A stretch of 64,000 nt of DNA, taken from an archaeon (lineage in GTDB: Archaea; Thermoproteota; Nitrososphaeria; Nitrososphaerales; Gagatemarchaeaceae). The first letter of the stretch is position 1, and every line of letters starts with the position of its first letter. The position numbers and the translations under genes are program-made. The stretch lies in assembly GCA_021827865.1 (NCBI GenBank), contig JAKAUC010000009.1, positions 62,001 through 126,000 of the forward strand, read 5' to 3'. The notes under the pieces were generated by a model, which saw nothing but the letters and a program-made list of their open reading frames with translations, made no database searches and was not told the origin of the DNA. Below are positions 1 to 64,000 of this stretch, piece by piece.

Positions 1-750
1 AGGCGGGAGTACGACCTTTCGTCCCTCCTGATAAGCACGAAGTGCGGCGAGTCGGACACGACGTCCGGCCTTGCTTCCAACCCGACCATCGGGGCGCTCT
101 ATGACAGGCTGGTGGCCGAAGGGAACACCCTCCTGCTCGGAGAGACCTCTGAGCTGACGGGGGCCGAGGCCCACATCGCCAACCAGATGGCGACCCCGGC
201 GCTGAAGCTAAAGTTCCAGAAGATGTTCGACGACTACACGAAGGAGATCACCAGGCAGGGGGCGGACCTCCTCGGGTCGCAGCCCACCCAGGGGAACATC
301 AAAGGGGGGCTCAGCACCATCGAAGAGAAGGCGCTGGGGAACATACAGAAGGCGGGGAAGAGCAAGTTCGTCGACGTGCTGGACTACGCCGAAGAGCCGA
401 CCAAGAAGGGGCTCAACTACATGAACACGTCCTCGGCTGCGGCCGAGTGCGTCACCCTGTTCGCCGCAGCGGGGGCGGTGGTGCACCTGTTCACCACGGG
501 CCAGGGGAACATAATCGGGAACCCGATCATCCCCGTGATCAAGCTCTCGGCGAACCCGAAGACCGTCGCCACGATGTCGGAGCACATAGACCTCGACGTG
601 TCCGGCCTGCTCAGGTTCGAGTACGACCTGAAGGAGGCCGCCGACAGGCTGTACAAGCTCGTCGTGAAGACAGCGTCCGGGAGGCTCACGGCCAACGAGG
701 TGCTCAGGCACTTCGAGTTCGTGCCGACGAAGCTGTACATCTCCGCCTAG
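1..750 (+). CDS. UxaA/GarD-family altronate (sugar-acid) dehydratase, C-terminal part, truncated by the window edge
   Basis: The frame is open from base 1 and stops at 748-750, giving about 249 residues of a protein whose N-terminus lies outside the window. The visible part matches the C-terminal domain of the D-galactarate dehydratase/altronate hydrolase family: an early TKCGESDTTSG segment, an SNPTIG stretch, and near the end TGQGNIIGNPIIPVIKLSAN, the conserved TTGrG..G.P..P.iK.s.N block. These enzymes dehydrate aldonates or aldarates to 2-keto-3-deoxy acids using Fe2+. A KDG/KDPG aldolase 8 kb downstream could take the product. The exact substrate (altronate, galactarate or another sugar acid) cannot be told from this fragment. 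Confidence 0.88.
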   Translation, partial: RREYDLSSLLISTKCGESDTTSGLASNPTIGALYDRLVAEGNTLLLGETSELTGAEAHIANQMATPALKLKFQKMFDDYTKEITRQGADLLGSQPTQGNIKGGLSTIEEKALGNIQKAGKSKFVDVLDYAEEPTKKGLNYMNTSSAAAECVTLFAAAGAVVHLFTTGQGNIIGNPIIPVIKLSANPKTVATMSEHIDLDVSGLLRFEYDLKEAADRLYKLVVKTASGRLTANEVLRHFEFVPTKLYISA

Positions 751-872
751 CGAAGGCGGAGGCGGCCGTGCTCCCGGGGCCGGACCAGTCCGCGTCCCTG
801 GGCCACCGGGGCCGGTCGGCCGCTCACGCGTAATAATCCCCTCCTGAGGGTCCATGAGAGGGGTGGTGGTCA

Positions 873-2009
873 TTGTACATCAAGATCGCCGACTGTAGGA
901 TGGTGGATACGCGCTCGAGGAAGGTGGAGCGGGTGGACATCGGCGTGAAGGACGGGGTGGTGGACGCGGTCGGCGAGGTGAAGGCGAAGGCTGACAAGGC
1001 CCTGGACGCCCACGGGGACTACGTGAGCCCGGCCCTGGTCGACCTGCACTCCCACGTGTACCACCTGGGGACCAGCCTGGGGGTCGACGCGGACGAAATC
1101 GCGCGCAGCTGGGGGACCGGGGTGTTCGTGGACGCCGGCAGCTCCGGCGCGGGGAACTTCGCCGGGTTCAGGGACCACGTGATCAGGCGGTCCGGGGCGA
1201 AGATCTACGCCTTCCTCAACATCGGGTTCGGTGGGATCCCCTTCTTCGGCATCCATGGAGACCAGCAGGCTGGGGAGATACCGGACATCAGGGTAGCCGA
1301 CGAAGACGCCTGCGCGGACTGCATCGAGAGGAACAGGGGGGACATAGTTGGGGTCAAGGTGAGGGTGAGCGAGAACGCGAACGGGACCCTGGGGGTGGAG
1401 CCGCTCAAGGCCGCCAGGCGGTGCGCGAGGAGGGCGAAGGTCCCCCTGATGGTCCACTTCGGGAGGCCTCAGCCGACGGTCAAGGAGGTGGTCTCTCTCC
1501 TGGACAAGGGGGACATCCTGACCCACGCGTTCAGGGCGGAGCCGAACTCCATCGTCGAAGGCGGCCACGTGCTGCGGGAGATAGCGGCCGCGCGGAAGAG
1601 GGGGGTGGTGATGGACATCGGCCACGGGAGCGGGAGCTTCTCATTCGACACCGCCAGGAGGGCATTGGCCGACGGGTTCAAGCCGGACACCATAAGCACG
1701 GACATCCACACCCTGTCGCTGGCAGACCCGGTGGTGAGCCTGGAGACCACCATGACCAAGCTCCTCGGCCTCGGGATGAGCATGGCCGAGGTCGTCCTGG
1801 CCGCCACCTACTCCCCGGCGGCGGCGATTGGGAGGCCAGAGCACGGCTCCATAACGGTCGGGAGGCCAGCCGACCTGGTGACCCTCAGCCTGTCGGCCGG
1901 GAGGAAGAAGCTGAGAGACGCCGCCGGGGAGGCGATGGAGTTCGACGGGGAGATCAGGCCGGTGCTGCGGCTGAAGGGGAACAGGGTCTCCCGGCCTGGC
2001 GCCGGTTGA
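873..2009 (+). CDS. Amidohydrolase-superfamily metallohydrolase (EF0837/D-aminoacylase-like deacetylase)
   Basis: 378 residues with a TTG start. The metal-site pattern of a dihydroorotase-like amidohydrolase is present: DLHSH (H59 and H61), a lysine in VGVKVRV (K162) placed like the carbamylated bridging lysine, histidines in MVHFG (H195) and LTHAF (H218), and an aspartate in STDIHT (D277). The N-terminal beta-sandwich (residues 1-50) and the C-terminal GSITVGRPADLV segment are typical of the family. It lies between the altronate-dehydratase fragment and a convergent MBL hydrolase, so a role in releasing or deacylating sugar-acid or amino-sugar derivatives is possible. Substrate is unknown; the EF0837-like assignment is by overall motif layout only. 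Confidence 0.85.
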   Translation: MYIKIADCRMVDTRSRKVERVDIGVKDGVVDAVGEVKAKADKALDAHGDYVSPALVDLHSHVYHLGTSLGVDADEIARSWGTGVFVDAGSSGAGNFAGFRDHVIRRSGAKIYAFLNIGFGGIPFFGIHGDQQAGEIPDIRVADEDACADCIERNRGDIVGVKVRVSENANGTLGVEPLKAARRCARRAKVPLMVHFGRPQPTVKEVVSLLDKGDILTHAFRAEPNSIVEGGHVLREIAAARKRGVVMDIGHGSGSFSFDTARRALADGFKPDTISTDIHTLSLADPVVSLETTMTKLLGLGMSMAEVVLAATYSPAAAIGRPEHGSITVGRPADLVTLSLSAGRKKLRDAAGEAMEFDGEIRPVLRLKGNRVSRPGAG

Positions 2010-2060
2010 CCTGCCGGAGCCGCGGACCCCCACGGGGACGAGGATGCCCCCGGCCAGGGG

Positions 2061-2795
2061 CTACCTGTGGATCACAGGCTTGTCTGCCGGGGTGTGCCTG
2101 AACGTGAAGGTGGAGTTCTCCTCGTTCTCCCTCCGGAGGATGAGGGTGAAGTCGTCCCTTTCGACGTAGCCTTTGCCGTTGAAGGGGCTGTCGTGGCCGG
2201 GGATGACCAGGTCGGGGTGGAGCCTCTTGACCTTCTTCACGCTCTCGGCGGACTTCGCCTTGTCGTAGAACGAGATGTCAGGGAACTCCCTAAGGTAGGC
2301 CCTGTAGTTGGGGACCGCGTCCCCGGACATCACTGTCAGCTGACCCTGGTCTCCCTTCAGGACCACGGAGATGTGCCCCGGCGAATGGCCGGGGGTCAGC
2401 AGGGCCGTGGCGTGCTTCGATATCCTGGCTCCGTCCCCCACGGTCTCGAGCTTCATCTTCCGGAGGGCGTCTTTGAAGGCCTCGTTCTGCGGCCGCCCCG
2501 GCTCCGCGAGGAAGCCTTCCTTCAGCTCGTCCTCGCCGAGGACTATCTTCGCCCCGGGGAACATCTCGACGTTGAGGCAGTGGTCCCAGTGCAGGTGGGT
2601 CAGGACGACCACGTCGATGTCCTGGGGGGAGACCTTGCGCCTGGCGAACTCGGCCTTGAGCCAGTCCCTGGTGCCGTAGTGCCCCGTGTCGACGAGCACC
2701 CTCACGTCGTCGTTGATCAGGGTGACGCCGGCGGCCCCCATGGTCCCGACGTTGCTCCTGACACCCATCCCAGGCATGATCCTCACGACGTCCAT
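2061..2795 (-). CDS. Metallo-beta-lactamase-fold hydrolase (lactonase/MBLAC1-like)
   Basis: 244 residues. It carries the full di-zinc signature: HLHWDH (H67, H69, D71, H72), TPGHSPGH (H137), SGDAV (D159) and PGHDSP (H201). The size and the compact HLHWDH site resemble N-acyl-homoserine-lactonase-type and MBLAC1-type hydrolases. In a sugar-acid locus, hydrolysis of an aldonolactone is an attractive guess but not shown. A GATTTAACC element at about 2818-2827, read on the minus strand, is centred about 27 nt upstream of the ATG, so the mRNA is probably leaderless. It is the last of the minus-strand genes between 2.06 and 4.37 kb but seems to have its own promoter. Confidence 0.87.
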   Translation of the reverse strand: MDVVRIMPGMGVRSNVGTMGAAGVTLINDDVRVLVDTGHYGTRDWLKAEFARRKVSPQDIDVVVLTHLHWDHCLNVEMFPGAKIVLGEDELKEGFLAEPGRPQNEAFKDALRKMKLETVGDGARISKHATALLTPGHSPGHISVVLKGDQGQLTVMSGDAVPNYRAYLREFPDISFYDKAKSAESVKKVKRLHPDLVIPGHDSPFNGKGYVERDDFTLILRRENEENSTFTFRHTPADKPVIHR

Positions 2796-2840
2796 GGAGC
2801 CGGAACCCCGGCCCCGCCGATTTAACCTGAGCGGCGGCCT

Positions 2841-3944
2841 TCAGCGCTCGTGGAAGACGAGCATCTTGGATCCGGTGGAGGTGGGGATCGAGCCCAGGGG
2901 CGCGACACCTAGCCCCTTCCCCCCCGGGGTGATGGTGGTCTTGTCCATCGAGCCCTGGAAGGAGAAGTACTCCCGCGGGACCTCGTTGGGAGGGGTCTCG
3001 ACCAGGGCCCGGGGGGAGAGGGCCGAAGCGAGGTGGGCGCTCCCTATGGTGGAGACCCAGCCGTTGTCCGGCCTGTTGTGGAAAGCCAGCCTGGCCCCGT
3101 GCTTTTTGGCCAGCTTGATGATGTCGAGGGCCGGGGTGACCCCGCCTATCTTGGCTATGTCAGGCTGGTAGAGGGACAGGGCGTCCATCTCCATGACCCG
3201 CTCGAACTCGAAGAAGCTGAAGAAGTTCTCTCCGGCGGCGACGGGCCCCACCCTGTTCAGCTTCTTGAGGGAGTCGAAATCGTCGGGGGGCCAGACAGGC
3301 TCCTCCGCCCACTTGAGCTCCTTGCTGTGCACCTTCTTCATGAAGTCCAGGGCCTTCGGGTAAGGGAAGGCGCAGTTGAGGTCGGCGGCGAGGTCGAACC
3401 CGAAGCCGAGCGCCTTCCTGACCAGGCCTATGGTCTCGAGGGAGTCCTTCCCCGACTGGTGCAGCTTGATCGAAGCGTACCCCTGGTCGAGGAGCCGGCC
3501 GACGGCAGCCGCGGCGTCGGCGGCGCGCGGATATCTGGAAAGTGAGGCGTACCTCCCCACCCGCCGGTGCTTCCCCCCCAGCAGCTCTGAGAGCGACCTG
3601 CCCGCCTTCTGAGCCTTCAGGTCCCAGAGCGCGATGTCTATCCCCGAGATCGCCCCGGTGGTGACCCCGTAACCCCCGGAGAAGGTGAGCCGCCTCATCA
3701 AGTTCCAGAGGTCCCCGATCTCTGACTCGTCCTTGCCCTGGATGGCGGGGGCAAGCCTGTTCACCAGGGCAGCGTAGGGCTCCCTGGTGCTCCCCGCCGA
3801 GGGGAGTATCTCCCCCCACCCCGTGCGCCCGCCGGCGGACACCTTGACGTAGAGCTGGAAGCTCCACTCGTCCACCCACTGCTGGCGCGGCTCCGTCTCT
3901 GTGAGCGGGATGGCCCCGTTGACCACTTCGACCTTCTCGATCAA
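2841..3944 (-). CDS. Enolase-superfamily enzyme (mandelate racemase/muconate-lactonizing subgroup)
   Basis: 367 residues, a normal length for the family. The N-terminal capping domain is followed by a TIM barrel whose catalytic residues can be followed strand by strand: SIKLH (K160-x-H162), ADLN (D188), WAEEP (E214/E215), AGEN (E239), PDIAKIGG (D262, K265) and AFHN (H289). The three acidic metal ligands and two potential acid/base groups suit a sugar-acid dehydratase or a cycloisomerase. The K-x-H in place of the more common K-x-K is a subgroup feature that could help define the substrate. It follows the RidA gene by 13 nt and is probably co-transcribed with it. Confidence 0.88.
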   Translation of the reverse strand: MIEKVEVVNGAIPLTETEPRQQWVDEWSFQLYVKVSAGGRTGWGEILPSAGSTREPYAALVNRLAPAIQGKDESEIGDLWNLMRRLTFSGGYGVTTGAISGIDIALWDLKAQKAGRSLSELLGGKHRRVGRYASLSRYPRAADAAAAVGRLLDQGYASIKLHQSGKDSLETIGLVRKALGFGFDLAADLNCAFPYPKALDFMKKVHSKELKWAEEPVWPPDDFDSLKKLNRVGPVAAGENFFSFFEFERVMEMDALSLYQPDIAKIGGVTPALDIIKLAKKHGARLAFHNRPDNGWVSTIGSAHLASALSPRALVETPPNEVPREYFSFQGSMDKTTITPGGKGLGVAPLGSIPTSTGSKMLVFHER

Positions 3945-3957
3945 TGTCTTGTCCGCC

Positions 3958-4365
3958 TCACTCCCTCGTCTTGGCGACGACGTCGAGCTCCACCAGCGCC
4001 CCGGGCCCCGGGAGCACGGCCTGGACCGTGGTCCTCGCAGGGTATTCGCCGCCGAAGAACCCGGCGTAGGCCCTGTTGAACCCTTCGAAGTCCTTGATGT
4101 CGCGCAGGTAGGCGTTGGCCTTCACGACGTCCGAAAGGCCGAGGCCCATCCGCCCCAGGATCGACTCTAGGTTGCGCAGCACCTGTCTCGTCTGCTCCTC
4201 TATCCCACCTTCGACGTAGCTCCCGGTGGCAGGGTCCCTGGGGCCCTGGCCCGAGACGAAGACGAAGCCCCCGGCTGCCACGGCCTGGGAGTAGGGCCCC
4301 ATGGCTTCGGGTCCTCCCCTTCCGGCAGCCAGCCTTTCGATCCGCTCGCCCCCCCGCTCCGACAT
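3958..4365 (-). CDS. RidA/YjgF/YER057c/UK114-family protein (enamine/imine deaminase-like)
   Basis: 135 residues, the usual RidA length. Family landmarks are visible: AMGPYSQAV, FVFVSGQGP, EEQTRQVLRNLESIL, DVVKANAYL, FNRAYAGFF and PARTTVQAVLP with the substrate-binding arginine, ending VELDVVA. RidA proteins hydrolyse reactive enamine/imine intermediates released by PLP enzymes; many paralogues in catabolic operons act on pathway-specific intermediates. Here it heads a two-gene unit with the enolase-superfamily enzyme. A weak TATA-like stretch about 30 nt upstream fits a leaderless ATG. Confidence 0.9.
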   Translation of the reverse strand: MSERGGERIERLAAGRGGPEAMGPYSQAVAAGGFVFVSGQGPRDPATGSYVEGGIEEQTRQVLRNLESILGRMGLGLSDVVKANAYLRDIKDFEGFNRAYAGFFGGEYPARTTVQAVLPGPGALVELDVVAKTRE

Positions 4366-4438
4366 GAGGCGCCCCGTCCGGGCCCGCAGTCATAACAGTA
4401 TTGTCGGCGAAAGCCAGGACGCGTAAATCTTCGAAGAC

Positions 4439-4446
4439 GTTATAAG
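4439..4446 (+). promoter_or_regulatory. TATA box of the solute-binding protein gene
   Basis: TTATAAGA is centred about 26 nt upstream of the ATG at 4469, which makes that ATG, not the GTG at 4457, the likely leaderless start. Confidence 0.6.
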
Positions 4447-4468
4447 ACCGGTTTAGGTGATTCTCGCG

Positions 4469-6295
4469 ATGAAGAAAAAATTACTGTTCTTAGCCCTAAC
4501 ATTCATCCTCGTTGCATCTTCCGTGAGTGAAGTCATCCCCGTCGCCCTGTCGGCGACGTCAAGCACCCTCACAGTCGGCATGGAGTACGCCCCGCCGTCG
4601 ACCTTCTTCCAGAACCCGACCGCAGCGTCGTTCGGCAACACGGCCATCGACGTGCCTTACCTTCCGGTCGGACATCTGTCGATCAACGGCAGCGTCCTTC
4701 CTTCGATCTGTACCGTCCCGGTCCCGGTCCCAGGCGTGACGAACGACACCCAGTGGATCGTGAACCTCATCTCGCCCAATCTCAAGTGGTCCGACGGAGT
4801 TCCGATAAACTCCACCGACCTCGCCTACTCGTTCGGCATCTTCCTGCCGACCGGCCCCTACGCTAACACCTCCAACATCGACAGATGGGGTGCGATCCGC
4901 GGGTCGGTCCAGAGCGTGACCATCATGAACTCCACCGCTGTCAAGCTGACGACGTTCAAGACAGACGCGAAGTTCCCACTGCTGGTCTTCCTGTACTCCA
5001 TCTATCCATACCACTACTACAAGCAGTTCGGCTTCGGAAACAACGTGCTGCAGTCGAAGTCGATCCTTGCGGGCCCGGGTGACTCGTCCTACGTCCCCGT
5101 CAGCTACACCCCTGGCAGCTATTCGATGACGCTCCAGGCCAACCCGTACTCTCCAAGCTGGCACGGCAAGACGCCTACCATCAGCACCCTGATCATCGAC
5201 TTCTTCACCAGCGACGCTGCACAGACCAGCGCCCTGGCCGCCGGCACCATCGACGCCGGTGTGATCACCCCAAGCGACATCCCGGCCTTGGTGAATACGC
5301 CGAACCTCAAGGTAGCCCAGGTGCCGAGCGACTATCAGCTCCAGGTCTACATGCGCACCAAGGGATATCCTTGGAACACAACCTCGTTCAGGCAGGCCCT
5401 GTTCTACCTGCTCCCCAGCAACACCATCAAGAGCTCGCTCTACGCTAACCAGACCGCGACAGGCAACCCTCAGTTGCTGCTGCCGCAGGTGGTGCCTACC
5501 TACTACTCTGCAGGTGGGCCGCTCTACAACTACAGCGTGTCGCAGGCTAACACCCTCCTGACACAGGCAGGGTTGGTCCAAACCAGCGGACACTGGTACT
5601 ACGCCAACGGCACCCAAGTCACCATAACAGTCGAGTCGCCCAACAACGACCCGAACTACGTCCGCGCGTCTCAGTTCATCCAGACCAGCCTCGAGGCTGA
5701 CGGGTTCAACGTCAACCTGCTGAACCCAGCCTACGCCACGGTCCACACCAACTGGACCTCTCTCAACTTCCAGCTGATGGTGTTCCCGAACAACTACGCA
5801 CCCGTCCCATTCAGATGGATGCGCAACCCCAGCAACCTGAACGGATGGCAGAACTCCACATTCACGACAGACTTCAACGCGGCCCTCAGCAACCCCAACG
5901 CGGCCCAGTCGCTGACAGAGATCAAGGCGGCTGAGCTGGTCATGGCCCAGGCTGCGGTGCTCAACTACCTCGTAGTCCTGCCGCAGTACGTGGCCTACAA
6001 CACTGCGGCGTTCTCCAACTGGCAGCCCGCGCTGACCCAGTCCGCGTCCAACGACGTGTTCTGCACCTACGTGGTCTGCGAGAACGTATTGGCCTCGGTC
6101 ACACCCGCTTCGACGGGCCCGACAGCCAGCACCACCCAGACAACTACCACATCAGCACCTAGCACCTCTACGACCTCGACGTCAGCGCCCAGCTACACGT
6201 ACTACTACGTGGCCGCCATAGTCGTGATCATCATCGCGATCGCGGGAGTGGCGATATGGGCAAGGGGCAGGAAACCCGCTCCGACAAAGACCTAG
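4469..6295 (+). CDS. ABC transporter solute-binding protein, oligopeptide/family 5 type, membrane anchored
   Basis: About 608 residues. An N-terminal signal peptide (MKKKLLFLALTFILVASS) is followed by an SBP_bac_5-like body with the PPSTFFQNPT opening, KWSDGVPINSTDLAYSF and FRQALFYLL motifs. It ends in a Thr/Ser-rich stalk and a C-terminal membrane helix (about 20 residues) plus basic tail, the usual archaeal way of tethering a binding protein to the outer face of the membrane. The family binds peptides or sugar oligomers. No permease or ATPase genes adjoin it, so the transporter partner must be elsewhere. The ATG at 4469 is preferred to the GTG at 4457 because of the TATA box spacing. Base composition is less GC-rich than its neighbours. 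Confidence 0.88.
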   Translation: MKKKLLFLALTFILVASSVSEVIPVALSATSSTLTVGMEYAPPSTFFQNPTAASFGNTAIDVPYLPVGHLSINGSVLPSICTVPVPVPGVTNDTQWIVNLISPNLKWSDGVPINSTDLAYSFGIFLPTGPYANTSNIDRWGAIRGSVQSVTIMNSTAVKLTTFKTDAKFPLLVFLYSIYPYHYYKQFGFGNNVLQSKSILAGPGDSSYVPVSYTPGSYSMTLQANPYSPSWHGKTPTISTLIIDFFTSDAAQTSALAAGTIDAGVITPSDIPALVNTPNLKVAQVPSDYQLQVYMRTKGYPWNTTSFRQALFYLLPSNTIKSSLYANQTATGNPQLLLPQVVPTYYSAGGPLYNYSVSQANTLLTQAGLVQTSGHWYYANGTQVTITVESPNNDPNYVRASQFIQTSLEADGFNVNLLNPAYATVHTNWTSLNFQLMVFPNNYAPVPFRWMRNPSNLNGWQNSTFTTDFNAALSNPNAAQSLTEIKAAELVMAQAAVLNYLVVLPQYVAYNTAAFSNWQPALTQSASNDVFCTYVVCENVLASVTPASTGPTASTTQTTTTSAPSTSTTSTSAPSYTYYYVAAIVVIIIAIAGVAIWARGRKPAPTKT

Positions 6296-6319
6296 TAAGC
6301 CTAGTCTACAATCCGCGGG

Positions 6320-6345
6320 CCTTCTGGGGGCAGACCCCCGGAGGG
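6320..6345 (+). terminator. Strong hairpin after the solute-binding protein gene
   Basis: CCTTCTGGGGG and CCCCCGGAGGG pair (with G-T pairs) around a 4-nt CAGA loop, 25 nt after the stop codon at 6295. There is no T-run directly after it, so it may act as an mRNA 3' stabilising hairpin rather than a terminator. Confidence 0.4.
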
Positions 6346-6490
6346 CTCGTCCCCTGATTTTGGAAGCAAAGCAAACTGGCGTGCAGCGGCGGCCCTCGGA
6401 GTCCGCGTCATTGAGGCTGAAGGAACATCTGAGAGGGGGCGAGGTTTTCGGCTCTACTCTTAAGTAGCCTGGCCCGGCGTTTCGCCCGAA

Positions 6491-7489
6491 TTGAAGCGTT
6501 GCCTCTACGCCGGCGCCCTCGGTCTCCCCCCTGAGCTGGGCGGGTTCCTGGAGGAGCGGGGGATAGAGTTCACGTACAACCCCCTGAAGAAGCCCCTCGG
6601 CGAAGGGGACCTCGTCTCGATGCTGAAGGACTACGACGGCGTCCTCGCTGGAGGGGAGCCCTACACCGAGAAGGTGCTCGCGTCGGCGCCGAAGCTGAAG
6701 ATAATCGCCCGGACGGGGGTGGGGTACGACCAGATCGACGTGGCCGCGGCGACGAGGCACGGGGTGGTGATCACCACCACCCCGATCCCCGAGCTCAGCT
6801 ACGCGGTGGCCGAGCTCGCCATCGGGCACATGCTGGCTTCCGTCAAGCGCATCCCCCAGCTGAACAGGGCCATCAGGAGGGGGGAGTGGAACAGGCAGAA
6901 GTGGACCCAGGAGGTGGGGGACGCGTACCATCTCACCCTGGGGCTGCTCGGCGCAGGGAGGATCGGGTTCGAGGTCGCGAAGCGGGCGAAGGCCCTCGGC
7001 CTGGGGGTCATCTACTACGACGTGGTGAGGATGGCCCAGGTGGAGACCGAGGCGGGGGCGGAGTTCGTCACCCTGGACCAGCTGCTGTCCAGGGCCGACG
7101 TCATCTCGATCCACACCCCGCTCACCCCGCAGACCACCGGGATGGTCAACGCGGAGTTCCTGGGCAAGATGAAGAAGACGGCGATCCTGATCAACACGGC
7201 CCGGGGGAAGATAGTGGACGAAAGGGCCCTGGCAGACGCCCTGAAGGAGGGGAGGATCGGGGGCGCCTGCCTCGACGTCCTCAACGAGGAGCCCCCCACG
7301 GAGAAGAGCCCATTCTACAGGCTCGGGGACGACATACCGAACCTGGTGCTCACCCCCCACGCGGCCAACGGGCCGCACACCTTCGGGAGGATGGCCATGA
7401 CCGCGGCGGCGGACGTGGCGAAGGTCCTCGAGGGGGGGCGCCCGAGCTATCCGCTCAACAAAGAGGTCCTGGACCAGCCGGGGCGCTGA
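6491..7489 (+). CDS. D-isomer-specific 2-hydroxyacid dehydrogenase (phosphoglycerate-dehydrogenase-like)
   Basis: 332 residues. The NAD-binding signature GLLGAGRIG (residues about 151-159) is followed 16 residues later by an acidic residue, and the catalytic trio is present: R238 in NTARGK, E267 in LNEEPP and H290 in LTPHAA. The family reduces 2-keto acids to D-2-hydroxy acids or the reverse; glyoxylate/hydroxypyruvate, D-lactate or phosphoglycerate are all possible. A CTTAAG-type TATA element about 29 nt upstream of the TTG supports leaderless initiation. A second member of the family lies at 9231-10172, so the locus carries two such activities around the KDG aldolase. Confidence 0.9.
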   Translation: MKRCLYAGALGLPPELGGFLEERGIEFTYNPLKKPLGEGDLVSMLKDYDGVLAGGEPYTEKVLASAPKLKIIARTGVGYDQIDVAAATRHGVVITTTPIPELSYAVAELAIGHMLASVKRIPQLNRAIRRGEWNRQKWTQEVGDAYHLTLGLLGAGRIGFEVAKRAKALGLGVIYYDVVRMAQVETEAGAEFVTLDQLLSRADVISIHTPLTPQTTGMVNAEFLGKMKKTAILINTARGKIVDERALADALKEGRIGGACLDVLNEEPPTEKSPFYRLGDDIPNLVLTPHAANGPHTFGRMAMTAAADVAKVLEGGRPSYPLNKEVLDQPGR

Positions 7490-7518
7490 CCCCCCTCGGC
7501 CGGGGGACGGGGACCAGG

Positions 7519-8241
7519 CTAGTGGAAGTCCTTGCCGGCGCCCCTCATCCGCTGCACCCTGGCCTTCAGCTCGTCTAGGCTGAAGTCCCTGCGGCGCGCC
7601 AGGTCCATCACCTCCTTCTCCCTGTCGGCTATCAGCATCGCCGCTTCAGGGACTCTGGGGGCGACCCCCTTGGGGACTGTGAGGACGCCGTGCTTGTCCG
7701 CGTGGATGAGGTCCCCCGGCTTCACTTCAAGGCCCCCCACCCTGACCGGGACCCCGAAGTCGACTACATGGTTGTAGGCGTGGGAGACGGCGACGCTCCC
7801 GGCGAAGAGGTGGAACCCCAAGGCCTTCACCTCGTCCAGGTCCCTGACGCTCCCGTTGGTGACTGCGCCCACGCAGCCCAGGGCCCGGTGGATGTTGGCG
7901 TTCACCTCCCCCCAGAAGGCGCCTAGCCCCGGCGGGTCGTCCAGGTCCTGTACGACGACCACCCTCGGCGCCGGGACTTTGAGTATGCTCTTCCAGTACC
8001 TGAAGCTCCTCTCCAGGCCGTCGGGGGGCGGAGGGGCCGTCGAGCTCATCCTCAGGGTGGCCGCGTACCCCGTCATCACGCCGAGCTCGGGGAAGATGCA
8101 GCGGACGGACGAATCAGTGAACCCCTCTTCGCGGCCCCGGACGTCGAAGAGCTCTATGGCGTTGGAGACGGTGGGGGTGGACAGCTTCCCCAGCTCTTCG
8201 AGCAGGTGGCGCTTCGGCGGGGTGGATCTGGAGCGGCTCAT
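7519..8241 (-). CDS. RraA-like protein (4-hydroxy-4-methyl-2-oxoglutarate/oxaloacetate aldolase-type fold)
   Basis: 240 residues. The RraA/HMG-aldolase family core is visible: LSTPTVSNAIE near the N-terminus, the GAVTNGSVRDLDEVKALG loop that holds the catalytic G...R-D residues, PVRVGGLEVKPGDLIHAD and HGVLTVP. Catabolic members cleave 4-carboxy-4-hydroxy-2-oxoacids with Mg2+; the RNase E-inhibitor annotation does not apply in archaea. It is divergent from the aldolase gene kdgA at 8378 and fits a sugar-acid or aromatic-acid breakdown pathway. A GATATC-type TATA element about 28 nt upstream of the ATG is compatible with leaderless expression. Confidence 0.85.
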   Translation of the reverse strand: MSRSRSTPPKRHLLEELGKLSTPTVSNAIELFDVRGREEGFTDSSVRCIFPELGVMTGYAATLRMSSTAPPPPDGLERSFRYWKSILKVPAPRVVVVQDLDDPPGLGAFWGEVNANIHRALGCVGAVTNGSVRDLDEVKALGFHLFAGSVAVSHAYNHVVDFGVPVRVGGLEVKPGDLIHADKHGVLTVPKGVAPRVPEAAMLIADREKEVMDLARRRDFSLDELKARVQRMRGAGKDFH

Positions 8242-8377
8242 CCGTTGGTCCTGCGGCCCCGGCGCCGATATCTCTTAAGGCTCTGCCGGCCCTTCGCCCT
8301 CGCCCGGAAAGACAGGGGGAGAAGATTGAATATCCCTCCGGAGGGGCGACGGAGCCCGAGGGCATGGCAGCCTGGCG

Positions 8378-9247
8378 ATGAAATACAAGATCGTTCCGTT
8401 GGTGACTGGCTTCAAGGGAGGGAAGATCGACCCCCTCCTCCTGGAGGGGCACGCGAAGAGGCTGCTTGACAGCGGCGTCGACTACCTGTTCGCCATGGGG
8501 TCGACGGGGCTGGGGCCCGCGCTGTCCTTCGACGAGAGGAGGCTCTGCCTGGAGACCCTGGCGAAGTTCCAGGACAGGCTGATATGCCAGGTCGGGTCGC
8601 TGAACCTGGACGAGAGCGTGAGGCTGGCGGAGCTCGCGAAGGCCAGGGGGGCCAAGTACATCTCTGCCCTCCCGCCGTACTACTTCCCGAGGGTGCCGGA
8701 GGATCAGATGGTCAGATACTTCACCAAGATCTCCGCGGTCCATCCCACGCTGCTGTACAACTTCCCGCTCACGACGGGGTACGACGTCTCCCCCTCGGTG
8801 GTGAAGGCGGTGAACGCCGGGGGAGGGGACATCGTTGGGGTCAAGGACACGGTCGCGGACGTCCCGCACATGATGGCGTTCAAGCGGGAGCTGGGGTCCG
8901 ACTTCCTCGTCTTCAGCGGCCCCGACGCGGTGATACTCCCCGCCCTCGGCTCGGGCATCGACGGCGCGGTGGCGGGGAGCGGGAACTACATCCCGCGGAT
9001 ATTCGCCGCCCTGCTGCAGGAGTACCAGACGGAGAAGGGGGAGCGGCTGCAGAGGTCGGTGACGTCGGTCGCCAAGCTGGCCCAGAAGTACGGCCAGTGG
9101 TCGGCGAACTACTCGCTGGTGAGGCTGGTGAAGGGGTACGACCCGGGTGACCCGAGACCCCCCATATTCCCCCTCTCCCCGGAGGACGAAGCGAAGATGG
9201 GCTCGGAGCTGAAGGAGATCCTCCCTGGGGGTGATTCGCCTGCATAG
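8378..9247 (+). CDS. kdgA: 2-keto-3-deoxy-(6-phospho)gluconate aldolase
   Basis: 289 residues of the DHDPS/NAL class I aldolase superfamily. It follows the Sulfolobus KDG/KDPG aldolase pattern closely: GSTGLGPALS (phosphate/carboxylate loop, residues 41-50), PYYFPR, LLYNFP (Y127), the Schiff-base lysine in GVKDT (K156), and the C-terminal RPPIFPL. It cleaves 2-keto-3-deoxygluconate or its 6-phosphate, and the galactonate epimer, to pyruvate and glyceraldehyde(-3-phosphate) in the branched Entner-Doudoroff pathway. It overlaps the next dehydrogenase gene by 17 nt, which suggests coupled expression. Together with the dehydratases at the left it completes a plausible sugar-acid route. Confidence 0.88.
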   Translation: MKYKIVPLVTGFKGGKIDPLLLEGHAKRLLDSGVDYLFAMGSTGLGPALSFDERRLCLETLAKFQDRLICQVGSLNLDESVRLAELAKARGAKYISALPPYYFPRVPEDQMVRYFTKISAVHPTLLYNFPLTTGYDVSPSVVKAVNAGGGDIVGVKDTVADVPHMMAFKRELGSDFLVFSGPDAVILPALGSGIDGAVAGSGNYIPRIFAALLQEYQTEKGERLQRSVTSVAKLAQKYGQWSANYSLVRLVKGYDPGDPRPPIFPLSPEDEAKMGSELKEILPGGDSPA

Positions 9248-10172
9248 AGTGCTGATAACGGCGCCCTGGTTCACGAAGAGACACCTCGAGTCCCTGGAGG
9301 AGCGCTTCGAGGTGACCGCCAACACGAAGACCAGGTGGTTCACCGAAGACGAGCTCGTCGCCATGATAGGGGGATACGACGCGGTCATCGCCGGGCTGGA
9401 CCCGTTCACGGACAGGGTGATAGCGGAAGCCGGGAGGCTCAGGATCATAGCCCGCAGGGGGATAGGCTACGACAAGGTCGACCTCGCCGCATGCAAGCGG
9501 AGGGGGATCTTCGTCACCAACACGCCGGTCCCGGAGGAGCACCAGGCGGTGGCGGAGTTCACTGTCGCCCTGTTGTTGGACGTCTGCAAGAACGTTACCA
9601 GGTCCGCCAACTCCCTGAGGTCAGGGTCCTGGGAGAGGGGGGCGTTCCTCGGCAGGAACATCGAAGGGATGACGGTGGGGGTGGTCGGCCTGGGGAACAT
9701 AGGGAGGCGCGTCGCGAAGATACTGTCGGGGTTCGGCGCCCAGGTGATATACCACGACCCCTACGTCCACTCCTCGGAGTTCAAGGGGGTGGGGCTCCAG
9801 GAGCTCTTTTCTTCCGCGGACGCGGTGTCCGTCAACCTGGTGAAGACGGACGAGACCCAGGGGCTCATCACGCCGGAGCTGCTGGGCTCGATGAAGCCCG
9901 GGAGCTTCTTGGTCAACACCTCGAGGCCCGAGGTCCTGGTCCCCGGGGCCCTGAAGAGGGCGGTGGAGGGGGGGAGGCTGACGGTCGGCCTGGACGTCTT
10001 CGACAGGGAGCCCCCGGAGGACGACCCCCTGCTGGGGTTCGAGAGCGTCTTGCCCACCCCGCACGTCGGGGCCTACTCCGCCGAGGCCTTCGACGCCATA
10101 GACAGGACCTGCGTCAGCAACGTGGTCAAAGTACTGGAAGGGGCGAAGCCCGAGTACGTCGTCAACCCCTAG
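9231..10172 (+). CDS. D-isomer-specific 2-hydroxyacid dehydrogenase, second copy
   Basis: 313 residues with a GTG start lying inside the end of kdgA. NAD-binding motif VGLGNIGRRV, arginine in NTSRPE, glutamate in DREPPE and histidine in LPTPHV follow the family order. The arginine block reads NTSRPE instead of the usual NTARG, a slight deviation but the arginine is kept. It is clearly diverged from the paralogue at 6491-7489. Overlap with kdgA suggests that it acts on the pyruvate, glyceraldehyde-derived or glyoxylate product stream. Confidence 0.88.
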   Translation: MIRLHRVLITAPWFTKRHLESLEERFEVTANTKTRWFTEDELVAMIGGYDAVIAGLDPFTDRVIAEAGRLRIIARRGIGYDKVDLAACKRRGIFVTNTPVPEEHQAVAEFTVALLLDVCKNVTRSANSLRSGSWERGAFLGRNIEGMTVGVVGLGNIGRRVAKILSGFGAQVIYHDPYVHSSEFKGVGLQELFSSADAVSVNLVKTDETQGLITPELLGSMKPGSFLVNTSRPEVLVPGALKRAVEGGRLTVGLDVFDREPPEDDPLLGFESVLPTPHVGAYSAEAFDAIDRTCVSNVVKVLEGAKPEYVVNP

Positions 10173-10293
10173 GGGCCCCCGAGGGCTTCCTACGGGCGAG
10201 ATCATCCGCTTTTTGGCCGAATGATAGTCGAGCATCTGGTCAACTGATTCCGCCTTGGCCGCTTAGCTCGCGGCCTGGTCCCTGCCGTGACCC

Positions 10294-10650
10294 ATGGCCT
10301 ATCATGGCAGGCCCGGGGTCAAGAAGAGCGGCCTGAGAGGCTCCCGCAGGGGCGCCGGGCCGTCCTTCTCAGCAGGGGCCCTGACCCACGCCAGGGGGGT
10401 CCTGACCGCCTACGGCCTGGGGGCGGGTCACCTCGGGGGAGGACTCCGGCTGGGGTTCTCCGAGCGATGGAGGCAGCTCAAGGAAGACCTCGACGCGAAG
10501 GAGAAGCACACCGGGGACGTGAGGATGGAGGTCGTCAGGGCGGTCCGCTGCTCCCCAGAGGAGCTGGGGAAGAGGCTCGGCATCTCGGCCGACGGCGCGA
10601 AGGAGCTGAAAGACATGGTCGAGTTCTGGCACGTCAAGGGCCTCGTCTGA
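10294..10650 (+). CDS. Small protein of unknown function with a helix-turn-helix-like C-terminus
   Basis: 118 residues. The N-terminal third is Gly/Arg-rich and may not be translated; the C-terminal half contains a hydrophilic helical stretch (WRQLKEDLDAKEKH) followed by SPEELGKRLGISADGAKEL, which has helix-turn-helix periodicity. A weak TATA-like element lies about 29 nt upstream of the ATG. No family is recognised. It stands alone between the dehydrogenase and the convergent M50 protease. An internal start near the helical region is an alternative. Confidence 0.5.
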   Translation: MAYHGRPGVKKSGLRGSRRGAGPSFSAGALTHARGVLTAYGLGAGHLGGGLRLGFSERWRQLKEDLDAKEKHTGDVRMEVVRAVRCSPEELGKRLGISADGAKELKDMVEFWHVKGLV

Positions 10651-10773
10651 CAGGATCCGGGGCAGGGCGGCCGCAGCGCCGCGGATTATCGGCGGGTCGC
10701 GCACCATGTCCCCAGGACAGACACATTCGCCTGACGCCTGGACAGGGCGGGGAAGGAATGCGGACGGAGAGCG

Positions 10774-11589
10774 TCAGATGAGCCCGAAGAAGAACGCGAG
10801 GACCAGGGCCAGCGGGACGAAGACCACCCCCCAGAGGAACAGGTTCCAGCGCCAGACCTTCGCCCCGTCCAACGGACCGATGGGGAGCATGTTGAACATG
10901 GCCAGGAAGATGTTGACCTGGACCCCGATGTAGCCCACGGCATAGAGGACCCCGGACCCGAAGAAGAAGAACGGGAGGAAGAGGGCCGCTATGGCGACGT
11001 TGGTCAGGGGCCCGGCCAGGGAGATCTTGCCGTTCTCGGCCTTCGAGATGTTCGCCCCCGAGATGTAGGTCGCCCCGGGTGCGGCGAAGACGAAGCCTAT
11101 CAGGGAAGAGAAGAGCGCCAGGGCCAGCCCCATGGGCCACATCCTGAACTCGGCCCAGAAGCCGTACTTCCGGGCGACGAACTTGTGGCTCAGCTCATGG
11201 AAGACGAAGCCGGGGCCGACTGTCACCAGGGCGACCCCCACCAGCAGCCCCGCGTAGGAGAGCGGCTCCGACCCCGAGAAGAAGCTGAACGCCCCGCCGG
11301 ACAGCGCGAAGGAGAAGGCGATCCCCAGGGCCAGCCAGGCGATGACTATGTCCCTGAGCTCGATGGTGGAGAAGACCTTCGCCTGCCTCGCCGGCTGAGG
11401 GGCCGAGGTGTAGGCAGGGGTCTGCCAGGTGAAGGTGGTGGTCTGGGGGGCTGTGATGGTCCGCCTCTGGGTCAGGTCGCCCTTGCACTGGTGGGCCTCG
11501 GGGAGCCTGTGGTCGGCGCAGAAGGCCCCGCCGCAGTAGTTGCAGACGAACGGGAGCGCCTCGTCCCTGCCGCAAAAGTCGCATTTCAA
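10774..11589 (-). CDS. AN1-type zinc-finger fused to site-2-protease-like (M50) membrane metalloprotease
   Basis: 271 residues with a TTG start and an upstream GGAG that could serve as ribosome binding site. Residues 1-36 form an AN1-type finger (C3, C6, C16, C19, C24, H27, H33, C35). After a Thr/Pro linker come several membrane helices with the catalytic HELSH (H131, E132, H135) and the third zinc ligand in LPIGPLDG (D241). M50 enzymes cut substrates inside the membrane, commonly to release regulators. The AN1 finger probably serves for protein interaction. Linked genes give no direct clue to the substrate. A TTTTAAGG element lies about 50 nt upstream. Confidence 0.87.
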   Translation of the reverse strand: MKCDFCGRDEALPFVCNYCGGAFCADHRLPEAHQCKGDLTQRRTITAPQTTTFTWQTPAYTSAPQPARQAKVFSTIELRDIVIAWLALGIAFSFALSGGAFSFFSGSEPLSYAGLLVGVALVTVGPGFVFHELSHKFVARKYGFWAEFRMWPMGLALALFSSLIGFVFAAPGATYISGANISKAENGKISLAGPLTNVAIAALFLPFFFFGSGVLYAVGYIGVQVNIFLAMFNMLPIGPLDGAKVWRWNLFLWGVVFVPLALVLAFFFGLI

Positions 11590-12172
11590 ATCAAGAACAC
11601 TCCAGGAAAGACGAAGGGGTTCGCCCTTTTCCCTGTTTTTAAGGTTGCTCGGATTGTTTTAGGCGATGTCGTCTTACTCGCCGAATGGTGATCATTCGCC
11701 CGGGAGACCTAAAGAGAAGTGGCGAAACCAGCAAACCAAGCGACATCACCTTCGTGTCGCTTCCCGTGGGAGAGGGTGGCCTTCCCTCAGAACGTCCCCC
11801 TCGACGAATGGGCCCCCCGGGTGCAAGGGCGCGAAGGAGGAGGGAGCCCCCTCTCCGAGGACAAGCGCCACTGCTCCAAGGGCGGCCCTCTTGTCGACGC
11901 AGACCTGAACGCGACGAGGAGCCTCAAAGCATCCGTACGGCGCGGTCCCGCCGGTTCGCCGGGAGGGCCAGTCTGATGCGCGAGGCCACAGGCGAGAAGA
12001 AGGCGGTGCCCGGATGTGGATCGGGCAGGGTCGAGCGATCCAACGTGGCCCAGACGAACATAAGGCCCACAAGGGTTCTACCATCAATCATCTTCCGGAA
12101 CAGGTCGTCTTCGTCAGCGGGGGCCAGGTTCGTTGGCGAAGATCAGGCCTTCCCCCTTCTGCATCCGCTTCT
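11590..12172. other. Intergenic stretch of about 580 bp with no convincing gene
   Basis: Open frames in this stretch are Arg/Pro/Ser-rich and look like chance products of GC-rich DNA. No family motif, tRNA or clear inverted repeat was recognised. It separates the protease gene from the end of the DUF4143-type ATPase gene and could hold a decayed gene or a long 3' region. Confidence 0.4.
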
Positions 12173-13468
12173 TCAGTCCCTCTCGGTCCTGCCGCGGCTC
12201 AGAGCAGCTGTCCCGCTCGGTCCGTTCAAGCCCCCTGCCTCCCCGAGCCGCCACATCGGGACCGTCAGGATGGAGTGGCCGTCGACCTTCCTGACTCGGC
12301 TCTCCGACTTCGACACCATGTAGCCAGTCGGCACGTCGTATTTTTTCAGGAAGCGGTCCAGGTGCCTGTAGTCCCCGTCCGAAATCAGATTCTTCCACTT
12401 CACTTCCACAGGGGCCCCGTCGACCACGAAGTCCACCTCTTCCTGGCCCTCCCTCCAGTACGCGTGTGCGTCCAGCAGTGAGGCTGCGACACACTCCTCC
12501 AGCTTCGGCTCCTCGATGTCCTCGTTGGACACCTGGCAGAAGTGGTACGGGTAGACCCGCTTCAGCTTCCTAGAAGACGATTGTGTGGAGGGTCTGTAGT
12601 TCCTCAGCACGCGGACCGCGTACGAGTCGGTCATGTACTGCACGGCGTCCAGGATGGTCCTCTTGCTCCTTCCCATGTCTCTCGCGAGGGAGTCCACGTT
12701 CAGCGTGTAGTTCACCTCGGTGTAGAAGAGCTGGAGCAGTTGCCTGAGAAGCTCGGTGTCTACCGGATGCGCTTCCGGTATATCCTTGTACAGAATCCTG
12801 TCCACCAGGCTTTCGCGGACGTACCTTCGGAGGAGCCCGGGCTGCATGTCCACCATCTCCGGCAGCGGCCGCCTCACGTAGTCCGAGAAATAGGCGGGGA
12901 GGGTGTCCTTCCAGATCCCCCCGCTCGCGTCCTTCAGCCCATGCTTCATTTCGATGAACTCCTGAAAGGAGAGCGGCTCCACCCTGATGTAGAACGCCCT
13001 GCCGGCCAAGACCGTCTTTGCCTCTCTCTCCAGGGGGAGAGCGGCCGAGCCTGAGGCGAAGAACTTGATCCCTGGCACCGAGTCGTAGAAGACCTTCACC
13101 TGCTCCGCCCACCCTTTCAGTTTTTGGACTTCGTCGAGGAAGACGTACTTGCGCCCGGACTGGAAGTCTCTCCCAGTCGCCTCGCCGTAGGATCCCAGGA
13201 GCTCGTGGACGGTGGATACCCCTTCGTCGAAGGAGAAGTAGAGTATGTCGAGGGGGTCTACCCCCCTCCCGATCAGGGACTGGACCAGCTGGAACATCAC
13301 GGTGCTCTTTCCGACCCTCCTCATGCCGGAAAGGATGATCGTCTGTCTCGTCCCGCTGAGCTCCTCTGCCTCGTGGAAAGCGGGCCGCCTGTAGTCCTTC
13401 GCCACCTCGGGCCTGACTCGGCCTTCCCTCCACCAGTGGTTTTGGACCGCGAGCGTGCTCATCTTCAT
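12173..13468 (-). CDS. DUF4143-family ATPase (AAA_14-type P-loop with nuclease-like C-terminus)
   Basis: About 431 residues from the ATG at 13468 (or 13462). The N-terminal P-loop GMRRVGKST, a Walker B-like KYVFLDEVQ, the SGSAALPLEREA sensor stretch, a winged-helix middle part and a C-terminal EEVDFVVDGAPVEVKWK block, which is the PD-(D/E)XK-like motif of DUF4143, are all visible. This is a common, mobile family of archaeal and bacterial ATPases with no settled function. A GATATATT element on the minus strand at about 13485-13492 sits about 26 nt upstream of the second ATG and argues against the longer start at 13585. Confidence 0.85.
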   Translation of the reverse strand: MKMSTLAVQNHWWREGRVRPEVAKDYRRPAFHEAEELSGTRQTIILSGMRRVGKSTVMFQLVQSLIGRGVDPLDILYFSFDEGVSTVHELLGSYGEATGRDFQSGRKYVFLDEVQKLKGWAEQVKVFYDSVPGIKFFASGSAALPLEREAKTVLAGRAFYIRVEPLSFQEFIEMKHGLKDASGGIWKDTLPAYFSDYVRRPLPEMVDMQPGLLRRYVRESLVDRILYKDIPEAHPVDTELLRQLLQLFYTEVNYTLNVDSLARDMGRSKRTILDAVQYMTDSYAVRVLRNYRPSTQSSSRKLKRVYPYHFCQVSNEDIEEPKLEECVAASLLDAHAYWREGQEEVDFVVDGAPVEVKWKNLISDGDYRHLDRFLKKYDVPTGYMVSKSESRVRKVDGHSILTVPMWRLGEAGGLNGPSGTAALSRGRTERD

Positions 13469-13699
13469 TCGTTCCCATTCGGAGACGAATATATCAATCA
13501 TTCGTCCCGTGGAGGTGACGGACGGGCACACATGGCGCTCGTCCGCGTCTGTTGGAGCGGTATCACCCGACGGTATGAACGGCACGCCAATGACAGTTAT
13601 TCGCGAAACGTCCCCAGAAGCAGGCCGTCACTAAACACGGCGACTGCCGGTATAACTCCTCCGGAGAGTTTATGAACGGAACGGCGGGCTTCGCCCTTC

Positions 13700-14089
13700 G
13701 TGGGGGAGCACTCCGAGACATTCACCCTGGACGTCGGGAGGAAGACGGTCAGGGACCTGGTGGTCAAGCACTTCTCGGGGTTCGGCTACAAGCTGACCAG
13801 GGAGCAGGGGTGGATCCTGATCTTCGAGAAGGGGTCGCTGAGGAAGAACATCTACACCACCTCCTTCGACTCGGCCTACAAGCAGGTCATAGTCTCCATG
13901 GTCGGCGACGAGGCGGTCCCGGTGACAGCGATATCCATCTCCTTCTCGCTCCCGTTCCTCATGCTCAGGAAGAACGACATGCTCGCGATAAACAACGTCA
14001 CGAAGGCGCTGAAGGACTTCATCGTCATCACGACGGGGTACCACGACGTCGCCGAGGGCGCTAGGCGTCCCCTTCGACCGAGCTCCTGA
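13700..14089 (+). CDS. Conserved-looking small protein of unknown function
   Basis: 129 residues with a GTG start and a TTTATGA-like TATA element about 30 nt upstream. The sequence alternates beta-strand-like and helical segments (VRDLVVKHFSGFGYKL, GWILIFEKGS, QVIVSMVGDEAVPVT, ISISFSLPFLML) and looks like a globular domain, not a shadow frame. No family is recognised. Its last 29 nt overlap the convergent TrmB-like gene. Confidence 0.65.
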   Translation: MGEHSETFTLDVGRKTVRDLVVKHFSGFGYKLTREQGWILIFEKGSLRKNIYTTSFDSAYKQVIVSMVGDEAVPVTAISISFSLPFLMLRKNDMLAINNVTKALKDFIVITTGYHDVAEGARRPLRPSS

Positions 14090-15263
14090 CCGCCGCGGCG
14101 GCGTCGACCGCGTCGGTCCCGTCCACCAGCGACACCCCCAGCAGCGTCGCCAGGGCCTTCGTCTGCTCGTCGGGGGCCGGACTCGCGATGACCACCAGGC
14201 CCGCGTCCCTGAGGTCGAGCTTCTTCAGGGCGGAGGCGGTGATCCTCTCGGCCACGGGCGAGCCCCGCTGGCCGAAGACCACGTCCAGGCCGAACTTCCT
14301 GCCGTCGGGCCCCGTGAGGACCGCCGCGAACTCAAAGTCGCTCCCCGAGCCCCCCCTGATGGTCCCGGGGGCCTCGACGCTCCAGCCGTCGTCTGCCAGG
14401 GCGTTGCGCACCACCGCGACCATGGCCGCGATCCTCTCCTCGAACTTGACCTGGCCCCTCACCTGGGCGAGCCTCCCTGCGGCCGCCTCCGCCCTCTCGA
14501 ACGACACCCGGTACAGCCCCTCCATGGTCTCGGCGTAGTCCTTGCTGTCCGTCCATATGGCGACGTCCCTCTCGTTCTTCACCCCCTTCGAGTCGTCGAG
14601 GACGAGGGAGACCAGGGTCTGGACCCCGTCGGCTATGACCAGCCTGCTCCTGGGGGCGTCGTCCGAGTGGCGGAGGTCCGTCGACTTCGCCAGCCTCTCC
14701 ATGGCCTCCAGGGTCGACCCGTCGACGGGGGCCACCACCCTCACCTTCACCCCCCTCCGGGCCGCCTCCACCAGCTTGTCGGCGATGCCGAGGACGTGGG
14801 CCTGTATGACGTCGTTCCTGGTGAGGACCAGCTCGAGCGACGAGGAGGCGAGCTCGGCCATCTTCCCCATGGAGTTGTATATCTGCTCCCTCCCCTGGAT
14901 TATCCTGAACCGCTGCTCGAAGCTCTCCTTGGGGGCCCTGGGGAGCTGCTTCCAGAGGCCGGCGAGCTCGGACCTCGCCCCCTCCATCCGGCGGACGAAC
15001 CCCTTCTGCTCGTCGGTGAGGAGGGACAGCACGCCGTCCAGGGTCTCAGCCTGGTACTTGATCGGCTTCCCGGCCGTGGAGACCACTATCCCCCGGTCGA
15101 GGAGCCGCTTGAGCAGCCTGTAGGCCTCCATCCTCCGTATGCCCACCGCCTTGGCCAGGTCCCCGGCCCCGCAGGCGCCGTTCTTGGTCAGGAAGACGAA
15201 GGTCCGCGCCTCCCTCTCGTTGAGTCCGTAGATGCCCAGGAGCTCGACGAGGCGCTCGTCCAC
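14061..15263 (-). CDS. TrmB-family transcriptional regulator with an extra C-terminal endonuclease-fold-like domain
   Basis: 400 residues with a GTG start; a GATAAGAG element lies about 27 nt upstream. Residues 1-80 form a TrmB-type winged helix (GLNEREARTFVFL, GIRRMEAYRLLKRL, GIVVSTAGKPIKYQA). The middle resembles the PLD-like effector part of TrmB proteins (SMGKMAELASSSLELVLT ... VKVRVVAPVDG). The last about 130 residues (GWSVEAPGTIRGGSGSDFEF ... LVVIASPAP ... LLGVSLVDG) are the same domain that ends the zinc protein at 45775-46755. TrmB proteins usually sense sugars; the ligand here is unknown. Confidence 0.82.
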   Translation of the reverse strand: MDERLVELLGIYGLNEREARTFVFLTKNGACGAGDLAKAVGIRRMEAYRLLKRLLDRGIVVSTAGKPIKYQAETLDGVLSLLTDEQKGFVRRMEGARSELAGLWKQLPRAPKESFEQRFRIIQGREQIYNSMGKMAELASSSLELVLTRNDVIQAHVLGIADKLVEAARRGVKVRVVAPVDGSTLEAMERLAKSTDLRHSDDAPRSRLVIADGVQTLVSLVLDDSKGVKNERDVAIWTDSKDYAETMEGLYRVSFERAEAAAGRLAQVRGQVKFEERIAAMVAVVRNALADDGWSVEAPGTIRGGSGSDFEFAAVLTGPDGRKFGLDVVFGQRGSPVAERITASALKKLDLRDAGLVVIASPAPDEQTKALATLLGVSLVDGTDAVDAAAAVRSSVEGDA

Positions 15264-15329
15264 GCCCCTGCGTGGCCCCGAGGCGAGATAAGAGTTGCCG
15301 GTGAGGGAAGGCTGCGCGGCCCGGGGGCG

Positions 15330-15584
15330 TCAGGGGAGGACGATGAAGTAGCCCAGGGGCTGGGTCGACAGGTAGCCCCCGTAATGGGCGAAGAGCCAGC
15401 TGGGGGACCAGAGGACCAGCTCCGTCGTGGCTCCGACCAGGATGTCAGGGCAGAGGCAGGTCTCCGACGGCGGGCAGACGCAGCTCGAGTACTCCTGGAC
15501 CGGGTACATGGGGACGAAGAGGACCGCCACCACAGCCGCAGCTGCAACGGCCGCGGCCACCATGGCTGCCTTTCTCCTCTGCAT
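15330..15584 (-). CDS. Small membrane-anchored cysteine-containing protein
   Basis: 84 residues. An N-terminal membrane helix (AAMVAAAVAAAAVVAVLFVP) is followed by a short outside segment with four cysteines in SSCVCPPSETCLC and a hydrophobic tail. Composition and a GATAAA-like element about 30 nt upstream suggest a real gene. No family recognised. Paired cysteines outside the membrane suggest disulfides or metal binding. Confidence 0.55.
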   Translation of the reverse strand: MQRRKAAMVAAAVAAAAVVAVLFVPMYPVQEYSSCVCPPSETCLCPDILVGATTELVLWSPSWLFAHYGGYLSTQPLGYFIVLP

Positions 15585-15709
15585 CGCGTCCTCGATATTG
15601 TGCGCCCAGCCCTTTATCCCTGTCGGAGCGTGGCGCAGCGCCGACGGGGTGTGTCTGCACCATCTGGAGATACACCTCCTCTAATCGCCTGGCTCCGCCC
15701 CCAGCTGCC

Positions 15710-16090
15710 ATGCTACCGGCGCTCCAGACCGAGGAGAGGGCACAGCACCAGCAGCAGGCTGCCCTCAGGTCGAAGCTGGCCGCCCCTGCGAAGAACAGGG
15801 GGAGGCTGGACGTGGTGGCGGACGTCCTCGAAGCCTGCTCGGCGACGGCGACGAAGAACACCATCCTGATCAGGGCGAACGTCAACTCGGTCACGGCGAC
15901 GTACCTGCTGGCCCAGCTGATGGACACCAGGCTCATAGACACCGTGGTGGACGAGGAGAACAGGGTGTCCTACATAACGACCAAGCAGGGGGCCGCTTTC
16001 CTGGATTCATACCGCAGCCTCGTCGGGATGCTGACCCCGGCGCTGGTCCCGGAGACCAGGGTAAGGGAACCGGTAGGGCTCTTCCTCTAG
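15710..16090 (+). CDS. Winged-helix DNA-binding protein (archaeal HTH_45-like)
   Basis: 126 residues. The region from about 30 to 115 has the typical archaeal winged-helix pattern: DVVADVLEACSA, TKNTILIRANVNSVTATYLLAQLMDT, LIDTVV, VSYITTKQGAAFLDSYRSLVGML. Proteins of this type regulate neighbouring genes in Sulfolobales and thaumarchaea. It is convergent with, and overlaps by 4 nt, the KaiC-like gene at 16087. A CTCTAATC element about 26 nt upstream suits a leaderless ATG. Confidence 0.82.
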   Translation: MLPALQTEERAQHQQQAALRSKLAAPAKNRGRLDVVADVLEACSATATKNTILIRANVNSVTATYLLAQLMDTRLIDTVVDEENRVSYITTKQGAAFLDSYRSLVGMLTPALVPETRVREPVGLFL

Positions 16091-16818
16091 AAGAGCTGTT
16101 CCGTAGGGAAGACCTCGATCCCGCCCTCGGATATCTTGTAGGGGTGGGGCTGGCTGTCGTTGTCTATCCCCCTCATCTTCTCGACGCTAAAGACCCGGGT
16201 GAAGCTCTGGCCGCTCAGGACGCGGGTGAGGATCAGGACCCCGTCGACTATGAACTCCTCGAACTGATACTTGCGCTCCAGGGACGGGTCGCTCATCTCG
16301 GCCACAAGCAGCGTGGTGCACTTGCTCTTGACTGTCGCGGCCATCAGGTCGAGGAGGGCGATCCTCCTGTCGTAGTCCTCGGAGTAGTGGACCACTAGAG
16401 TGGAGATGGGGTCGATGACGACTCGCTGGGCGTCCACCTTCTTGATGGCCTCGGTCACCGAGTTGATCAGCGTCGCGACAGCGAACTCCTTCCTCCCTAT
16501 CTCGGTCGTCCCGAGCCTGACTCTGGCCGGGAGGAGCCGTATGGGGGAGGCGTCGACCATCGCTATCTTCTTGGCCGCCACGGCCTGCTTGACCCCGAGC
16601 CCGAGGGACTCGGTGCTCTCGAGCAGCCTGTCTGTAGACTCGTCGAGGGATACGTAAACGCCGTTTTCTCCTGTTTTCGCGCCGGCCACGAGGTACTGGA
16701 GGCCGAAGGTCGTCTTCCCGCTCCCGGGCGCGCCGAGGACGAGGACGTTGTGGCCCCTGGGGATACCCTTCCCGTCGAGGAGGGTGTCTACCCCCTTCAC
16801 GCCCACCCGGGTGTGCAA
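16087..16818 (-). CDS. KaiC-like RecA-superfamily ATPase
   Basis: 243 residues if initiated at the TTG at 16818. Walker A is GAPGSGKTT (residues about 29-37), followed by the KaiC-type GVYVSLDES block, a Walker B-like RVVIDPIST and a C-terminal RVFSVEKMRG segment. Single-domain archaeal KaiC homologues are regulatory ATPases with often unknown partners. The start was chosen because a TATA element centred at 16846 lies 28 nt upstream; longer frames run into the divergent gene. It is divergent from a second KaiC-like gene from the same promoter. Confidence 0.85.
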   Translation of the reverse strand: MHTRVGVKGVDTLLDGKGIPRGHNVLVLGAPGSGKTTFGLQYLVAGAKTGENGVYVSLDESTDRLLESTESLGLGVKQAVAAKKIAMVDASPIRLLPARVRLGTTEIGRKEFAVATLINSVTEAIKKVDAQRVVIDPISTLVVHYSEDYDRRIALLDLMAATVKSKCTTLLVAEMSDPSLERKYQFEEFIVDGVLILTRVLSGQSFTRVFSVEKMRGIDNDSQPHPYKISEGGIEVFPTEQLF

Positions 16819-16833
16819 CGGACCGAATCTGAG

Positions 16834-16858
16834 CTGCAAAGTCTTTAAGCGTTTGCAG
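16834..16858. promoter_or_regulatory. Symmetric bidirectional promoter between two KaiC-like genes
   Basis: CTGCAAA (16834-16840) and TTTGCAG (16852-16858) form a perfect 7-bp inverted repeat exactly centred on the TATA element CTTTAAG (16843-16849). The centre, 16846, is 28 nt from the ATG at 16874 on the plus strand and 28 nt from the TTG at 16818 on the minus strand. The GCAAA arms resemble TFB-recognition (BRE) elements on both sides. It reads as one preinitiation-complex site usable in both directions, or a promoter overlapped by a dyad operator. Confidence 0.7.
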
Positions 16859-16873
16859 GCCCCCGCGGGTACC

Positions 16874-17542
16874 ATGCAGAGGCTCAGTCTCGGCGTCCCG
16901 GAGCTGGACCAGGCGATACTGGGAGGGATACCGAAGGGTTCCCTGGTCCTCGTGCTCGGCCCGCCGGGGGCGGGGAAGAGCATACTGGGGAAGCTGTTCC
17001 TGCACACCGGGCTGGTCGCCGGGGTCCAGACGTTCATGGTGTCCACGGCCGAGGCTGACCAGGCCATAGCCGAGACCATGGCGATGTTCCGCTGGACCGC
17101 CGGGGTCCCCGAGAGGGTCCACGTCCTGGACTGTTACTCCTGGAGGCTGGGGGGGAAGAGGTCGAAGTACTCAGTCCCGCTCACGTCCCTGACCGAGGTC
17201 TCGGTCTCCCTGAGCAAGCTCTTCGACGACTACAAGATCCACCCCGAGGGGAACGAGCGGCTGGTGGTGGACTCGTTCACCGACTTTGTAAAGTACGTCG
17301 GCGTGGACAAGTCCCTGAAGTTCCTCGACTACCTGAGGCAGAAGCTCAGGGAGAACGGGGTGACAGGTATGCTGATGCTGGAGGAGGGGGTCCACGCCCC
17401 CAGGACCATCGCGGCCGTGGAGTACTCGACGGACGGGACCATCAGGATGAAGGTCTCGGAGCAGGGGAGGTTCATGATGGCGAGCAGGATGCAGGCCACC
17501 CCGCTGGCTCAGAAGTGGATCCAGTTCACCATCGGTAAGTAG
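16874..17542 (+). CDS. KaiC/RadA-like single-domain ATPase
   Basis: 222 residues from the ATG at 16874. Walker A GPPGAGKS lies at about residues 29-36, Walker B-like ERLVVDSF near residue 135, and the LGVPELDQAILGGIPKGSL opening is the classic KaiC/RadA N-terminus. The chosen start is fixed by the shared promoter (28 nt). It is shorter and strongly diverged from its divergent neighbour. Its 3' end overlaps the convergent Ig-like surface protein by 17 nt. A signalling role is likely but unproven. Confidence 0.85.
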   Translation: MQRLSLGVPELDQAILGGIPKGSLVLVLGPPGAGKSILGKLFLHTGLVAGVQTFMVSTAEADQAIAETMAMFRWTAGVPERVHVLDCYSWRLGGKRSKYSVPLTSLTEVSVSLSKLFDDYKIHPEGNERLVVDSFTDFVKYVGVDKSLKFLDYLRQKLRENGVTGMLMLEEGVHAPRTIAAVEYSTDGTIRMKVSEQGRFMMASRMQATPLAQKWIQFTIGK

Positions 17543-19391
17543 GGAGTCCGCTCCGGGAGTCGAAGGCGGTCCCCTCGCCGGGGGCCCCGCCCATGTCGAA
17601 GGAGCCGTCGTCCTCTATTGTCTCCCCCCTGCGCCTGCGGAGGACGAACATCACCACGACCACCGCAGCGACCGCCCCCCCGACTATCCCCCCGAGGTAG
17701 AGCTTGTTGGAGAGGATGCGGGTGAGGACCGACGGGGTGTGCTTGACCGGGGGCGGGACCACGAAGATCTGCGCCGTGGAGTTCACTGTCCCCACCACCG
17801 GGTCCTTGGCCGTGACGGTCACCTCGGCTATGCCTGTCCCGGACGGGGTGAAGGTCGCCGACGCCGAGCCGCCGGAGCCGGTGGTCGAGCTGGCCGGGGA
17901 GACCGTCCCCCCGGTGGCTGTCCAGGTGAGGGACGCCCCTGCCAGGGGCTGACCCTGGAACTGGAGGGAGAAGTAGACGGCGTCCGTCTGGTTGGGGTAG
18001 ATCGTCTGGTGGTTCGGTCCGATGTTGTCCGTGACCCCTAGCTTAGAGGCGGAGAAGGCTGCGGAGGCGGAGTAGAGCCCGTTGGCTATGGCCGTGAAGG
18101 TCCCGAGGGTCCCCCCGCTGAGCGGGACGGTGGCGTAGGCGAGGTCCGCCCCCTTGGGGATGGTGAGGGTCAGGGGGGACTGGGAGAGGGTGGTGTTGGA
18201 GAAGGAGACTATGATGCTCTCGGCCGACCTGGCGTCGGCGGGTATCCCGTTGGCGTCCTGGAGCTGGACGACCATGTTCAGCACGTCGGCCGTGGCGGAG
18301 ACCAGGGCGTGGCTGTCAGCCAGGTACACCCCGAGCTTGGTGGGCGGGATGCTGACCGTGTTCACCTGGACGGTGGAGGAGACGAAGTTGGGGGACGACG
18401 CGGTGATGACGGCCGTCCCCGAGCTCTCCGAGGTCGCGATGGGGACGGTGACGAAGGTCTGGCCGGCCGGGACGAGGATGGACGTTGGGCCAACAATCGA
18501 GACCAGGTCCGGCCTCGAGGAAGTGAGGAGGACGGAGGTCCCGGTCTGCGAGACCGCGGGGGTGGTCCCGTTGTAGGTGAGCGACACGGTCAGGACGTCG
18601 TAGGTCTTGCCGTCGGCTGGGAGGTCCGAGGGGACGCTGACCTGCAGCTGGTTGGGGTTGTCCACTATGCCCGCGACCGTTATGGTGGCCGTGGCGCTGA
18701 CCAGGCCCGAAGCTGACGCGGTGATGGAGACGGCTCCGCCGCTCTGGCCGTTGACGCTGACGGACCCGAAGCCTATGGTCTCGTTGGCCGGGATGGTGGT
18801 CCCCGTCGCCTCGAGGATGGAGGTGTCCGAGGAGGTCATCTGGACCAGGGTGTCAGAGATGGTCCTGGCCGGGAGCCCGGCTGCGTCGAGGACCTCGACC
18901 GTGACGTTGGCGTTGGTGGGTGTCCCCGCCAGTAGCTCCCGGGGGAGCGGGAACAGGACCAACTGGGTGGGGAAGCCCCTCGGGAGGTAGGTGGTGAATG
19001 TGGTCGACGTGGCCTGGAAGCCGGGCGCGACCGCCGTGACCGTGCTGCTTCCAGGGGTCTCCGTTGTGGTGACGTTGGCGATGGCGTACTGCTCCCCCGC
19101 CATTATCGTGACCGTGGGCTGGACCCCGAGGATTACAGAGGCCGAGGAGAGGTAGACCTCGGTGTTGACCGGCAGGATAACAGGGGTCCCCTGAGCGTTC
19201 GTCACGGAGACCACCAACGCAGGGAAAGAAGTTGTGCCCGTCGAGCTGGTGGGGAGGTTCGGCGGCAGGGCCGTGAGCGAAAGATATCCGTACTGGGTCC
19301 CGGAACTTGAGGCGTAACTCCTGGCGACGACGCTGAGGAGGAAAAGCGCGATTAGTATTGCGATTACCGCTCTGCCAGGACTCGCCTTCAT
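17526..19391 (-). CDS. Secreted, membrane-anchored Ig-like repeat protein
   Basis: About 621 residues from the ATG at 19391. An N-terminal signal peptide (GRAVIAILIALFLLSVVA) is followed by roughly five to six bacterial-Ig-like/invasin-type repeats rich in Val, Thr and Ser (recurrent VSVTNAQGTPV, VSLTYNGTTPAV, VQLQDANGIPAD patterns), then a C-terminal membrane helix (GGIVGGAVAAVVVVMFVL), an RRRRG stop-transfer signal and a short cytoplasmic tail. The architecture suits an adhesin or S-layer-associated protein. A GATATTT element about 25 nt upstream supports the second ATG as a leaderless start. It lies just downstream of the pilus operon on the same strand and may be a surface partner. Confidence 0.82.
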   Translation of the reverse strand: MKASPGRAVIAILIALFLLSVVARSYASSSGTQYGYLSLTALPPNLPTSSTGTTSFPALVVSVTNAQGTPVILPVNTEVYLSSASVILGVQPTVTIMAGEQYAIANVTTTETPGSSTVTAVAPGFQATSTTFTTYLPRGFPTQLVLFPLPRELLAGTPTNANVTVEVLDAAGLPARTISDTLVQMTSSDTSILEATGTTIPANETIGFGSVSVNGQSGGAVSITASASGLVSATATITVAGIVDNPNQLQVSVPSDLPADGKTYDVLTVSLTYNGTTPAVSQTGTSVLLTSSRPDLVSIVGPTSILVPAGQTFVTVPIATSESSGTAVITASSPNFVSSTVQVNTVSIPPTKLGVYLADSHALVSATADVLNMVVQLQDANGIPADARSAESIIVSFSNTTLSQSPLTLTIPKGADLAYATVPLSGGTLGTFTAIANGLYSASAAFSASKLGVTDNIGPNHQTIYPNQTDAVYFSLQFQGQPLAGASLTWTATGGTVSPASSTTGSGGSASATFTPSGTGIAEVTVTAKDPVVGTVNSTAQIFVVPPPVKHTPSVLTRILSNKLYLGGIVGGAVAAVVVVMFVLRRRRGETIEDDGSFDMGGAPGEGTAFDSRSGLPTYRW

Positions 19392-19464
19392 AGGGAGGTT
19401 TCGGCTCTTCAAGATATTTCAGCTACAAGGAATCCGGGTAAGAATTGTCAGTCCATGTCACCGG

Positions 19465-21195
19465 CTAGAGTATGCTCATGTGCATCACGGCCTGGGCGAC
19501 GACGACCGACACCACCGCGATGACGACAAGGGCGAAGGCGTGCTTGAACCCGTCAGCCACGCTCCCCTCCCCCATCTTCCCAGCCACCATGCCGATGAAC
19601 CAGCTCTCGAAGACGGCCACGGTGAGGAGGATGTCGATGTCCGCCTTGTTGAGCGGCTTGATCGGGGGGGCGAACTTGCTCGCCGCGCCGAAGTTGATCG
19701 GGGTGGCGATGAAGTAGACCATGATGAAGGTGGTGACGACAACCATGATGGACGCGAAGTAGTTGATGAACAGATAGGGCCTGAGGGAAGAGCGCTTTTC
19801 GCTTTCTAGGTCGTTCATCTTCCGCGTGAAGTCTGCCATATCAGAGAAGCTCCTCACTGTACCTCCCCCGACGTCGATGACCTCTGTCAGGAGCATCCCG
19901 GCCTCTCTGGTCACCCAGCTCTTGACCCCCTCTGCGAAGGTTCTGATGACCTGGACGGTGGAGACCCCCCATGACACCTGGGCGCTCATCTTCTTGACGT
20001 GCTTGGAGAGGAGGCCGTAATGCTTGTCGGCCAGTGACTGGATGGTCTGCTCCGGGGAGAGGCCGATCTTCCTCCCTTCCGAGATGTCTCTTATGAAGTC
20101 CGGGAGAGCTTTCTCGAGGGCGCTCTTTTCCCTCCCGGCTCTGATCGCGACCACCATGGGCGCGGCCGTCGCAGCCAGGAGCGCCAGTGAAGTGTGATAG
20201 AAGAGGTTCAGGGGAATTGGGAGGACGAACAGCAGTATCCCCGCCGGGGCCGATAGTCCGAACGCCTTGTATGGCCCGTAGTCCACGTATGGGTACCTAG
20301 CCTGGATGGCGTTCAGCATGTAGATGAAGAGGACAGAGAACGCAGGGACCCCCAGCAGTCCGAAGACTTCGATTCCCTGGATCCCCGACGTGCTGTTGCT
20401 GATGAGCGACTCCGCCTGGAAAAGTACGAAGAGGCTTATCCCCAGAACCGAGGTGATGGTGACGTAGCCCTCGGCCATTGTCCCGATGCTCTCGGACGAT
20501 TTCTTTACCTTGAGGGAACGGGCCTCGTAGATCTCCTTCAGCTTGTTGCTTAGGAAGGAGTTCATGTCGCCCCCCGTCTTGATCACAGTGGTGTAGCCGT
20601 AGAGGAGCTCGGCGAAGGGCTTGTTGGGGCTGGTCTCGGCCGCCTTTTCGAGGGCTGTGACAGGGTCCAGGCCGAAGACGTCGATGTCGAGGAGGATCCT
20701 CTTCGCCTCCTTGGCGGCGTTGGGGAAGATTTCGGTCATCCCTGCTATCCTGCGTATGGACGCGATGGGAGAGATGCCCCCGCCGGCTAGGACGACGATG
20801 AAGCCAACGACGAAGGGGAGCTCGTTATCCAGCGCGGCCGAACGGGACCCCTGGCTTATTCTCGGCGCCCGCATTATGAAGAGGAAGACCAGGGGAGGCG
20901 TGGCTGCGAAAGCTCCCGAGATAAGAAGGAGAAGGGGATTCGCCAGCACAAGGGCTATCCCGATCTCTGCGGCGAAGGCAAGCGCTGAGAGTACGGTCCC
21001 GAAGAAGGCGAGGGCGATGAGCCCCTCCGGGGTGATGCGCATGTTCGATTTCAGTATCTCTTCCCTCAGCCAGGGGCTGTCCTCGGCGATGCCGTTGGAG
21101 TAGCGCCCGAAGATCCTGTAGGCGAGCCCTGAGACGACGTCGAGAGGGCCGAGCCCGGGCTTGGGCTCGGCGGCGGGGAGCTTGGCTCGCTTCAA
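19465..21195 (-). CDS. Pilus assembly membrane protein with two GspF/TadC (FlaJ-like) domains
   Basis: 576 residues with about eight membrane helices. Two type II secretion F domains can be seen, one around residues 120-270 (LPFVVGFIVVLAGGGISP ... FAELLYGYTTVIKTGGDM) and one around 350-470 (LPDFIRDISEGRKIGLSP). This is the platform protein that turns ATPase motion into pilin extraction. The TTG start overlaps the stop of the ATPase gene as TTGA, so translation is likely coupled. Archaellum FlaJ proteins have a similar two-domain layout. Confidence 0.88.
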   Translation of the reverse strand: MKRAKLPAAEPKPGLGPLDVVSGLAYRIFGRYSNGIAEDSPWLREEILKSNMRITPEGLIALAFFGTVLSALAFAAEIGIALVLANPLLLLISGAFAATPPLVFLFIMRAPRISQGSRSAALDNELPFVVGFIVVLAGGGISPIASIRRIAGMTEIFPNAAKEAKRILLDIDVFGLDPVTALEKAAETSPNKPFAELLYGYTTVIKTGGDMNSFLSNKLKEIYEARSLKVKKSSESIGTMAEGYVTITSVLGISLFVLFQAESLISNSTSGIQGIEVFGLLGVPAFSVLFIYMLNAIQARYPYVDYGPYKAFGLSAPAGILLFVLPIPLNLFYHTSLALLAATAAPMVVAIRAGREKSALEKALPDFIRDISEGRKIGLSPEQTIQSLADKHYGLLSKHVKKMSAQVSWGVSTVQVIRTFAEGVKSWVTREAGMLLTEVIDVGGGTVRSFSDMADFTRKMNDLESEKRSSLRPYLFINYFASIMVVVTTFIMVYFIATPINFGAASKFAPPIKPLNKADIDILLTVAVFESWFIGMVAGKMGEGSVADGFKHAFALVVIAVVSVVVAQAVMHMSIL

Positions 21196-22814
21196 AGCTT
21201 GAACCCTTCAGCGGCAACTGCCTCGGGGGTGCCGGCGATCCCCAGCTCCTTCACCGCCCTCTGGAACACCGGCGCGGGCTTGGACGCGTAGTCCTCGAGG
21301 AGGGCGGAGACCTCCCTGAAGTTGCGGACCCCCCTCTCCTGCAGCCAGCGGAGGACCACAGACCTCCTGTTGAGCTCCTCCGTAAGGTCTGCCATGCTCA
21401 TGCCCAGGTCTTTGGCCAGCCTGTTCAGCTTGGGGCTACCTCTGATGTCCGACGCTCTGAACGCGTCTGTCGCGGCGTTCCATTTGAAGACGTTGAAGTA
21501 CTCGCCTGCCTTGACGACTTCGTCCACTGAGACGATCCTCCTGACCGCGCGGAACCCCCCTCCAGGGTTGGGGACGGAAATCCTGCGGACCGTGAAGGTC
21601 AGGTCTAGGAAGGGGATGAAGGCCGGAGGGACGTCCATGGGCTTGGAGGTGAGCCTTTGGACGGCGGACTCGACGTCGTCGGCGTGGAGGCTGCACATGC
21701 CCCCGTGGCCCGTCGAGATGGCTTGGAAGAGGACGTATGCCTCTTCGCCTCTGACCTCTCCGACTACTATGATGTCGGGCCTCATCCTCATGGCGGCCTT
21801 CACCAGGTCGAACAGGTTGACCTGACTGGAGACGTCGCCGCTGGTGCCATAGTTTTCCCTGGAGAGGAGAGCGGTCCAGTTGAAGTGAGGGATGTTGACC
21901 TCCTGGACCTCCTCTATGGTGACTATCTTGGAGTTGGTCCGGGTGAGGGTCAGGAGGGCGTTCAGGAGCGTGGTCTTCCCGCTCCCGGTGGACCCCACTA
22001 CGAGGGCGGTCGACTTGTTCTCCATGAGCATCCAGAAGTATGCGGCCATCCTCTGGTCGATGACGCGGGAGTTGAGAAGGTCGACGATGGTCAGGGGGTC
22101 CTCCCTGAACTTGCGTATGGTCATCGTGGAGCCATAGGGGGAGATCTCCCTCCTGAACGTGGCCATCAGCCTGTGGCGTCCCGGCAGGGTGCCCTGCAGT
22201 ATCGGGAAGGCGGTGGAGATGTGCTTCCCGGCCATGTGGGCCAGCCTGGTGATCAGGCTGTCGAGCTCCGCGTCCTTGGCGAACACCACGTTTGTGCCGA
22301 GGCTCTCGAACCTCCTGTGGTAGACGAAGATTGGCTTGCCGATGCCGTCGATGGAGATGTCCTCGATGTTCGGATCCTTGAGAAGGGCGTCTAGGACACC
22401 GAAGCCCACCAGGTCCCTCTCCGCGAAGTAGATGATCTTCGCCCAGGGGAGCGGCGCGACCTTGATGCCGTACTTCGCGACGATGCGCCTCGCCTGCTCG
22501 GCGAAGTATTTCTTGGGGTCGACCTCGGTGCGCGGGATCGTGAGTTCGGTCTCGAGCTTGTCCAGGATGTAGCTGTAGACCCGAGCTTCGCTGGGAGCGA
22601 GCGGGACCTCGTCAAGGTAGTACTTCCGCCCCCCGCTTTCGTCCTCCACCACGGCGGCGTAGGCGTAGGGGTTGGTGAGAGGGTACCGGTCGAGCAGCCT
22701 GCCGCCATCTGGGACAGGGGTGCCCGTGAACGGGAACCTGACCACGTAGCTCCTCCTCTGCTTCTGTGGCTCGTCCAGGGACCCGCCTTTGCTCCCGCCG
22801 ACTTTGAACTTCAA
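21192..22814 (-). CDS. Type II/IV secretion-system ATPase (TadA/FlaI-like), pilus operon 1
   Basis: 540 residues with a TTG start. The hexameric secretion ATPase signature is complete: GSTGSGKTTLLNALL (Walker A, around residue 270), the Asp box VTIEEVQEVN, Walker B PDIIVVGEVRGEEA and the His box ISTGHGGMCSLHAD. A C-terminal RWLQERGVRNFREVSALL segment is shared with the ATPase of pilus operon 2. It powers assembly of the two pilins encoded just upstream. It sits in the order pilin, pilin-like, ATPase, platform protein. Confidence 0.92.
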   Translation of the reverse strand: MKFKVGGSKGGSLDEPQKQRRSYVVRFPFTGTPVPDGGRLLDRYPLTNPYAYAAVVEDESGGRKYYLDEVPLAPSEARVYSYILDKLETELTIPRTEVDPKKYFAEQARRIVAKYGIKVAPLPWAKIIYFAERDLVGFGVLDALLKDPNIEDISIDGIGKPIFVYHRRFESLGTNVVFAKDAELDSLITRLAHMAGKHISTAFPILQGTLPGRHRLMATFRREISPYGSTMTIRKFREDPLTIVDLLNSRVIDQRMAAYFWMLMENKSTALVVGSTGSGKTTLLNALLTLTRTNSKIVTIEEVQEVNIPHFNWTALLSRENYGTSGDVSSQVNLFDLVKAAMRMRPDIIVVGEVRGEEAYVLFQAISTGHGGMCSLHADDVESAVQRLTSKPMDVPPAFIPFLDLTFTVRRISVPNPGGGFRAVRRIVSVDEVVKAGEYFNVFKWNAATDAFRASDIRGSPKLNRLAKDLGMSMADLTEELNRRSVVLRWLQERGVRNFREVSALLEDYASKPAPVFQRAVKELGIAGTPEAVAAEGFKL

Positions 22815-22828
22815 TTCAACACTCCCTT

Positions 22829-23929
22829 CTATGTGTACAGGGTCGAGACGAATGGCGCGTCTTGGCCGTAGTTGACCTTCGAGTATGACAGAGAAGAGAG
22901 GGAGACTGGCGGTGGCGCCTCCCAGCCGTGGCTGATTATGAAGTTGGCCGAGATGGTGTAGGCGGAGGAGGGGGACGAGCCGACCGCGAAGGCGTTACCC
23001 GAGCAGTCGTTGGGGCCACTTGATGCGGAGATGCACTGGCTGGAGGCGAACACGACCGTGGTGGGTATGTCGTAGGCCAGCACTATCGGTGCGTAGGTAT
23101 TGTCGATGTTGTTGGACTGGTTGGAAACGACGTACCAGGCGACGAAGTTCTGGTGGGCGTTGCCGTAGAACGAGTTCTGGTAGATGAGGGTGAACTGGTC
23201 CAGGACTATCGAGTCGTGCTCCGGGTTGAGGTTGGTCATAGATACGGCGAACCCGATATCCCCGACGCCTGCCGGGATGACGAAGCCTGACCCGGAAGTG
23301 CCAAGGCAGTAGCTCGAAGTTGAAGTGTCGCACCCTGTGATTACGTAGTATGTGAACGAGTGGAACGTGAGGTAGAGGTCCCCGATGGCCCCGCTCGAGA
23401 GGGCCTGAGAAGCCAGTGATACGCTGTTAGGAGGGTAGGTGGACGTGAAGACGCTCCCGTCGGAAGCGAGGAGCTTGATGATGACAGACCCGGTGCTGTA
23501 GGAGTAACCCGTCACTATGTAGCCTGACCTTGGCGCCCCGGCGCCCGGGTTAGCCACCTGGGGGAGCGCAGGGGTGGTGTTGCCGCAGCTTTGGGAAGAC
23601 GGGAGGCTCACCCCGTAGCAGTCAAGGATCGCGCCTGATGAGCTGAGGACCATGATCGAGGTGATGTTGACAGCTTGGCCTCCGGTGTCGTTGTAGTAGA
23701 ACTGCAGGTAGCCCTTCGGGCTGAGCGAAGCGGTCACGCCTATGTTTTCTTCGATTTTGGTTGCGATGGCGTTACCTCGGTTGACGAGCGACTGGGTCTC
23801 CAGGTTGTTGGTGTTGTTGACGAAGATGAAGTACTCGGTCCCTATGGTGAAGAGCATGGTGAACAGAATCACGGCTCCGATGATCCCCGAAATGGCGCGC
23901 TTGCGGCGGCTCCTGGGCGAGAGGTCCAA
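22829..23929 (-). CDS. Large pilin-like protein with class III signal sequence
   Basis: 366 residues. RRKRAISGIIGAVILFTMLF at residues 8-27 is a type IV prepilin signal: basic n-region, likely cleavage before AISG, then the long hydrophobic helix. The remaining about 330 residues are a beta-rich extracellular domain with cysteines in DCYGVSLPSSQSCG, GCDTSTSSYCLG and SQCISASSGPNDCSG, probably disulfide linked. At this size it is more likely a minor or tip pilin than the main subunit. It lies 14 nt before the ATPase gene. Confidence 0.8.
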   Translation of the reverse strand: MDLSPRSRRKRAISGIIGAVILFTMLFTIGTEYFIFVNNTNNLETQSLVNRGNAIATKIEENIGVTASLSPKGYLQFYYNDTGGQAVNITSIMVLSSSGAILDCYGVSLPSSQSCGNTTPALPQVANPGAGAPRSGYIVTGYSYSTGSVIIKLLASDGSVFTSTYPPNSVSLASQALSSGAIGDLYLTFHSFTYYVITGCDTSTSSYCLGTSGSGFVIPAGVGDIGFAVSMTNLNPEHDSIVLDQFTLIYQNSFYGNAHQNFVAWYVVSNQSNNIDNTYAPIVLAYDIPTTVVFASSQCISASSGPNDCSGNAFAVGSSPSSAYTISANFIISHGWEAPPPVSLSSLSYSKVNYGQDAPFVSTLYT

Positions 23930-23932
23930 CTA

Positions 23933-24571
23933 TCATGCCACCTGGCTGTAGGTGTTGGTGTTGCCGTACAGGCCGACCGCCGTGGCGTAGTAGGTGTCGC
24001 TGTGCACCAGCTGGCCGAAAGACGGGCACGTCGAACCCGTAGGGGTGGCGCTGGTGGGTGGGACGATGAACTGAATCGTCGCAGTCATCCCTATCTGAGC
24101 CGAGAAGGCTCCGGTCCCTGTGAGCACCGGTGTCTCGTAGGAATTAGTGTCTATGGAGCACTTCGAAGCGCCGGCGGAGATGTCGTGTACCCGGTCTACG
24201 GTTGTGCCCCCGATCGTGGAGTAGTTGTACATGAGGTCGAGGTTCCACTTGGACGGGGCCGCCGGGTCGTAGAGCCTGACCTGGACCAGAGAGAGGTCGA
24301 TCCTGCCAGTGTTGTAGATCCAGAGGGTGAACGACGCGCAGGTGGAGGTGCCGCAGGTGACGTTCGAGGCGACGATGTCGACCACCGTGAACTTCTCCTC
24401 TAGGTATTGGACGCTGTTCCCCACAGCCTGGCCGTATGCCCGGGAGGCGACCCCGGCCTGGCCGTTGACGTAGCCGAAGATGGCTGCGCCCGCGATGAGG
24501 GTCATAGATGCAACCAGAACGGTGCCAATGACCTCTGACAGGGCACGCCTTCTGCATCCCGACAGTCTCAT
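23933..24571 (-). CDS. Archaeal type IV pilin
   Basis: 212 residues. The N-terminus CRRRALSEVIGTVLVASMTL is a class III signal, with probable cleavage before ALSE and the conserved glutamate-like position filled. The mature part has a hydrophobic stem helix and a beta-rich, Cys-containing head (VTCGTSTCASF). First gene of pilus operon 1; 3 nt separate it from the next pilin-like gene. A GATAATATTC element about 29 nt upstream of the ATG is the probable operon promoter. Confidence 0.85.
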   Translation of the reverse strand: MRLSGCRRRALSEVIGTVLVASMTLIAGAAIFGYVNGQAGVASRAYGQAVGNSVQYLEEKFTVVDIVASNVTCGTSTCASFTLWIYNTGRIDLSLVQVRLYDPAAPSKWNLDLMYNYSTIGGTTVDRVHDISAGASKCSIDTNSYETPVLTGTGAFSAQIGMTATIQFIVPPTSATPTGSTCPSFGQLVHSDTYYATAVGLYGNTNTYSQVA

Positions 24572-24657
24572 CTCATGGAAAGTTGAAGCGGTCGAATATT
24601 ATCGGTTATGGACTGGCACTCCAGATTTGGCGTCTTGCGTCTGAAGCCAGGCTGGCC

Positions 24658-26067
24658 CTAGATTGTAGTGCCCAAGAAGTAGTATGAGTATAGCCACGGG
24701 GTGCCAAGTATGAGCAGCCCCATGAAACATACCAAAACTACCTTGACCAGTGAGATGTCCTTGGCTTTGTTTTTCCCCGAGAGCCTACTTAGCATTAACC
24801 AATCCGCGATCGGGATGACGAACAGTGCATATTTGAAGAGCGAAAGCGGATAGTTGACCCACACCCCACCAACGTAAGTAAGTGCGATGGAGTTCACCAG
24901 ACTTGCGACTAATGGCGCATAGAGGGCACCATAGACAGCCAGCCCTCCTGGAGTGCCTAATTTTGCCAAGTAGCCCACGCCGCCGCCGACTGCGATGGCA
25001 AGTATTGGAAAAACGCTGATCACCTCGTACGGTGACATCCCCCAGATTGCAACCTGCAAAACGAAGTAGAGGACCATGACTTCACTCAGAATCAGTCCGG
25101 CCTTGGACCTTGCGAGAACAAGAGCCGCCAGGCAGACGTAGGCAAAGATGTACCAGAACTCTGGCTTGAAGTATCCTCCAGCGACTACATCGTATGCGGA
25201 GGGGAGAGCCTGGATCACCATGAAGTCAAATGAAAGTTCTCTCCCAGTCGTGCCGAACCCCCATTGACTCACGAAGGCGCTCAGAGAGCCGGTTAGACCG
25301 AGGATAACAATCCCGGCCAAAATCATTGGTACCCACACCACAGCCAAAGACAGTAACCGCCCCCTCGACTCTTTCCTCGATGAAACCCACAGAGTGAAGA
25401 ACATGGGAATAAACAATCCGTCCTCCTTGCTGAAAACAGCTAGGAGCGATGCAAGAGCGCCGATGTAGATCCATTTCACTCCGCCGGCACCCTCAGACTT
25501 TGCGACAGAGAGAATCACTATCGCGAGAAAGAGGCCAACCAAGTTTTCGTAGAAAATCATCCTTCCGTAGATGAGGGCAGGCACCATGGTCACAAAATAC
25601 AACCCGGCTACTAACGGAGGCACTCTGCCACCATAGAGCTGCTTTGCTGCCAGGTAGACCACCACTGCTGTCAATATTGAAGCGAGCGCGCTTGGGAGCC
25701 GGTCCGCAAAGTAGCTCTGTGCAATTAAGAACTGGGATATCTTTACAAGGAGAATTTGGATAGATGGCTCATAAGTGGTGAGAGAATGCGGAAAGAGCGC
25801 AATCTCAGAAAGCCTTGCACCCTCGTCGGTGTAAAGCCCCGGATAGGCGGTGCTCCCGACCCACGGAGGCTGCGCTGGGAAGTATGGAAAATCCCCCAAT
25901 CGGTACAGACGGGTCAACGCTGCGAGAATCGTCAGGAGGGCGAGGGCTATGGGCTCTGACAGGATTATTGCCCTCATTCCGCGCTGGTGAGGCGCACCTC
26001 CCCTGTCGACTTCGCTCAATGTCTGAACAACCTCGGTGGAAGCCAGGTTTGACCGCCTTGCGTCCAT
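24658..26067 (-). CDS. GT39/ArnT-like integral-membrane glycosyltransferase
   Basis: 469 residues with about eleven membrane helices. The first outside loop holds YTDEGARLSEI, with the acidic D-E pair used by PMT/ArnT-type (GT-C) enzymes, followed by the RLPSALASILTAVVVYLAA helix typical of PMT_2 proteins. Such enzymes transfer sugars from polyprenyl-phosphate carriers to proteins or lipids on the cell surface; pilin or S-layer glycosylation is a likely role. Base composition here is less GC-rich than the flanks. Its start overlaps the end of the membrane protein gene upstream by 52 nt. Confidence 0.78.
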   Translation of the reverse strand: MDARRSNLASTEVVQTLSEVDRGGAPHQRGMRAIILSEPIALALLTILAALTRLYRLGDFPYFPAQPPWVGSTAYPGLYTDEGARLSEIALFPHSLTTYEPSIQILLVKISQFLIAQSYFADRLPSALASILTAVVVYLAAKQLYGGRVPPLVAGLYFVTMVPALIYGRMIFYENLVGLFLAIVILSVAKSEGAGGVKWIYIGALASLLAVFSKEDGLFIPMFFTLWVSSRKESRGRLLSLAVVWVPMILAGIVILGLTGSLSAFVSQWGFGTTGRELSFDFMVIQALPSAYDVVAGGYFKPEFWYIFAYVCLAALVLARSKAGLILSEVMVLYFVLQVAIWGMSPYEVISVFPILAIAVGGGVGYLAKLGTPGGLAVYGALYAPLVASLVNSIALTYVGGVWVNYPLSLFKYALFVIPIADWLMLSRLSGKNKAKDISLVKVVLVCFMGLLILGTPWLYSYYFLGTTI

Positions 26068-26714
26068 CTCGCCTTGCTACGCGGCCAGAAGGTCCAATAA
26101 ATCACAAACCAGACTGCACCCTGCCACATCAACTCCCAGGTGAGGACGCCAAGAGAAGGAGGATCAACTGCATAGCTCGGCATTCCGAATATTCCAGCGT
26201 ACACGATGACATAGATGAGCATGCAAGGCCAAGTCCAATTGGGAGTGATTCTCGGCCGCAGTAAGGCATAGCTCACTAACACGGTAGTGACCACCCCAGT
26301 GATGAAGACTTCCCAGTCGGAAGAGACTAGAAACGTCAAGACCTGAGTGCTGCCACCAAATCTTATGTATGCAACTGAATTCCAGAGAAGCTCGTCGATC
26401 CCGTACACCAAAGCGAATGCGATCAAGAATCTTGGGCCAAACCTCGGCCGAAGGACCAAGAGCGATAGGACAGACCAGATAACCAAATTGTACGCATGAG
26501 GAATATAGTATAGAAAAGGAATCAGCGGGACACCGATACTTGGATTAGGCTGCACGATGTATTTTGCCAGTCCCGTACCAATGAAACCGATCATTAGACC
26601 GACAGAAACCGAGTCGGCAGCAGAACCCAATGTTTGTTTGCCTTTCAGTGCGAAGAAGACAATGGATGCAATGGCAGTCAGAATGCCGAGCAATGCGACA
26701 GACGCGTAAGACAA
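26016..26714 (-). CDS. Polytopic membrane protein of unknown function
   Basis: 232 residues, TTG start, six to seven predicted membrane helices (SVALLGILTAIASIVFFAL, SVGLMIGFIGTGLAKYIV, and others). No catalytic motif recognised. It ends inside the GT39-like gene and follows the next membrane protein by one base, so the three genes 27213 to 24658 form one unit. The W-rich C-terminus (MWQGAVWFVIYWTFW) is notable. A carotenoid- or lipid-related function is conceivable from general shape but not supported by a motif. Confidence 0.7.
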   Translation of the reverse strand: MSYASVALLGILTAIASIVFFALKGKQTLGSAADSVSVGLMIGFIGTGLAKYIVQPNPSIGVPLIPFLYYIPHAYNLVIWSVLSLLVLRPRFGPRFLIAFALVYGIDELLWNSVAYIRFGGSTQVLTFLVSSDWEVFITGVVTTVLVSYALLRPRITPNWTWPCMLIYVIVYAGIFGMPSYAVDPPSLGVLTWELMWQGAVWFVIYWTFWPRSKARWTQGGQTWLPPRLFRH

Positions 26715-26715
26715 A

Positions 26716-27213
26716 TCAGTGCTCTCTATTCGGTTGGGAATTCATGGAAATGAGAGCTTGTGAGACCACTAGAGTCACGATAGAGAACCCCAGCACATCC
26801 CAGTTCGTGAAAATGGCAAGCGACGTTCCCCGAACCGCGTTGATGACCCACTTATCCATGAAACCTGGCACGAAATAGTAGACACCAATTTCGAACACTA
26901 TCAACACGGCAGAACCGAGCCTGAGCGTGCCCAATAGAATGCGAATTGGCCGTTCATTCCTACTGAGCAAGGCAAAGGAAGCCAAAAAGAACAAGAAATA
27001 CACCAAGGCGCCGAGACCCCAGTAGTTCACTGGAAATGGAATGATCCACCTCAAGGTCATCCAATAGGCAAGAGCAACAGAGCCCGCAATGGGCGTCGCA
27101 CCCCAATTGAAATCTATCATTACGTTTCCAACGAACCCGAACAAAGATACCACCATGATTCCTATCGCAATTGCATTCAGACCGTTCAAGTCGACAAAAT
27201 AGCGATTGTTCAA
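26716..27213 (-). CDS. Membrane protein of unknown function
   Basis: 165 residues, TTG start, four membrane helices (IAIGIMVVSLFGFVGNV, WGLGALVYFLFFLASFALL, LGSAVLIVFEIGVYYFV, VLGFSIVTLVVSQALI). No recognised family. It precedes the other unknown membrane protein by one base and belongs to the AT-richer insert at 24.6-27.8 kb. Confidence 0.68.
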   Translation of the reverse strand: MNNRYFVDLNGLNAIAIGIMVVSLFGFVGNVMIDFNWGATPIAGSVALAYWMTLRWIIPFPVNYWGLGALVYFLFFLASFALLSRNERPIRILLGTLRLGSAVLIVFEIGVYYFVPGFMDKWVINAVRGTSLAIFTNWDVLGFSIVTLVVSQALISMNSQPNREH

Positions 27214-27312
27214 TTTCTTGATGCACCATTAGATGTGTCCATCTGTCAAAAGGGGAAGAAGCGCCGCCACGTCGAACTCGCGTTCCAACATGGGAGCGCC
27301 TCTGACTGTTGC

Positions 27313-27741
27313 TTAGGTGAATGCCCCTGTGTATGTGCTAGTAGTTCCGTCCGAAAGAACTACCGAGAGCGTGTATGCTTCGCCAGCGTTGGCGGCTGCA
27401 CAGCCACTGCTGGTGAAAGTTACTGGTGTGGTCGCGCCTGCAGACAATGTGGTAGACGTTGCACTGATCGCGCATGAGGTACCGCCGTAGTTTAGGCTTC
27501 CAGATGAAGTCGCGCCATTGGCGGTTCCTGAGTTGATTAATGACACGCTGAAACTGGCAATGCTGGAATGTGAGATACTAGTAGCAGTGCTTACTGTGAT
27601 GTTTGCCTTGTTGGCTGCGCTGCCGAAGATGCCGAAGATGTACCCCAACACTGCCGCGAAGGCGATCAGGGTGGCTGCGATGATGAGGACTGTTGCGATG
27701 ATTGGCGAGATAGCTTTTCTTCGCTTTCCCGAGATTTTCAT
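27313..27741 (-). CDS. Archaeal type IV pilin (small)
   Basis: 142 residues. GKRRKAISPIIATVLIIAAT is a textbook archaeal pilin N-terminus, cleaved before AISP, followed by a Ser/Thr-rich beta domain with two cysteines (GGTSCAIS and SSGCAAA). The ATG lies about 25 nt from an AATATT element that also serves the divergent gene. It stands apart from an ATPase or platform gene, so it probably uses one of the two assembly systems in the window. Confidence 0.85.
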   Translation of the reverse strand: MKISGKRRKAISPIIATVLIIAATLIAFAAVLGYIFGIFGSAANKANITVSTATSISHSSIASFSVSLINSGTANGATSSGSLNYGGTSCAISATSTTLSAGATTPVTFTSSGCAAANAGEAYTLSVVLSDGTTSTYTGAFT

Positions 27742-27762
27742 TAGGCTTCCGTGCTGGCCGAG

Positions 27763-27770
27763 AATATTAA
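27763..27770. promoter_or_regulatory. Shared TATA element between pilin and DUF5658-like gene
   Basis: AATATTAA reads as a TATA box on both strands. It lies about 25 nt from the pilin ATG at 27741 (minus) and about 27 nt from the ATG at 27793 (plus). Confidence 0.5.
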
Positions 27771-27792
27771 CACTTCAGGAGAGCGGCTATGG

Positions 27793-28260
27793 ATGCCGAA
27801 TCCATATCCCTCAAAAGTTTCACGTATCATAAGACCCGGCGTGCCTGGAGCGAGCTTTGAGCCCTTCGACAGGGAGCGCCGGTTCGTGTCGGCCCTGGAC
27901 ATCCACTGGATACAGAGGGCCCTCTGGCCGCTTCTCGCGACGTTCGTGATCCTGAACTTCTCGGACGCGCTCACCACGCTGTTCGCGGCTGCCATGGCTG
28001 AGGGCTTCGTCGAGCTCAACCCCCTGGGGGCCCAGCTCTTCAGGCTCGGCCTCGAAGGGTTCATGCTGGCGTACCTGCTGAAGTTCGTCGTGATCGTCCC
28101 CCTCTTCTACATGGTCGCCCTGCGCAGGTCAGACCCCAAGGACGACTTCCAGGTGAGGCTCCTGAAGTTCACGGCCTTCGTGGTCCTCGTGGCGGCCGAC
28201 CTCGGCCTGGGCGCCATCGTCCTCGGGAACAACGTCCCCCTCCTCCTCAGCCACCTTTAA
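27793..28260 (+). CDS. DUF5658-like small integral membrane protein
   Basis: 155 residues from the ATG at 27793. Three to four hydrophobic helices are arranged like the DUF5658 family: LLATFVILNFSDALTTLFA, EGFVELNPLGAQLF, MLAYLLKFVVIVPLFYMVAL and TAFVVLVAADLGLGAIVLGN. The D-x-x-x-T, E-L-N-P and K-x-V features are typical. Function is unknown in the family. The start is set by the shared TATA element. Confidence 0.72.
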   Translation: MPNPYPSKVSRIIRPGVPGASFEPFDRERRFVSALDIHWIQRALWPLLATFVILNFSDALTTLFAAAMAEGFVELNPLGAQLFRLGLEGFMLAYLLKFVVIVPLFYMVALRRSDPKDDFQVRLLKFTAFVVLVAADLGLGAIVLGNNVPLLLSHL

Positions 28261-28266
28261 GCCGCG

Positions 28267-28764
28267 CTAGACTGCCCTGAAGTTGGCCGCGAAGGCGAAG
28301 ACCTCGCGCTTCTCCATCCCTTCGACTATCACCCCCTCGGGGACCCCTTTGTAGACGAACAGGGTGTAGGACTTCGTCCCCTGCTGGCTGAGGGTGTCCA
28401 CCTCCTGGAACGACTTCAACGCGTCCGACAGCTTCTCCACCCGGCTCTTGTAGTCGTCGACGATCCTGAGGGTCACCTGGGCCAGCGCCCCCTTCGGGTC
28501 CGAGGAGTTGACCGGCAGAGAGCCCACCTTGAACCACCCCTTCGGCGCCTGCTGCCCTCCTTTCTCCTTCTTGGAGTCCTTCTCCTGCTTCTCCTTCCCC
28601 TGGGATGACCCCTGAGGGGACCTAAGCTGCTCGCCGAGCTGGTGGCCGTACTCTTCCTGCCTCGTCTTGTAGTACTGCAGCATCGCCTCCATGTACGCTA
28701 TAGCGCTCTCCTTGCTCGGAAACTTCACCAGGCCCGAGTTCAGCTCGAGGTTGTCGCGGAGCAT
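28267..28764 (-). CDS. Unknown protein, last gene of the MoxR-VWA module
   Basis: 165 residues. The N-terminal part (KFPSKESAIAYMEAMLQYYKTRQEEYG) is helical; a charged Lys/Glu/Gln linker (residues about 45-75) follows; the C-terminal half looks globular with mixed strands (AQVTLRIVDDYKSRVEKL, SYTLFVYKGVPEGVIVEG, REVFAFAANFRAV). No family recognised. Four closely spaced minus-strand genes (32703 to 28267) suggest that it works with the AAA ATPase and VWA protein. Confidence 0.7.
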   Translation of the reverse strand: MLRDNLELNSGLVKFPSKESAIAYMEAMLQYYKTRQEEYGHQLGEQLRSPQGSSQGKEKQEKDSKKEKGGQQAPKGWFKVGSLPVNSSDPKGALAQVTLRIVDDYKSRVEKLSDALKSFQEVDTLSQQGTKSYTLFVYKGVPEGVIVEGMEKREVFAFAANFRAV

Positions 28765-28774
28765 CGCGGGCCGC

Positions 28775-29314
28775 CTATTCCTTTTCTAGCGTGTCTTTCA
28801 CGAGGTCTGATTCGACAGAGTCGTAGAACTGCTTCCTCGAGTCCTTGACCACCGAGGTCCCCTCCTTGAACTCGCGGAGTATCTTCTCCACCAGGTAGAG
28901 CCTCTCCTCTGCCCCCTTCTTCCTCTCGGTGATCTTCACCCTGAGCTTCGGCGCCCACTCCTGGACCACGTTGAGTATGTCCACGGGCTTCAGGTCCGAC
29001 AGCGGCTTCGAGAACGGCTTGCCGTCGGCGTCCAGCCCGATTATCACGGCGTCGGCCCCTATGATCGCCTGCTTGACGTGGTTCAGCGGCTCGCCGAGGG
29101 AGACTGGGCGTATGGATATCGCCGTCCCGACCCCGGCCTGGATCACCTTCATGGACTCGACCAGCTTCATCGTCTGAGAGTATTCCAATTCCTCTATCTC
29201 CGACAGCTGGGCCGCGTCGCTCTGGATCTCGCGCATCTCCCGTATGACGGTCTGGGGGTCGGTCGCCTCCTCATCGGCGACCTCCTTCTCCTTTGCTTCC
29301 TGGGCCGCGGGCAT
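28775..29314 (-). CDS. Unknown coiled-coil/globular protein of the MoxR-VWA module
   Basis: About 179 residues from the ATG at 29314; an ATTAATAA element about 27 nt upstream makes this start more likely than 29398. Residues 10-60 are strongly helical and acidic (VIREMREIQSDAAQLSEIEE). The middle (VGTAISIRPVSLGEPLNHV ... AVIIGLDADGKPFSKPLSDL) looks like a small beta domain, and the C-terminus is a charged helix. No family recognised. It has its own TATA element even though it lies just after the VWA gene, so it may be expressed separately. Confidence 0.68.
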   Translation of the reverse strand: MPAAQEAKEKEVADEEATDPQTVIREMREIQSDAAQLSEIEELEYSQTMKLVESMKVIQAGVGTAISIRPVSLGEPLNHVKQAIIGADAVIIGLDADGKPFSKPLSDLKPVDILNVVQEWAPKLRVKITERKKGAEERLYLVEKILREFKEGTSVVKDSRKQFYDSVESDLVKDTLEKE

Positions 29315-29452
29315 TTGAAGACAGAATGCCCCGTCATTAATAATAGGTTTGTGAACCAGTAATCCATACGGCGAGAACTGCAAAATCGCACGGCGCATTC
29401 TCGCGTCCCCTGTGCGGGTTCCCAGGGAGGCGCAGGCCGCGGCTTGGCCCCC

Positions 29453-31141
29453 TCACGCCTCGCCCACTCCCGACAGCTCCATGTACGCCTTCGTGAAGAA
29501 CTTCATCATCTCATACGGGGTGCTGAGGACCGAGTTGACTTTGAAGTACTTCTTCACTTCGGGGCTTTCGACCCCTATCCCCACCAGCATGATCCCCATC
29601 TTCCCCGTCTCCTTGATCTTCTCCGCGAGCTCCTCCTCGATCCCCGCGTAGCCCGTGGGGAGGCAGTCAGAGACCACCACCAGGTACTTGCTCTCGACGG
29701 GCCTGGAGTTGAGGGCCCTCGATGCGACGGCCAGGGCGTCGGGGAGGTAGGTCCCTCCCTTCTGCGAGAGCCCGCCTATCCTGGACTTCGCGTCGATGGA
29801 GTACGGGTCGTCGAAGTCCTTCACAAGCTGGAACGTGTCGTTGAACCCGAAGAGGCCCCACCTGCTCTTCTCCCTCATGACCGTGCTCGCGACCTCAGCG
29901 AGGCACGTCGCTATCCCGCGTATCTCCAGAGACGACTTCGACACGCTCTTACTCGCGTCCACGAGTATGGCCCAGGCCTCGTCCTTCAGTATCGGCTCCT
30001 CCCGGACGAAGACGTCTGACCTCTGCGACCCGGAGGCGACCACCTGCATTGCCATGGGCATGTCCACCTGGCCGCTGAGCTTCCCCGGTTCCTCGTCGGC
30101 CACGTTCTTGATGGCCAGGAGCTGGTTCTTGATGTTCCGTATCGGCCCCGCCAGCTCCGCCCTGGCCCTGAGGAAACCGGCGTAGTCGCCGTCGGGGAAC
30201 ACGATCCCGTTCAGCCTCGTGCTAGCCAGGAGCTTGGAGTAATAGTCGGTGACCTTCTTCCTCCTCGCGAACTGGTCCTGCAGCGCAGTGAACGTCTCCT
30301 TGAACTCGGGCTCGTCCGGGAGCTCCACCGACGCCCCTCCCTCGACCCCTATGGCCGCCAGGGCCCCTGCGAGCCTGGGCTTTCCCTTCCCCTTCGTCGC
30401 CTCGAGGTGGTCCCGGAAGAGGGAGTCCCCCGAATGCGCCTCGGTGTGGGGGAAGGCAGGGATCTGCGGCAGAACCACCTTGTCGAACTGCTTGTAGATC
30501 AGGTTGGCCGCCTTCAGGAGGAGGGGGTTCTCGGGGTCCTCGGCCGAGTTCTCGACCATCCCCCGAACCTTCTCGGTGATAGCGAGGATCGCCTGGTCCT
30601 CCTCGACCCTCCCCGCCTTGGCCGGGGCGACCCCCCAGAGGGCGACCAGGAGCTTCGAAGCGGTCCTGAGCCCCCTGCTCTCTATGTCGTCGAGGTCGGG
30701 CATCCTCATGGCCGCCACCAGGTTGGCGTAGGCGATGTCGGTCATCACCCCAGGCCATTTCTCCCTCGCCGCCAGGGTGATGCGGTAGTCCTCGAGCAGG
30801 GACAGGGTGAATATCGCCGGGAAACGCTCCTTCTCCTTCGCCCACTTCGCGAGGGGCTTCAGGTTGCCGTGGGCCAGGTGGAAGGCGGCGTGGTAGAGGG
30901 ACGCCCTGAAGAGCCTCCAGAGGGTGGCCCACCCCTGGCCGTCCGCGTCGGTGAACAGCCCCTGGACAGACACCACCCCCTCCTTCTCCTGCCTCGGGAC
31001 AGGTATCTTCGCCAGGAACCCGTCCCCTTCGAGCCCCAGGGTGGGCCTCGGCGCGGTGGCGCTCAGGATCAGCCTGAACCTGCTCTGGTCTGCTCCTGAC
31101 ACGCTGGAGAAGTTGGTCCAGGCGTACTCTAGGATGTTCAT
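29453..31141 (-). CDS. VWA-domain protein (CoxE-like MoxR partner)
   Basis: 562 residues. The C-terminal about 180 residues form a von Willebrand factor A domain with the MIDAS motif LVDASKSVSKSS (D-x-S-x-S), a threonine in GGTYLPDAL and an aspartate in VVVSDCLPTG. The N-terminal 370 residues are mostly helical and not recognised. Its ATG overlaps the TGA of the AAA ATPase gene as ATGA. MoxR ATPases and VWA proteins commonly act together as a chaperone or metal-insertion pair; the client here is unknown. Confidence 0.82.
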   Translation of the reverse strand: MNILEYAWTNFSSVSGADQSRFRLILSATAPRPTLGLEGDGFLAKIPVPRQEKEGVVSVQGLFTDADGQGWATLWRLFRASLYHAAFHLAHGNLKPLAKWAKEKERFPAIFTLSLLEDYRITLAAREKWPGVMTDIAYANLVAAMRMPDLDDIESRGLRTASKLLVALWGVAPAKAGRVEEDQAILAITEKVRGMVENSAEDPENPLLLKAANLIYKQFDKVVLPQIPAFPHTEAHSGDSLFRDHLEATKGKGKPRLAGALAAIGVEGGASVELPDEPEFKETFTALQDQFARRKKVTDYYSKLLASTRLNGIVFPDGDYAGFLRARAELAGPIRNIKNQLLAIKNVADEEPGKLSGQVDMPMAMQVVASGSQRSDVFVREEPILKDEAWAILVDASKSVSKSSLEIRGIATCLAEVASTVMREKSRWGLFGFNDTFQLVKDFDDPYSIDAKSRIGGLSQKGGTYLPDALAVASRALNSRPVESKYLVVVSDCLPTGYAGIEEELAEKIKETGKMGIMLVGIGVESPEVKKYFKVNSVLSTPYEMMKFFTKAYMELSGVGEA

Positions 31142-32703
31142 TTGGACCCGGCTTTTGCGTCCCCCACGACCATCCGGACGATCCTCCTCACGTTGTTCTG
31201 GACCTCGGGGTCGTCTGCCGTGAGGGCGATTATGGTCTCCTCGGCCGCCAGGGCGGGGGTCAGCCCGTCGGCCACGAGGGTCCCCCAGTTGACCAGGTCC
31301 CCCACCGACGGGGCGTAGGGGAGGTCGCCGGTCTTGTACTGCCTGCGTATCTCCGCGGCCACCCTGACCAGCTTCTCCGCCACGGGGCTGCCTATCTTGG
31401 CGCGCTGGGCTATCATCTCCACCTCGTCGGGGGCTATCTTGCTCCCGACGCTCAGGTAGTCGAAGTCGATCCAGACGGTCATCCTGCGGCGGAAGGCGGC
31501 GTTGAGGGGCTTGGTCCCTGCGAACTCAGCGGAGTAGGGGTTCATGCTGATCATCACGAAGCCGTTGGGGTGCCTGGGGATCACCTCGTTGTCCCTCTCG
31601 TTGAGGACCATGTGGCCCCTGGTGTCGAGGATCGGGTTGAGCCTGGTGGCTATGTCCTGCTTCATCATGTTGGCCTCGTCGAGGTAGAGGATGCCGCCGT
31701 ACCTGCACCAGGACACTATCTGGCCGTCGACCCAGTTCTCCTTCCCCAGGCCCACGAACCTGCCGAAGAGGTCGTAGACCGAGGTCTGGAGCCCGCAGTT
31801 GATCTCCCAGAGGGGGAGGCCGGCGAGCTCGGCGACGAGGTAGGTGATGTGGGTGTTGTGGGTGACTATCCCGTCCCCGGCGACGAAGGTCTCGGTCCCC
31901 GGGACCTCGAAGTCGTAGACCCACCCTTCGTGCGCCTCCATCTTCACTTCGACGACCCGCTCCCACTTCGCTATGGTCCGCCCGGACTGGAGGGCGGAGG
32001 TCCCTCCTATGGCCATGACGATGCTCGGGGCCGGGGTCGTGTTGACCACCGGGAGGAAGACCCCGGGCTTCAAGTCCGACGCCTTCACCGTCCCGTCCAG
32101 GGTGACGAAGGAGTGGTCCGGGGTGGCCGCGAGCTTCCGCCCCGTGGCCGTGGTGACCACGGCGATGGGGCCGGCGTAGGCGCTGCGCGCGATGGCCGCA
32201 GGGGATCTCCACACGATCTCGCCGGCGCGCCTGTCGAAGGAGAGCACCAGCAGCTCGTCCCTGCCGACCCGGATCGTCTCCCAGCTCCCGGCGGCGTCCA
32301 CCCTCTTCCCCGCTCCCTTCAGGGACTCGAAGATGCCTTCTATCGTGCTGGACCCTCTCTTGCCGTTGCGGATCACGTCCACCTCCTCCGTCCCCCTGAC
32401 GCTCTTCCCGGTCCCCGACGGCCCGATGAGGGCGCACTGCTTGAAATGATAGAGGGCGCGCATGATCCTCTCGACGTAGTTCTCCCCGTGCTCGACGTAG
32501 TCTGGGGTCCCCTTGGGGACCAGGGCCTGCAGCGAGGGCCCCATGGAGTAGCCCTCCGACAGGCTGTACTTCCCCACCTTGTACTTCTCCTTCAGGTTCT
32601 CCTTCCCGAAGCGGGGCTTCAGCGAGATCTTGACCGTCAGCCTCGCATTGTCCCCCTCCGCACGGATGTTCGTGGTGCCCGGGACTTCCTCTGCAGAGGA
32701 CAT
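31138..32703 (-). CDS. MoxR/CbbQ-type AAA+ ATPase interrupted by an in-frame mini-intein
   Basis: About 521 residues from the ATG at 32703. Without the intein it is about 338 residues. The Walker A is split: IGPSGTGK, then 183 intein residues, then THITYLVAELAG. Spliced, it reads GPSGTGKT. Downstream are GGILYLDEANMM (Walker B) and a VMISMNPYS sensor segment, with FRRRMTVWIDFDYL (arginine finger region). This matches the MoxR/GvpN/CbbQ group. ATG at 32703 is favoured over 32730 because a TATA-like ATAAAAT lies just over the latter. It leads a four-gene cluster with a VWA protein. Confidence 0.85.
   Translation of the reverse strand: MSSAEEVPGTTNIRAEGDNARLTVKISLKPRFGKENLKEKYKVGKYSLSEGYSMGPSLQALVPKGTPDYVEHGENYVERIMRALYHFKQCALIGPSGTGKSVRGTEEVDVIRNGKRGSSTIEGIFESLKGAGKRVDAAGSWETIRVGRDELLVLSFDRRAGEIVWRSPAAIARSAYAGPIAVVTTATGRKLAATPDHSFVTLDGTVKASDLKPGVFLPVVNTTPAPSIVMAIGGTSALQSGRTIAKWERVVEVKMEAHEGWVYDFEVPGTETFVAGDGIVTHNTHITYLVAELAGLPLWEINCGLQTSVYDLFGRFVGLGKENWVDGQIVSWCRYGGILYLDEANMMKQDIATRLNPILDTRGHMVLNERDNEVIPRHPNGFVMISMNPYSAEFAGTKPLNAAFRRRMTVWIDFDYLSVGSKIAPDEVEMIAQRAKIGSPVAEKLVRVAAEIRRQYKTGDLPYAPSVGDLVNWGTLVADGLTPALAAEETIIALTADDPEVQNNVRRIVRMVVGDAKAGSK
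31855..32403 (-). other. Mini-intein inserted in the P-loop of the AAA ATPase
   Basis: Coding for 183 residues. It starts with Ser (SVRGTEEVDVI), has a block-B-like AATPDHSFVT with the T-x-x-H motif, and ends with a block F/G pattern (WVYDFEVPGTETFVAGDG then IVTHN) followed by Thr as the +1 residue. The Hint fold blocks are all present but there is no room for a LAGLIDADG homing endonuclease domain. The insertion lies exactly between GTGK and T of the Walker A, so the enzyme cannot bind ATP normally before splicing. Confidence 0.85.
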
Positions 32704-32809
32704 GCTCGCGTCCGAGGTGTGATTTCGCATAAAATGGATTGCGAACCTCGGCTATGAATTTGCAGTCTATGACCGTTAAATAAGGTGGAGGGCCGTTCCA
32801 TCCCAGCGC

Positions 32810-33214
32810 TTGGTCGACATAGCAGTATCAGTCAAGGGGATAGAGGCGAACAAGACCTCGGACGAGGCCAACGAGTCGACCCCGGTGACGTTCAACGTCA
32901 ACTCCTCCATCAACGAGGCCGACCGCGGCCCAGGGTTCCTGAACCTGAAGTTCTCCATGGACGTGGAGACGCAGCCGGCTGCGGCCAGGGTCTTCGTGTC
33001 AGGGACGGCGATGTTGAAGGGGAAGGACGACGAGATCGACCAGCTCCTGGCGGCGAAGGAGGCGGACGGGAGCCCCGCGCTGTTCATGAAGATCTACCAG
33101 AGGGTCTACCCTACCATGTACCTCCTCTGCGGGACGCTGAGGCTGCCATATCCGGCGCCGGGGCTGCTGAAGCTCAACAGGATGGCCTCTGCCGAGCAGG
33201 AAGTGGCAAGGTAG
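32810..33214 (+). CDS. Small beta-rich protein, possibly SecB-like
   Basis: 134 residues with a TTG start; TTAAATAA lies about 30 nt upstream, so it is probably leaderless. The layout of alternating strands (TPVTFNVNSSINEA, FLNLKFSMDVETQPA, ARVFVSGTAML) followed by a helix with IYQRVYPTMYLLCGTLRLP resembles the SecB/PRK superfamily fold in which a P-x-x-R-x-x-x-x-x-L-x-x-R-G-x-x-P-P block occurs. This is a weak match. It is divergent from the MoxR-intein gene and could be its chaperone partner or just a neighbour. Confidence 0.65.
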   Translation: MVDIAVSVKGIEANKTSDEANESTPVTFNVNSSINEADRGPGFLNLKFSMDVETQPAAARVFVSGTAMLKGKDDEIDQLLAAKEADGSPALFMKIYQRVYPTMYLLCGTLRLPYPAPGLLKLNRMASAEQEVAR

Positions 33215-33301
33215 CTCCGGACTACAGAGACTCCATCTGAATCGGGAATTCCCATAGATTTAAGTGTCAAAGGTGCTGAGGGCGCTAATAACGAAGAGCA
33301 G

Positions 33302-34447
33302 TTGAAGACCCCAAGCGTAGGAACCCGGGACACCAGCGCGAGGACAGCCGAGCTGGTCAAACTCATCTCAGAGATCGGCCCGGACATACCAGAGATTGCG
33401 AGGCGTCTGGACCAATTCAAGGAGTCGGTGAGATACAGGTACAAGGAGAAGGTGCTGAGCAAAGGCTTCGGGGTCCAGGCGATCGTGGACCATGAGAAGC
33501 TCGGGCTGCGAAGGGTGTTGTTCGTCGCTGACTTTGGGCCCGAGTTCAAAGGATACACCAATGCGATCCTCACCGCGATGAACGAGCTCTGCTACGTCGT
33601 GTATTTCGAGAAGAGGTTGCTTTATGACGACTATGTTGTTGCCGCCAGCGTCCCTTCGGAGCATGTGGCTTCCTATGTGTCGTTCTTGAACTCCCTCAAG
33701 GAAAGCGGCCTGTTCAAGAGCCTCAAGGTGGTCCCGTTCGACTGGTTCAGGACCAATCCGATGCGGACTGAATGCTACGACTTCGACACGGGGAGGTGGG
33801 ACTTCGACTGGTCCACCCCGCTCAAGACGTCGGACCAGGCCGCGTATGCTCCGTCAGGGCACACGAAGTTCGACTACATGGACCTGCTCATCCTGAAAGA
33901 ACTGCAGATCGACGCGACCAGGAGTTTCGTCGAGATCTCCGAGAAGCTCAAGCTCAACTACAAAGTGCTCGCCTGGCACATGAAGACACACGTAATGGAG
34001 AGGAAGATGATTTCAGGATATTACCTGAGATGGATGGGCACGACCTATGACACCGTGCTGGAGAAGGCGCTCCATAGGCAGCACAGATACCAGCACATCA
34101 GCCTGCTTTCGACGGGGCTCTCGGAGAGAGAAAGGATGGAGCTGATGGCAAAGCTGCACACGATACCGTTCCTTTGGTCCGAAATGGTCGGGGCGTCGGA
34201 TTATTTCGCCGAATTTTACTTCCCCACCGAAGACACCGTCGAGGGGTTCCAGTTCCTGACCAGAGCGATCGCGGATGTCAAAGTGAAGACCGAGGTCATG
34301 GTGCTAGACCAGTCTGAAGCGCTTTCTTTCACCATCTCCCACAACCTCTACAGCAAGGACAAGAAGGCCTGGGGCTTCGACGAGCCGGCTTTGCTTTCTC
34401 GGTTCCAGAATCTGACGGCGCAAATAAAAGGATCGGGTGGATCCTAA
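33302..34447 (+). CDS. Winged-helix (Lrp/AsnC-like or double-wing) transcriptional regulator
   Basis: 381 residues. Near residues 15-55 is one helix-turn-helix region (LISEIGPDIPEIARRLDQFKESVRYRYK), and another near 195-240 (DLLILKELQIDATRSFVEI, SEKLKLNYKVLAWHMKTH). Each is followed by a strand-rich ligand-like domain (VLFVADFGPEFKG and the C-terminal part). This two-wing layout is frequent in archaeal regulators of the thaumarchaeota. The region is slightly less GC-rich than its neighbours. A TTTAAGT element lies about 40 nt upstream of the TTG. Confidence 0.75.
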   Translation: MKTPSVGTRDTSARTAELVKLISEIGPDIPEIARRLDQFKESVRYRYKEKVLSKGFGVQAIVDHEKLGLRRVLFVADFGPEFKGYTNAILTAMNELCYVVYFEKRLLYDDYVVAASVPSEHVASYVSFLNSLKESGLFKSLKVVPFDWFRTNPMRTECYDFDTGRWDFDWSTPLKTSDQAAYAPSGHTKFDYMDLLILKELQIDATRSFVEISEKLKLNYKVLAWHMKTHVMERKMISGYYLRWMGTTYDTVLEKALHRQHRYQHISLLSTGLSERERMELMAKLHTIPFLWSEMVGASDYFAEFYFPTEDTVEGFQFLTRAIADVKVKTEVMVLDQSEALSFTISHNLYSKDKKAWGFDEPALLSRFQNLTAQIKGSGGS

Positions 34448-34566
34448 GCTTGACCGGATCCACCGATGATTTCCAGAGGCCCTAGGTGCAGACCGAGCGA
34501 GGCGAAAACAATGCTCGCTCCTGTCAGGGCCACCATGCCGAGTCGGATTTTCTCGTCGAGAGTCAT
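34444..34566 (-). CDS. 40-residue single-helix membrane protein
   Basis: A short frame read directly from the sequence: it begins MTLDEKIRLGMV, continues through a hydrophobic stretch (VALTGASIVFASLGLHLGPL) and ends GGSGQA. A TTTAAA element lies about 30 nt upstream of the ATG, and the stop overlaps the convergent regulator gene by 4 nt. The charged N-terminus followed by a membrane helix is typical of small archaeal membrane proteins. Function unknown. Confidence 0.5.
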   Translation of the reverse strand: MTLDEKIRLGMVALTGASIVFASLGLHLGPLEIIGGSGQA

Positions 34567-34691
34567 TGCGGCAACGGCTGGGGGGCCGGCTGATTTAAAC
34601 TATGAGCAATTCAATTGATACGCCCAATGCATGTCTATGTGTTTTCTAAAGGTTATAATCATCCGTTCCCCTGAGCATGGATTCCGACGAT

Positions 34692-34889
34692 TCACGTCAG
34701 GAACGCTGTCAGGGTCAGTATCGCGAAGATCGCGAGCTGGCCGAGAAGGGCCCACCTGAGTATCCGGATCCCGTCGTAGTCGAGCTCGCCCCTGGCGTAG
34801 CTCCTGGCGGCCATCCTGTAAAGGACCCCGAACACGGAGAGGAGGGCCCCTGCGAGGACGAGTATCGCGACCAGGGCGCTTGTGTTCAA
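34692..34889 (-). CDS. Small membrane protein with two helices
   Basis: 65 residues with membrane helices ALVAILVLAGALLSVFGVLY and WALLGQLAIFAILTLTAFL around a charged loop (ARSYARGELDYDGIRIL). Ten bases separate it from the end of the larger membrane protein upstream, so the two may be co-expressed. No family recognised. Confidence 0.6.
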   Translation of the reverse strand: MNTSALVAILVLAGALLSVFGVLYRMAARSYARGELDYDGIRILRWALLGQLAIFAILTLTAFLT

Positions 34890-34899
34890 CCCAGCCCTC

Positions 34900-35484
34900 C
34901 TAGTATACGGCCAGGTGCGCCATGACCAGGATGATCAGGACCTGGAAGACAGCCTGGCTGGCGGCGAGCCTGACGTTGCGCATCGTCAGCTTCGATATCA
35001 GAGCCGGGTCTGGCTTCACCTTCGCGAGCTCTAGGAATATCCTGACGCCGTTGGGGAGGAAGACGCCGAACCCCTGGACCGTGAGCACCACCACTATCAC
35101 CCCCGCGGCGAGTATCCACGGGTCCGCGAGGTTGAACTTCCCCATCGCCTGGGCGAGGTAGATCCCCGAGGTTATGGCCACGGCCGCCAGGGACGGGATG
35201 ATGAAGAACGTGGTGGGGGTGAGCCTCTTCGCCACCTCGACCCGCGCCGGTATCTCCAGGGACCGCAGTATCCTGGAGAGGACAAGCCCGGTGTACAGGT
35301 CGAACCCGGTCCAGCTCCCCCCGGTAATCACATGGACGTAGTCCAGCAGATAGAGGCTCTTCAGGGCCAGCCCCAGCACGAGCGCCACCGGCGGGATGAC
35401 CCCGATGGCGAAGCTCCACTTCAGCAGGCTCCGTGTGAACGGCGGGAGCCCCGGTTGGTGCGGGCTCGTCGAGGTCTGGGCCAG
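34900..35484 (-). CDS. CopD/DUF2269-like integral membrane protein, apparently without a canonical start
   Basis: About 194 residues if read from a CTG at 35484. Four to five helices (SFAIGVIPPVALVLGLALKS, TFFIIPSLAAVAITSGIYLA, WILAAGVIVVVLTVQGFGVF, AVFQVLIILVMAHLAVY) and a conserved-looking HVITGGSWTGFDLYTGLVLS suggest a CopD/DUF2269-like protein. No in-frame ATG, GTG or TTG precedes the first helix after the upstream gene ends; the longer frame to 35673 is a shadow of that gene. A GATAAAT element at 35508-35516 lies about 28 nt before the CTG. Confidence 0.7.
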   Translation of the reverse strand: MAQTSTSPHQPGLPPFTRSLLKWSFAIGVIPPVALVLGLALKSLYLLDYVHVITGGSWTGFDLYTGLVLSRILRSLEIPARVEVAKRLTPTTFFIIPSLAAVAITSGIYLAQAMGKFNLADPWILAAGVIVVVLTVQGFGVFLPNGVRIFLELAKVKPDPALISKLTMRNVRLAASQAVFQVLIILVMAHLAVY

Positions 35485-35543
35485 GGCACGCGGTTCCCTC
35501 CCCGGGTGATTTATCCCTGCGCTTGTAATCCTGCCTGAAGCCT

Positions 35544-35912
35544 CTAGAACGCCGACGAGAACTCGGTAACGTCCTCTTCGCCGACTTCTTCGAGGATCTT
35601 CTGGTAGGCGTACATCACGCTGGAGCCCTTCAGGGTCAGGTCGTAGCGCTTGCGGGTCCCCTCCGTCACCCACTTCAGCAGCCCCCTCTCTATCATCTGG
35701 TTGAGGTGCGTCTGCAGCGCGACCCAGGACAGGTTCGCCTTGTACATGATCTGGGTGGGCTTCTCGGCGCCGGCCTTTATCACCTTGAGCATGTCCATCC
35801 TTATCTCAAGCTGGGACCTGCGCGCGAGGACCTTGCGCTTCTCCGCCATCGAAGACGAGCCTTGGACCTCGGTCGTCTCCCGGGTTTCGCCGTAAAGGCC
35901 TAGGTTGGGCAT
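35544..35912 (-). CDS. Winged-helix DNA-binding protein (HTH_45-like)
   Basis: About 122 residues from the ATG at 35912; ATGs further in (35849) are possible. Residues 30-110 hold the archaeal winged helix: SQLEIRMDMLKVIKAGAEKP, TQIMYKANLSWVALQTHLNQ, MIERGLLKWV, KRYDLTLKGSSVMYAYQKI. A perfect 14-bp palindrome lies directly upstream of the ATG, so the protein may regulate its own gene and the membrane proteins downstream. Confidence 0.82.
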   Translation of the reverse strand: MPNLGLYGETRETTEVQGSSSMAEKRKVLARRSQLEIRMDMLKVIKAGAEKPTQIMYKANLSWVALQTHLNQMIERGLLKWVTEGTRKRYDLTLKGSSVMYAYQKILEEVGEEDVTEFSSAF

Positions 35913-35926
35913 CGTTGGTACCAACG
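35913..35926. promoter_or_regulatory. 14-bp perfect palindrome upstream of the winged-helix gene
   Basis: CGTTGGTACCAACG, immediately before the ATG at 35912. A GAGATATCTC dyad centred about 34 nt before that ATG (35940-35949) contains the likely TATA box, which would put the transcription start inside the palindrome. A good candidate for an autoregulatory operator. Confidence 0.5.
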
Positions 35927-36057
35927 CATAGGGGAACAGGAGATATCTCGGTGTGTTCGCTCAAACTGAGCATACAGTTGGACGGCCCGTATAGGCCCTG
36001 GATATCGAGCCGGAATCCATCCACGACGCGCGGCGCCAGGAGCGGCCGGGGAGGCCG

Positions 36058-37086
36058 TCAGAGCAGCGCGGGGATGTACGCGACCAGCCCCACCAGCACC
36101 TGTAGCCCCACCGCCTTCTTCACCGACAGCCCCTCCTTGGCCGCCATCCTGAGCGCGAGGAGGTTGGCGAAGGACGCGACCGGTCCGAGGTTCCCCGCGA
36201 GGCCCGCCTCCACGGCTATCTTCGGGGCCACGTGGGCGGACACCCCCGTGGTGTTGACGAGCAGCTGGGTGACTGGGACGTTGCTCATCAGGTTGGACAG
36301 CACGCCGATGAAGACCCCCGAGTACGGCTGCTCCCCCAGCGCGGCGGGCGCGACGTAGGGGGCGATGTAGCCGGCGAGGGCGTAGGCTGCGACCGTGACG
36401 GACGCGATGAAGGCGTACAGTATCAGGAGCGACCTCACGTCGAACTCCTTCCACAGGGTGCGGAGGTCGCGCCTGGTGGCTGCGAACCCCCCCAGGAACC
36501 CGGCCGCGAGGGGGACGTAGCTGGGGAGGCCGTAAAAGTCAGCCAGTAGGACCGCGACCGTCACGTAGGCCAGGTACAGGGCAGGGGTGTAGGAGCCGAG
36601 GGGGGACGGCGCGTCCCTGGGACCTCGGAACCGGCGGGAGAGCGGGATGAGGGCGACCGAGGCGAGGACGGCGGAGGCGAGGACAGGGGCCCAGGTCCCC
36701 TCCACGAACCTGATGAAGCCTATCCCCGAAGACGTCCAGAGGATGATGTTCTGCGGGTTCCCTATGGGGGTGAGGGAGCTCGATATGTTGGTGAACGTCA
36801 CCTCGGCGACGATGAGGGGGACGGCGTCGAAGCCGTGGTGCTTCGAGTACCTGATCAGAGCGGGGGTGAGGATGAGGACCAGGACGTCGTTCAGGATGAA
36901 CGGGGAGACGACGAAGGTGACCAGCGACACCGCGAAGAGAATCCCCACCCTCGGCTCGATGGAGGCCAGGACCCTGCGGAGGAAGGAGTACCCGTCCATC
37001 GCCCGGAACTGGGCCGCGATGCCGAAGAAGAAGGCCAGGGATACGTAGACTGAGAGGTCGAAGGGGCCGATGGCGAAGCCTACCAA
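36058..37086 (-). CDS. ArsB/NhaD/CitM-like ion transporter
   Basis: About 342 residues from the TTG at 37086, with about ten membrane helices. Family features include SPFILNDVLVLILTPALI in the first half and SSSLTPIGNPQNIILW, the classic T-P-I-G-N-P-x-N loop of the IT superfamily; the second half has SNLMSNVPVTQLLV. ArsB exports arsenite, NhaD exchanges Na+/H+; the substrate cannot be told. A TATA element at 37114-37122 serves this gene and the divergent surface protein. The longer frame to 37299 is Arg/Gly-rich and not real. Confidence 0.82.
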   Translation of the reverse strand: MVGFAIGPFDLSVYVSLAFFFGIAAQFRAMDGYSFLRRVLASIEPRVGILFAVSLVTFVVSPFILNDVLVLILTPALIRYSKHHGFDAVPLIVAEVTFTNISSSLTPIGNPQNIILWTSSGIGFIRFVEGTWAPVLASAVLASVALIPLSRRFRGPRDAPSPLGSYTPALYLAYVTVAVLLADFYGLPSYVPLAAGFLGGFAATRRDLRTLWKEFDVRSLLILYAFIASVTVAAYALAGYIAPYVAPAALGEQPYSGVFIGVLSNLMSNVPVTQLLVNTTGVSAHVAPKIAVEAGLAGNLGPVASFANLLALRMAAKEGLSVKKAVGLQVLVGLVAYIPALL

Positions 37087-37113
37087 GTAACACCGTGTCG
37101 GGCATCTATCTTG

Positions 37114-37122
37114 TTTTATAAG
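37114..37122. promoter_or_regulatory. Shared TATA element, transporter and Ig-like gene
   Basis: TTTTATAAG reads as TATA in both directions, centred 26 nt from the ATG at 37144 (plus) and about 32 nt from the TTG at 37086 (minus). Confidence 0.5.
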
Positions 37123-37143
37123 CGCGGAAGCCCGCTCCGCTAC

Positions 37144-38331
37144 ATGCGAGCGGCAGCAGCTGTGCTTCTGGCGCTCCTCCTTGCCGGGTTCGCTGTCCCC
37201 GCCCTGGCGGCCGCCGGCCAGTCGGCCTCGGGGCGCGCCCCCTCGGCCCTGGAGGTCACGGTCATACCCCCGGTGCTCCCGGCGGACTCCAGCACCCACC
37301 AGGCGCTGGTGATATCCCTCCTCGACTCGTCAGGGAGGCCCACCCTGTCTCTCGCCAACCTGACCGTCTTCCTCTCGTCGTCCAACGCATCGGTGGGGTC
37401 CATCCCTACCACCGTCACCCTCGGTGCCGGCCGCTCGTTCGTCCAGGTCCCGGTGGTGACCTCCTCGCGCGCCGGGTCGACCACCCTGGCTGCCACGAGC
37501 GCTGGTCTGCAGCCAGCCTCCTTCCCGCTCAGGACGGCCGCGCCTAGCTCGAAGCCGGTCGCGCTGGCGCTCTTCCTTGCCCCGCCGTCGTCGGTGGCCG
37601 CGCTGTCAGGGCCGGACGAGGCCTACGCGGTCCAGGCGGTGAACTCGGCAGGTGAGCCCGCTTACTCGTCGGCCGGGACGAACCTTGTGATCACGGCGTC
37701 CAACGGGACCGTCCTGAACGGCCCGATCAACGAAGCGATAGCGCCGGCGACAGACCTCACCTACGGCACCTTGGCGGTGCAGACGGCGGGCTCGACCACC
37801 CTGACCGCCCTCGCCCCCAGGCTCGCTACCGGGTCGGCCCAGCTGAGCGTCCTCCCGTCTTCTGCCAGTCTGTCGATATCGGCGAGCCCTCCATACATCG
37901 GCCCGGACGAAGAGGCCACCCTGACTGTCTCGGTCGCCGTGCTGGGGATGCCTGTCCCAGGGGCCGTAGTGACCCTGGCGGCCAGCCAGGGGACCCTGGT
38001 CCCTGGAGGGGCCGTGGCCATGGGCCCTGGCGGGGAGGCGGTGGTGCACTTCATCCCAGCGGGGCCAGGGGCGGCGACGATAACCGCCTCCTCGAACAGC
38101 ACGCTGCTCGGCCCGCTGGCCGCGACCACCACGGTTGTGGTGACTGACCTCACGACCACCGCGGCCAGCTCCCCCCAGCCTGGCTCGGCCCTGGGGCTCT
38201 ACGACTTCATCCCGGTGATTGTGATAGCGGCGGTGGTGGTGGCCGGGCTGCTGTTGGTCAGATACACCCTGAGGAAGAGGGGCGCCGCGCCACGGGAAGA
38301 CTACGAGGCCTCTGAGCAGCCCAAGGCCTAG
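37144..38331 (+). CDS. Secreted, membrane-anchored Ig-like protein
   Basis: 395 residues. A signal peptide (AAAAVLLALLLAGFAVPALA) is followed by about three Ig-like/invasin-type domains rich in Ser, Thr, Val (VISLLDSSGRPTLSL, VAVLGMPVPGAVVTLA) and a C-terminal helix (FIPVIVIAAVVVAGLLLV) with basic stop-transfer. The plan matches the larger protein at 17526-19391, of which it looks like a short relative. Probably displayed on the cell surface. The 3' end overlaps the convergent KaiC-like gene by 4 nt. Confidence 0.8.
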   Translation: MRAAAAVLLALLLAGFAVPALAAAGQSASGRAPSALEVTVIPPVLPADSSTHQALVISLLDSSGRPTLSLANLTVFLSSSNASVGSIPTTVTLGAGRSFVQVPVVTSSRAGSTTLAATSAGLQPASFPLRTAAPSSKPVALALFLAPPSSVAALSGPDEAYAVQAVNSAGEPAYSSAGTNLVITASNGTVLNGPINEAIAPATDLTYGTLAVQTAGSTTLTALAPRLATGSAQLSVLPSSASLSISASPPYIGPDEEATLTVSVAVLGMPVPGAVVTLAASQGTLVPGGAVAMGPGGEAVVHFIPAGPGAATITASSNSTLLGPLAATTTVVVTDLTTTAASSPQPGSALGLYDFIPVIVIAAVVVAGLLLVRYTLRKRGAAPREDYEASEQPKA

Positions 38332-39101
38332 CCTATGCGGGCCGTGGTCTCTATGGCTATGCCGTCGGCCTGGACCGTGTGGCGGAACGTCTTGGACTTT
38401 GGTATCACGCGCCTGAGCTTCTGAACCTCTACCTCCCCCTCCGCCTGGCCGAAGCCCTGGGCGAACTTGAACGACATGACCCCGTCCACCAGGCTCTTGA
38501 TGAAGTTCACGTGCTTCTCGTCGTGGATCCCCTCGGGGAGGGTGAGGAAGTGCACGCCGCCGTACCTGTGCACCGCGTTGACCCAGAACATGACCAGGTC
38601 GGTGATCTCCTGGTGCGGGTAGGCGCCCATGAGGTAGCTGAAGTTGAAGATGCTCCAGCGCCCCTCCCTCAGCTTCTCGACGAAGTCCTTGGTGAGCCCT
38701 GCGAGAGACGAGCCGAGCTTGATCACCTCCTCCATGGGGTTCTCCTCCAGCACAGCCGCGAGGCTCTGCAGCTGCGGGGGCATGGGCCTCGAGTAGACGA
38801 AGGACCTGTCGTCGAGGTAGGGGCGTATCCCCCAGTGGTAGAGCGCCATGTCCTCGACCACGTCGTTGAGCGGGGTCTCTGGGTTGTAGTAGACCGCCTT
38901 GCCGCCGGTGGAGAGGTGGTTGTAGACCGCCTGGTCGGCGAAGGTGACGTAGTGGGTCCCCGGCCCTCCTGTCAGCAGGTAGACGGAGCTCTCCGGGAGG
39001 CCTCCCCCCAGGACGTACTCCAGCCCCTGCAGGCCGAGGTTGGTAAGTTTGATTCCAGGAGCAGACTGCTCGGTATCTGCGCGCTGGCCGTCGTAGGCCA
39101 A
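38328..39101 (-). CDS. KaiC-like protein with a degenerate P-loop
   Basis: 257 residues, TTG start, TATATA about 30 nt upstream. The N-terminus follows the KaiC pattern (NLGLQGLEYVLGGGLPESSVYLLTGGPG) but where G-K-T/S should follow the sequence continues THYVTF, so the phosphate-binding lysine is missing. A GGKAVYYNPETPLNDVV block corresponds to KaiC beta3. ATP hydrolysis is unlikely; the protein may be a non-catalytic partner of the KaiC-like ATPases at 16-17.5 kb. The reading frame is intact, so it is not a pseudogene. Confidence 0.78.
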   Translation of the reverse strand: MAYDGQRADTEQSAPGIKLTNLGLQGLEYVLGGGLPESSVYLLTGGPGTHYVTFADQAVYNHLSTGGKAVYYNPETPLNDVVEDMALYHWGIRPYLDDRSFVYSRPMPPQLQSLAAVLEENPMEEVIKLGSSLAGLTKDFVEKLREGRWSIFNFSYLMGAYPHQEITDLVMFWVNAVHRYGGVHFLTLPEGIHDEKHVNFIKSLVDGVMSFKFAQGFGQAEGEVEVQKLRRVIPKSKTFRHTVQADGIAIETTARIG

Positions 39102-39160
39102 GTAAAGAAAAGCGGCTTTAAGTCTCCTATATATGTGCTACGGATTTTGCCGGTCCGCTA

Positions 39161-40030
39161 TCATGTGTTTTCCGGGGCTTTCGGGGCCCCGTTTTCGGCG
39201 CCAGGCCGCGCGGGGGCGACCGGATGGGCGCTGCTCTCGCGCGCGAGCTCGAAGACCATGCGCTCCCCCTCGAGCCTCGTCCCGTTGACCCAGTATTCTC
39301 CGCCGTAGGCGCGGCCTATGGCCCCCCTGATGATCCCCGCCAGGAAGTCGTCGGTGAGCTTCGCGCCGTCCCCCTGGCGCAGGATCGACTCCGTTATGGA
39401 GACCCTGAAACTCTCGCCGTCGTCTACCTCGCTTATCTCCACCAACCCGAGCCCGCTGGCTTTCACCAGGGCCTTCAGGTTGTCCAGGACCTGGGCCGGC
39501 TCAGGGTCGGCGAGCCTCTTCAGGAGCCTCTCCGCGACCTCCTGGCCGAAGGCGGCCCCCTCGTCGTGGAGCATCGACTTGCCCGCGCTCCCGAACTTCC
39601 CCAGGACGTTCTTCACGAGCCCGGTCCACCCTAGGGCGTCCAGGACCATGACCCGCCTGTGGCCCCCGCTGGTGAGGGGGAAGGCGAACCCCTCGAAGTA
39701 GACCCTCTCCCGCTTCTGCGAGCGCGCCTCCAGGACGAAGTCTTGCTTCTTGAGCTCGGCGACGAGCTCGGATGCGGACAACGTGGCCGCGCTCATCTCC
39801 ATGAACATGTAGAAGTCCGCCGTCTGCTTGTCGTCGGACGCCTGGCCGTTCATCCAGAGGATGTCGACCCCCTTGGAGCCGACGAGGCTGGAGACCCTGC
39901 CGAGGACAGAAGGCTTGGACTTCACCCTGAGGTAGAGCTCGTAGACGTCCTCCCCGTCGGGGGCGGTGATGCCGAGGGAGCGGGACGTCGCCAGGCTGGG
40001 CTGTTCGGGAAGCGGCGCGTCCGTACTCAC
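39161..40030 (-). CDS. ACT-like plus V4R-like sensor protein, metal-site lost
   Basis: 289 residues, GTG start. Residues 25-100 resemble an ACT fold (VYELYLRVKSKPSVLGRVSS ... VDILWMNGQASD), and the rest resembles a V4R domain: LHDEGAAFGQEVAERLL, then VSITESILRQG ... TDDFLAGIIRGAIGRAYGG ... MVFELAR. The Cys residues that bind metal in V4R proteins are absent. It follows two pilin genes on the same strand with a 9-nt gap. Three further paralogues are present (50489, 53308, 61605). Likely a ligand-sensing regulator; ligand unknown. Confidence 0.72.
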   Translation of the reverse strand: MSTDAPLPEQPSLATSRSLGITAPDGEDVYELYLRVKSKPSVLGRVSSLVGSKGVDILWMNGQASDDKQTADFYMFMEMSAATLSASELVAELKKQDFVLEARSQKRERVYFEGFAFPLTSGGHRRVMVLDALGWTGLVKNVLGKFGSAGKSMLHDEGAAFGQEVAERLLKRLADPEPAQVLDNLKALVKASGLGLVEISEVDDGESFRVSITESILRQGDGAKLTDDFLAGIIRGAIGRAYGGEYWVNGTRLEGERMVFELARESSAHPVAPARPGAENGAPKAPENT

Positions 40031-40039
40031 GGGATCTTC

Positions 40040-40555
40040 CTAACCGGTCTGGCCGGCGACCACGTTGAAGATGAACTTGCCGCCGTCGACGGTTGCTATG
40101 GTGACCTGGTAGGAGGTTCCGGCCGAGGCCGTCATGCCGAAGACGTTCAGCTGGCAGGTCTGCTGTGCCGTTTCGGTGGCTGTGGTCGTTGTGGCCGCGA
40201 GAGCGGTCGACGAAGAAGTCGCAGTCGTGACCGTAGTGGCTGTTGAGACCAGATACCCGCACGTCCCAAAGAACTGTGCGGCGACTCCGTTGAAGTAGAC
40301 CGCCGAGACCGACACCGACCCTGTCCCGGTGTTCCTCAGGTACATGGTGAGGTAGTTATGCGGTGAGACTTGGAAGTTGTAGGCGTCAAGGGAGACCTGC
40401 TCCGTAAGCTGGTTGACGTGGGCGTTGGTCAGCGACCCCGCCAGCCCGCTGGTGAAGACGTAGACCACTACTCCAAGGGCCACAGAGATGGCTATCAAGA
40501 GGAGTGTGGCGACTATGGGGCTGACCGCGGCGCGCCTGCGCTGCTGGATCTTCAT
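40040..40555 (-). CDS. Archaeal type IV pilin, tandem copy 2
   Basis: 171 residues. QQRRRAAVSPIVATLLLIAI is a class III signal with cleavage before AVSP. The mature body is similar to the preceding pilin (QLTEQVSLDAYNFQVSPHNYLTMYLRNTGTG against its QVTEQISLDSYNFQSP), and both have a Thr-rich insert and paired cysteines. It begins 2 nt after the stop of copy 1. Thr-rich stretches are probable O-glycosylation sites. Confidence 0.86.
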   Translation of the reverse strand: MKIQQRRRAAVSPIVATLLLIAISVALGVVVYVFTSGLAGSLTNAHVNQLTEQVSLDAYNFQVSPHNYLTMYLRNTGTGSVSVSAVYFNGVAAQFFGTCGYLVSTATTVTTATSSSTALAATTTTATETAQQTCQLNVFGMTASAGTSYQVTIATVDGGKFIFNVVAGQTG

Positions 40556-40557
40556 GT

Positions 40558-41073
40558 CTACCCGGTGCTCCCTGCTACTACGTTGAACGGAAATATGCCG
40601 CCGTCAGACGTGACTATCCTGACCTGGTACGACGTCCCTGCGTCGGCGCCCACGATATTGTAGACGTTCAGGGTGCAAGTGCTCTGCGGAGACTGGCCCG
40701 TGCTGGAGGCTGTGGCGACAGTGACAGCGGTCGTAACTGTGGTAAGGGTGCCGGTTGAGGTGGAAGTGTACGTGCCTGTTGTTGCCCCGCAGCTCCCGTA
40801 GAACTGGGCCTGGACCCCGTCGAAGTAGACCGCCGAGATCGTCTGGGCCGATGTTCCCGTGTTGCGCAGATACATGGTCAGGAAGCTGGGCGACTGGAAG
40901 TTGTACGAGTCGAGCGAAATCTGCTCCGTCACCTGGTTCCCTCCGGACTTCGTCAGGTTCCCGGAGAGACCGGTCACGAACACATAGACTATGACCCCCG
41001 CGGCGACCGTGATGGCTATGAGCAGCAGGGTCGCTATGATCGGGGAGACGGCCCTCCGCTGCGAGACGTTCAT
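40558..41073 (-). CDS. Archaeal type IV pilin, tandem copy 1
   Basis: 171 residues from the ATG at 41073; a GTTATATTGG element centred about 26 nt upstream fixes this start instead of 41097. SQRRAVSPIIATLLLIAITV is the pilin signal. Like copy 2 it has a Thr-rich insert (TSTSTGTLTTVTTAVTVATA) and cysteines in GSCGATTG and STCTLNV. The two genes and the ACT-V4R gene at 39161 seem to form an operon. Confidence 0.86.
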   Translation of the reverse strand: MNVSQRRAVSPIIATLLLIAITVAAGVIVYVFVTGLSGNLTKSGGNQVTEQISLDSYNFQSPSFLTMYLRNTGTSAQTISAVYFDGVQAQFYGSCGATTGTYTSTSTGTLTTVTTAVTVATASSTGQSPQSTCTLNVYNIVGADAGTSYQVRIVTSDGGIFPFNVVAGSTG

Positions 41074-41120
41074 CGGCCTTCGTCGGCGCCGAGCCAATAT
41101 AACGGCGGTGAAGAAATTCT

Positions 41121-41588
41121 TCAGCCGCCTGAGGGGCCAGCCAGCTCGCCCCTGAGCGCCTGGGCCCTCTCAAGGACCTCCTTCGCTTCTGCCAGGCTCG
41201 CCTCGGCTTCCTCCTTCCCGAAGATCTCGCTCGCCCCCTTCCCTTGGGCCTCGACCCCGTACATGGCCGCCGCCCGGTTCTCCGCCAGCTCCTTCGAGAC
41301 GTCCGCGAGCCTTTCGATGCGGTCGGAGAAAGACGGAGGGAACCGCCTCCTCTCGGCCTTGAGGACCTTCCCGACGTCGTGGACCTTGGGGTACTCCACT
41401 CCGACCATCCTCAGGGACGCCTTCAGAGACAGCTCGACCAGCTCCTGGCTGTACCTGACCGCCTCGGGGTAGTCACCCCTCCCCAGGGCCGCCGTCGCGT
41501 CCTTCCTCCTCGCCTCCGCCCTTCTGAGGAGGTCCTCAGCCAGCTTCAGCCAGTCCGAAGCCGGGGCACCTCCAGGGCCCAGTACCAG
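41121..41588 (-). CDS. HEPN-domain toxin-like protein, no canonical start seen
   Basis: The full HEPN sequence can be read from about 41570 to 41121: it begins DWLKLAEDLLRRAEARKDA, continues ALGRGDYPEAVRYSQELVEL and LKASLRMVGVEYPKVHDVG, and ends in a helical tail. The first ATG (41408) lies inside the domain and would lose the first half. Upstream in frame there is no ATG, GTG or TTG before the domain, only CTG codons (41588, 41582, 41549). It overlaps the end of the nucleotidyltransferase gene, so re-initiation or frameshifting from that gene is another option. Partner of the MNT antitoxin. Confidence 0.65.
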   Translation of the reverse strand: MVLGPGGAPASDWLKLAEDLLRRAEARRKDATAALGRGDYPEAVRYSQELVELSLKASLRMVGVEYPKVHDVGKVLKAERRRFPPSFSDRIERLADVSKELAENRAAAMYGVEAQGKGASEIFGKEEAEASLAEAKEVLERAQALRGELAGPSGG

Positions 41589-42262
41589 GAGCCGTCGGCG
41601 AGTTGGGTGCGGACCGCCCCCATCTTCTCGAACTCCCGCTTTATCTTGAGGAGCTTCTCGGCCGTTGAGCCGTCCCTGTCGTAGAGGATGACCCCGTCAT
41701 TGACGACGTCCAGGAGAAACGGGTAGGGCTCTTCCAGCTCCGAAGGCCGCAGGAGGACGAACCCCAGGTCGTGGAACGCCCCAGGGGGCTCCCCCTCGGC
41801 TCGGATCGGCACGCCGCGAACCATCTGCGCCGCCTCCCTGACCCTCTCGCCGTAAGATTCGGGGAGCCCCTCGACGAGGGCGATGATGTCGATGTCGCTG
41901 GTCTCCTTCGCCGTCCCCCTTGCCACGGAGCCGTAGAGCACGGCCCCCTCCAGCCGTCGCTGGTACCCCGAAAGCATCGAACCGAGGGCGGACTCGATCA
42001 GGGCGACGAACTGCTTCTGTGGGACCTTCGACCTCCAGTCATCTCCGAAGCAGGAACGGATCGCGACCCTGGGGTCCGCGGTCGAATACACCCCCCGCCC
42101 GTGGCGGTGCAGCCACCCGGCCTTTTCAAGCCTGGGGAGGACCACCTGTGGCTTCGCTACCCCCGCCCTGGCTGCCTCTTCTGACGTGAACGAGGACCCC
42201 TCGAACCTTTCGAGGAGCGACTCGTACGAGGCGGCGAGCCATCGTGGGATCCAGGCTCCCAT
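41546..42262 (-). CDS. MNT-type nucleotidyltransferase antitoxin with N-terminal winged helix
   Basis: 238 residues. The N-terminal 75 residues are a winged helix (FTSEEAARAGVAKPQVVLPR ... KAGWLHRHGRGVYS); the middle has the minimal nucleotidyltransferase motif LYGSVARGTAKETSDIDII (G-S-x9-D-x-D). This domain modifies HEPN toxins by AMPylation in known systems. A TACTTATC element about 28 nt upstream of the ATG suits leaderless expression. Its fusion with a DNA-binding domain suggests autoregulation. Together with the next gene it forms an MNT/HEPN pair. Confidence 0.82.
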   Translation of the reverse strand: MGAWIPRWLAASYESLLERFEGSSFTSEEAARAGVAKPQVVLPRLEKAGWLHRHGRGVYSTADPRVAIRSCFGDDWRSKVPQKQFVALIESALGSMLSGYQRRLEGAVLYGSVARGTAKETSDIDIIALVEGLPESYGERVREAAQMVRGVPIRAEGEPPGAFHDLGFVLLRPSELEEPYPFLLDVVNDGVILYDRDGSTAEKLLKIKREFEKMGAVRTQLADGSWYWALEVPRLRTG

Positions 42263-42314
42263 AGATACCTATGGAGTATTGAATACTAGATAAGTATTTT
42301 CGCATTCCGTCCAG

Positions 42315-44165
42315 CTACGGCGGGCTGGTGACGAAGGTGTACTCCGCGCCGGTGGAGGTCACGATGATGAAGGTGTACCCCCCGCTCACCCAGTGGTAGT
42401 TCAGGGTCAGCGAGTAGGTCTCTCCGGGGCTGAGGTACACGTCGAACTCGGGGTTCGACGCGGTGTTGTAGTTCACCGTCGCGGTGGAGTTCACGACCCA
42501 CAGGCTGACCAGGTGCGACGTCGCCCCCATCAGGTTGCTGAAGTTCTCGAGACCGACCGTGACGTGGCTGTTGTTGGGCCAGGCGTCGGTGGTGGCGCTC
42601 CCGGACGACACGGTGAGCGTCAGGGTGGACGGGTTGGTCGCCCGCGGCTGGATCACGTAGAACCTGAACTCGACCGACCCCGCCGGGATCGGAGGGATGG
42701 CCGTGTTCCCGAAGACCAGCCGGTTCTGGCTGACGAAGAGCCTCACGTCGAAGACCCCGTTGTTCCAGCTGAAGCTGAACGGGCCGTTCGATATGGTGGA
42801 CGTGTCTATCTGGCTCCAGTCGAAGACATAGCTCGCGCTGGCCCCGGTCCCCACTGGACGGGCCTGGGCGAACTCGTTCACGAAAATGTAGATGTTGGCC
42901 GTCGAGGAGGCGCTCCCCAGGAAGTTGAAGGAGACCTGGGAGAGGACGCCGGGGGACTCCCCAGTCGCCCCGTTGGGGCACTCGGTAGAATTTGTGGCGT
43001 CAGTGGATGTGAGGCACGAGGGGATGATGTAGTCCAGGGTCTGGTCGACGACGTTGGCGTGATAGTAGAGCCCGATGCCGATATCGTCGAAGAACATGCG
43101 CACCTCCTGCAGCGCGTTCCCCTTCCCCGACACGCTCTTCAGGCTGAACTCCGCCCGCAGGGTGAGTATGTAGAATCCGGTCTTGGTGAACACCCGCTGG
43201 GTGCTCCCCGCGTTGGGGCCGCTGTTGGCAGTGAGGGTGGTCATGTTGATCCCGGTGGACTCGGACCACTGCGTCTCCACCGTCGACGACGTCGAAAAGC
43301 AGAGCTTCCCGGTCGCGCAGCTGCTGCCGGGGTTCGTCGGGATGGGGATGGTGTAGTTGTTCCCCGCCGGGTCCTGGATGGAGAACTGGACGTAGAGGTC
43401 GTTCAGCTCCGGGACCCCGAGGTAGAACCCGCTGAGGAACTGCGCGTAGCTGAAGTAGGCGTTGGGGCACCCGCCGGTGCAGGGGGAGGAGACCCCGAAG
43501 GTGCTCATGGCCACGTACATCTCGTACTTCCACTCGACGATGTACCCGCTCCCGGTGCTAGGCGGGTTGATGTTCGAGCTGATGAACAGGACCCCCGGCC
43601 CCGAGGGGGACCCAGGGGACGCCAGCGACGTGTCCGTCGGGTCGTAGCCGGCCAGCAGCCCCGAGCTCACCCCCGACCCCGACGGGTAGGAGACGTCGGA
43701 CGTCCACCCGGAGGTGCTGGTGGTGAAGTTCTCGTTCTGGATCGGGGTGTACTCCGCGAGCCTGTCCTGGGAGGCGAAGCTGAGCGGGAGCGGGATGGCC
43801 TGGGGGTAGGTGGACGGGGGGTTGTGCGTCGCCGTGTGGCAGAGGGTGGCGTAGTAGGGGGAGTTCTTCTCGCAGACGGGCTGGTACCCGTTGGTGTAGT
43901 TGTACGGGAGCAGCGGGCTGGCGACAGTGGGCCCGTTCCTCGCGTCGTAGGGCCCCCTGGTGGCGCTTGAGCCGAAGCTCACCCCGGTGATCTGGGTGTT
44001 GCCGAGCCCCTTCGCCTGCTGGGCGGCGTCGTATTGCTTCACCGCCATCTGGTAGCCCGTGTACTCCTCGAAGACCACCAAGAACAGGCCGGCGATCAGC
44101 AGGGCCAGGACGAGGAATATCGCCATCCCCACCACTGTCCCCACCCCCCGCCGCTTCATCTTCAT
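42315..44165 (-). CDS. Very large pilin-like surface protein
   Basis: 616 residues. The N-terminus KMKRRGVGTVVGMAIFLVLA is a class III-like signal and stem helix; the remaining about 570 residues are a beta-rich extracellular region with cysteines (ENSPYYATLCHTA, SPCTGGCPNAYFSY) and an Asn/Thr/Ser-rich surface. It lies 6 nt after a normal-sized pilin gene, so it may form a tip adhesin or a branch of the pilus. The C-terminal HWVSGGYTFIIVTSTGAEYT resembles the end of the pilin upstream. Confidence 0.78.
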   Translation of the reverse strand: MKMKRRGVGTVVGMAIFLVLALLIAGLFLVVFEEYTGYQMAVKQYDAAQQAKGLGNTQITGVSFGSSATRGPYDARNGPTVASPLLPYNYTNGYQPVCEKNSPYYATLCHTATHNPPSTYPQAIPLPLSFASQDRLAEYTPIQNENFTTSTSGWTSDVSYPSGSGVSSGLLAGYDPTDTSLASPGSPSGPGVLFISSNINPPSTGSGYIVEWKYEMYVAMSTFGVSSPCTGGCPNAYFSYAQFLSGFYLGVPELNDLYVQFSIQDPAGNNYTIPIPTNPGSSCATGKLCFSTSSTVETQWSESTGINMTTLTANSGPNAGSTQRVFTKTGFYILTLRAEFSLKSVSGKGNALQEVRMFFDDIGIGLYYHANVVDQTLDYIIPSCLTSTDATNSTECPNGATGESPGVLSQVSFNFLGSASSTANIYIFVNEFAQARPVGTGASASYVFDWSQIDTSTISNGPFSFSWNNGVFDVRLFVSQNRLVFGNTAIPPIPAGSVEFRFYVIQPRATNPSTLTLTVSSGSATTDAWPNNSHVTVGLENFSNLMGATSHLVSLWVVNSTATVNYNTASNPEFDVYLSPGETYSLTLNYHWVSGGYTFIIVTSTGAEYTFVTSPP

Positions 44166-44171
44166 CTCTCG

Positions 44172-44708
44172 CTACGCCTTCCAGTACAGGGTGACCGTGT
44201 TCCCTCTGGCCGTCGAGACCACCACGTTGTAGGCGGTCCCCGAGACCCAGTGGTAGCTCACCCTGAAGGAGCAGGAGTACCCCACCCCCACCACGAAGTA
44301 GTTCTCCCCCGCCGGCGCCACGCAGGCGTTGGTGTCCGTGGGGTTCGGGGGGGCGGCCGCGATCTGGGTCGGCCCGCTGAACTCCAGGAACTGGGACCCG
44401 GTCCCCGTGAAGCTGGTCAGGTTGCTTATGGCGATGCTGGCGACCTCCGTGGTGATGCTCCCCACGTTCCTCACGGTCACCACCACGGTCTGGGTCGGGT
44501 AGGTCCCGTTGAACTGGACGTACTCTACGATGAAGGTCTCCTCCAGCTGGCTGGTCTTCAGGCCTATGAGGTTGCCGAACCCCTGGGACCAGCTCGTGAA
44601 CGCCGCCGAGCCGAAGGCGAAGACCACGGTCCCCAGCACGACGACGATGGCGAGGACGAGCAGGGTGGCGATCATCTCGCTGACCCCCCTCCTTCTGTCC
44701 ATCTTCAT
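44172..44708 (-). CDS. Archaeal type IV pilin
   Basis: 178 residues. DRRRGVSEMIATLLVLAIVV is a class III signal with cleavage before VSEM or GVSE; the stem helix is followed by a beta-rich head (VVVTVRNVGSITTEVASIAI) ending YHWVSGTAYNVVVSTARG. The C-terminal HWVSG-x-x-Y-x-x-x-V-x-T block is shared with the large protein encoded next. The pair has no ATPase gene of its own. Confidence 0.85.
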   Translation of the reverse strand: MKMDRRRGVSEMIATLLVLAIVVVLGTVVFAFGSAAFTSWSQGFGNLIGLKTSQLEETFIVEYVQFNGTYPTQTVVVTVRNVGSITTEVASIAISNLTSFTGTGSQFLEFSGPTQIAAAPPNPTDTNACVAPAGENYFVVGVGYSCSFRVSYHWVSGTAYNVVVSTARGNTVTLYWKA

Positions 44709-44950
44709 TGCCTAGGGCCCGCCTCGATGGGAGAGCGGTCCGGGGGAGGGGGACGAGAGAGTCCTGGCTTCGTTGATACAGCCCCCGGTCATCTCATCAT
44801 GTCACTTTGTCGCGAGGGGCATGAAGTTGACTTAAGGAGGTGTAACATCCGCCGGTGCAGCCAAAGGAGAATCTCGCCCGCCCCCGTCTCCCCCGCGGAG
44901 CGCGAGACCGCGACGCCTTTACAAGCGGATGGCGCGGGAGGTATGGTGGT

Positions 44951-45778
44951 TTGACGCCTGCGGGGGCCTACGCCCAGGTGGGCGGCGGGAAGCTGTACTA
45001 CGAGGTGGCCGGGGACGCGAAGGACAGGGCCGTGGTCGTCCTCATGCATGCGGGCTTCCTCGACAGGAGGATGTGGGACGAGCAGTTCGAGCTCCTCCCG
45101 AAGAGGGGCTACAGGGCCCTGAGGTACGACCTGAGGGGGTCCGGGCTGTCCGACAGGCCCGCCGGGCCCTACGACGACGAGCGGGACCTCAAGGAGCTCC
45201 TCGACCACGCCGGGGTGAAGTCGGTCATCCCGGTGGGGATCTCCAACGGCGGGAGCGTCGCCATCGACTTCGCCCTGACCTACCCCGAGCGGGTCAGCGG
45301 CCTGGTCCTCGTCGCACCCACGGTCGACGGCTACGAGTACGGGAGCCCCCAGGAGGAGCAGATGGACCACGCCAGGGACAGGGAGTGGGAGCGCTGGGAA
45401 GAGGCCATGAAGCGCGGGAAGGTGGAGGAGGCCATCGACGTCCACCTCGCGATAATGGGGCAGTCCCTGGGGAAAGCGAAGCCCAGGGTCGCGTCCATAG
45501 CCAGGGACAACTACCATGTGTTCACGACGCCTTTCGCCGAGCTGAGGCGCCCGAAGGCCCAGCCCGCCTTCAAGAGGCTCGGGGAGATACGCGCCCCCAC
45601 CCTGCTGATCTGGGGGGACAGCGACGTCCCCGGGCAGATCACCCTCGCCGAAAGGGTCCACCAGAAGATACCCAGGTCGTCCAGGATACTCGTCCGGGGG
45701 GCCGACCACCTGGTGAACATCTCTCAGCCCGGGGCCTTCAACGAGGCCCTCCTCTCCTTCCTGGGCTCCAGGCCCTAG
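44951..45778 (+). CDS. Alpha/beta-hydrolase
   Basis: 275 residues from the TTG at 44951; CTTTACAA about 30 nt upstream suggests leaderless initiation. The fold is clear: VVVLMHAGFLDRRMWDEQ (oxyanion loop H-A-G-F), RYDLRGSGLSDRP, the nucleophile elbow VGISNGGSVA (serine in G-x-S-N-G, a less common elbow), the acid in IWGDSDVPG and the histidine in GADHLVN. Substrate unknown; esterase, lactonase or haloperoxidase-like. Confidence 0.85.
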   Translation: MTPAGAYAQVGGGKLYYEVAGDAKDRAVVVLMHAGFLDRRMWDEQFELLPKRGYRALRYDLRGSGLSDRPAGPYDDERDLKELLDHAGVKSVIPVGISNGGSVAIDFALTYPERVSGLVLVAPTVDGYEYGSPQEEQMDHARDREWERWEEAMKRGKVEEAIDVHLAIMGQSLGKAKPRVASIARDNYHVFTTPFAELRRPKAQPAFKRLGEIRAPTLLIWGDSDVPGQITLAERVHQKIPRSSRILVRGADHLVNISQPGAFNEALLSFLGSRP

Positions 45779-46755
45779 GCTGACCTGGTCGCGGCCTCGA
45801 GGACCTCCTTCACCTTCCTCACCACGCCGGACCCGTCGAAGTCCTCGACCAGGGAGACGCCGTAGCCCGTCTCCAGCCTCTTAGCGTCCTCCGACGCCGC
45901 CGGGATGGTCACCAGGACCGCCCTGTTGGGCTTTATGTCGAAGGCCTTGGCGAAGAACGCTATGACAGCGCTGGGGTCGACGGGCTTCGTGTCGACGGCC
46001 ACCTGGAGGGCCACGGTCTCCCCGTCCTTCTTGGCGTAGACGTCCAGCGAGTGGACCGACCCGGACTGCCCCTGGACCTTGGCCGGGGCCGAGACTTCGT
46101 ACCCCATCCCCGTGAGCATGGCAGCCAGCTCCGGGTCGAGGAGCAGGGTGTTCCTCAGCTCCACCAGGGCCTTCTCGTTCACCGAGTAGGCGTCTATGGC
46201 GACCAGGGCGAGGTCGGCGGTGGAGAACTCGTGGTTCCCCTCCTTGCAGACGAATACAAGCCTGGGGGTGCTGGTCTTGGAGAGGCAGTTCTGGCACTCG
46301 TACCACACGCCGGAGACCCTGAGCTCGTTCTGGGCGCGTATGGGCCTCCCGCAGTTCGGGCACTGGAGGGTCCCGTTCTTGTCGAAGCGCGAGTCGTCCC
46401 CTATGTAGCCGCAGTAGGTGTGCTCCACCAGGGACCTCTTCACCGACGTCTTCGACCTGCACTTCAGGCACTCCACCATGACCATGGGGTCGGCCCTCAT
46501 GTGGGCCGGGCACATTATCACCTGCCTGCTCGAAGCCTTCCTGAGTATCGCCTGCTCCACCATCTCCCCTATCCACCCCTTCACGTCCACTTCCAGCCCC
46601 AGCACCTCCTCGGCCAGGAGGTAGTGGACCCGCCCGTCCCCGCCTATGACCGGCTCCAGGAGGACGTTCTCGGTGAGCATCCGGCGCAGGAGCTCCCTGG
46701 CGTTGGGGTCGCTGTAGAGCCGGGTCGCTTCTATCCTGGGGGCTGGTGCCTGCAC
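45775..46755 (-). CDS. Zinc-ribbon (TackOD1-like) protein with endonuclease-fold C-terminal domain
   Basis: 326 residues. The middle carries several zinc ligands: IMCPAH, VECLKCRSKT, EHTYCGYIG, LQCPNCGRP, YECQNCLSK, VFVCKEG. The H-x-x-C-G-Y-I-G ... C-P-N-C-G arrangement resembles the thaumarchaeal TackOD1 output domain. The last about 120 residues (LTGMGYEVSAPAKVQGQSGS ... DVYAKKDGETVALQV ... VLVTIPAASEDAKRL ... GVSLVED) look like a Mrr/REase-type fold and match the C-terminus of the TrmB-like regulator at 14061. It precedes pilus operon 2 proteins as last gene; 7 nt separate it from the TadC-like gene. Confidence 0.75.
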   Translation of the reverse strand: MQAPAPRIEATRLYSDPNARELLRRMLTENVLLEPVIGGDGRVHYLLAEEVLGLEVDVKGWIGEMVEQAILRKASSRQVIMCPAHMRADPMVMVECLKCRSKTSVKRSLVEHTYCGYIGDDSRFDKNGTLQCPNCGRPIRAQNELRVSGVWYECQNCLSKTSTPRLVFVCKEGNHEFSTADLALVAIDAYSVNEKALVELRNTLLLDPELAAMLTGMGYEVSAPAKVQGQSGSVHSLDVYAKKDGETVALQVAVDTKPVDPSAVIAFFAKAFDIKPNRAVLVTIPAASEDAKRLETGYGVSLVEDFDGSGVVRKVKEVLEAATRSA

Positions 46756-46762
46756 TCCATCA

Positions 46763-47626
46763 TCACCCTACGAAGAGCTGGAACGCCAGCACGGTGGCCA
46801 CCACGAGTATGATGATGTGTTTGATCCCCGCTGCGAAGGACGCTTCCCCCAGCTTCCCCGCCCCCAGCCCCCCTATCACAGCCTCGACCAGGGCGACCTG
46901 GAAGAACGCGCTCTTGATGGACGAGAGGCTTATCCCCTGCAGGCCCTGGAAGGCGACGGCGGCCCCGGCGGCCGAGCCCTGGGTGCTGATGAGGCCTGCG
47001 AAGAACGTGTCTATCATGACTATGGCGATCCCGAGGAATATGAAGACAGCGATATACGTTGTGAGGGTGAAGGGCTTGAGGGAGGTCCTGACCTCCTTCT
47101 CGATCTGGTGGAGCTCCATGGTGTGCCTCTGGATGGCCTCGAGCATCTCCTCCACCTTCCCCCCGGACCTGTTCGCCTCCAGCAGCACCCCGAATGTCCT
47201 CTTCGCTATCCTCGAGTCCAGGCGCTTCATCTCCATGCGGATGGCGTCCTCGAAGGGGACCCCCCACGAGAGCTGGGTCCTGATCCTGACCAGCTCCCTG
47301 GTGAGGGGCCCATAGTCGTTGTCGGCCGCCATCTCCAGGGACCGGGTGAGGCTGAAGCCGGTCTTCGTGTTGCTGGTCACGTCGGAGAGGAACGTCGGGA
47401 GGGCGTCGTCTATCTTCCCCCTCCAGCGGTCGAACATCCAGTCGACCATCCCAGGGACGGCCATGAACCCGACCCCGACCAGGAGCATGGTCGAAGGGAG
47501 GGGGAACGGGAAGCCGACGCCGAGGAAGAGGTTCAGCACGGCTATGGCCGCCAGGGCCGCGGCCGCCCCGGCTGCCGCCCCCAGGTACACCGCCCTGCGC
47601 CTCTCGTGGAGCTCCCTCACCCCCAA
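46763..47626 (-). CDS. TadC-like (GspF) pilus assembly membrane protein, operon 2
   Basis: 287 residues. One T2SSF domain (LPTFLSDVTSNTKTGFSLTR ... WGVPFEDAIRMEMKRL) between N-terminal helices (AAALAAIAVLNLFLGV, LLVGVGFMAVPG) and C-terminal helices (YIAVFIFLGIAIVMIDTFF, IKHIIILVVATVLAFQLF). Together with the TadB-like protein just upstream it supplies the two F domains that are fused in one protein in operon 1. Starts one base after the stop of that gene. Confidence 0.86.
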   Translation of the reverse strand: MGVRELHERRRAVYLGAAAGAAAALAAIAVLNLFLGVGFPFPLPSTMLLVGVGFMAVPGMVDWMFDRWRGKIDDALPTFLSDVTSNTKTGFSLTRSLEMAADNDYGPLTRELVRIRTQLSWGVPFEDAIRMEMKRLDSRIAKRTFGVLLEANRSGGKVEEMLEAIQRHTMELHQIEKEVRTSLKPFTLTTYIAVFIFLGIAIVMIDTFFAGLISTQGSAAGAAVAFQGLQGISLSSIKSAFFQVALVEAVIGGLGAGKLGEASFAAGIKHIIILVVATVLAFQLFVG

Positions 47627-47627
47627 C

Positions 47628-48527
47628 CTAGTCGACCTCCTTCCTCACAGTCTGGTCCGCCAGGATGAGGCTGACCAGGCCGCCGAACGGGACGAAGAGG
47701 TACCCCACCAGGTACATGAGGGTGAGGACGTTGAGCCCCCCCAGGGACCCCACTATGGCCCCCATCACTGAGAACATGATCAGGAGCAGCAGCGGCGCGA
47801 CCACGAGGACTATGGTGTAGATCTCGGCGACCATCCCCACGTTCTCCCCGACCGCCTTGGCCTGGAGCCTCCTGTCGAGCATCATGGCGGAGGCGGCCCT
47901 CCCCAGGTAGGTGGTGAGGTCGCTGCCCGACACCGAGGCCGACCTGAACCCGTCGAGGAAGTCCCCGAACCTGTCGGACGGCGACCTCCTGATCTCAGCT
48001 TCCACCGCCTGGGAGAGGTCCATCCCCATGGTGGCCATGTCCCTGACCAGCATCCTGGACTCGTGGGCGACGACCCCCCCTTCCTCCTCCCTGGCGAGGA
48101 CGTCGAATATCCTCTCAGGGGTGACCCCGGCCGTGGCGAGGACCGACATGTGCCCCACGGCGTAGGGGAGCTCGGCGTCGAGCCTCCGCCCCCTGGACCT
48201 CGCCCTGGTGGTGGGGAAGAAGTAGAACGCGGCCAGGCACCCGGCGAAGGCGAGGGCCCCGGACCCGACCGGGAGAAGGAGCATGAAACCAAGCGGGAGC
48301 CCGCCGTAGAACGCGGTGGTGAACCCGGCCAGGGCCCCTGCGACCCCGGCGACCGTCGCCGTGAAGAGGGCCCCGGCGACGTAGGCGTGGAATGTGACCA
48401 TCAGCCCGCTCTTCGCCAGGTCGCCCCGGACGTCCCTGAAGACCCCTTCGAAGCGCCGGGCGTAGGGGGCGTAGAGGACGTAGGACGCGCCCCAGAACCC
48501 AAGCCGGGCGCCCTGCTGGCGCGTCAA
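47628..48527 (-). CDS. TadB-like (GspF) pilus assembly membrane protein, operon 2
   Basis: About 299 residues from the TTG at 48527, which overlaps the stop of the ATPase gene as TTGA. A T2SSF domain (LPYAVGHMSVLATAGVTPER ... FGDFLDGFRSASVSGSDLTT) lies between pairs of helices (LPLGFMLLLPVGSGALAFAG, IYTIVLVVAPLLLLIMFSV, LTLMYLVGYLFVPFGGLV). Same coupling by TTGA as in operon 1. Longer open frame upstream is antisense-like and Arg-rich. Confidence 0.85.
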   Translation of the reverse strand: MTRQQGARLGFWGASYVLYAPYARRFEGVFRDVRGDLAKSGLMVTFHAYVAGALFTATVAGVAGALAGFTTAFYGGLPLGFMLLLPVGSGALAFAGCLAAFYFFPTTRARSRGRRLDAELPYAVGHMSVLATAGVTPERIFDVLAREEEGGVVAHESRMLVRDMATMGMDLSQAVEAEIRRSPSDRFGDFLDGFRSASVSGSDLTTYLGRAASAMMLDRRLQAKAVGENVGMVAEIYTIVLVVAPLLLLIMFSVMGAIVGSLGGLNVLTLMYLVGYLFVPFGGLVSLILADQTVRKEVD

Positions 48528-50341
48528 GGCGTCGCCTCGAGCTCGGTCCTCGCCCTGCTGGCCATGGCGTAGGGGTTCCCGTAGAACTCCTGCACGTAGC
48601 TGGTGACCTCCTTGTAGGATCGGTAGTTCTTCCCGGCGAGCCACTCGAGGAAGACCTTCCTGGACTCGAGGTCCCGCCTGATCTCGTCGGGGCGGAGCCC
48701 GTACCTCTGGTTGATCTTGTCGACCAGCCTGCTCCTCCCGGTCCCGAGGAGCCTGTCGGTGACGGGGTCCCACCTGTAGACCTCGTTCATCACCATCTCG
48801 TTGGTCCTGCTGTCGTAGCCGAGTATCTCGTTGACGCTCACGATGCGTCTCACGGACCTGTCCCCTATCCTGAGCTTGAGCTGGAGGACTATGCAGTCGA
48901 GGCTGGTCCCCACAAGGCTCCGGGGGAGGCTCATGGGTTCGGTGGTGAGCCTGTTGAAGACAGCCTCCACGGAGTCGGCGTGGATGGTCCCCATCCCCCC
49001 GTGGCCCGTCGAGATCGCCTGGAAGAGGGTGAACGCCTCCTTCCCCCTGATCTCCCCCACTATGATGACGTCCGGCCTCTGCCTGAGGGCGTTCCTGACC
49101 AGGTCGAAGAGGGTGATCTCCCCGACGCCCCCCTCCGCCCTGCTGACCTCCTGCACCCAGTTCTCCTGGGGTAATCTAAGTTCGGCGGTGTCTTCAATGG
49201 TTATGACCTTCTGGCCCGGGGAGATGAAGGTCGACAGAGTGTTCAGGGTGGTCGTCTTCCCGCAGGCGGTGGCACCGGAGACGAGCATCGCCAGCCTCTT
49301 CTCCACCAGATACCACAGGTAGGCCGCGACCTCGGCGTTCAGCGTGTTGTACTTGATGAGGTCGATGACGGTGAACGGGTCCTCCTTGAATTTCCTTATG
49401 GTGAAGGTGCTCCCCCTCTGGGTGATCTCCTTGCCGTAGGTGAGGTGGAGCCTGCTCCCGTCCTGGAGGGAGGCGTCCACCATCGGGAGGGCCAGCGAGA
49501 TGTGCTTCCCCGAGACGTAGGCGAGCTTGGAGACGAAGGTGTCGAGCTCCTTGTCCGTCTCGAAGGTCACGTTGGTCGGGATGGACTCGTAGTCCCTGTG
49601 CCAGACGTAGAGGGGTATCTTGGAGCCGTCGCAGGAGATGTCCTCTATGAGGGGGTCGAGCATCAGCGGGTCGATCTTACCCAGGTGGATGAAGTCCCTG
49701 GTGAAGTAGTACTGGAGCTTGCGCATGCTGGGCCTGGGGATCTTGAACCCGTAGGTCTGGGCCAGCTTCGCGACCTTGTCGGAGAGGAAAGCCTCCGCCT
49801 TCTCCCTGGTCTCTATGCTCCGGAGGTCCACGTCCATCTCCTCTATGAGGAGCTCCTTCAGGCCGGCGAACTGCTTCTTCTCGTCGGCGGTCAGCTCGGG
49901 CTCTATCACGACGTACCTGTACCCCTCCACCCCCTCCTCCTTCGCTATGGCGCCGTAGACGTTCAGGGCCCCGGTCTTCAGGGGGAAGACCTCGACGAAG
50001 TTCTTGGAGGCCGACTCGGCGAGCATGAGGTCCAGGGAGGCGCGGCCGAGCCCCTTGGGTTCCGCCCTGGCTGGCCCCGGCGCCAGGGGCGCTCGCCCCC
50101 GCCCCCTGGCCGACCCCAGGACCACGGCCTCGAAGCCGACCACCACTACCACGGCCCCCGCGAGGACGTCCATGGCGCCGCCTGTCCCGAGGCCCAGGGC
50201 CTCCCCGAACAGGAGCGAGAGCGGGAGCACCGGCCTCTGGAAGGCTGCCAGGGCGGAGACCTCGGCCAGCAGGTAGACGAGGGCCCCCCCGAGGGCCCAG
50301 AGCGAGAGCCCGTCCGGAACCGACCCTAGTACCCGCTTCAT
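48524..50341 (-). CDS. TadA/FlaI-like secretion ATPase with N-terminal membrane segments, operon 2
   Basis: About 605 residues from the ATG at 50341; a CTTAAG element centred about 28 nt upstream supports this start. The ATPase core shows SGATACGKTTTLN (Walker A), VITIEDTAEL, PDVIIVGEIRGKEA and ISTGHGGMGTIHAD. Unlike most family members it has two or three membrane-like segments in its first 100 residues (LSLWALGGALVYLLAEVSAL, GGAMDVLAGAVVVVVGFEAV). The C-terminal EWLAGKNYRSYKEVTSYVQ matches the operon 1 ATPase. It leads an operon with TadB-, TadC-like and zinc proteins. Confidence 0.88.
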   Translation of the reverse strand: MKRVLGSVPDGLSLWALGGALVYLLAEVSALAAFQRPVLPLSLLFGEALGLGTGGAMDVLAGAVVVVVGFEAVVLGSARGRGRAPLAPGPARAEPKGLGRASLDLMLAESASKNFVEVFPLKTGALNVYGAIAKEEGVEGYRYVVIEPELTADEKKQFAGLKELLIEEMDVDLRSIETREKAEAFLSDKVAKLAQTYGFKIPRPSMRKLQYYFTRDFIHLGKIDPLMLDPLIEDISCDGSKIPLYVWHRDYESIPTNVTFETDKELDTFVSKLAYVSGKHISLALPMVDASLQDGSRLHLTYGKEITQRGSTFTIRKFKEDPFTVIDLIKYNTLNAEVAAYLWYLVEKRLAMLVSGATACGKTTTLNTLSTFISPGQKVITIEDTAELRLPQENWVQEVSRAEGGVGEITLFDLVRNALRQRPDVIIVGEIRGKEAFTLFQAISTGHGGMGTIHADSVEAVFNRLTTEPMSLPRSLVGTSLDCIVLQLKLRIGDRSVRRIVSVNEILGYDSRTNEMVMNEVYRWDPVTDRLLGTGRSRLVDKINQRYGLRPDEIRRDLESRKVFLEWLAGKNYRSYKEVTSYVQEFYGNPYAMASRARTELEATP

Positions 50342-50488
50342 GGAACCCGTCCGCGCACCGTTGTCGCTTAAGGATGTGTCACAACGGAAGGTGCACACAC
50401 CAGCGCATCACGCCCCCCGTCCCCCTGCAGGGCCGGGCGAGGAGAACTTCTTCACCCCCCTTAAGAACAGCCGGAGGACCTGCGCTTC

Positions 50489-51271
50489 GTGCGTCTGCGA
50501 AAGGATGTCAACGTCTACCTCTTCGACCCCACGAGGAAGTACTTCCACATCGTGATAGAGCTCGAGAACGTCCCCGGGGCGCTCAGGAGCGTCCTCGAGG
50601 TGATGCACGGCCTCAACCTCAACATCCTCGGGAGCTTCACTTCGGTGGACAGCGCGGCCAGGCTCGGGGTCTGGAGCGGGTTCGTCGAGGACAGCGACCA
50701 CAGCGCCATGGACCTGAAGAGGAGGCTCGGGGCGTCCCCGGTGGTCCACGACGCCATGGTGGTGGAGAGCAACAAGGGGTTCCTCGTGGACAGCCTGCAC
50801 TTCCCGGTGACGTTCAACACCGGGACCAGGGCGGTGATGATGGGGGCGAAGTCCCTGGCGAGCATGCTCAGCTCGGTGACCGAGAGGTTCGGGTCCGGGG
50901 GGAACGTGATACTCTACGAAGAGGGGGCGTCCTACGGCAGGGAGCTCGGCCAGGAGTACCTGCTGCGGATGGGGGCCGACTTCATAATGGCGAACTTCGA
51001 GGACGTCGTCAAGCTCTACCAGGCGCTGGGGTGGTTCAAGGTGGAGGGGGTGAAGGCGGGACCGAACTGGGAGCAGGTCGTCGTGAGGGTCGCCGAGAGC
51101 TTCGAGTGCTCCGGGGTGGAGTCCAAGGTCCCCCACAGCCACTTCGTCAGGGGGCACCTCGAGGGGATGCTCACCTCCTGGCTGGGGAGCCCCATGGAGT
51201 GCAAGGAGACGCTCTGCATCGCCCGGGGCGACAAGGCGTGCGAGTTCGTCCTGACGCCCAGGCCGGCCTAG
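50489..51271 (+). CDS. ACT-like plus V4R-domain sensor, metal site intact
   Basis: 260 residues, GTG start; CCTTAAG about 27 nt upstream. Residues 15-85 look like an ACT domain (FHIVIELENVPGALRSVLE, VMHGLNLNILGSFTSVDSA). The V4R part has EEGASYGRELGQEYL, then the metal-binding region AESFECSGVESKVPHSHF, RGHLEGMLTSWLG, ECKETLCIARGDKACEF. Conserved Cys and His suggest zinc binding as in V4R proteins, which bind hydrophobic small molecules. It is divergent from the operon 2 ATPase and next to a GT39-like gene. Confidence 0.8.
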   Translation: MRLRKDVNVYLFDPTRKYFHIVIELENVPGALRSVLEVMHGLNLNILGSFTSVDSAARLGVWSGFVEDSDHSAMDLKRRLGASPVVHDAMVVESNKGFLVDSLHFPVTFNTGTRAVMMGAKSLASMLSSVTERFGSGGNVILYEEGASYGRELGQEYLLRMGADFIMANFEDVVKLYQALGWFKVEGVKAGPNWEQVVVRVAESFECSGVESKVPHSHFVRGHLEGMLTSWLGSPMECKETLCIARGDKACEFVLTPRPA

Positions 51272-51327
51272 GGGCCGCAGGTCCGGCTCCGCTCAGGTTT
51301 TTGTAGCGCACACAAACGAGGACCACC

Positions 51328-53232
51328 ATGGAGATCCAGGGCGGCCGCCCGCCCTCTCGTGCCCTGCTGCTGGGGCTGGTGGGGGGGGCCATCGTCACCC
51401 TGGTCGCCCTGACCCTGGTGATACTGGCCCACGCCTTCACCAGGAGCCCGGCCCTGCTGCTCCCAGCCGAGGCCCTGGCAGCGCTGCTCGCCGCCCTCAG
51501 CGTCGGGTCCATGGCCGACGGCGTCTACTTCTCCTGGCGGCGGTACCCGCAGCACAGGCGCGCCATACTCTTCGTCGTCGGGATCACCATGGCGACCCTG
51601 ATCGCCCACGCCTACATCATCAACGTCCCCGCGGTGAGCAGCGCCGGGACGGTCACCGGGGCCCCCGGGGCCCCCTTCGGGGACAGCAAGGTGTCAGTCA
51701 CCAGCTCGCTCGTCGGGCAGCAGCTCGAGGTCACGGTCCAGGCCGAGGCCGGGGGGAGCGCCATAGCCAGCCTCTCCCTCCTGGGCAACGGCGCCCCCCT
51801 GGCGGGCGGGGCGTTCTCCCCCCTGCCGAGCTACGCGTCCCCCCTCCAGCCGGGCTCCACGGCCGCGGGGGCATGGACCATCCCCTCGGGGGAGAACGTC
51901 ACCCAGCTGACCGTCGACTACCGGTACCTCGGCTGCTACGACACGACGGACCAGGTCTACGGGTGCGTGATGGACGAGGTCTTCTACGTCCCCGCCTCCC
52001 AGCACCTCCTCGCCGGGGACCAGTGCAAGGTCGGCGCCCCCTCGGGGACACCGGCCTACTGCAACCCCGAGCACCCCCCGCTGACCAAGGCCCTCATGGC
52101 CGCCGGGATGGCGGTGCTTGGGGAGTACGACGCCGCCGGCTGGAGGCTGATGCCCGCGGTCCTCGGCTCCTTCTGCGTCCCCCTGCTGTTCGGGACAGCC
52201 TGGGAGCTGTCGGGGGACAAGAAGGTCGCCTACGTCTCGGCCCTCCTACTTTCCATGGACGTGATGTTCTTCTCGCAGTCGAGCATCGGGGTCCTGGACG
52301 TCCCCCCGGTCTTCTTCGGGCTCCTCGCGTTCTTCGTCTACTTCAAAGGGGTGCGCTGGTGGAAGCTGGACAAGTACGTCATAGCCGGGGCCCTCCTGGG
52401 GCTCGCGGGGCTGGCGAAGGAGACCGCCGTCTTCGCCGTGGCCGCCCTCGCCACCTTCATCCTGTTCTTCGGGGAGGGGACCAGGCTCAGGCGGGTCTAC
52501 TCCATCCTGAAGGTGGTCCTGGTGGTGGGGCTGGTCTTCGCCGCGGGGATGCAGGCCTTCGACTCCTCGATGGCAAGCGCGTCGTTCCCGACCTTCGTCT
52601 CCCACGTGGGGTACATGCTGAGCTACGGGACGTCCCTGGTGGCCGACAAGCTGGCCTGCCAGCCGACGACCGGCTACTGGTGCATGTTCGCCAACGACCC
52701 CGGAGGGCCGCCCATACTCCCGCTGGGCTGGCTCCTTTACTACAGCCCGGTGGCCTACTACCTGGTGACAGTCACGGTCAACCCGGGGAACCTGACCTAC
52801 GTCTCGGTGGGATACTACGGGGTGACCAACCTCCTGATGACCTGGGCGACCTTCGTCTGGCTCCCGCTCCTGGCCTACGCCCTCTACTCGGAGTACAGGA
52901 GGAGGGAGCCGAAGCTGGAGGACTTCGCCGAAGCGCCGGCCGGGGCCGGGCTGTCCGGGGACGGGAGGCTAGCGGCGTTCACCCTGACCCTCTTCGCCTG
53001 GAGCTACGTCCCCTACCTGTTCCTCTTCCTCGGTGGGAGGGTCACCTACCCCTTCTACATCATCCCAGCGATCCCCGCCATGGCCATGGGGACGGCGTTC
53101 TGGGTGACGAGGAAGTGGTTCCCGAAGTGGCTGGCCGCGGTATACCTCTCCATGGTCTTCGTCTTCTTCCTGGTCTACTTCCCGGACAAGTCGTTCCTGC
53201 CGGTGTGGCTCAGGGCCCTGATCGGCCACTAG
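51328..53232 (+). CDS. GT39/PMT-family membrane glycosyltransferase
   Basis: 634 residues, about twelve membrane helices. The first large outside loop ends in VMDEVFYVPAS with the D-E catalytic pair, followed by NPEHPPLTKALMAAG, the H-P-P-L-x-K motif of protein O-mannosyltransferases. Other landmarks: RLMPAVLGSFCVPLLF, SIGVLDVPPVFFGL and GLAGLAKETAVF. It probably transfers a sugar from a dolichol-type carrier to surface proteins. It lies between two ACT-V4R genes on the same strand. Confidence 0.85.
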   Translation: MEIQGGRPPSRALLLGLVGGAIVTLVALTLVILAHAFTRSPALLLPAEALAALLAALSVGSMADGVYFSWRRYPQHRRAILFVVGITMATLIAHAYIINVPAVSSAGTVTGAPGAPFGDSKVSVTSSLVGQQLEVTVQAEAGGSAIASLSLLGNGAPLAGGAFSPLPSYASPLQPGSTAAGAWTIPSGENVTQLTVDYRYLGCYDTTDQVYGCVMDEVFYVPASQHLLAGDQCKVGAPSGTPAYCNPEHPPLTKALMAAGMAVLGEYDAAGWRLMPAVLGSFCVPLLFGTAWELSGDKKVAYVSALLLSMDVMFFSQSSIGVLDVPPVFFGLLAFFVYFKGVRWWKLDKYVIAGALLGLAGLAKETAVFAVAALATFILFFGEGTRLRRVYSILKVVLVVGLVFAAGMQAFDSSMASASFPTFVSHVGYMLSYGTSLVADKLACQPTTGYWCMFANDPGGPPILPLGWLLYYSPVAYYLVTVTVNPGNLTYVSVGYYGVTNLLMTWATFVWLPLLAYALYSEYRRREPKLEDFAEAPAGAGLSGDGRLAAFTLTLFAWSYVPYLFLFLGGRVTYPFYIIPAIPAMAMGTAFWVTRKWFPKWLAAVYLSMVFVFFLVYFPDKSFLPVWLRALIGH

Positions 53233-53307
53233 GCCCCCGGCGGGGACCCGGGGCGCCTTTCGATTAACAAACGTTATAGAGGGGTCGCTTATGTAAATGG
53301 AAAATCG

Positions 53308-54084
53308 TTGGGCTTCCTGCCGCGCTTCCTGATGTCCACCAGGCCCCCTGGGGACGAAGTCTACGAGCTCCTTGTTTCTGGGAAGGACTCGGTGGGGGTA
53401 CTCAACAAGATCACCTCGGTCATCAGCGACTGCAAGGTGAACTTCGTCTCCACCCACGGCCAGGCGGACGAGTCAGGGGAGACCTTCATCAACGCCTTCT
53501 TCTGCGATTTCGCCGGCGCCAAAGCCACCCCCGAGGAGCTCGTCGGCCGCCTGCGGAAGCTCCCCTTCGTCACCGAGGTGCTGCTGGAGCCGATGAAGGG
53601 GCTGATGTTCGAGAGGTTCATGTTCCCCATGTCGTTGATGTACGCCGACAGGGCCCTGACCCTGGGGGCCCGCGCCTTCGTCGAGATGGAGCAGAGGCTG
53701 GTCGAGATATTCGGGACCGCCGGGGAGACCATGTCCTACGAGCAGGGGAAGGCCTACGCCGAATCGACCATGGAGAGCCTCGACAAGTACAGGGAGAAGG
53801 TGGGAGCCAAGTGGGACCTCCCCAACATAGAGGGGCTGTTCAGAGCGGAGGGGTGGGGGATCGCGACGATCAATGAAGTGCCGGAGGGGTACGAGGTCTC
53901 CGTGAAGTCCCCCCCGACCATCGGTCGGGCCGGCGCCCCCGAGGGGCCGGGGAAGTTCGTGGTGGGGATGATAGTCGGGATGCTCAGAGCCCACAGCGGC
54001 GGCCACCTGGCCGCGGGCCCGGTCGAGCGCGACCCGGCGGCAGAGGAGTGCCGTTTTTCTGTCAAGAAGGTAAAGCACGGCTAG
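53308..54084 (+). CDS. ACT-like plus V4R-like sensor, degenerate metal site
   Basis: 258 residues with a TTG start, or 250 from the ATG at 53332. ACT-like part: DEVYELLVSGKDSVGVLNKI, TSVISDCKVNFVSTHGQAD, very similar in layout to 39161. The V4R-like part: MSYEQGKAYAESTMESLDKY, then ISLE-type strands and GKFVVGMIVGMLRAHSGGH, AEECRFSVK. Only one cysteine of the metal site remains. It follows the GT39 gene and is convergent with the ABC exporter ATPase. Confidence 0.75.
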   Translation: MGFLPRFLMSTRPPGDEVYELLVSGKDSVGVLNKITSVISDCKVNFVSTHGQADESGETFINAFFCDFAGAKATPEELVGRLRKLPFVTEVLLEPMKGLMFERFMFPMSLMYADRALTLGARAFVEMEQRLVEIFGTAGETMSYEQGKAYAESTMESLDKYREKVGAKWDLPNIEGLFRAEGWGIATINEVPEGYEVSVKSPPTIGRAGAPEGPGKFVVGMIVGMLRAHSGGHLAAGPVERDPAAEECRFSVKKVKHG

Positions 54085-54089
54085 CTCAC

Positions 54090-54107
54090 CGTTTGCGGAG
54101 GCAAACG
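54090..54107. terminator. Hairpin between convergent genes
   Basis: CGTTTGC, loop GGAG, GCAAACG: a perfect 7-bp stem between the convergent ends at 54084 and 54118. A third TTTGC copy follows at 54111. Position suits a bidirectional transcription end, although no T-run is present. Confidence 0.4.
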
Positions 54108-54117
54108 CGGTTTGCAG

Positions 54118-54792
54118 TCAGACCCGCGCGAGGGTCCCGCTGGAGAGCCTGTACACGGCGGCGGCTGCCCTGGCCTCCTCTTCGCTGGTCGAGACCATGA
54201 CCACGGTGGTGCCGAGCTCCCTGTTGAACCTGGAGACCAGCTCGATGAAGACCCTGGCGCTCTCGTCGTCCAGTGACGAGGTGGGCTCGTCGGCCAGGAT
54301 CACCCCCGGCCTGTTGGCCATGGCCCTGATGGCGGCCACCCTCTGCTGCTCCCCGTGGCTCATTTCTCGGGGGTAGCGCCCTGCGAGGCCGTCGAGGCCG
54401 AAGTGCTTCAGGTCCGCCAGGGCCCTCTCCCTCCGCTCCTGGCCCCGGACCCCGGCGAGCCACATGGGGACCTCGATGTTCTCCAGGGCGGTGATGTGGG
54501 GGATGAGGTTGAAGCCCTGGAATATGTACCCCAGCTTCTCCCTCCTCAGGGACGCCACAGAAGGGTCGTCGAGCTTCGAAGCTTCGGCCCCGAGGACCTT
54601 GACGGTCCCCTTGGAGGGCCTGTCGAGGAGCCCCATGATCCTGAGCAGGGTCGACTTCCCCGAGCCCGAGCGCCCGAAGATGCCGACGAACTCCCCCGGG
54701 GCCACCGAGAGGCTCACCCCCCTCAGCACCTGGCTCCCCTCGGGGTAGGCCTTCCACACGTCCTCGAGGGCCAGGGCCTGGTCGGTGGTCAT
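54118..54792 (-). CDS. ABC exporter ATPase (LolD/MacB/FtsE-like)
   Basis: About 224 residues from the ATG at 54792. Walker A GRSGSGKSTLLRI, Q-loop FQGFNLIPHITALEN, signature MSHGEQQRVAAIRAM, Walker B GVILADEPTSSLD and a SLD D-loop are all present. The class partners FtsX/MacB-type permeases, which appear at the right edge of the window (62492-64000). The signature motif is MSHGEQQ instead of LSGGQQQ, a usual LolD variant. Possibly exports or extracts the anchored WHy-like protein encoded divergently. Confidence 0.87.
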   Translation of the reverse strand: MTTDQALALEDVWKAYPEGSQVLRGVSLSVAPGEFVGIFGRSGSGKSTLLRIMGLLDRPSKGTVKVLGAEASKLDDPSVASLRREKLGYIFQGFNLIPHITALENIEVPMWLAGVRGQERRERALADLKHFGLDGLAGRYPREMSHGEQQRVAAIRAMANRPGVILADEPTSSLDDESARVFIELVSRFNRELGTTVVMVSTSEEEARAAAAVYRLSSGTLARV

Positions 54793-54822
54793 CGTTCCTC
54801 GCCACCGCCCCGGCGCCGCGCG

Positions 54823-54829
54823 CTTAAAG
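54823..54829. promoter_or_regulatory. TATA-like element between ABC ATPase and WHy-repeat gene
   Basis: CTTAAAG lies centred 24 nt before the ATG at 54850 (plus) and 34 nt before the ATG at 54792 (minus); it is the only TATA-like sequence in this 57-nt gap. Confidence 0.35.
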
Positions 54830-54849
54830 TGGACTCCTGCGTGAAACCC

Positions 54850-56412
54850 ATGCAAGGCTCTAATATCACACCCCTCACGGGCCGGCGTTTGAAGCGCTCA
54901 AGGGTGGTCCTCGCCCTCAACGTTCTCATCCTCATCACAGTAATCGCCTGCGGAGCGGTCCTCGGTCTCATCGCCGTCGGGGGGTCCGCGTCAGCGTCCG
55001 CCATCTCCATCGGGTCCCCGACGACCTCCAGCTCAGGGGGGGTCACCACCATCGTGGCCCCGATCCAGATAGGGAACCGCGGCTACTTCAGCTTCTCCGG
55101 GGTCAACGTCGACGTGGCCGTGAAAGACTCTGCCGGGGACCAGCTGCTGACCGGGACCCTCGGGCCCTTCACCGTCGGCCCCGGACAGACGAAGGACGTC
55201 ACTGCGTCCCTGGTCCTCGACACGGCGGGGCTTTCGCCGGCCGCCCTGCAGGAACTGGCGACCACGGCCCAGAACCTCACTGTCAGCGCCACCCTGGCTG
55301 CCTCGATGCCCCCCTTCGTCGGGGTGTCCGGCTCCGTCAACGCCCAGCTGGCCTGGGGGGCGCCGGTGTCGGGGCTGACCATCGGGCAGCCTTCGTTCTC
55401 GCAGTACAACTCCACCACCATCGAGGCGGTGGTCCCGGTGACGTTCACCAACGACAACGGCTACTTCACAGTCTCCGGCAACGGGCTGGTCTCGGTCCTC
55501 GACTCCGCCGGCCAGAAGGTCGGCTCGGGGACGGTCAGCCTCAACGTCCCCCCCCACAGCCAGTTCAGCCAGAGCGTCGACCTCTACATCTCGGTCCCGC
55601 CGAGCCAGGTCCAGTCCCTGCTCACCCAGGACCAGACACTCAGCTACTCCGCGGTCCTAAGCCTCCCCGCGGGGGGGAGCACCTTCACCCTCATCGAACC
55701 GATCACCTATCACTGGGGGGCGCCGCTGAGCGGGCTGGCGGTCGGGAGCCCCACGGTGTCGGCCAAGAACTCCACCGCCTACCAGGTAAGCGTCCCGGTG
55801 TCCTTCGCGGACCACTCGAGCTCCATCGGGGTGGCCACGGACCTCACGGCGACGCTGCTGAACTCGACCACCGGGGCTGTGGTGGGGGAGGGGACCCTCC
55901 CGGTCTCAGTCAGCCCCGGAGGGACTTTCTCCGGTGACGCGGTGGTCTACGTCGACATCCCGACGTCGAGCCTCTCCACCCTGCTCTTCCAGGACGCCAC
56001 TTTGCACTACTCGGCCCAGATCTCCGGGGTCTCGTCCGGGGTGTCGTTCAACATCGGGGAGTCCGTGGCTGTCCCCTGGGGGGCGCCGATGAAGTCCCTC
56101 ACCCTGGGGACCCTGGCGGCGAGCTTCTACAACTCCACCTACTCTGCCGTGTCGGCGCCCCTGAGCTTCACAGACAACTCCGCGTTCCTCAGCATCAGCG
56201 GGACAGTGTCCGGGACGATAACAGACGCGGCAGGGAACGTGGTGGGGACGGTGTCCTCCACGGGCCTGTCTGCGGTGCCGGGGCAGTCGTTCTCAGGGAC
56301 AATATCGGGGTTCTTGGAGAACTCCGCGGCGGGGCAGAGCAGCTACGTCCTCCACCTTACCTTCGACTCGCAGTACGGGACGGTGACCACGGAGGTGATG
56401 GTGAGTGGTTAG
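54850..56412 (+). CDS. Surface protein with tandem WHy/LEA14-like repeats
   Basis: 520 residues. An N-terminal anchor or uncleaved signal (VVLALNVLILITVIACGAVL) is followed by four repeats of about 120-130 residues. Repeats 2 to 4 each begin WGAPVSGLTIGQPSFSQYNS, WGAPLSGLAVGSPTVSAKNS or WGAPMKSLTLGTLAASFYNS. Each repeat has the alternating strand pattern of WHy/LEA-2 domains (VPVTFTNDNGYFTVSGNGLV, VPVSFADHSSSIGVATDL). Such domains bind membranes or protect in drying. The gene overlaps the next membrane protein by 8 nt. Confidence 0.76.
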   Translation: MQGSNITPLTGRRLKRSRVVLALNVLILITVIACGAVLGLIAVGGSASASAISIGSPTTSSSGGVTTIVAPIQIGNRGYFSFSGVNVDVAVKDSAGDQLLTGTLGPFTVGPGQTKDVTASLVLDTAGLSPAALQELATTAQNLTVSATLAASMPPFVGVSGSVNAQLAWGAPVSGLTIGQPSFSQYNSTTIEAVVPVTFTNDNGYFTVSGNGLVSVLDSAGQKVGSGTVSLNVPPHSQFSQSVDLYISVPPSQVQSLLTQDQTLSYSAVLSLPAGGSTFTLIEPITYHWGAPLSGLAVGSPTVSAKNSTAYQVSVPVSFADHSSSIGVATDLTATLLNSTTGAVVGEGTLPVSVSPGGTFSGDAVVYVDIPTSSLSTLLFQDATLHYSAQISGVSSGVSFNIGESVAVPWGAPMKSLTLGTLAASFYNSTYSAVSAPLSFTDNSAFLSISGTVSGTITDAAGNVVGTVSSTGLSAVPGQSFSGTISGFLENSAAGQSSYVLHLTFDSQYGTVTTEVMVSG

Positions 56413-56914
56413 GCTCCTGGGCCTCGAGATGAGCGGAGCCAAGTTCGGGCTCCGGATCTTCCTCGCCGTCGTCTTCGGCGCCCTCGCCTTCGCCGTCTTC
56501 TACCTCGTCCCTGCCTCCATCGGACCCCTGGCGAAACAGGTGGCGGGCCCGGCCAACGCCTCCGCGGTGGGGGCCCTGGTCGACTCCCTGGTCAGCCCCG
56601 GCCTCCCGCTGGTGGGGATCGCGGTGGCTGCGCTGGTCTTCGTGGGGGTCTTCCTGAGGGGGACCAAGGCCTACGGGCCGGTCCTGGTGGTCCTCGGGCT
56701 GGCGCTCCTCGCCTACGTCTACGCCCTCTTCCAGGGAGGGACGGTCCACGTGACGATACCTCAGCTTTCGCAGTATGCCGCGTCGGGGAGCATCGCGGTC
56801 GACCTGACTGACCTCATGTACCTGTTCATGGTCCCGGCCGTCCTCACGCTGTTGAAGGGGGTCGTCCTCACCGCAACGAAGCCGGACGGAACCCCTGCCC
56901 CTCCTTCTGCCTGA
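56405..56914 (+). CDS. Small membrane protein, four helices
   Basis: 169 residues, GTG start inside the end of the WHy-repeat gene. Helices: FLAVVFGALAFAVFYLVPA, LVGIAVAALVFVGVFLRG, VLVVLGLALLAYVYALFQG, LMYLFMVPAVLTLLKGVVL. The outside loop GTVHVTIPQLSQYAASGSI is unusual. No family recognised. The overlap suggests joint function with the WHy-repeat protein. It is convergent with the MEDS gene (46 nt overlap). Confidence 0.7.
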   Translation: MVRLLGLEMSGAKFGLRIFLAVVFGALAFAVFYLVPASIGPLAKQVAGPANASAVGALVDSLVSPGLPLVGIAVAALVFVGVFLRGTKAYGPVLVVLGLALLAYVYALFQGGTVHVTIPQLSQYAASGSIAVDLTDLMYLFMVPAVLTLLKGVVLTATKPDGTPAPPSA

Positions 56915-57554
56915 GGTCCGCGTCCGGGAACCTGGAGTGGAGGGCGCTGAGGAGCCCCTCTCTCTTCGCCAGCTCGGGCTCCCTGATGGCGTAGCCGCTG
57001 GGGCCTGCGAGTATCACCAACGCATGGGCCATGAATATCTTCATCATGTAGTCGAGGCTCCCCGAGTTGTACAGCTCGACGAGGTTGTAGGCGCAGACCC
57101 CCTTCCCCGGGAAGTCGAACTTCGTCGTCAGGGCGAGCTCGTAGTCCATGAGCTCCTTCGTCTTCTTCTCCCTCAGCATCGGGGACATGTCGGCGGCGGC
57201 CCGGACCCCCCCGAGCCCCTTCTCCTTGTACTTCCAGGCGAGCTCGGAGAACCCCTCGACCACCCCCTTCACGTCCACGGCCCCTCCCTTGAGGTAGACG
57301 TCCTTGGAGTCCTGTATGGTCAGCTCCCCGCGGGCGATGAGCTCCTCGGGCCCGATCCCCCTCCGCGCCATCTCCGCCTCTATGGCGTTGGGCGACTCGT
57401 CGGCGTAGGCGTAGACGAGCCCCTCCCTCCCCACCCCGTGCTTGATGTGCTGTAGGAGGACGTCCCGCTTGTGGTCCTGGGTGTCGTAGATCAGGACCGC
57501 GTGGGTACCGCTCGCCATCTCGCCGAGAGACTGGTCTATGCTTGCTGAGACCAA
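56868..57554 (-). CDS. MEDS-domain (DcmR-like) sensor protein
   Basis: 228 residues, TTG start. The MEDS domain runs through most of the protein: GTHAVLIYDTQDHKRDVLLQ, GREGLVYAYADESPNAIEAE, LTIQDSKDVYLKGGAVDVKG, VRAAADMSPMLREKKTKELM, GVCAYNLVELYNSG. MEDS proteins are thought to sense hydrocarbon derivatives or one-carbon compounds; they are related to the KaiC/RecA fold without catalytic residues. Here it stands alone. Another plausible output partner is the KaiC set. Confidence 0.82.
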   Translation of the reverse strand: MVSASIDQSLGEMASGTHAVLIYDTQDHKRDVLLQHIKHGVGREGLVYAYADESPNAIEAEMARRGIGPEELIARGELTIQDSKDVYLKGGAVDVKGVVEGFSELAWKYKEKGLGGVRAAADMSPMLREKKTKELMDYELALTTKFDFPGKGVCAYNLVELYNSGSLDYMMKIFMAHALVILAGPSGYAIREPELAKREGLLSALHSRFPDADLRQKEGQGFRPASLR

Positions 57555-57660
57555 AGGGCTTGGCCTTCTGCTTTACACCCTCGAACGATATCTAAACCTA
57601 TCGCGCCGGGGCCCTATTCTGTTCTAACGTCGGGAAACAGAAGTATTCCGATGCTGAACT

Positions 57661-58152
57661 CTAGGGCTTCTGAGAGGTAGCTCCCGTTTGGGGTGCATAC
57701 GGGACTTCCGTGTCAAAGTAGGCAATGGGGGCGCTCGGACTATAGACGAATGTGAGCTTATTGTCTTCCAAGAAGTCCGTACCAATCAAGCTTGGTATAT
57801 CCTGAACCTCTCTGATGGTGACTTCGTCCAATTTCGTCGGGATGAGAATGCGTATCGTGTGGGTGAACCTTACGACCTTGCTCTCTGCGTCCCTGAAGCT
57901 GAGCGTCGCTTTGACATTCTTCCCCCAGAACTTGAAGCCGGCGAGTTGTGTTAGCAAATCCCGGTCAAAGCTCCTTATCGGAAGACTCATGCTCAACGCG
58001 TCGCGCGTGGCGATCGAAGTGAATGGGCTTCCGCTATCGACTACCGCGCTAAGGGCGCGTGTTACCCGCATAGAAGGAATTTGAAGGAAGAAGTGAGCAA
58101 AGACAACTTTTCTGTCGCTATAGAAGTTCTCTATGCTGAGCGGTATTCGCAA
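57661..58152 (-). CDS. Retropepsin-like aspartic protease (clan AA)
   Basis: 163 residues, TTG start. SAVVDSGSPFTSIATRDAL carries the D-S-G motif of a single-domain clan AA protease, followed by FHVKATLSF-type strands (KNVKATLSFRDAESKVV), IRILIPTKLDEVTIREVQD and the SLIGTDFLEDNKLTF block that matches the I-G-x-D-x-L motif of retropepsins. It would work as a homodimer. It follows the DUF5678 gene by 9 nt, so the two seem to be a unit. No retroelement nearby. Base composition is less GC-rich than the flanks. Confidence 0.76.
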   Translation of the reverse strand: MRIPLSIENFYSDRKVVFAHFFLQIPSMRVTRALSAVVDSGSPFTSIATRDALSMSLPIRSFDRDLLTQLAGFKFWGKNVKATLSFRDAESKVVRFTHTIRILIPTKLDEVTIREVQDIPSLIGTDFLEDNKLTFVYSPSAPIAYFDTEVPYAPQTGATSQKP

Positions 58153-58161
58153 GAGAACCCC

Positions 58162-58422
58162 TCAGAGTATGTAGGCGACTCCCTTTCGAGGAATTGATTC
58201 GACCGTGATGAGCGCCATGTCTTCCCCTTTTTTTGCGACATCTTCCAGAAGATGCTCGACGTTGTCGCTACTCTCCAGCACCCTCTGGTCTTTGACAGCG
58301 AAGACTCTTCCCTCATACTCCGCACGAAGTTCATCGTAGTGCTTTGCAATCCAGCTACGATTTCTCTCGACCGTATCCAGGGCTTCCAAGATTTCTGTGT
58401 CGCTTTGTGGTTGTTCACTCAT
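58162..58422 (-). CDS. DUF5678-family small protein
   Basis: 86 residues. RSWIAKHYDELRAEYEGRVF and VKDQRVLESSDNVEHLLED match the DUF5678 pattern W-x4-Y-x-E-L-x3-Y-x-G-x-x-V-A-x-x-D. A GTTAATAG element about 29 nt upstream of the ATG fits a leaderless start. Such proteins often sit beside aspartyl protease genes, as here; function unknown. Confidence 0.75.
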   Translation of the reverse strand: MSEQPQSDTEILEALDTVERNRSWIAKHYDELRAEYEGRVFAVKDQRVLESSDNVEHLLEDVAKKGEDMALITVESIPRKGVAYIL

Positions 58423-58467
58423 GTGCGCGTCACTACTGTGCGGTGTCTATTAACGCCTTTGTCTGCC

Positions 58468-58662
58468 TCAATGATGGTTCACAACGGACCTGGCGGAGCG
58501 CTTGGGCTCTCCTTTATCGGAAGACTCTGCACCGACCCAAAGAATGATTGCGTGTTCTACGGCATCCGTGAGACTACCCTTCTTCCCACCGAACTCCTGA
58601 ACCGCCTTCATCCGTAGCTTCTTCTCAAGCTCGTCTGGAATGATTGCGTCTATGCGCCCCAC
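58468..58662 (-). CDS. Ribbon-helix-helix (antitoxin-like) protein
   Basis: 64 residues, GTG start. The first 42 residues (GRIDAIIPDELEKKLRMKA, GSLTDAVEHAIILWV) have the strand-helix-turn-helix form of RHH/CopG DNA-binding proteins. A CATATATAC element about 32 nt upstream. It could regulate the DUF5678-protease unit immediately downstream; no matching toxin gene is visible. Confidence 0.68.
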   Translation of the reverse strand: MGRIDAIIPDELEKKLRMKAVQEFGGKKGSLTDAVEHAIILWVGAESSDKGEPKRSARSVVNHH

Positions 58663-58701
58663 TTCGACCCGATATGCTTTCAGAGATTGTGTATATATGC
58701 G

Positions 58702-59910
58702 TTATGTGTGTATCCGTGTCTGAGCGGCTGGCTGGCTGGTTGGTTGGTTGGTTGGTTGGCTGCCGCCGTCCCCCGCCTTCTCCGTCCTCCGCCACCCGAC
58801 CCTGACGTGGAAGAGGAACGCCCCCAGGGCCCCCAGGGCCACGCCCCCCTGGACCAGGGCGTAGGGGATGGAGAGGAGGAGGACCCGCCCCCTCCCCCGC
58901 CCCAGCTTCGATGCCGAAGCCCAGGCCGAAGCGGCGTAGACCAGGGCGACCCCGAGGAGGACAGGGACCAGGGCCGAGGGCCAGAGGGGGGAAAGGAGGG
59001 CCAGGACGACGAATCCGGCGGGGGCCAACGGGGCCAGGAGTGAGAGGGCCACGTCCGCCGCCAGGGCGGGCCTGAGCCTCGCGACCGCCCCCCGGTTCGT
59101 CCACAGGGCGTCAAGCATCCCCTTGTACCACCTCAGCCGCTGGCCGGCGAGGGCCCCCAGGGTCCCCGGAGCCTCGATCCCCACCCTCGCGGGAGACAGC
59201 CGCACCCTCTTCCCCCTCGCGAGCTGCCGCAGAGACAGGTCCGCGTCCTCGGCCAGGGCGTCGTTCCAGGCGAGGCCCCCGGCGTCGGGGTCGACGGCGG
59301 CCCTCGAGACCAGCGAGAAGAAGCCTGTGGCTGGGAGGAAGAGCCCCAGCCTGTCCTTGGCCCTGGCGGTGCGGGCCCAGGCCTCCGCCTCGAGGCCGAG
59401 GGTCCGCTGCAGCGCCCCTGCGCCGGCGTTGCTGGCGTAGGGGACCCCCACCACGGCCCAGGTCCCGGGGTCCTCGGCGAAGGGGAGGAGCCTGCGGACG
59501 CAGTCGCTGTCCACCAGGGAGTCCTCGTCAAGGAGCAGAAGGTAGGGGGACCTGACCCCCCCGACCGCGGCGTTGAGCGCCTGCGCCTTCCCCTTCCCGG
59601 CGATGGGGAGCACCCTCACCGACCCCCCGCCCGGGGACGGGGTCGGGGCGGCCTCGCCCAGGGCCAGGGCGACTTCGAGGGGAGGGTAGTCGACTTCCGC
59701 CAGCCTCCGCAGCGTCTCGTCCAGGGCCGGGGAGCTGACGAGCGAAGCGACCAGGGCGGTCACGGCCGGGGTCCCCCCTGGCTCCAAGGGGGGCGGGTCG
59801 GGGAGGGTCCGCCCATAGGCGAAGAGGGCCAGGGAGTAGGCGGTCAGCCCGAAGAGGGCCGCCCCCGCGAGCCAGCCGACGGCCGCGAGCCCCAGGTGGA
59901 GCAGGTCCAA
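58702..59910 (-). CDS. GT2-family membrane glycosyltransferase
   Basis: 402 residues, TTG start. N-terminal helix (LAAVGWLAGAALFGLTAYSL), then GT2 motifs: SLVSSPALDETLRRLAEVDY, GKGKAQALNAAV, LLLDEDSLVDSD (D-x-D-like), NDALAEDADLSL (E-D) and the acceptor motif QRLRWYKG (Q/R-x-x-R-W). Two to four C-terminal helices follow. This suits a processive or polyprenyl-linked polysaccharide synthase. The last residues SQPTNQPTSQPAAQ are encoded by a tetranucleotide repeat. The catalytic part is not affected by it. Confidence 0.85.
   Translation of the reverse strand: MDLLHLGLAAVGWLAGAALFGLTAYSLALFAYGRTLPDPPPLEPGGTPAVTALVASLVSSPALDETLRRLAEVDYPPLEVALALGEAAPTPSPGGGSVRVLPIAGKGKAQALNAAVGGVRSPYLLLLDEDSLVDSDCVRRLLPFAEDPGTWAVVGVPYASNAGAGALQRTLGLEAEAWARTARAKDRLGLFLPATGFFSLVSRAAVDPDAGGLAWNDALAEDADLSLRQLARGKRVRLSPARVGIEAPGTLGALAGQRLRWYKGMLDALWTNRGAVARLRPALAADVALSLLAPLAPAGFVVLALLSPLWPSALVPVLLGVALVYAASAWASASKLGRGRGRVLLLSIPYALVQGGVALGALGAFLFHVRVGWRRTEKAGDGGSQPTNQPTSQPAAQTRIHT
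58726..58761. repeat. Tetranucleotide tandem repeat (9 units)
   Basis: Three GGCT units, five GGTT units and one GGCT unit in a row (36 bp), lying in the 3' end of the GT2 glycosyltransferase gene. On the coding strand it is CCAA/AGCC and encodes Q-P-T-N-type residues in any frame, so unit gain or loss would change the C-terminal tail. Confidence 0.85.
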
Positions 59911-59957
59911 CCCGCTGCCGCCGAGGCGGGCATTCTTCTACGTTCGCAGGGGGGTCC

Positions 59958-61568
59958 CTAGGGGCGGCAGTAGGTCGTGTCCTGGCCGTTGGCGTACACC
60001 CGCTGGAGCGAGGTCTGGGCGGGGAGGTCGGCGACTACCGTCATGTTGACAGGGTGGCCGTAGGTCCCCCCGATGTACCCGATCTGCGCTATGAGGCTGT
60101 CCACGATAAGGCACCCGCTCCCCAGGGGCTGCAGCCCGGCGAGGTAGTAGAAGCCGGGGCCAGAGCTGACGTTCCCGCCGTAGTACCTGGAGAGGTACCC
60201 GAACCTGGCGTCCGCGTAGATGGTCCTCCCCGAGGAGGCGTGCCCCGCCCAGGCCAGGGAGGAGACCTCCGCCGGGGTGTAGACCCTCTGGCTCCCCCCC
60301 AGGGGCCCGGACCAGTAGGCGGAGTAGGGGACGACGTAGGCCGATCCGACGACAAGCAGCAGGACGGCCGCGCACCCGGCCCCGGCCAGCAGCCTCCGTC
60401 CCCCCATCAGCTTCGACAGAGCCAGGGCCCCGAGGACAGCGACCCCGGGGTAGACGAAGTCGAGGATCCGCATGGTGGTCCCCACGGCCCCCGGGGTGGC
60501 GAAGACGGAGAAGCCCACCACCCCGAGGACCCCCAGGGCCCAGAGGGAAGCGAAGACGGCCCCCCTCGAGTGCGGGGAGCCCCTGGCGGAGTACATCCCC
60601 CAGGAGGAGAGGAGGGCGACAGCCAGGTATGGGACGGCCAGGGCGACGAGGTAGGGGGAGACGATGGGGGAGTCGAGCAGGGTGTGGAACGCGAGGGCGG
60701 AGGCGAAGAGCCCGGCCACCCCCAGGCCCAGGAACCCGAGCCAGGCGGCGGTCCACCTGTGCAGGTCGAGGCTGAAGGCCCCCGCGACCCAGACCGGGGC
60801 AGTGAAGAGTGCCTCGTAGGCGAAGACCGAGACCAGCCCCGACGGCTGCAGGTCGTAGGGGAGGCTGGACACGGCGTAGACGTAGAAGTAGAGGTAGGAG
60901 AGGAAGGAGAAGACGAGGAGGAGGACGACCGTAGGGGCGACCCTACCGCGCCCCCCCGGGGTCAGGGCGTAGGCCATGGTCAGGTAGCAGCAGAGGAGGA
61001 AGCCGACGACGCTGGTGAGGCTGTGGGCGGCGAGGAGGACCACGAAGGAGAAGGCGGATAGGCCGAGGGCCCCCTTGTTCCCGTCCTTCAGCCAGAGGTT
61101 CAGGAGCAGGACCACCAGGACCATGAGCGGGAGGGCGAAGGCCTCCTTGGTGACCCCGGCGGAGATCATGGTGCTCCCTCCGGCCACGGCGAAGAGCAGG
61201 GTGGCGACCCCCGAGGCCCGGGGGCCGATGCCGAAGGACCGGAGGAGAGCGAAGAAGAGGACGGCCATCAGGCTGGTGACCAGGGGGCCGAGGAGGGGCA
61301 TCAGCTCGGCGGGGCCGGGGCCGAGGAGGACCGAGGAGACGGCGTAGAAGAGGGTGTCCGCGGGCCAGAGTATGTTGTATGGGCCGAACCCGTTCCCCGG
61401 GCCGAGGGGGACCGGGGAGGAGGCGACCAGGTTGCGGGCGTTGGCCAGCTGGGGCCAGGTGTCTGTGTGGTAGGGGACGCCGCTGGAGAGGTAAGGGAAC
61501 GCCCTGAGGGCGAAGGCGAGCAGGACTATGGCTGCGGCGACGTAGACCCCCTCCCTCGGACGGCTCAC
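59958..61568 (-). CDS. GT-C-type polytopic membrane glycosyltransferase
   Basis: 536 residues, GTG start, about twelve helices. The first outside loop contains VPYHTDTWPQLANARNLV, with an acidic residue where GT-C enzymes have their catalytic aspartate. A C-terminal outside domain of about 100 residues (YADARFGYLSRYYGGNVSSG) follows the helices. Sequence motifs are too weak to choose between oligosaccharyl-transferase-like and mannosyltransferase types. It precedes the GT2 gene in the same direction with a 47-nt gap. Confidence 0.72.
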   Translation of the reverse strand: MSRPREGVYVAAAIVLLAFALRAFPYLSSGVPYHTDTWPQLANARNLVASSPVPLGPGNGFGPYNILWPADTLFYAVSSVLLGPGPAELMPLLGPLVTSLMAVLFFALLRSFGIGPRASGVATLLFAVAGGSTMISAGVTKEAFALPLMVLVVLLLNLWLKDGNKGALGLSAFSFVVLLAAHSLTSVVGFLLCCYLTMAYALTPGGRGRVAPTVVLLLVFSFLSYLYFYVYAVSSLPYDLQPSGLVSVFAYEALFTAPVWVAGAFSLDLHRWTAAWLGFLGLGVAGLFASALAFHTLLDSPIVSPYLVALAVPYLAVALLSSWGMYSARGSPHSRGAVFASLWALGVLGVVGFSVFATPGAVGTTMRILDFVYPGVAVLGALALSKLMGGRRLLAGAGCAAVLLLVVGSAYVVPYSAYWSGPLGGSQRVYTPAEVSSLAWAGHASSGRTIYADARFGYLSRYYGGNVSSGPGFYYLAGLQPLGSGCLIVDSLIAQIGYIGGTYGHPVNMTVVADLPAQTSLQRVYANGQDTTYCRP

Positions 61569-61604
61569 TCCGGCTCGCTCCGGCGGGGGGATTTCAAGAT
61601 GGCG

Positions 61605-62387
61605 TCAGGCCGAGACCGAGAACTCGCAGCAGTCGTCCCCCATCGAAAGGCACTTCGTCTCCACCACATTCACGCTGTTCGTCCCGTAGACCACGTCGAA
61701 CATCCCCGCCAGGTGGCCGCGGAAGAAGTTGCTCCCCCGGGGGGTCCTCTCCGGCTTCGCGGCGCACTCGAAGTTGTCCCACAGCCTGACGACGGCCCGC
61801 TTGGCCGCGCGGTCGAAGGAGACCACCTCCGGCCTGGCCCAGCCGACGGCCCCGTAGTACCCCAGGGCGACCTGGAGGTCGCGGACGTCCGCCACCTTGT
61901 AGTCCCGCAACAGGTCCCGCCAGGACGGCTCGCCGTGGTGGTAGCCCATCTGGTAGAGGACGACGTCGGCTCCGGTGGCGAGGATCGAGCGGATCCCCTC
62001 CTCCATCACGGCGAAGAAGTGGGACCTCAGCATTATGGCCCTGTCCCCGGAGTTCCAGGCCAGGGGGAAGTTCAGGGTGTCCGTTATCAGCCCCTTGTGG
62101 GCCTCCACCACCTCGACGCCCCGGACGTAGCTGGAGCCCTCGACGGCTTTCTTCAGGTCCTCGGGGCCCGGCCTCCCTTCGGTCGCCTCCACGAAGAAGC
62201 TGCACCTCCCCTGGGGCCCCCCCTCGGGGCTGGAGATGAACCCGGAAAGGATGCTGAACTTCCCCTTCTCCAGTCGGTCCGAGAGGCTGGCCAGGGCGCC
62301 GACCTCGTGCCTCAGCTGGACCGCCACGAGGAAGAGCTTCCGCCCCCCTTCCCGCTGGAATACGATTACCTCCTTCTTGGTCCCCAT
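61605..62387 (-). CDS. ACT-like plus V4R-domain sensor
   Basis: 260 residues, ATG start. ACT-like part: KLFLVAVQLRHEVGALASLS, KGKFSILSGFISSPEGG. V4R part: ADVVLYQMGYHHGEPSWRDL, VVRLWDNFECAAKPERT, SNFFRGHLAGMFDVVYG, VVETKCLSMGDDCCEFSV. It resembles the 50489 paralogue most (both have F-E-C and G-D-x-x-C-E-F) and keeps the Cys ligands. It precedes the GT-C and GT2 genes and follows an FtsX-like permease. Confidence 0.8.
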   Translation of the reverse strand: MGTKKEVIVFQREGGRKLFLVAVQLRHEVGALASLSDRLEKGKFSILSGFISSPEGGPQGRCSFFVEATEGRPGPEDLKKAVEGSSYVRGVEVVEAHKGLITDTLNFPLAWNSGDRAIMLRSHFFAVMEEGIRSILATGADVVLYQMGYHHGEPSWRDLLRDYKVADVRDLQVALGYYGAVGWARPEVVSFDRAAKRAVVRLWDNFECAAKPERTPRGSNFFRGHLAGMFDVVYGTNSVNVVETKCLSMGDDCCEFSVSA

Positions 62388-62491
62388 GGTCGGCCGCGGC
62401 TGTAGGACGCGTGAGTCGGGTTAATGCTTTTCGCCGGGGGGGCCCTATCCCACTCCCCTCCCCATTTGCCAGCCTGGACCGACCCGCCGGG

Positions 62492-63658
62492 TCAGTCCCC
62501 CCGTCCGAGGACAGCCCGGAAGGAGTAAGCCAGGGACGCGAGGACGGCCAGGGCCGGGCCCAGGGTGGAAGCGGCCCCCCCCTGGATGCTGGGGGCCACC
62601 AGCAGCGGCTGGAAGAAGAAGCTCAGGGCCCCCGCCGAGGAGAGGTATCCGACCCCCCAGTAGGCTGCAACGTAGCCCAGGGCGCCGCAGGCAGCGGCGA
62701 GGGGGACCGACGCCCCCGCCAGCCAGAGGAAGCGCCTCCGCCTCCCCATCCCCAGTGCGGCCAGGGTGTCGGAGGTGGGGCCGGCCCCCTGCAGCCAGTA
62801 GGCGGTGGCGAAGTAGACGGCGAAGAGGGACACGGCGAGGACAAGGATGTCCAGGGAGGAGAGGACAGACTGGACGATGCCTGCCCCGCCGGCGAGCTCG
62901 GTCGCCAGGGACGGGGAGCCCCCCTGGGGCTCTATGGACACCAGTATGGAGTAGGGGGCCAGCTGCAGCTGCTGGACGTAGGGGTTCGAAGGCTTCGGCG
63001 CCCCCCCGCCGCCGGCCCCGAGCGCCGCCAGCATCGCCGGCTCGCTGAAGACAGCCGGGTCGACCTTGAGCCTGAGGAACGTCGCCTGGTCAGGGGAGAG
63101 CCCCCGGAGGGACCTGGCGGTGCTCAGGGTCGTGAGGATCTCGGAGTCGAAGGGGGTCCCCGCAGAGACGATCCCGACGACCTTCAGCGCGGCCGAGGAG
63201 TCGGCCAGGACCCCGGAGACCGCCAGCGTCTCCCCCACCTTCACCCCCGCCACCCTGGCCAGCTGGGCTCCCACCAGGGCGGTCCCGTTGCCGAAGGCCG
63301 CGGCGCTCCCGGCCACGACCGACGTCGGCTGCATTGCGGAGAAGTCCGCGTAGTCAACTCCCCTGACCACGGCGACGCTCCCCCCCGACTCCACCGGGGC
63401 GTACACCTCGAAGCTGTAGGCGAGGACCCCCGGGACCCTGGTGGCGTTCATCGCCTGCGCGAGGCCGATGGCTCCGGTCTCCGGGACCCTCCCCCCGCTG
63501 GATACCACCACCACGTCCTTCCCGGCCCCCGGTGCCGCGAGGAAGGCGCCGGCAGACCCCGAAAGGAGGAAGGAGGTGGACGACATGGCGACCGAAAGGA
63601 GGAGGACGACCGCGAGGAGACCCCCCAGCTCCCTCCACCTGGTGACCCGCCTTAGCGT
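62492..63658 (-). CDS. FtsX/MacB-type ABC permease, start codon unclear
   Basis: About 389 residues if read from directly after the TAG at 63659-63661, 364 from the first ATG (63586). The N-terminal sequence TLRRVTRWRELGGLLAVVLL is the first half of a typical FtsX first helix; the ATG lies inside this helix. After a large outside domain (GKDVVVVSSGGRVPETGAIG) come three more helices (LDILVLAVSLFAVYFATAYW and two others). No ATG, GTG or TTG lies between the TAG and 63586. Likely works with the second permease and the ABC ATPase at 54118. Confidence 0.72.
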   Translation of the reverse strand, partial: TLRRVTRWRELGGLLAVVLLLSVAMSSTSFLLSGSAGAFLAAPGAGKDVVVVSSGGRVPETGAIGLAQAMNATRVPGVLAYSFEVYAPVESGGSVAVVRGVDYADFSAMQPTSVVAGSAAAFGNGTALVGAQLARVAGVKVGETLAVSGVLADSSAALKVVGIVSAGTPFDSEILTTLSTARSLRGLSPDQATFLRLKVDPAVFSEPAMLAALGAGGGGAPKPSNPYVQQLQLAPYSILVSIEPQGGSPSLATELAGGAGIVQSVLSSLDILVLAVSLFAVYFATAYWLQGAGPTSDTLAALGMGRRRRFLWLAGASVPLAAACGALGYVAAYWGVGYLSSAGALSFFFQPLLVAPSIQGGAASTLGPALAVLASLAYSFRAVLGRGD

Positions 63659-64000
63659 CTAGGGCCCCCTCCAGGTCCTCGAGGAGAGCCCCGCCCCGGC
63701 CCCTCCCAGCAGGACGGCGGACAGGGCCAGCGCCGCCGTCGTCCCCAGCGAGGCAGGGGTGAGCTCCGGGACGTAGTAGGGGGCGCCGGCCAGGACCACT
63801 GCCGCACGGAAGACCACCTGGGCCGCGACCACGCCCAGGGAGACGCCGAGGGCCAGCGAGAGGGCCCCCAGCAGGAGTGTCCTGAGGGCAAGGAGCCTGG
63901 CCGTCGCCGAGGGGGGCGCCCCCAGGTCGGAGAGGAGCCTCCCGGAGCCCGCGAACTCCCTGGCGTAGCCTGCGGAGACGACGAAGGCGGCGGCGGCCGT
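63659..64000 (-). CDS. FtsX/MacB-type ABC permease, C-terminal part, truncated by the window edge
   Basis: 113 residues translated directly from the minus strand. After AAAAFVVSAGYAREFAGSGR comes RLLALRTLLLGALSLALGVS, VVAAQVVFRAAVVLAGAPYY and LTPASLGTTAALALSAVLLG, the last three helices of an FtsX-type permease. It ends at a TAG which is in the same frame as the next gene. The N-terminus is beyond the window. Confidence 0.7.
   Translation of the reverse strand, partial: TAAAAFVVSAGYAREFAGSGRLLSDLGAPPSATARLLALRTLLLGALSLALGVSLGVVAAQVVFRAAVVLAGAPYYVPELTPASLGTTAALALSAVLLGGAGAGLSSRTWRGP

Follow-up and report, generated by a model that had tools for sequence, protein, structure and literature searches.

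A mini-intein without its own endonuclease in the P-loop of a MoxR-type ATPase, one state of an allele series in an archaeal genus

In the archaeal DNA analysed here, a stretch of 64,000 nucleotides that we call the window (from genome G000), the gene for a MoxR-type ATPase is interrupted within its Walker A motif by 183 in-frame codons. This raises the questions of what the insert is, whether it serves its host and how such an element is kept and passed on. An earlier note, made from the sequence alone, had read the insert as an intein devoid of a homing endonuclease and had proposed that it may act as a post-translational switch. We give a probability of about 0.85 to the reading in which a class-1 mini-intein sits in a normal ATPase as one state of a homing cycle and its splicing is most likely constitutive. 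The features of the locus are the following:

31138..32730, (-): host ATPase gene with in-frame intein; ORF of 530 aa from the first ATG
32404..32730, (-): N-extein, ending in ALIGPSGTGK, an end kept in intein-free orthologues
32404..32424, (-): Walker A residues 1-7, GPSGTGK; the eighth (Thr) lies at 31852-31854, beyond the intein
31855..32403, (-): mini-intein of 183 aa, Ser1 to His182-Asn183, recognized by profiles, predicted fold and matches to solved inteins
32107..32124, (-): intein block B, TPDHSF (TxxH); T94 and H97 invariant in 10/10 aligned alleles
31966..32043, (-): short flexible loop, about residues 121-146, placed by alignments; lowest pLDDT (about 53) at residues 131-140
31855..31860, (-): intein C-terminal His-Asn; H182 and N183 invariant in 10/10 aligned alleles
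31138..31854, (-): C-extein, starting Thr-His, stop codon included; its +1 Thr is the Walker A Thr
29453..31141, (-): VWA-domain gene 3' of the ATPase gene, overlapping its stop; Pfam VWA 2.4e-6 and VWA_2 2.4e-6

The frame is uninterrupted along the whole ORF (31138-32730), and positions 31855-32403 hold exactly 183 codons, from AGC (Ser) to CAC-AAC (His-Asn), followed by ACC (Thr), so that the Ser start, HN end and Thr +1 given in the earlier note are exact. The precursor reads ALIGPSGTGK, then the 183 residues SVRGTEEVDV...FVAGDGIVTHN, then THITYLVAELAG. The host matches AAA_5 (3.4e-14) and CbbQ_C (1.3e-15), in agreement with the MoxR type assigned before; by these matches it is a predicted NorQ/CbbQ-like MoxR-type AAA+ ATPase whose VWA neighbour is of its usual partner kind, and the VWA protein is presumed to be its partner. 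Among the best 80 of 141 relatives, retained from a scan of genome contigs, 77 loci carry the VWA gene, and in the remaining 3 the sequence stops less than 0.6 kb from the ATPase. The pairing of an AAA_5 and CbbQ_C ATPase with a VWA gene is shared with NorQ/NorD-type MoxR systems (PMC9976466); the window ATPase additionally holds an intein. Its C-extein is 66-94% identical to those of nine aligned relatives, and in a second bin of the window's species the gene is identical (0/1611 nt differ). The anticipated spliced product of about 338 residues holds if translation starts at Met 32703, nine residues into the frame. L004 and L006 have an equivalent of this Met, which is the likely start; counted from the ATG at 32730, the product has 347 aa. 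Divergent from the ATPase gene, the window also encodes a 134-aa protein (32810-33214, +) with no Pfam match and with a relative in 40 of the same best 80 of 141 relatives' loci.

The Hint-type profile check that had been proposed gave matches throughout. Scanned alone, the intein matches Pfam Intein_splicing (9.8e-15; 55.1 bits against a cut-off of 35.8), TIGR01443 (6.1e-8) and TIGR01445 (3.8e-6), and by sequence it matches solved inteins with a best E of 2.2e-7. Ser1, the N-terminal nucleophile, is present in 10/10 aligned alleles, and all 10 alleles compared have the +1 Thr codon. An AlphaFold model of the intein (mean pLDDT 91.3, pTM 0.84) has inteins as its top Foldseek matches, with a TM to the query of 0.74-0.79 for 11 of the first 13; the RadA (E 5.8e-12), TFIIB (1.4e-11), VMA and CDC21 inteins are among the 11 best PDB matches. 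With thresholds of E 1 for the window intein and 0.01 for four other mini-inteins, neither LAGLIDADG nor Hom_end gave a match, and in all five only Intein_splicing rose above its cut-off; the reported lack of a homing endonuclease is thus upheld. Judged on sequence and predicted fold, the nucleophile, the TxxH motif, the His-Asn end with +1 Thr, the HINT fold and the precise insertion confirm a class-1 mini-intein, and one that, carrying no endonuclease of its own, does not by its sequence qualify as a homing-competent mobile intein. Splicing would begin with an attack of Ser1 on the Lys-Ser bond, after which the chain would move to Thr+1 and Asn183 would cyclise. Joining of the exteins would then produce GPSGTGK-THITYL and with it a normal MoxR-type ATPase, which would work with its VWA partner.

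Both edges of the intein are fixed by intein-free orthologues, which read GPSGTGKTH without a break and so bear out the placement between GPSGTGK and the T of Walker A. This uninterrupted motif occurs in 69 of the 80 relatives' loci (64 called by script and five, missed by the script motif, recognized by eye); an insert is present in 10, and one starts too late for a call. In a wider sample of 400 genomes drawn from the order, the C-extein was found at E 1e-60 or better in 87, of which 11 carry the intein. In the other 76 the open frame does not exceed 464 aa, which leaves no room for an intein, although a few of them are cut or broken and uninformative. Across this sample the intein at the P-loop site is, by sequence, limited to one family. 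Two further truncated carriers, G008 and G036, were detected through the intein sequence.

Within the genus, 13 of 31 genomes have the ATPase gene or part of it; since the bins are incomplete, the 18 others are no proof of absence. The states at the site are distributed as follows:

Mini-intein only, 5 genomes: G000, G061, G004, G022 and G012
Full-length intein, 4 genomes: G021, G016, G029 and G008 (G029 and G008 cut by contig ends)
Full-length and mini-intein, 1 mixed bin: G018
Empty, 3 genomes: G015, G023 and G024

Each of the five complete full-length alleles (462-465 aa) has both a LAGLIDADG_3 and a Hom_end match, the Hom_end match in L050 being marginally below the curated cut-off. Their roughly 280 extra residues, with the LAGLIDADG endonuclease, stand where the window intein has its short loop (31966..32043). 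Five distinct mini-inteins have 183 or 184 aa and lack these residues at a single place. In the splicing-domain tree they make up one side (support 99/98), although this group unites long branches, and the tree program cautioned that groupings of that sort can be spurious. Because the mini-inteins share the position of the gap and group together, the endonuclease was probably lost once in their lineage; with the same caution about long branches, independent losses are not favoured. An intermediate may also be preserved: in the inteins of G008 (L141) and G029 (L015) the second LAGLIDADG motif reads FFDGGGG, which has no acidic residue, so that their endonuclease is probably dead and in a decaying state between full-length and mini. 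One bin deserves separate mention. YF1.bin6 (G018) holds three copies of the ATPase region (L046, L047 and L052), one with a full-length intein, one with a mini-intein and one a fragment, and the fragment precedes a VWA gene whose protein is 100% identical to the window's VWA protein; this bin is probably a mixture of strains or species.

The history of the intein differs from that of the host gene, since the mini-inteins group together on the intein tree but are rejected as one group on the C-extein tree (AU p 4.9e-5). For the window allele itself, descent looks vertical and under purifying selection, as judged from codon comparisons with G004: dS is 0.55 in the intein and 0.53 in the C-extein, and fourfold-degenerate sites differ at 34/91 and 50/114 (p 0.39). 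The intein dN/dS of 0.16 exceeds the 0.03 of the C-extein, indicating weaker selection on the intein; other mini-intein pairs give intein dN/dS of 0.45-0.66, for which dS may be near saturation. In all mini-intein pairs except G000/G004 and G022/G012, the inteins are 45-55% identical and the C-exteins 95-97% identical at the protein level, which points to the entry of different mini alleles into different species, unless evolution was very rapid in some of the inteins. In third-position GC the mini-inteins (0.82-0.93) come close to their C-exteins (0.88-0.95). The value lies well below that of the C-extein in three full-length alleles (G018a, 0.65 vs 0.94; G021, 0.70 vs 0.89; G016, 0.74 vs 0.90), less so in G135 (0.65 vs 0.78) and hardly in G030 (0.76 vs 0.78), which hints that some full-length alleles may have arrived later. 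A windowed comparison of full-length alleles (G030 against empty G181, and six other pairs) gave no clear co-conversion tract.

Another mini-intein appears to have moved, so the earlier statement that there is no obvious self-spread suits the window allele, which looks vertical, better than the mini-inteins at large. At fourfold-degenerate sites G012 differs from G022 at 11/100 positions in the intein but at 54/108 in the C-extein (Fisher p 8e-10). The C-extein of G012 groups instead with that of the empty G015 (support 100/100), and a G012+G022 grouping is rejected (AU p 1.6e-9, for a pair chosen from the intein result). Of the informative C-extein sites, 63 link G012 with G015 and 13 link it with G022; the G015-type sites begin at nt 12, so that the affinity changes within 12 nt of the intein 3' end. 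By BLASTN the G015-like stretch starts at the intein end and runs for 2.2 kb at 93.8%, and in the 33 nt 5' of the intein G012 differs by 1 from G022 and by 6 from G015. A mini allele therefore seems, from these sequence affinities, to have passed between species, a G022-like intein onto a G015-like C-extein. The G012 locus is a single 3091-bp contig at about 2x coverage that ends 33 nt before the intein, and a search for the missing N-extein in G012 did not find it. An assembly chimera is thought an unlikely source of the mosaic, because the empty G015 allele and G022 share only the first 11 nt of the C-extein; a G015-like strain with a different intein could still produce it.

How this allele moved is where the strongest alternative arises. 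In trans-homing, a full-length endonuclease encoded at the same site would cut an empty allele, and a copy of the mini-intein would repair the break. The closeness of the G012 and G022 inteins beside unlike C-exteins, set against the G000/G004 control, the affinity of the G012 C-extein to an empty allele and the abrupt switch at the intein 3' end, with G022-like sequence before the intein, are all in its favour. So is the co-occurrence of mini, full-length and empty states among bins of one sample prefix: YP1.bin46 has the mini-intein and YP1.bin45 the full-length one, and YF1.bin6 has both and YF1.bin89 an empty site, so that a helper endonuclease could be at hand. Against it stands a second gene of G012, mannosyltransferase-like (51328-53232, +, in the window; L172-L176), whose distance to the ATPase gene is 19 kb in the window and about 23 kb in G015. 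It contains no intein, and yet some 700 columns of its 5' part (about 260 aa) resemble G022 and are flanked on either side by G015-like sequence. Ordinary recombination is thus enough to explain the transfer, and homologous recombination between G022-type and G015-type lineages is, from these comparisons, the likely simpler cause. A further gene (19465-21195) is G015-like nearly throughout in G012, one 200-column window being slightly nearer G022. In the window this gene (-) encodes a Type II secretion F-like membrane protein, and 27313-27741 (-) has an archaeal pilin N-terminal match; by these matches both possibly belong to a type IV pilus cluster.

The distribution of endonucleases also speaks against trans-homing. 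A search with the endonuclease alignment gave some match in 30 of the 31 genus genomes, and the strong matches (332-444 bits) are same-site inteins, in G021, G016 and G018, which themselves contributed to the alignment, and in G008 and G029. In the mini-only genomes no close copy of the cognate endonuclease was found elsewhere, the best match (74.8 bits) being in the intein of another gene. Viral contigs scanned with the mini-intein alignment gave three loci in which only the last 35-39 residues matched, at 31-33%. Since the documented transfer is a single one, on a short contig of low coverage, we consider trans-homing unlikely. In the excerpt of PMC10643990, how often inteins without an endonuclease (HEN) home by means of the HEN of a neighbouring intein is said to need research; here the helper would instead occupy the same site, in another cell's allele. 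Somewhat less probable is the notion that the same-site mini-inteins form a non-autonomous, satellite-like mobile lineage, bereft of the endonuclease and copied into empty alleles at breaks that the full-length inteins of co-resident relatives would make there, and we regard it as doubtful. According to the available part of PMC4071816, mini-inteins are mainly vertical and may move along with the host gene, whereas in G012 only part of the host gene seems to have been transferred.

The window's genome is otherwise rich in inteins. Outside the ATPase gene, G000 has seven more intein splicing-domain matches (L036-L042; contigs C9, C13 and C20), which sit in six open frames of 548-1317 aa. A gene that we tentatively read as FAD-dependent-oxidoreductase-like carries a LAGLIDADG intein in both G000 (L144, on C9) and G012 (L143, on C14); its 883-aa frame looks the same in the two genomes despite their different ATPase inteins, pointing to recent exchange or cross-binning.

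The proposal of a switch, in which the ATPase would be controlled through signal-dependent splicing, finds little to lean on. From its anatomy and from known inteins, the ATPase would first exist as a precursor of little or no activity, and because the insert splits the P-loop, splicing would gate activity. The N-terminal part of the precursor reads GPSGTGK-S, with Ser1 in the S/T position of Walker A; inactivity before splicing is a reasonable inference, and since GPSGTGKS is kept, even the absence of nucleotide binding at that stage is inference only. The flexible loop that remains at the endonuclease site would also suit a switch, as the P. horikoshii RadA intein splices conditionally and a loop of this kind tunes its splicing, according to the excerpted text of PMC5790916. 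These points are outweighed by the close relative G015, which is empty with a 96% identical C-extein, by the intein-free majority of relatives' loci and by the divergence of mini-inteins within closely similar C-exteins (G000/G004 and G022/G012 excepted). We found no support for the switch and hold it to be quite improbable; constitutive splicing is the default assumption. That the insert is instead a structural domain kept in the mature ATPase, the outcome that the earlier note had named as refuting an intein, is very improbable even though the frame is open throughout, given its traceless absence from 69 of 80 relatives' loci, the invariant splicing residues (10/10 aligned alleles) and allele lengths that jump by about 280 residues.

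We thus favour an intein of the ordinary, parasitic kind, a class-1 mini-intein in a homing cycle whose states at this site would be empty, full-length with endonuclease, and mini after an endonuclease loss that probably happened once. The window allele would have been retained, and could be lost only by precise deletion or by replacement with an empty allele; the intein would persist because imprecise removal destroys the host protein. At least one mini allele seems to have crossed from one species to another, for which ordinary homologous recombination would be the simplest route.

Several known systems bear comparison. Insertion between the invariant P-loop Lys and Thr is termed the "classic" P-loop insertion in the available portion of PMC5050341, and MCM-a and VMA-b are located after the Walker A Lys in the excerpt of PMC10643990. 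The window intein occupies the same kind of site as these classic P-loop inteins (TerL1-a, archaeal MCM-a/CDC21-a and VMA-b) but in a different host family, AAA_5/CbbQ_C; among the matches listed in our literature search, no earlier paper was found on an intein in a MoxR, CbbQ, NorQ or GvpN ATPase. The closest structural matches, the Pyrococcus horikoshii RadA intein (4e2t) and the TFIIB Mvu mini-intein (5o9i), are 18-21% identical to it and reside in other host proteins, and the window intein has Ser1. Fungal PRP8 offers full-length, mini and empty alleles at one site, with deletions at nearly the same place (PMC1508164), and so resembles the archaeal series in its states at one site and in the shared place of deletion. 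Within euascomycetes that paper found no sign of horizontal transfer, whereas one mini-intein appears to have been transferred here. The haloarchaeal MCM site is likewise known in full-length, mini and empty form, according to the same excerpt of PMC10643990.

In summary, the collection of P-loop inteins gains a host family, the CbbQ/NorQ-type MoxR ATPases. The larger value lies in the natural series of alleles (empty, full-length, with degenerate endonuclease, and mini) within one archaeal genus, which lets one ask how an intein without an endonuclease moves.
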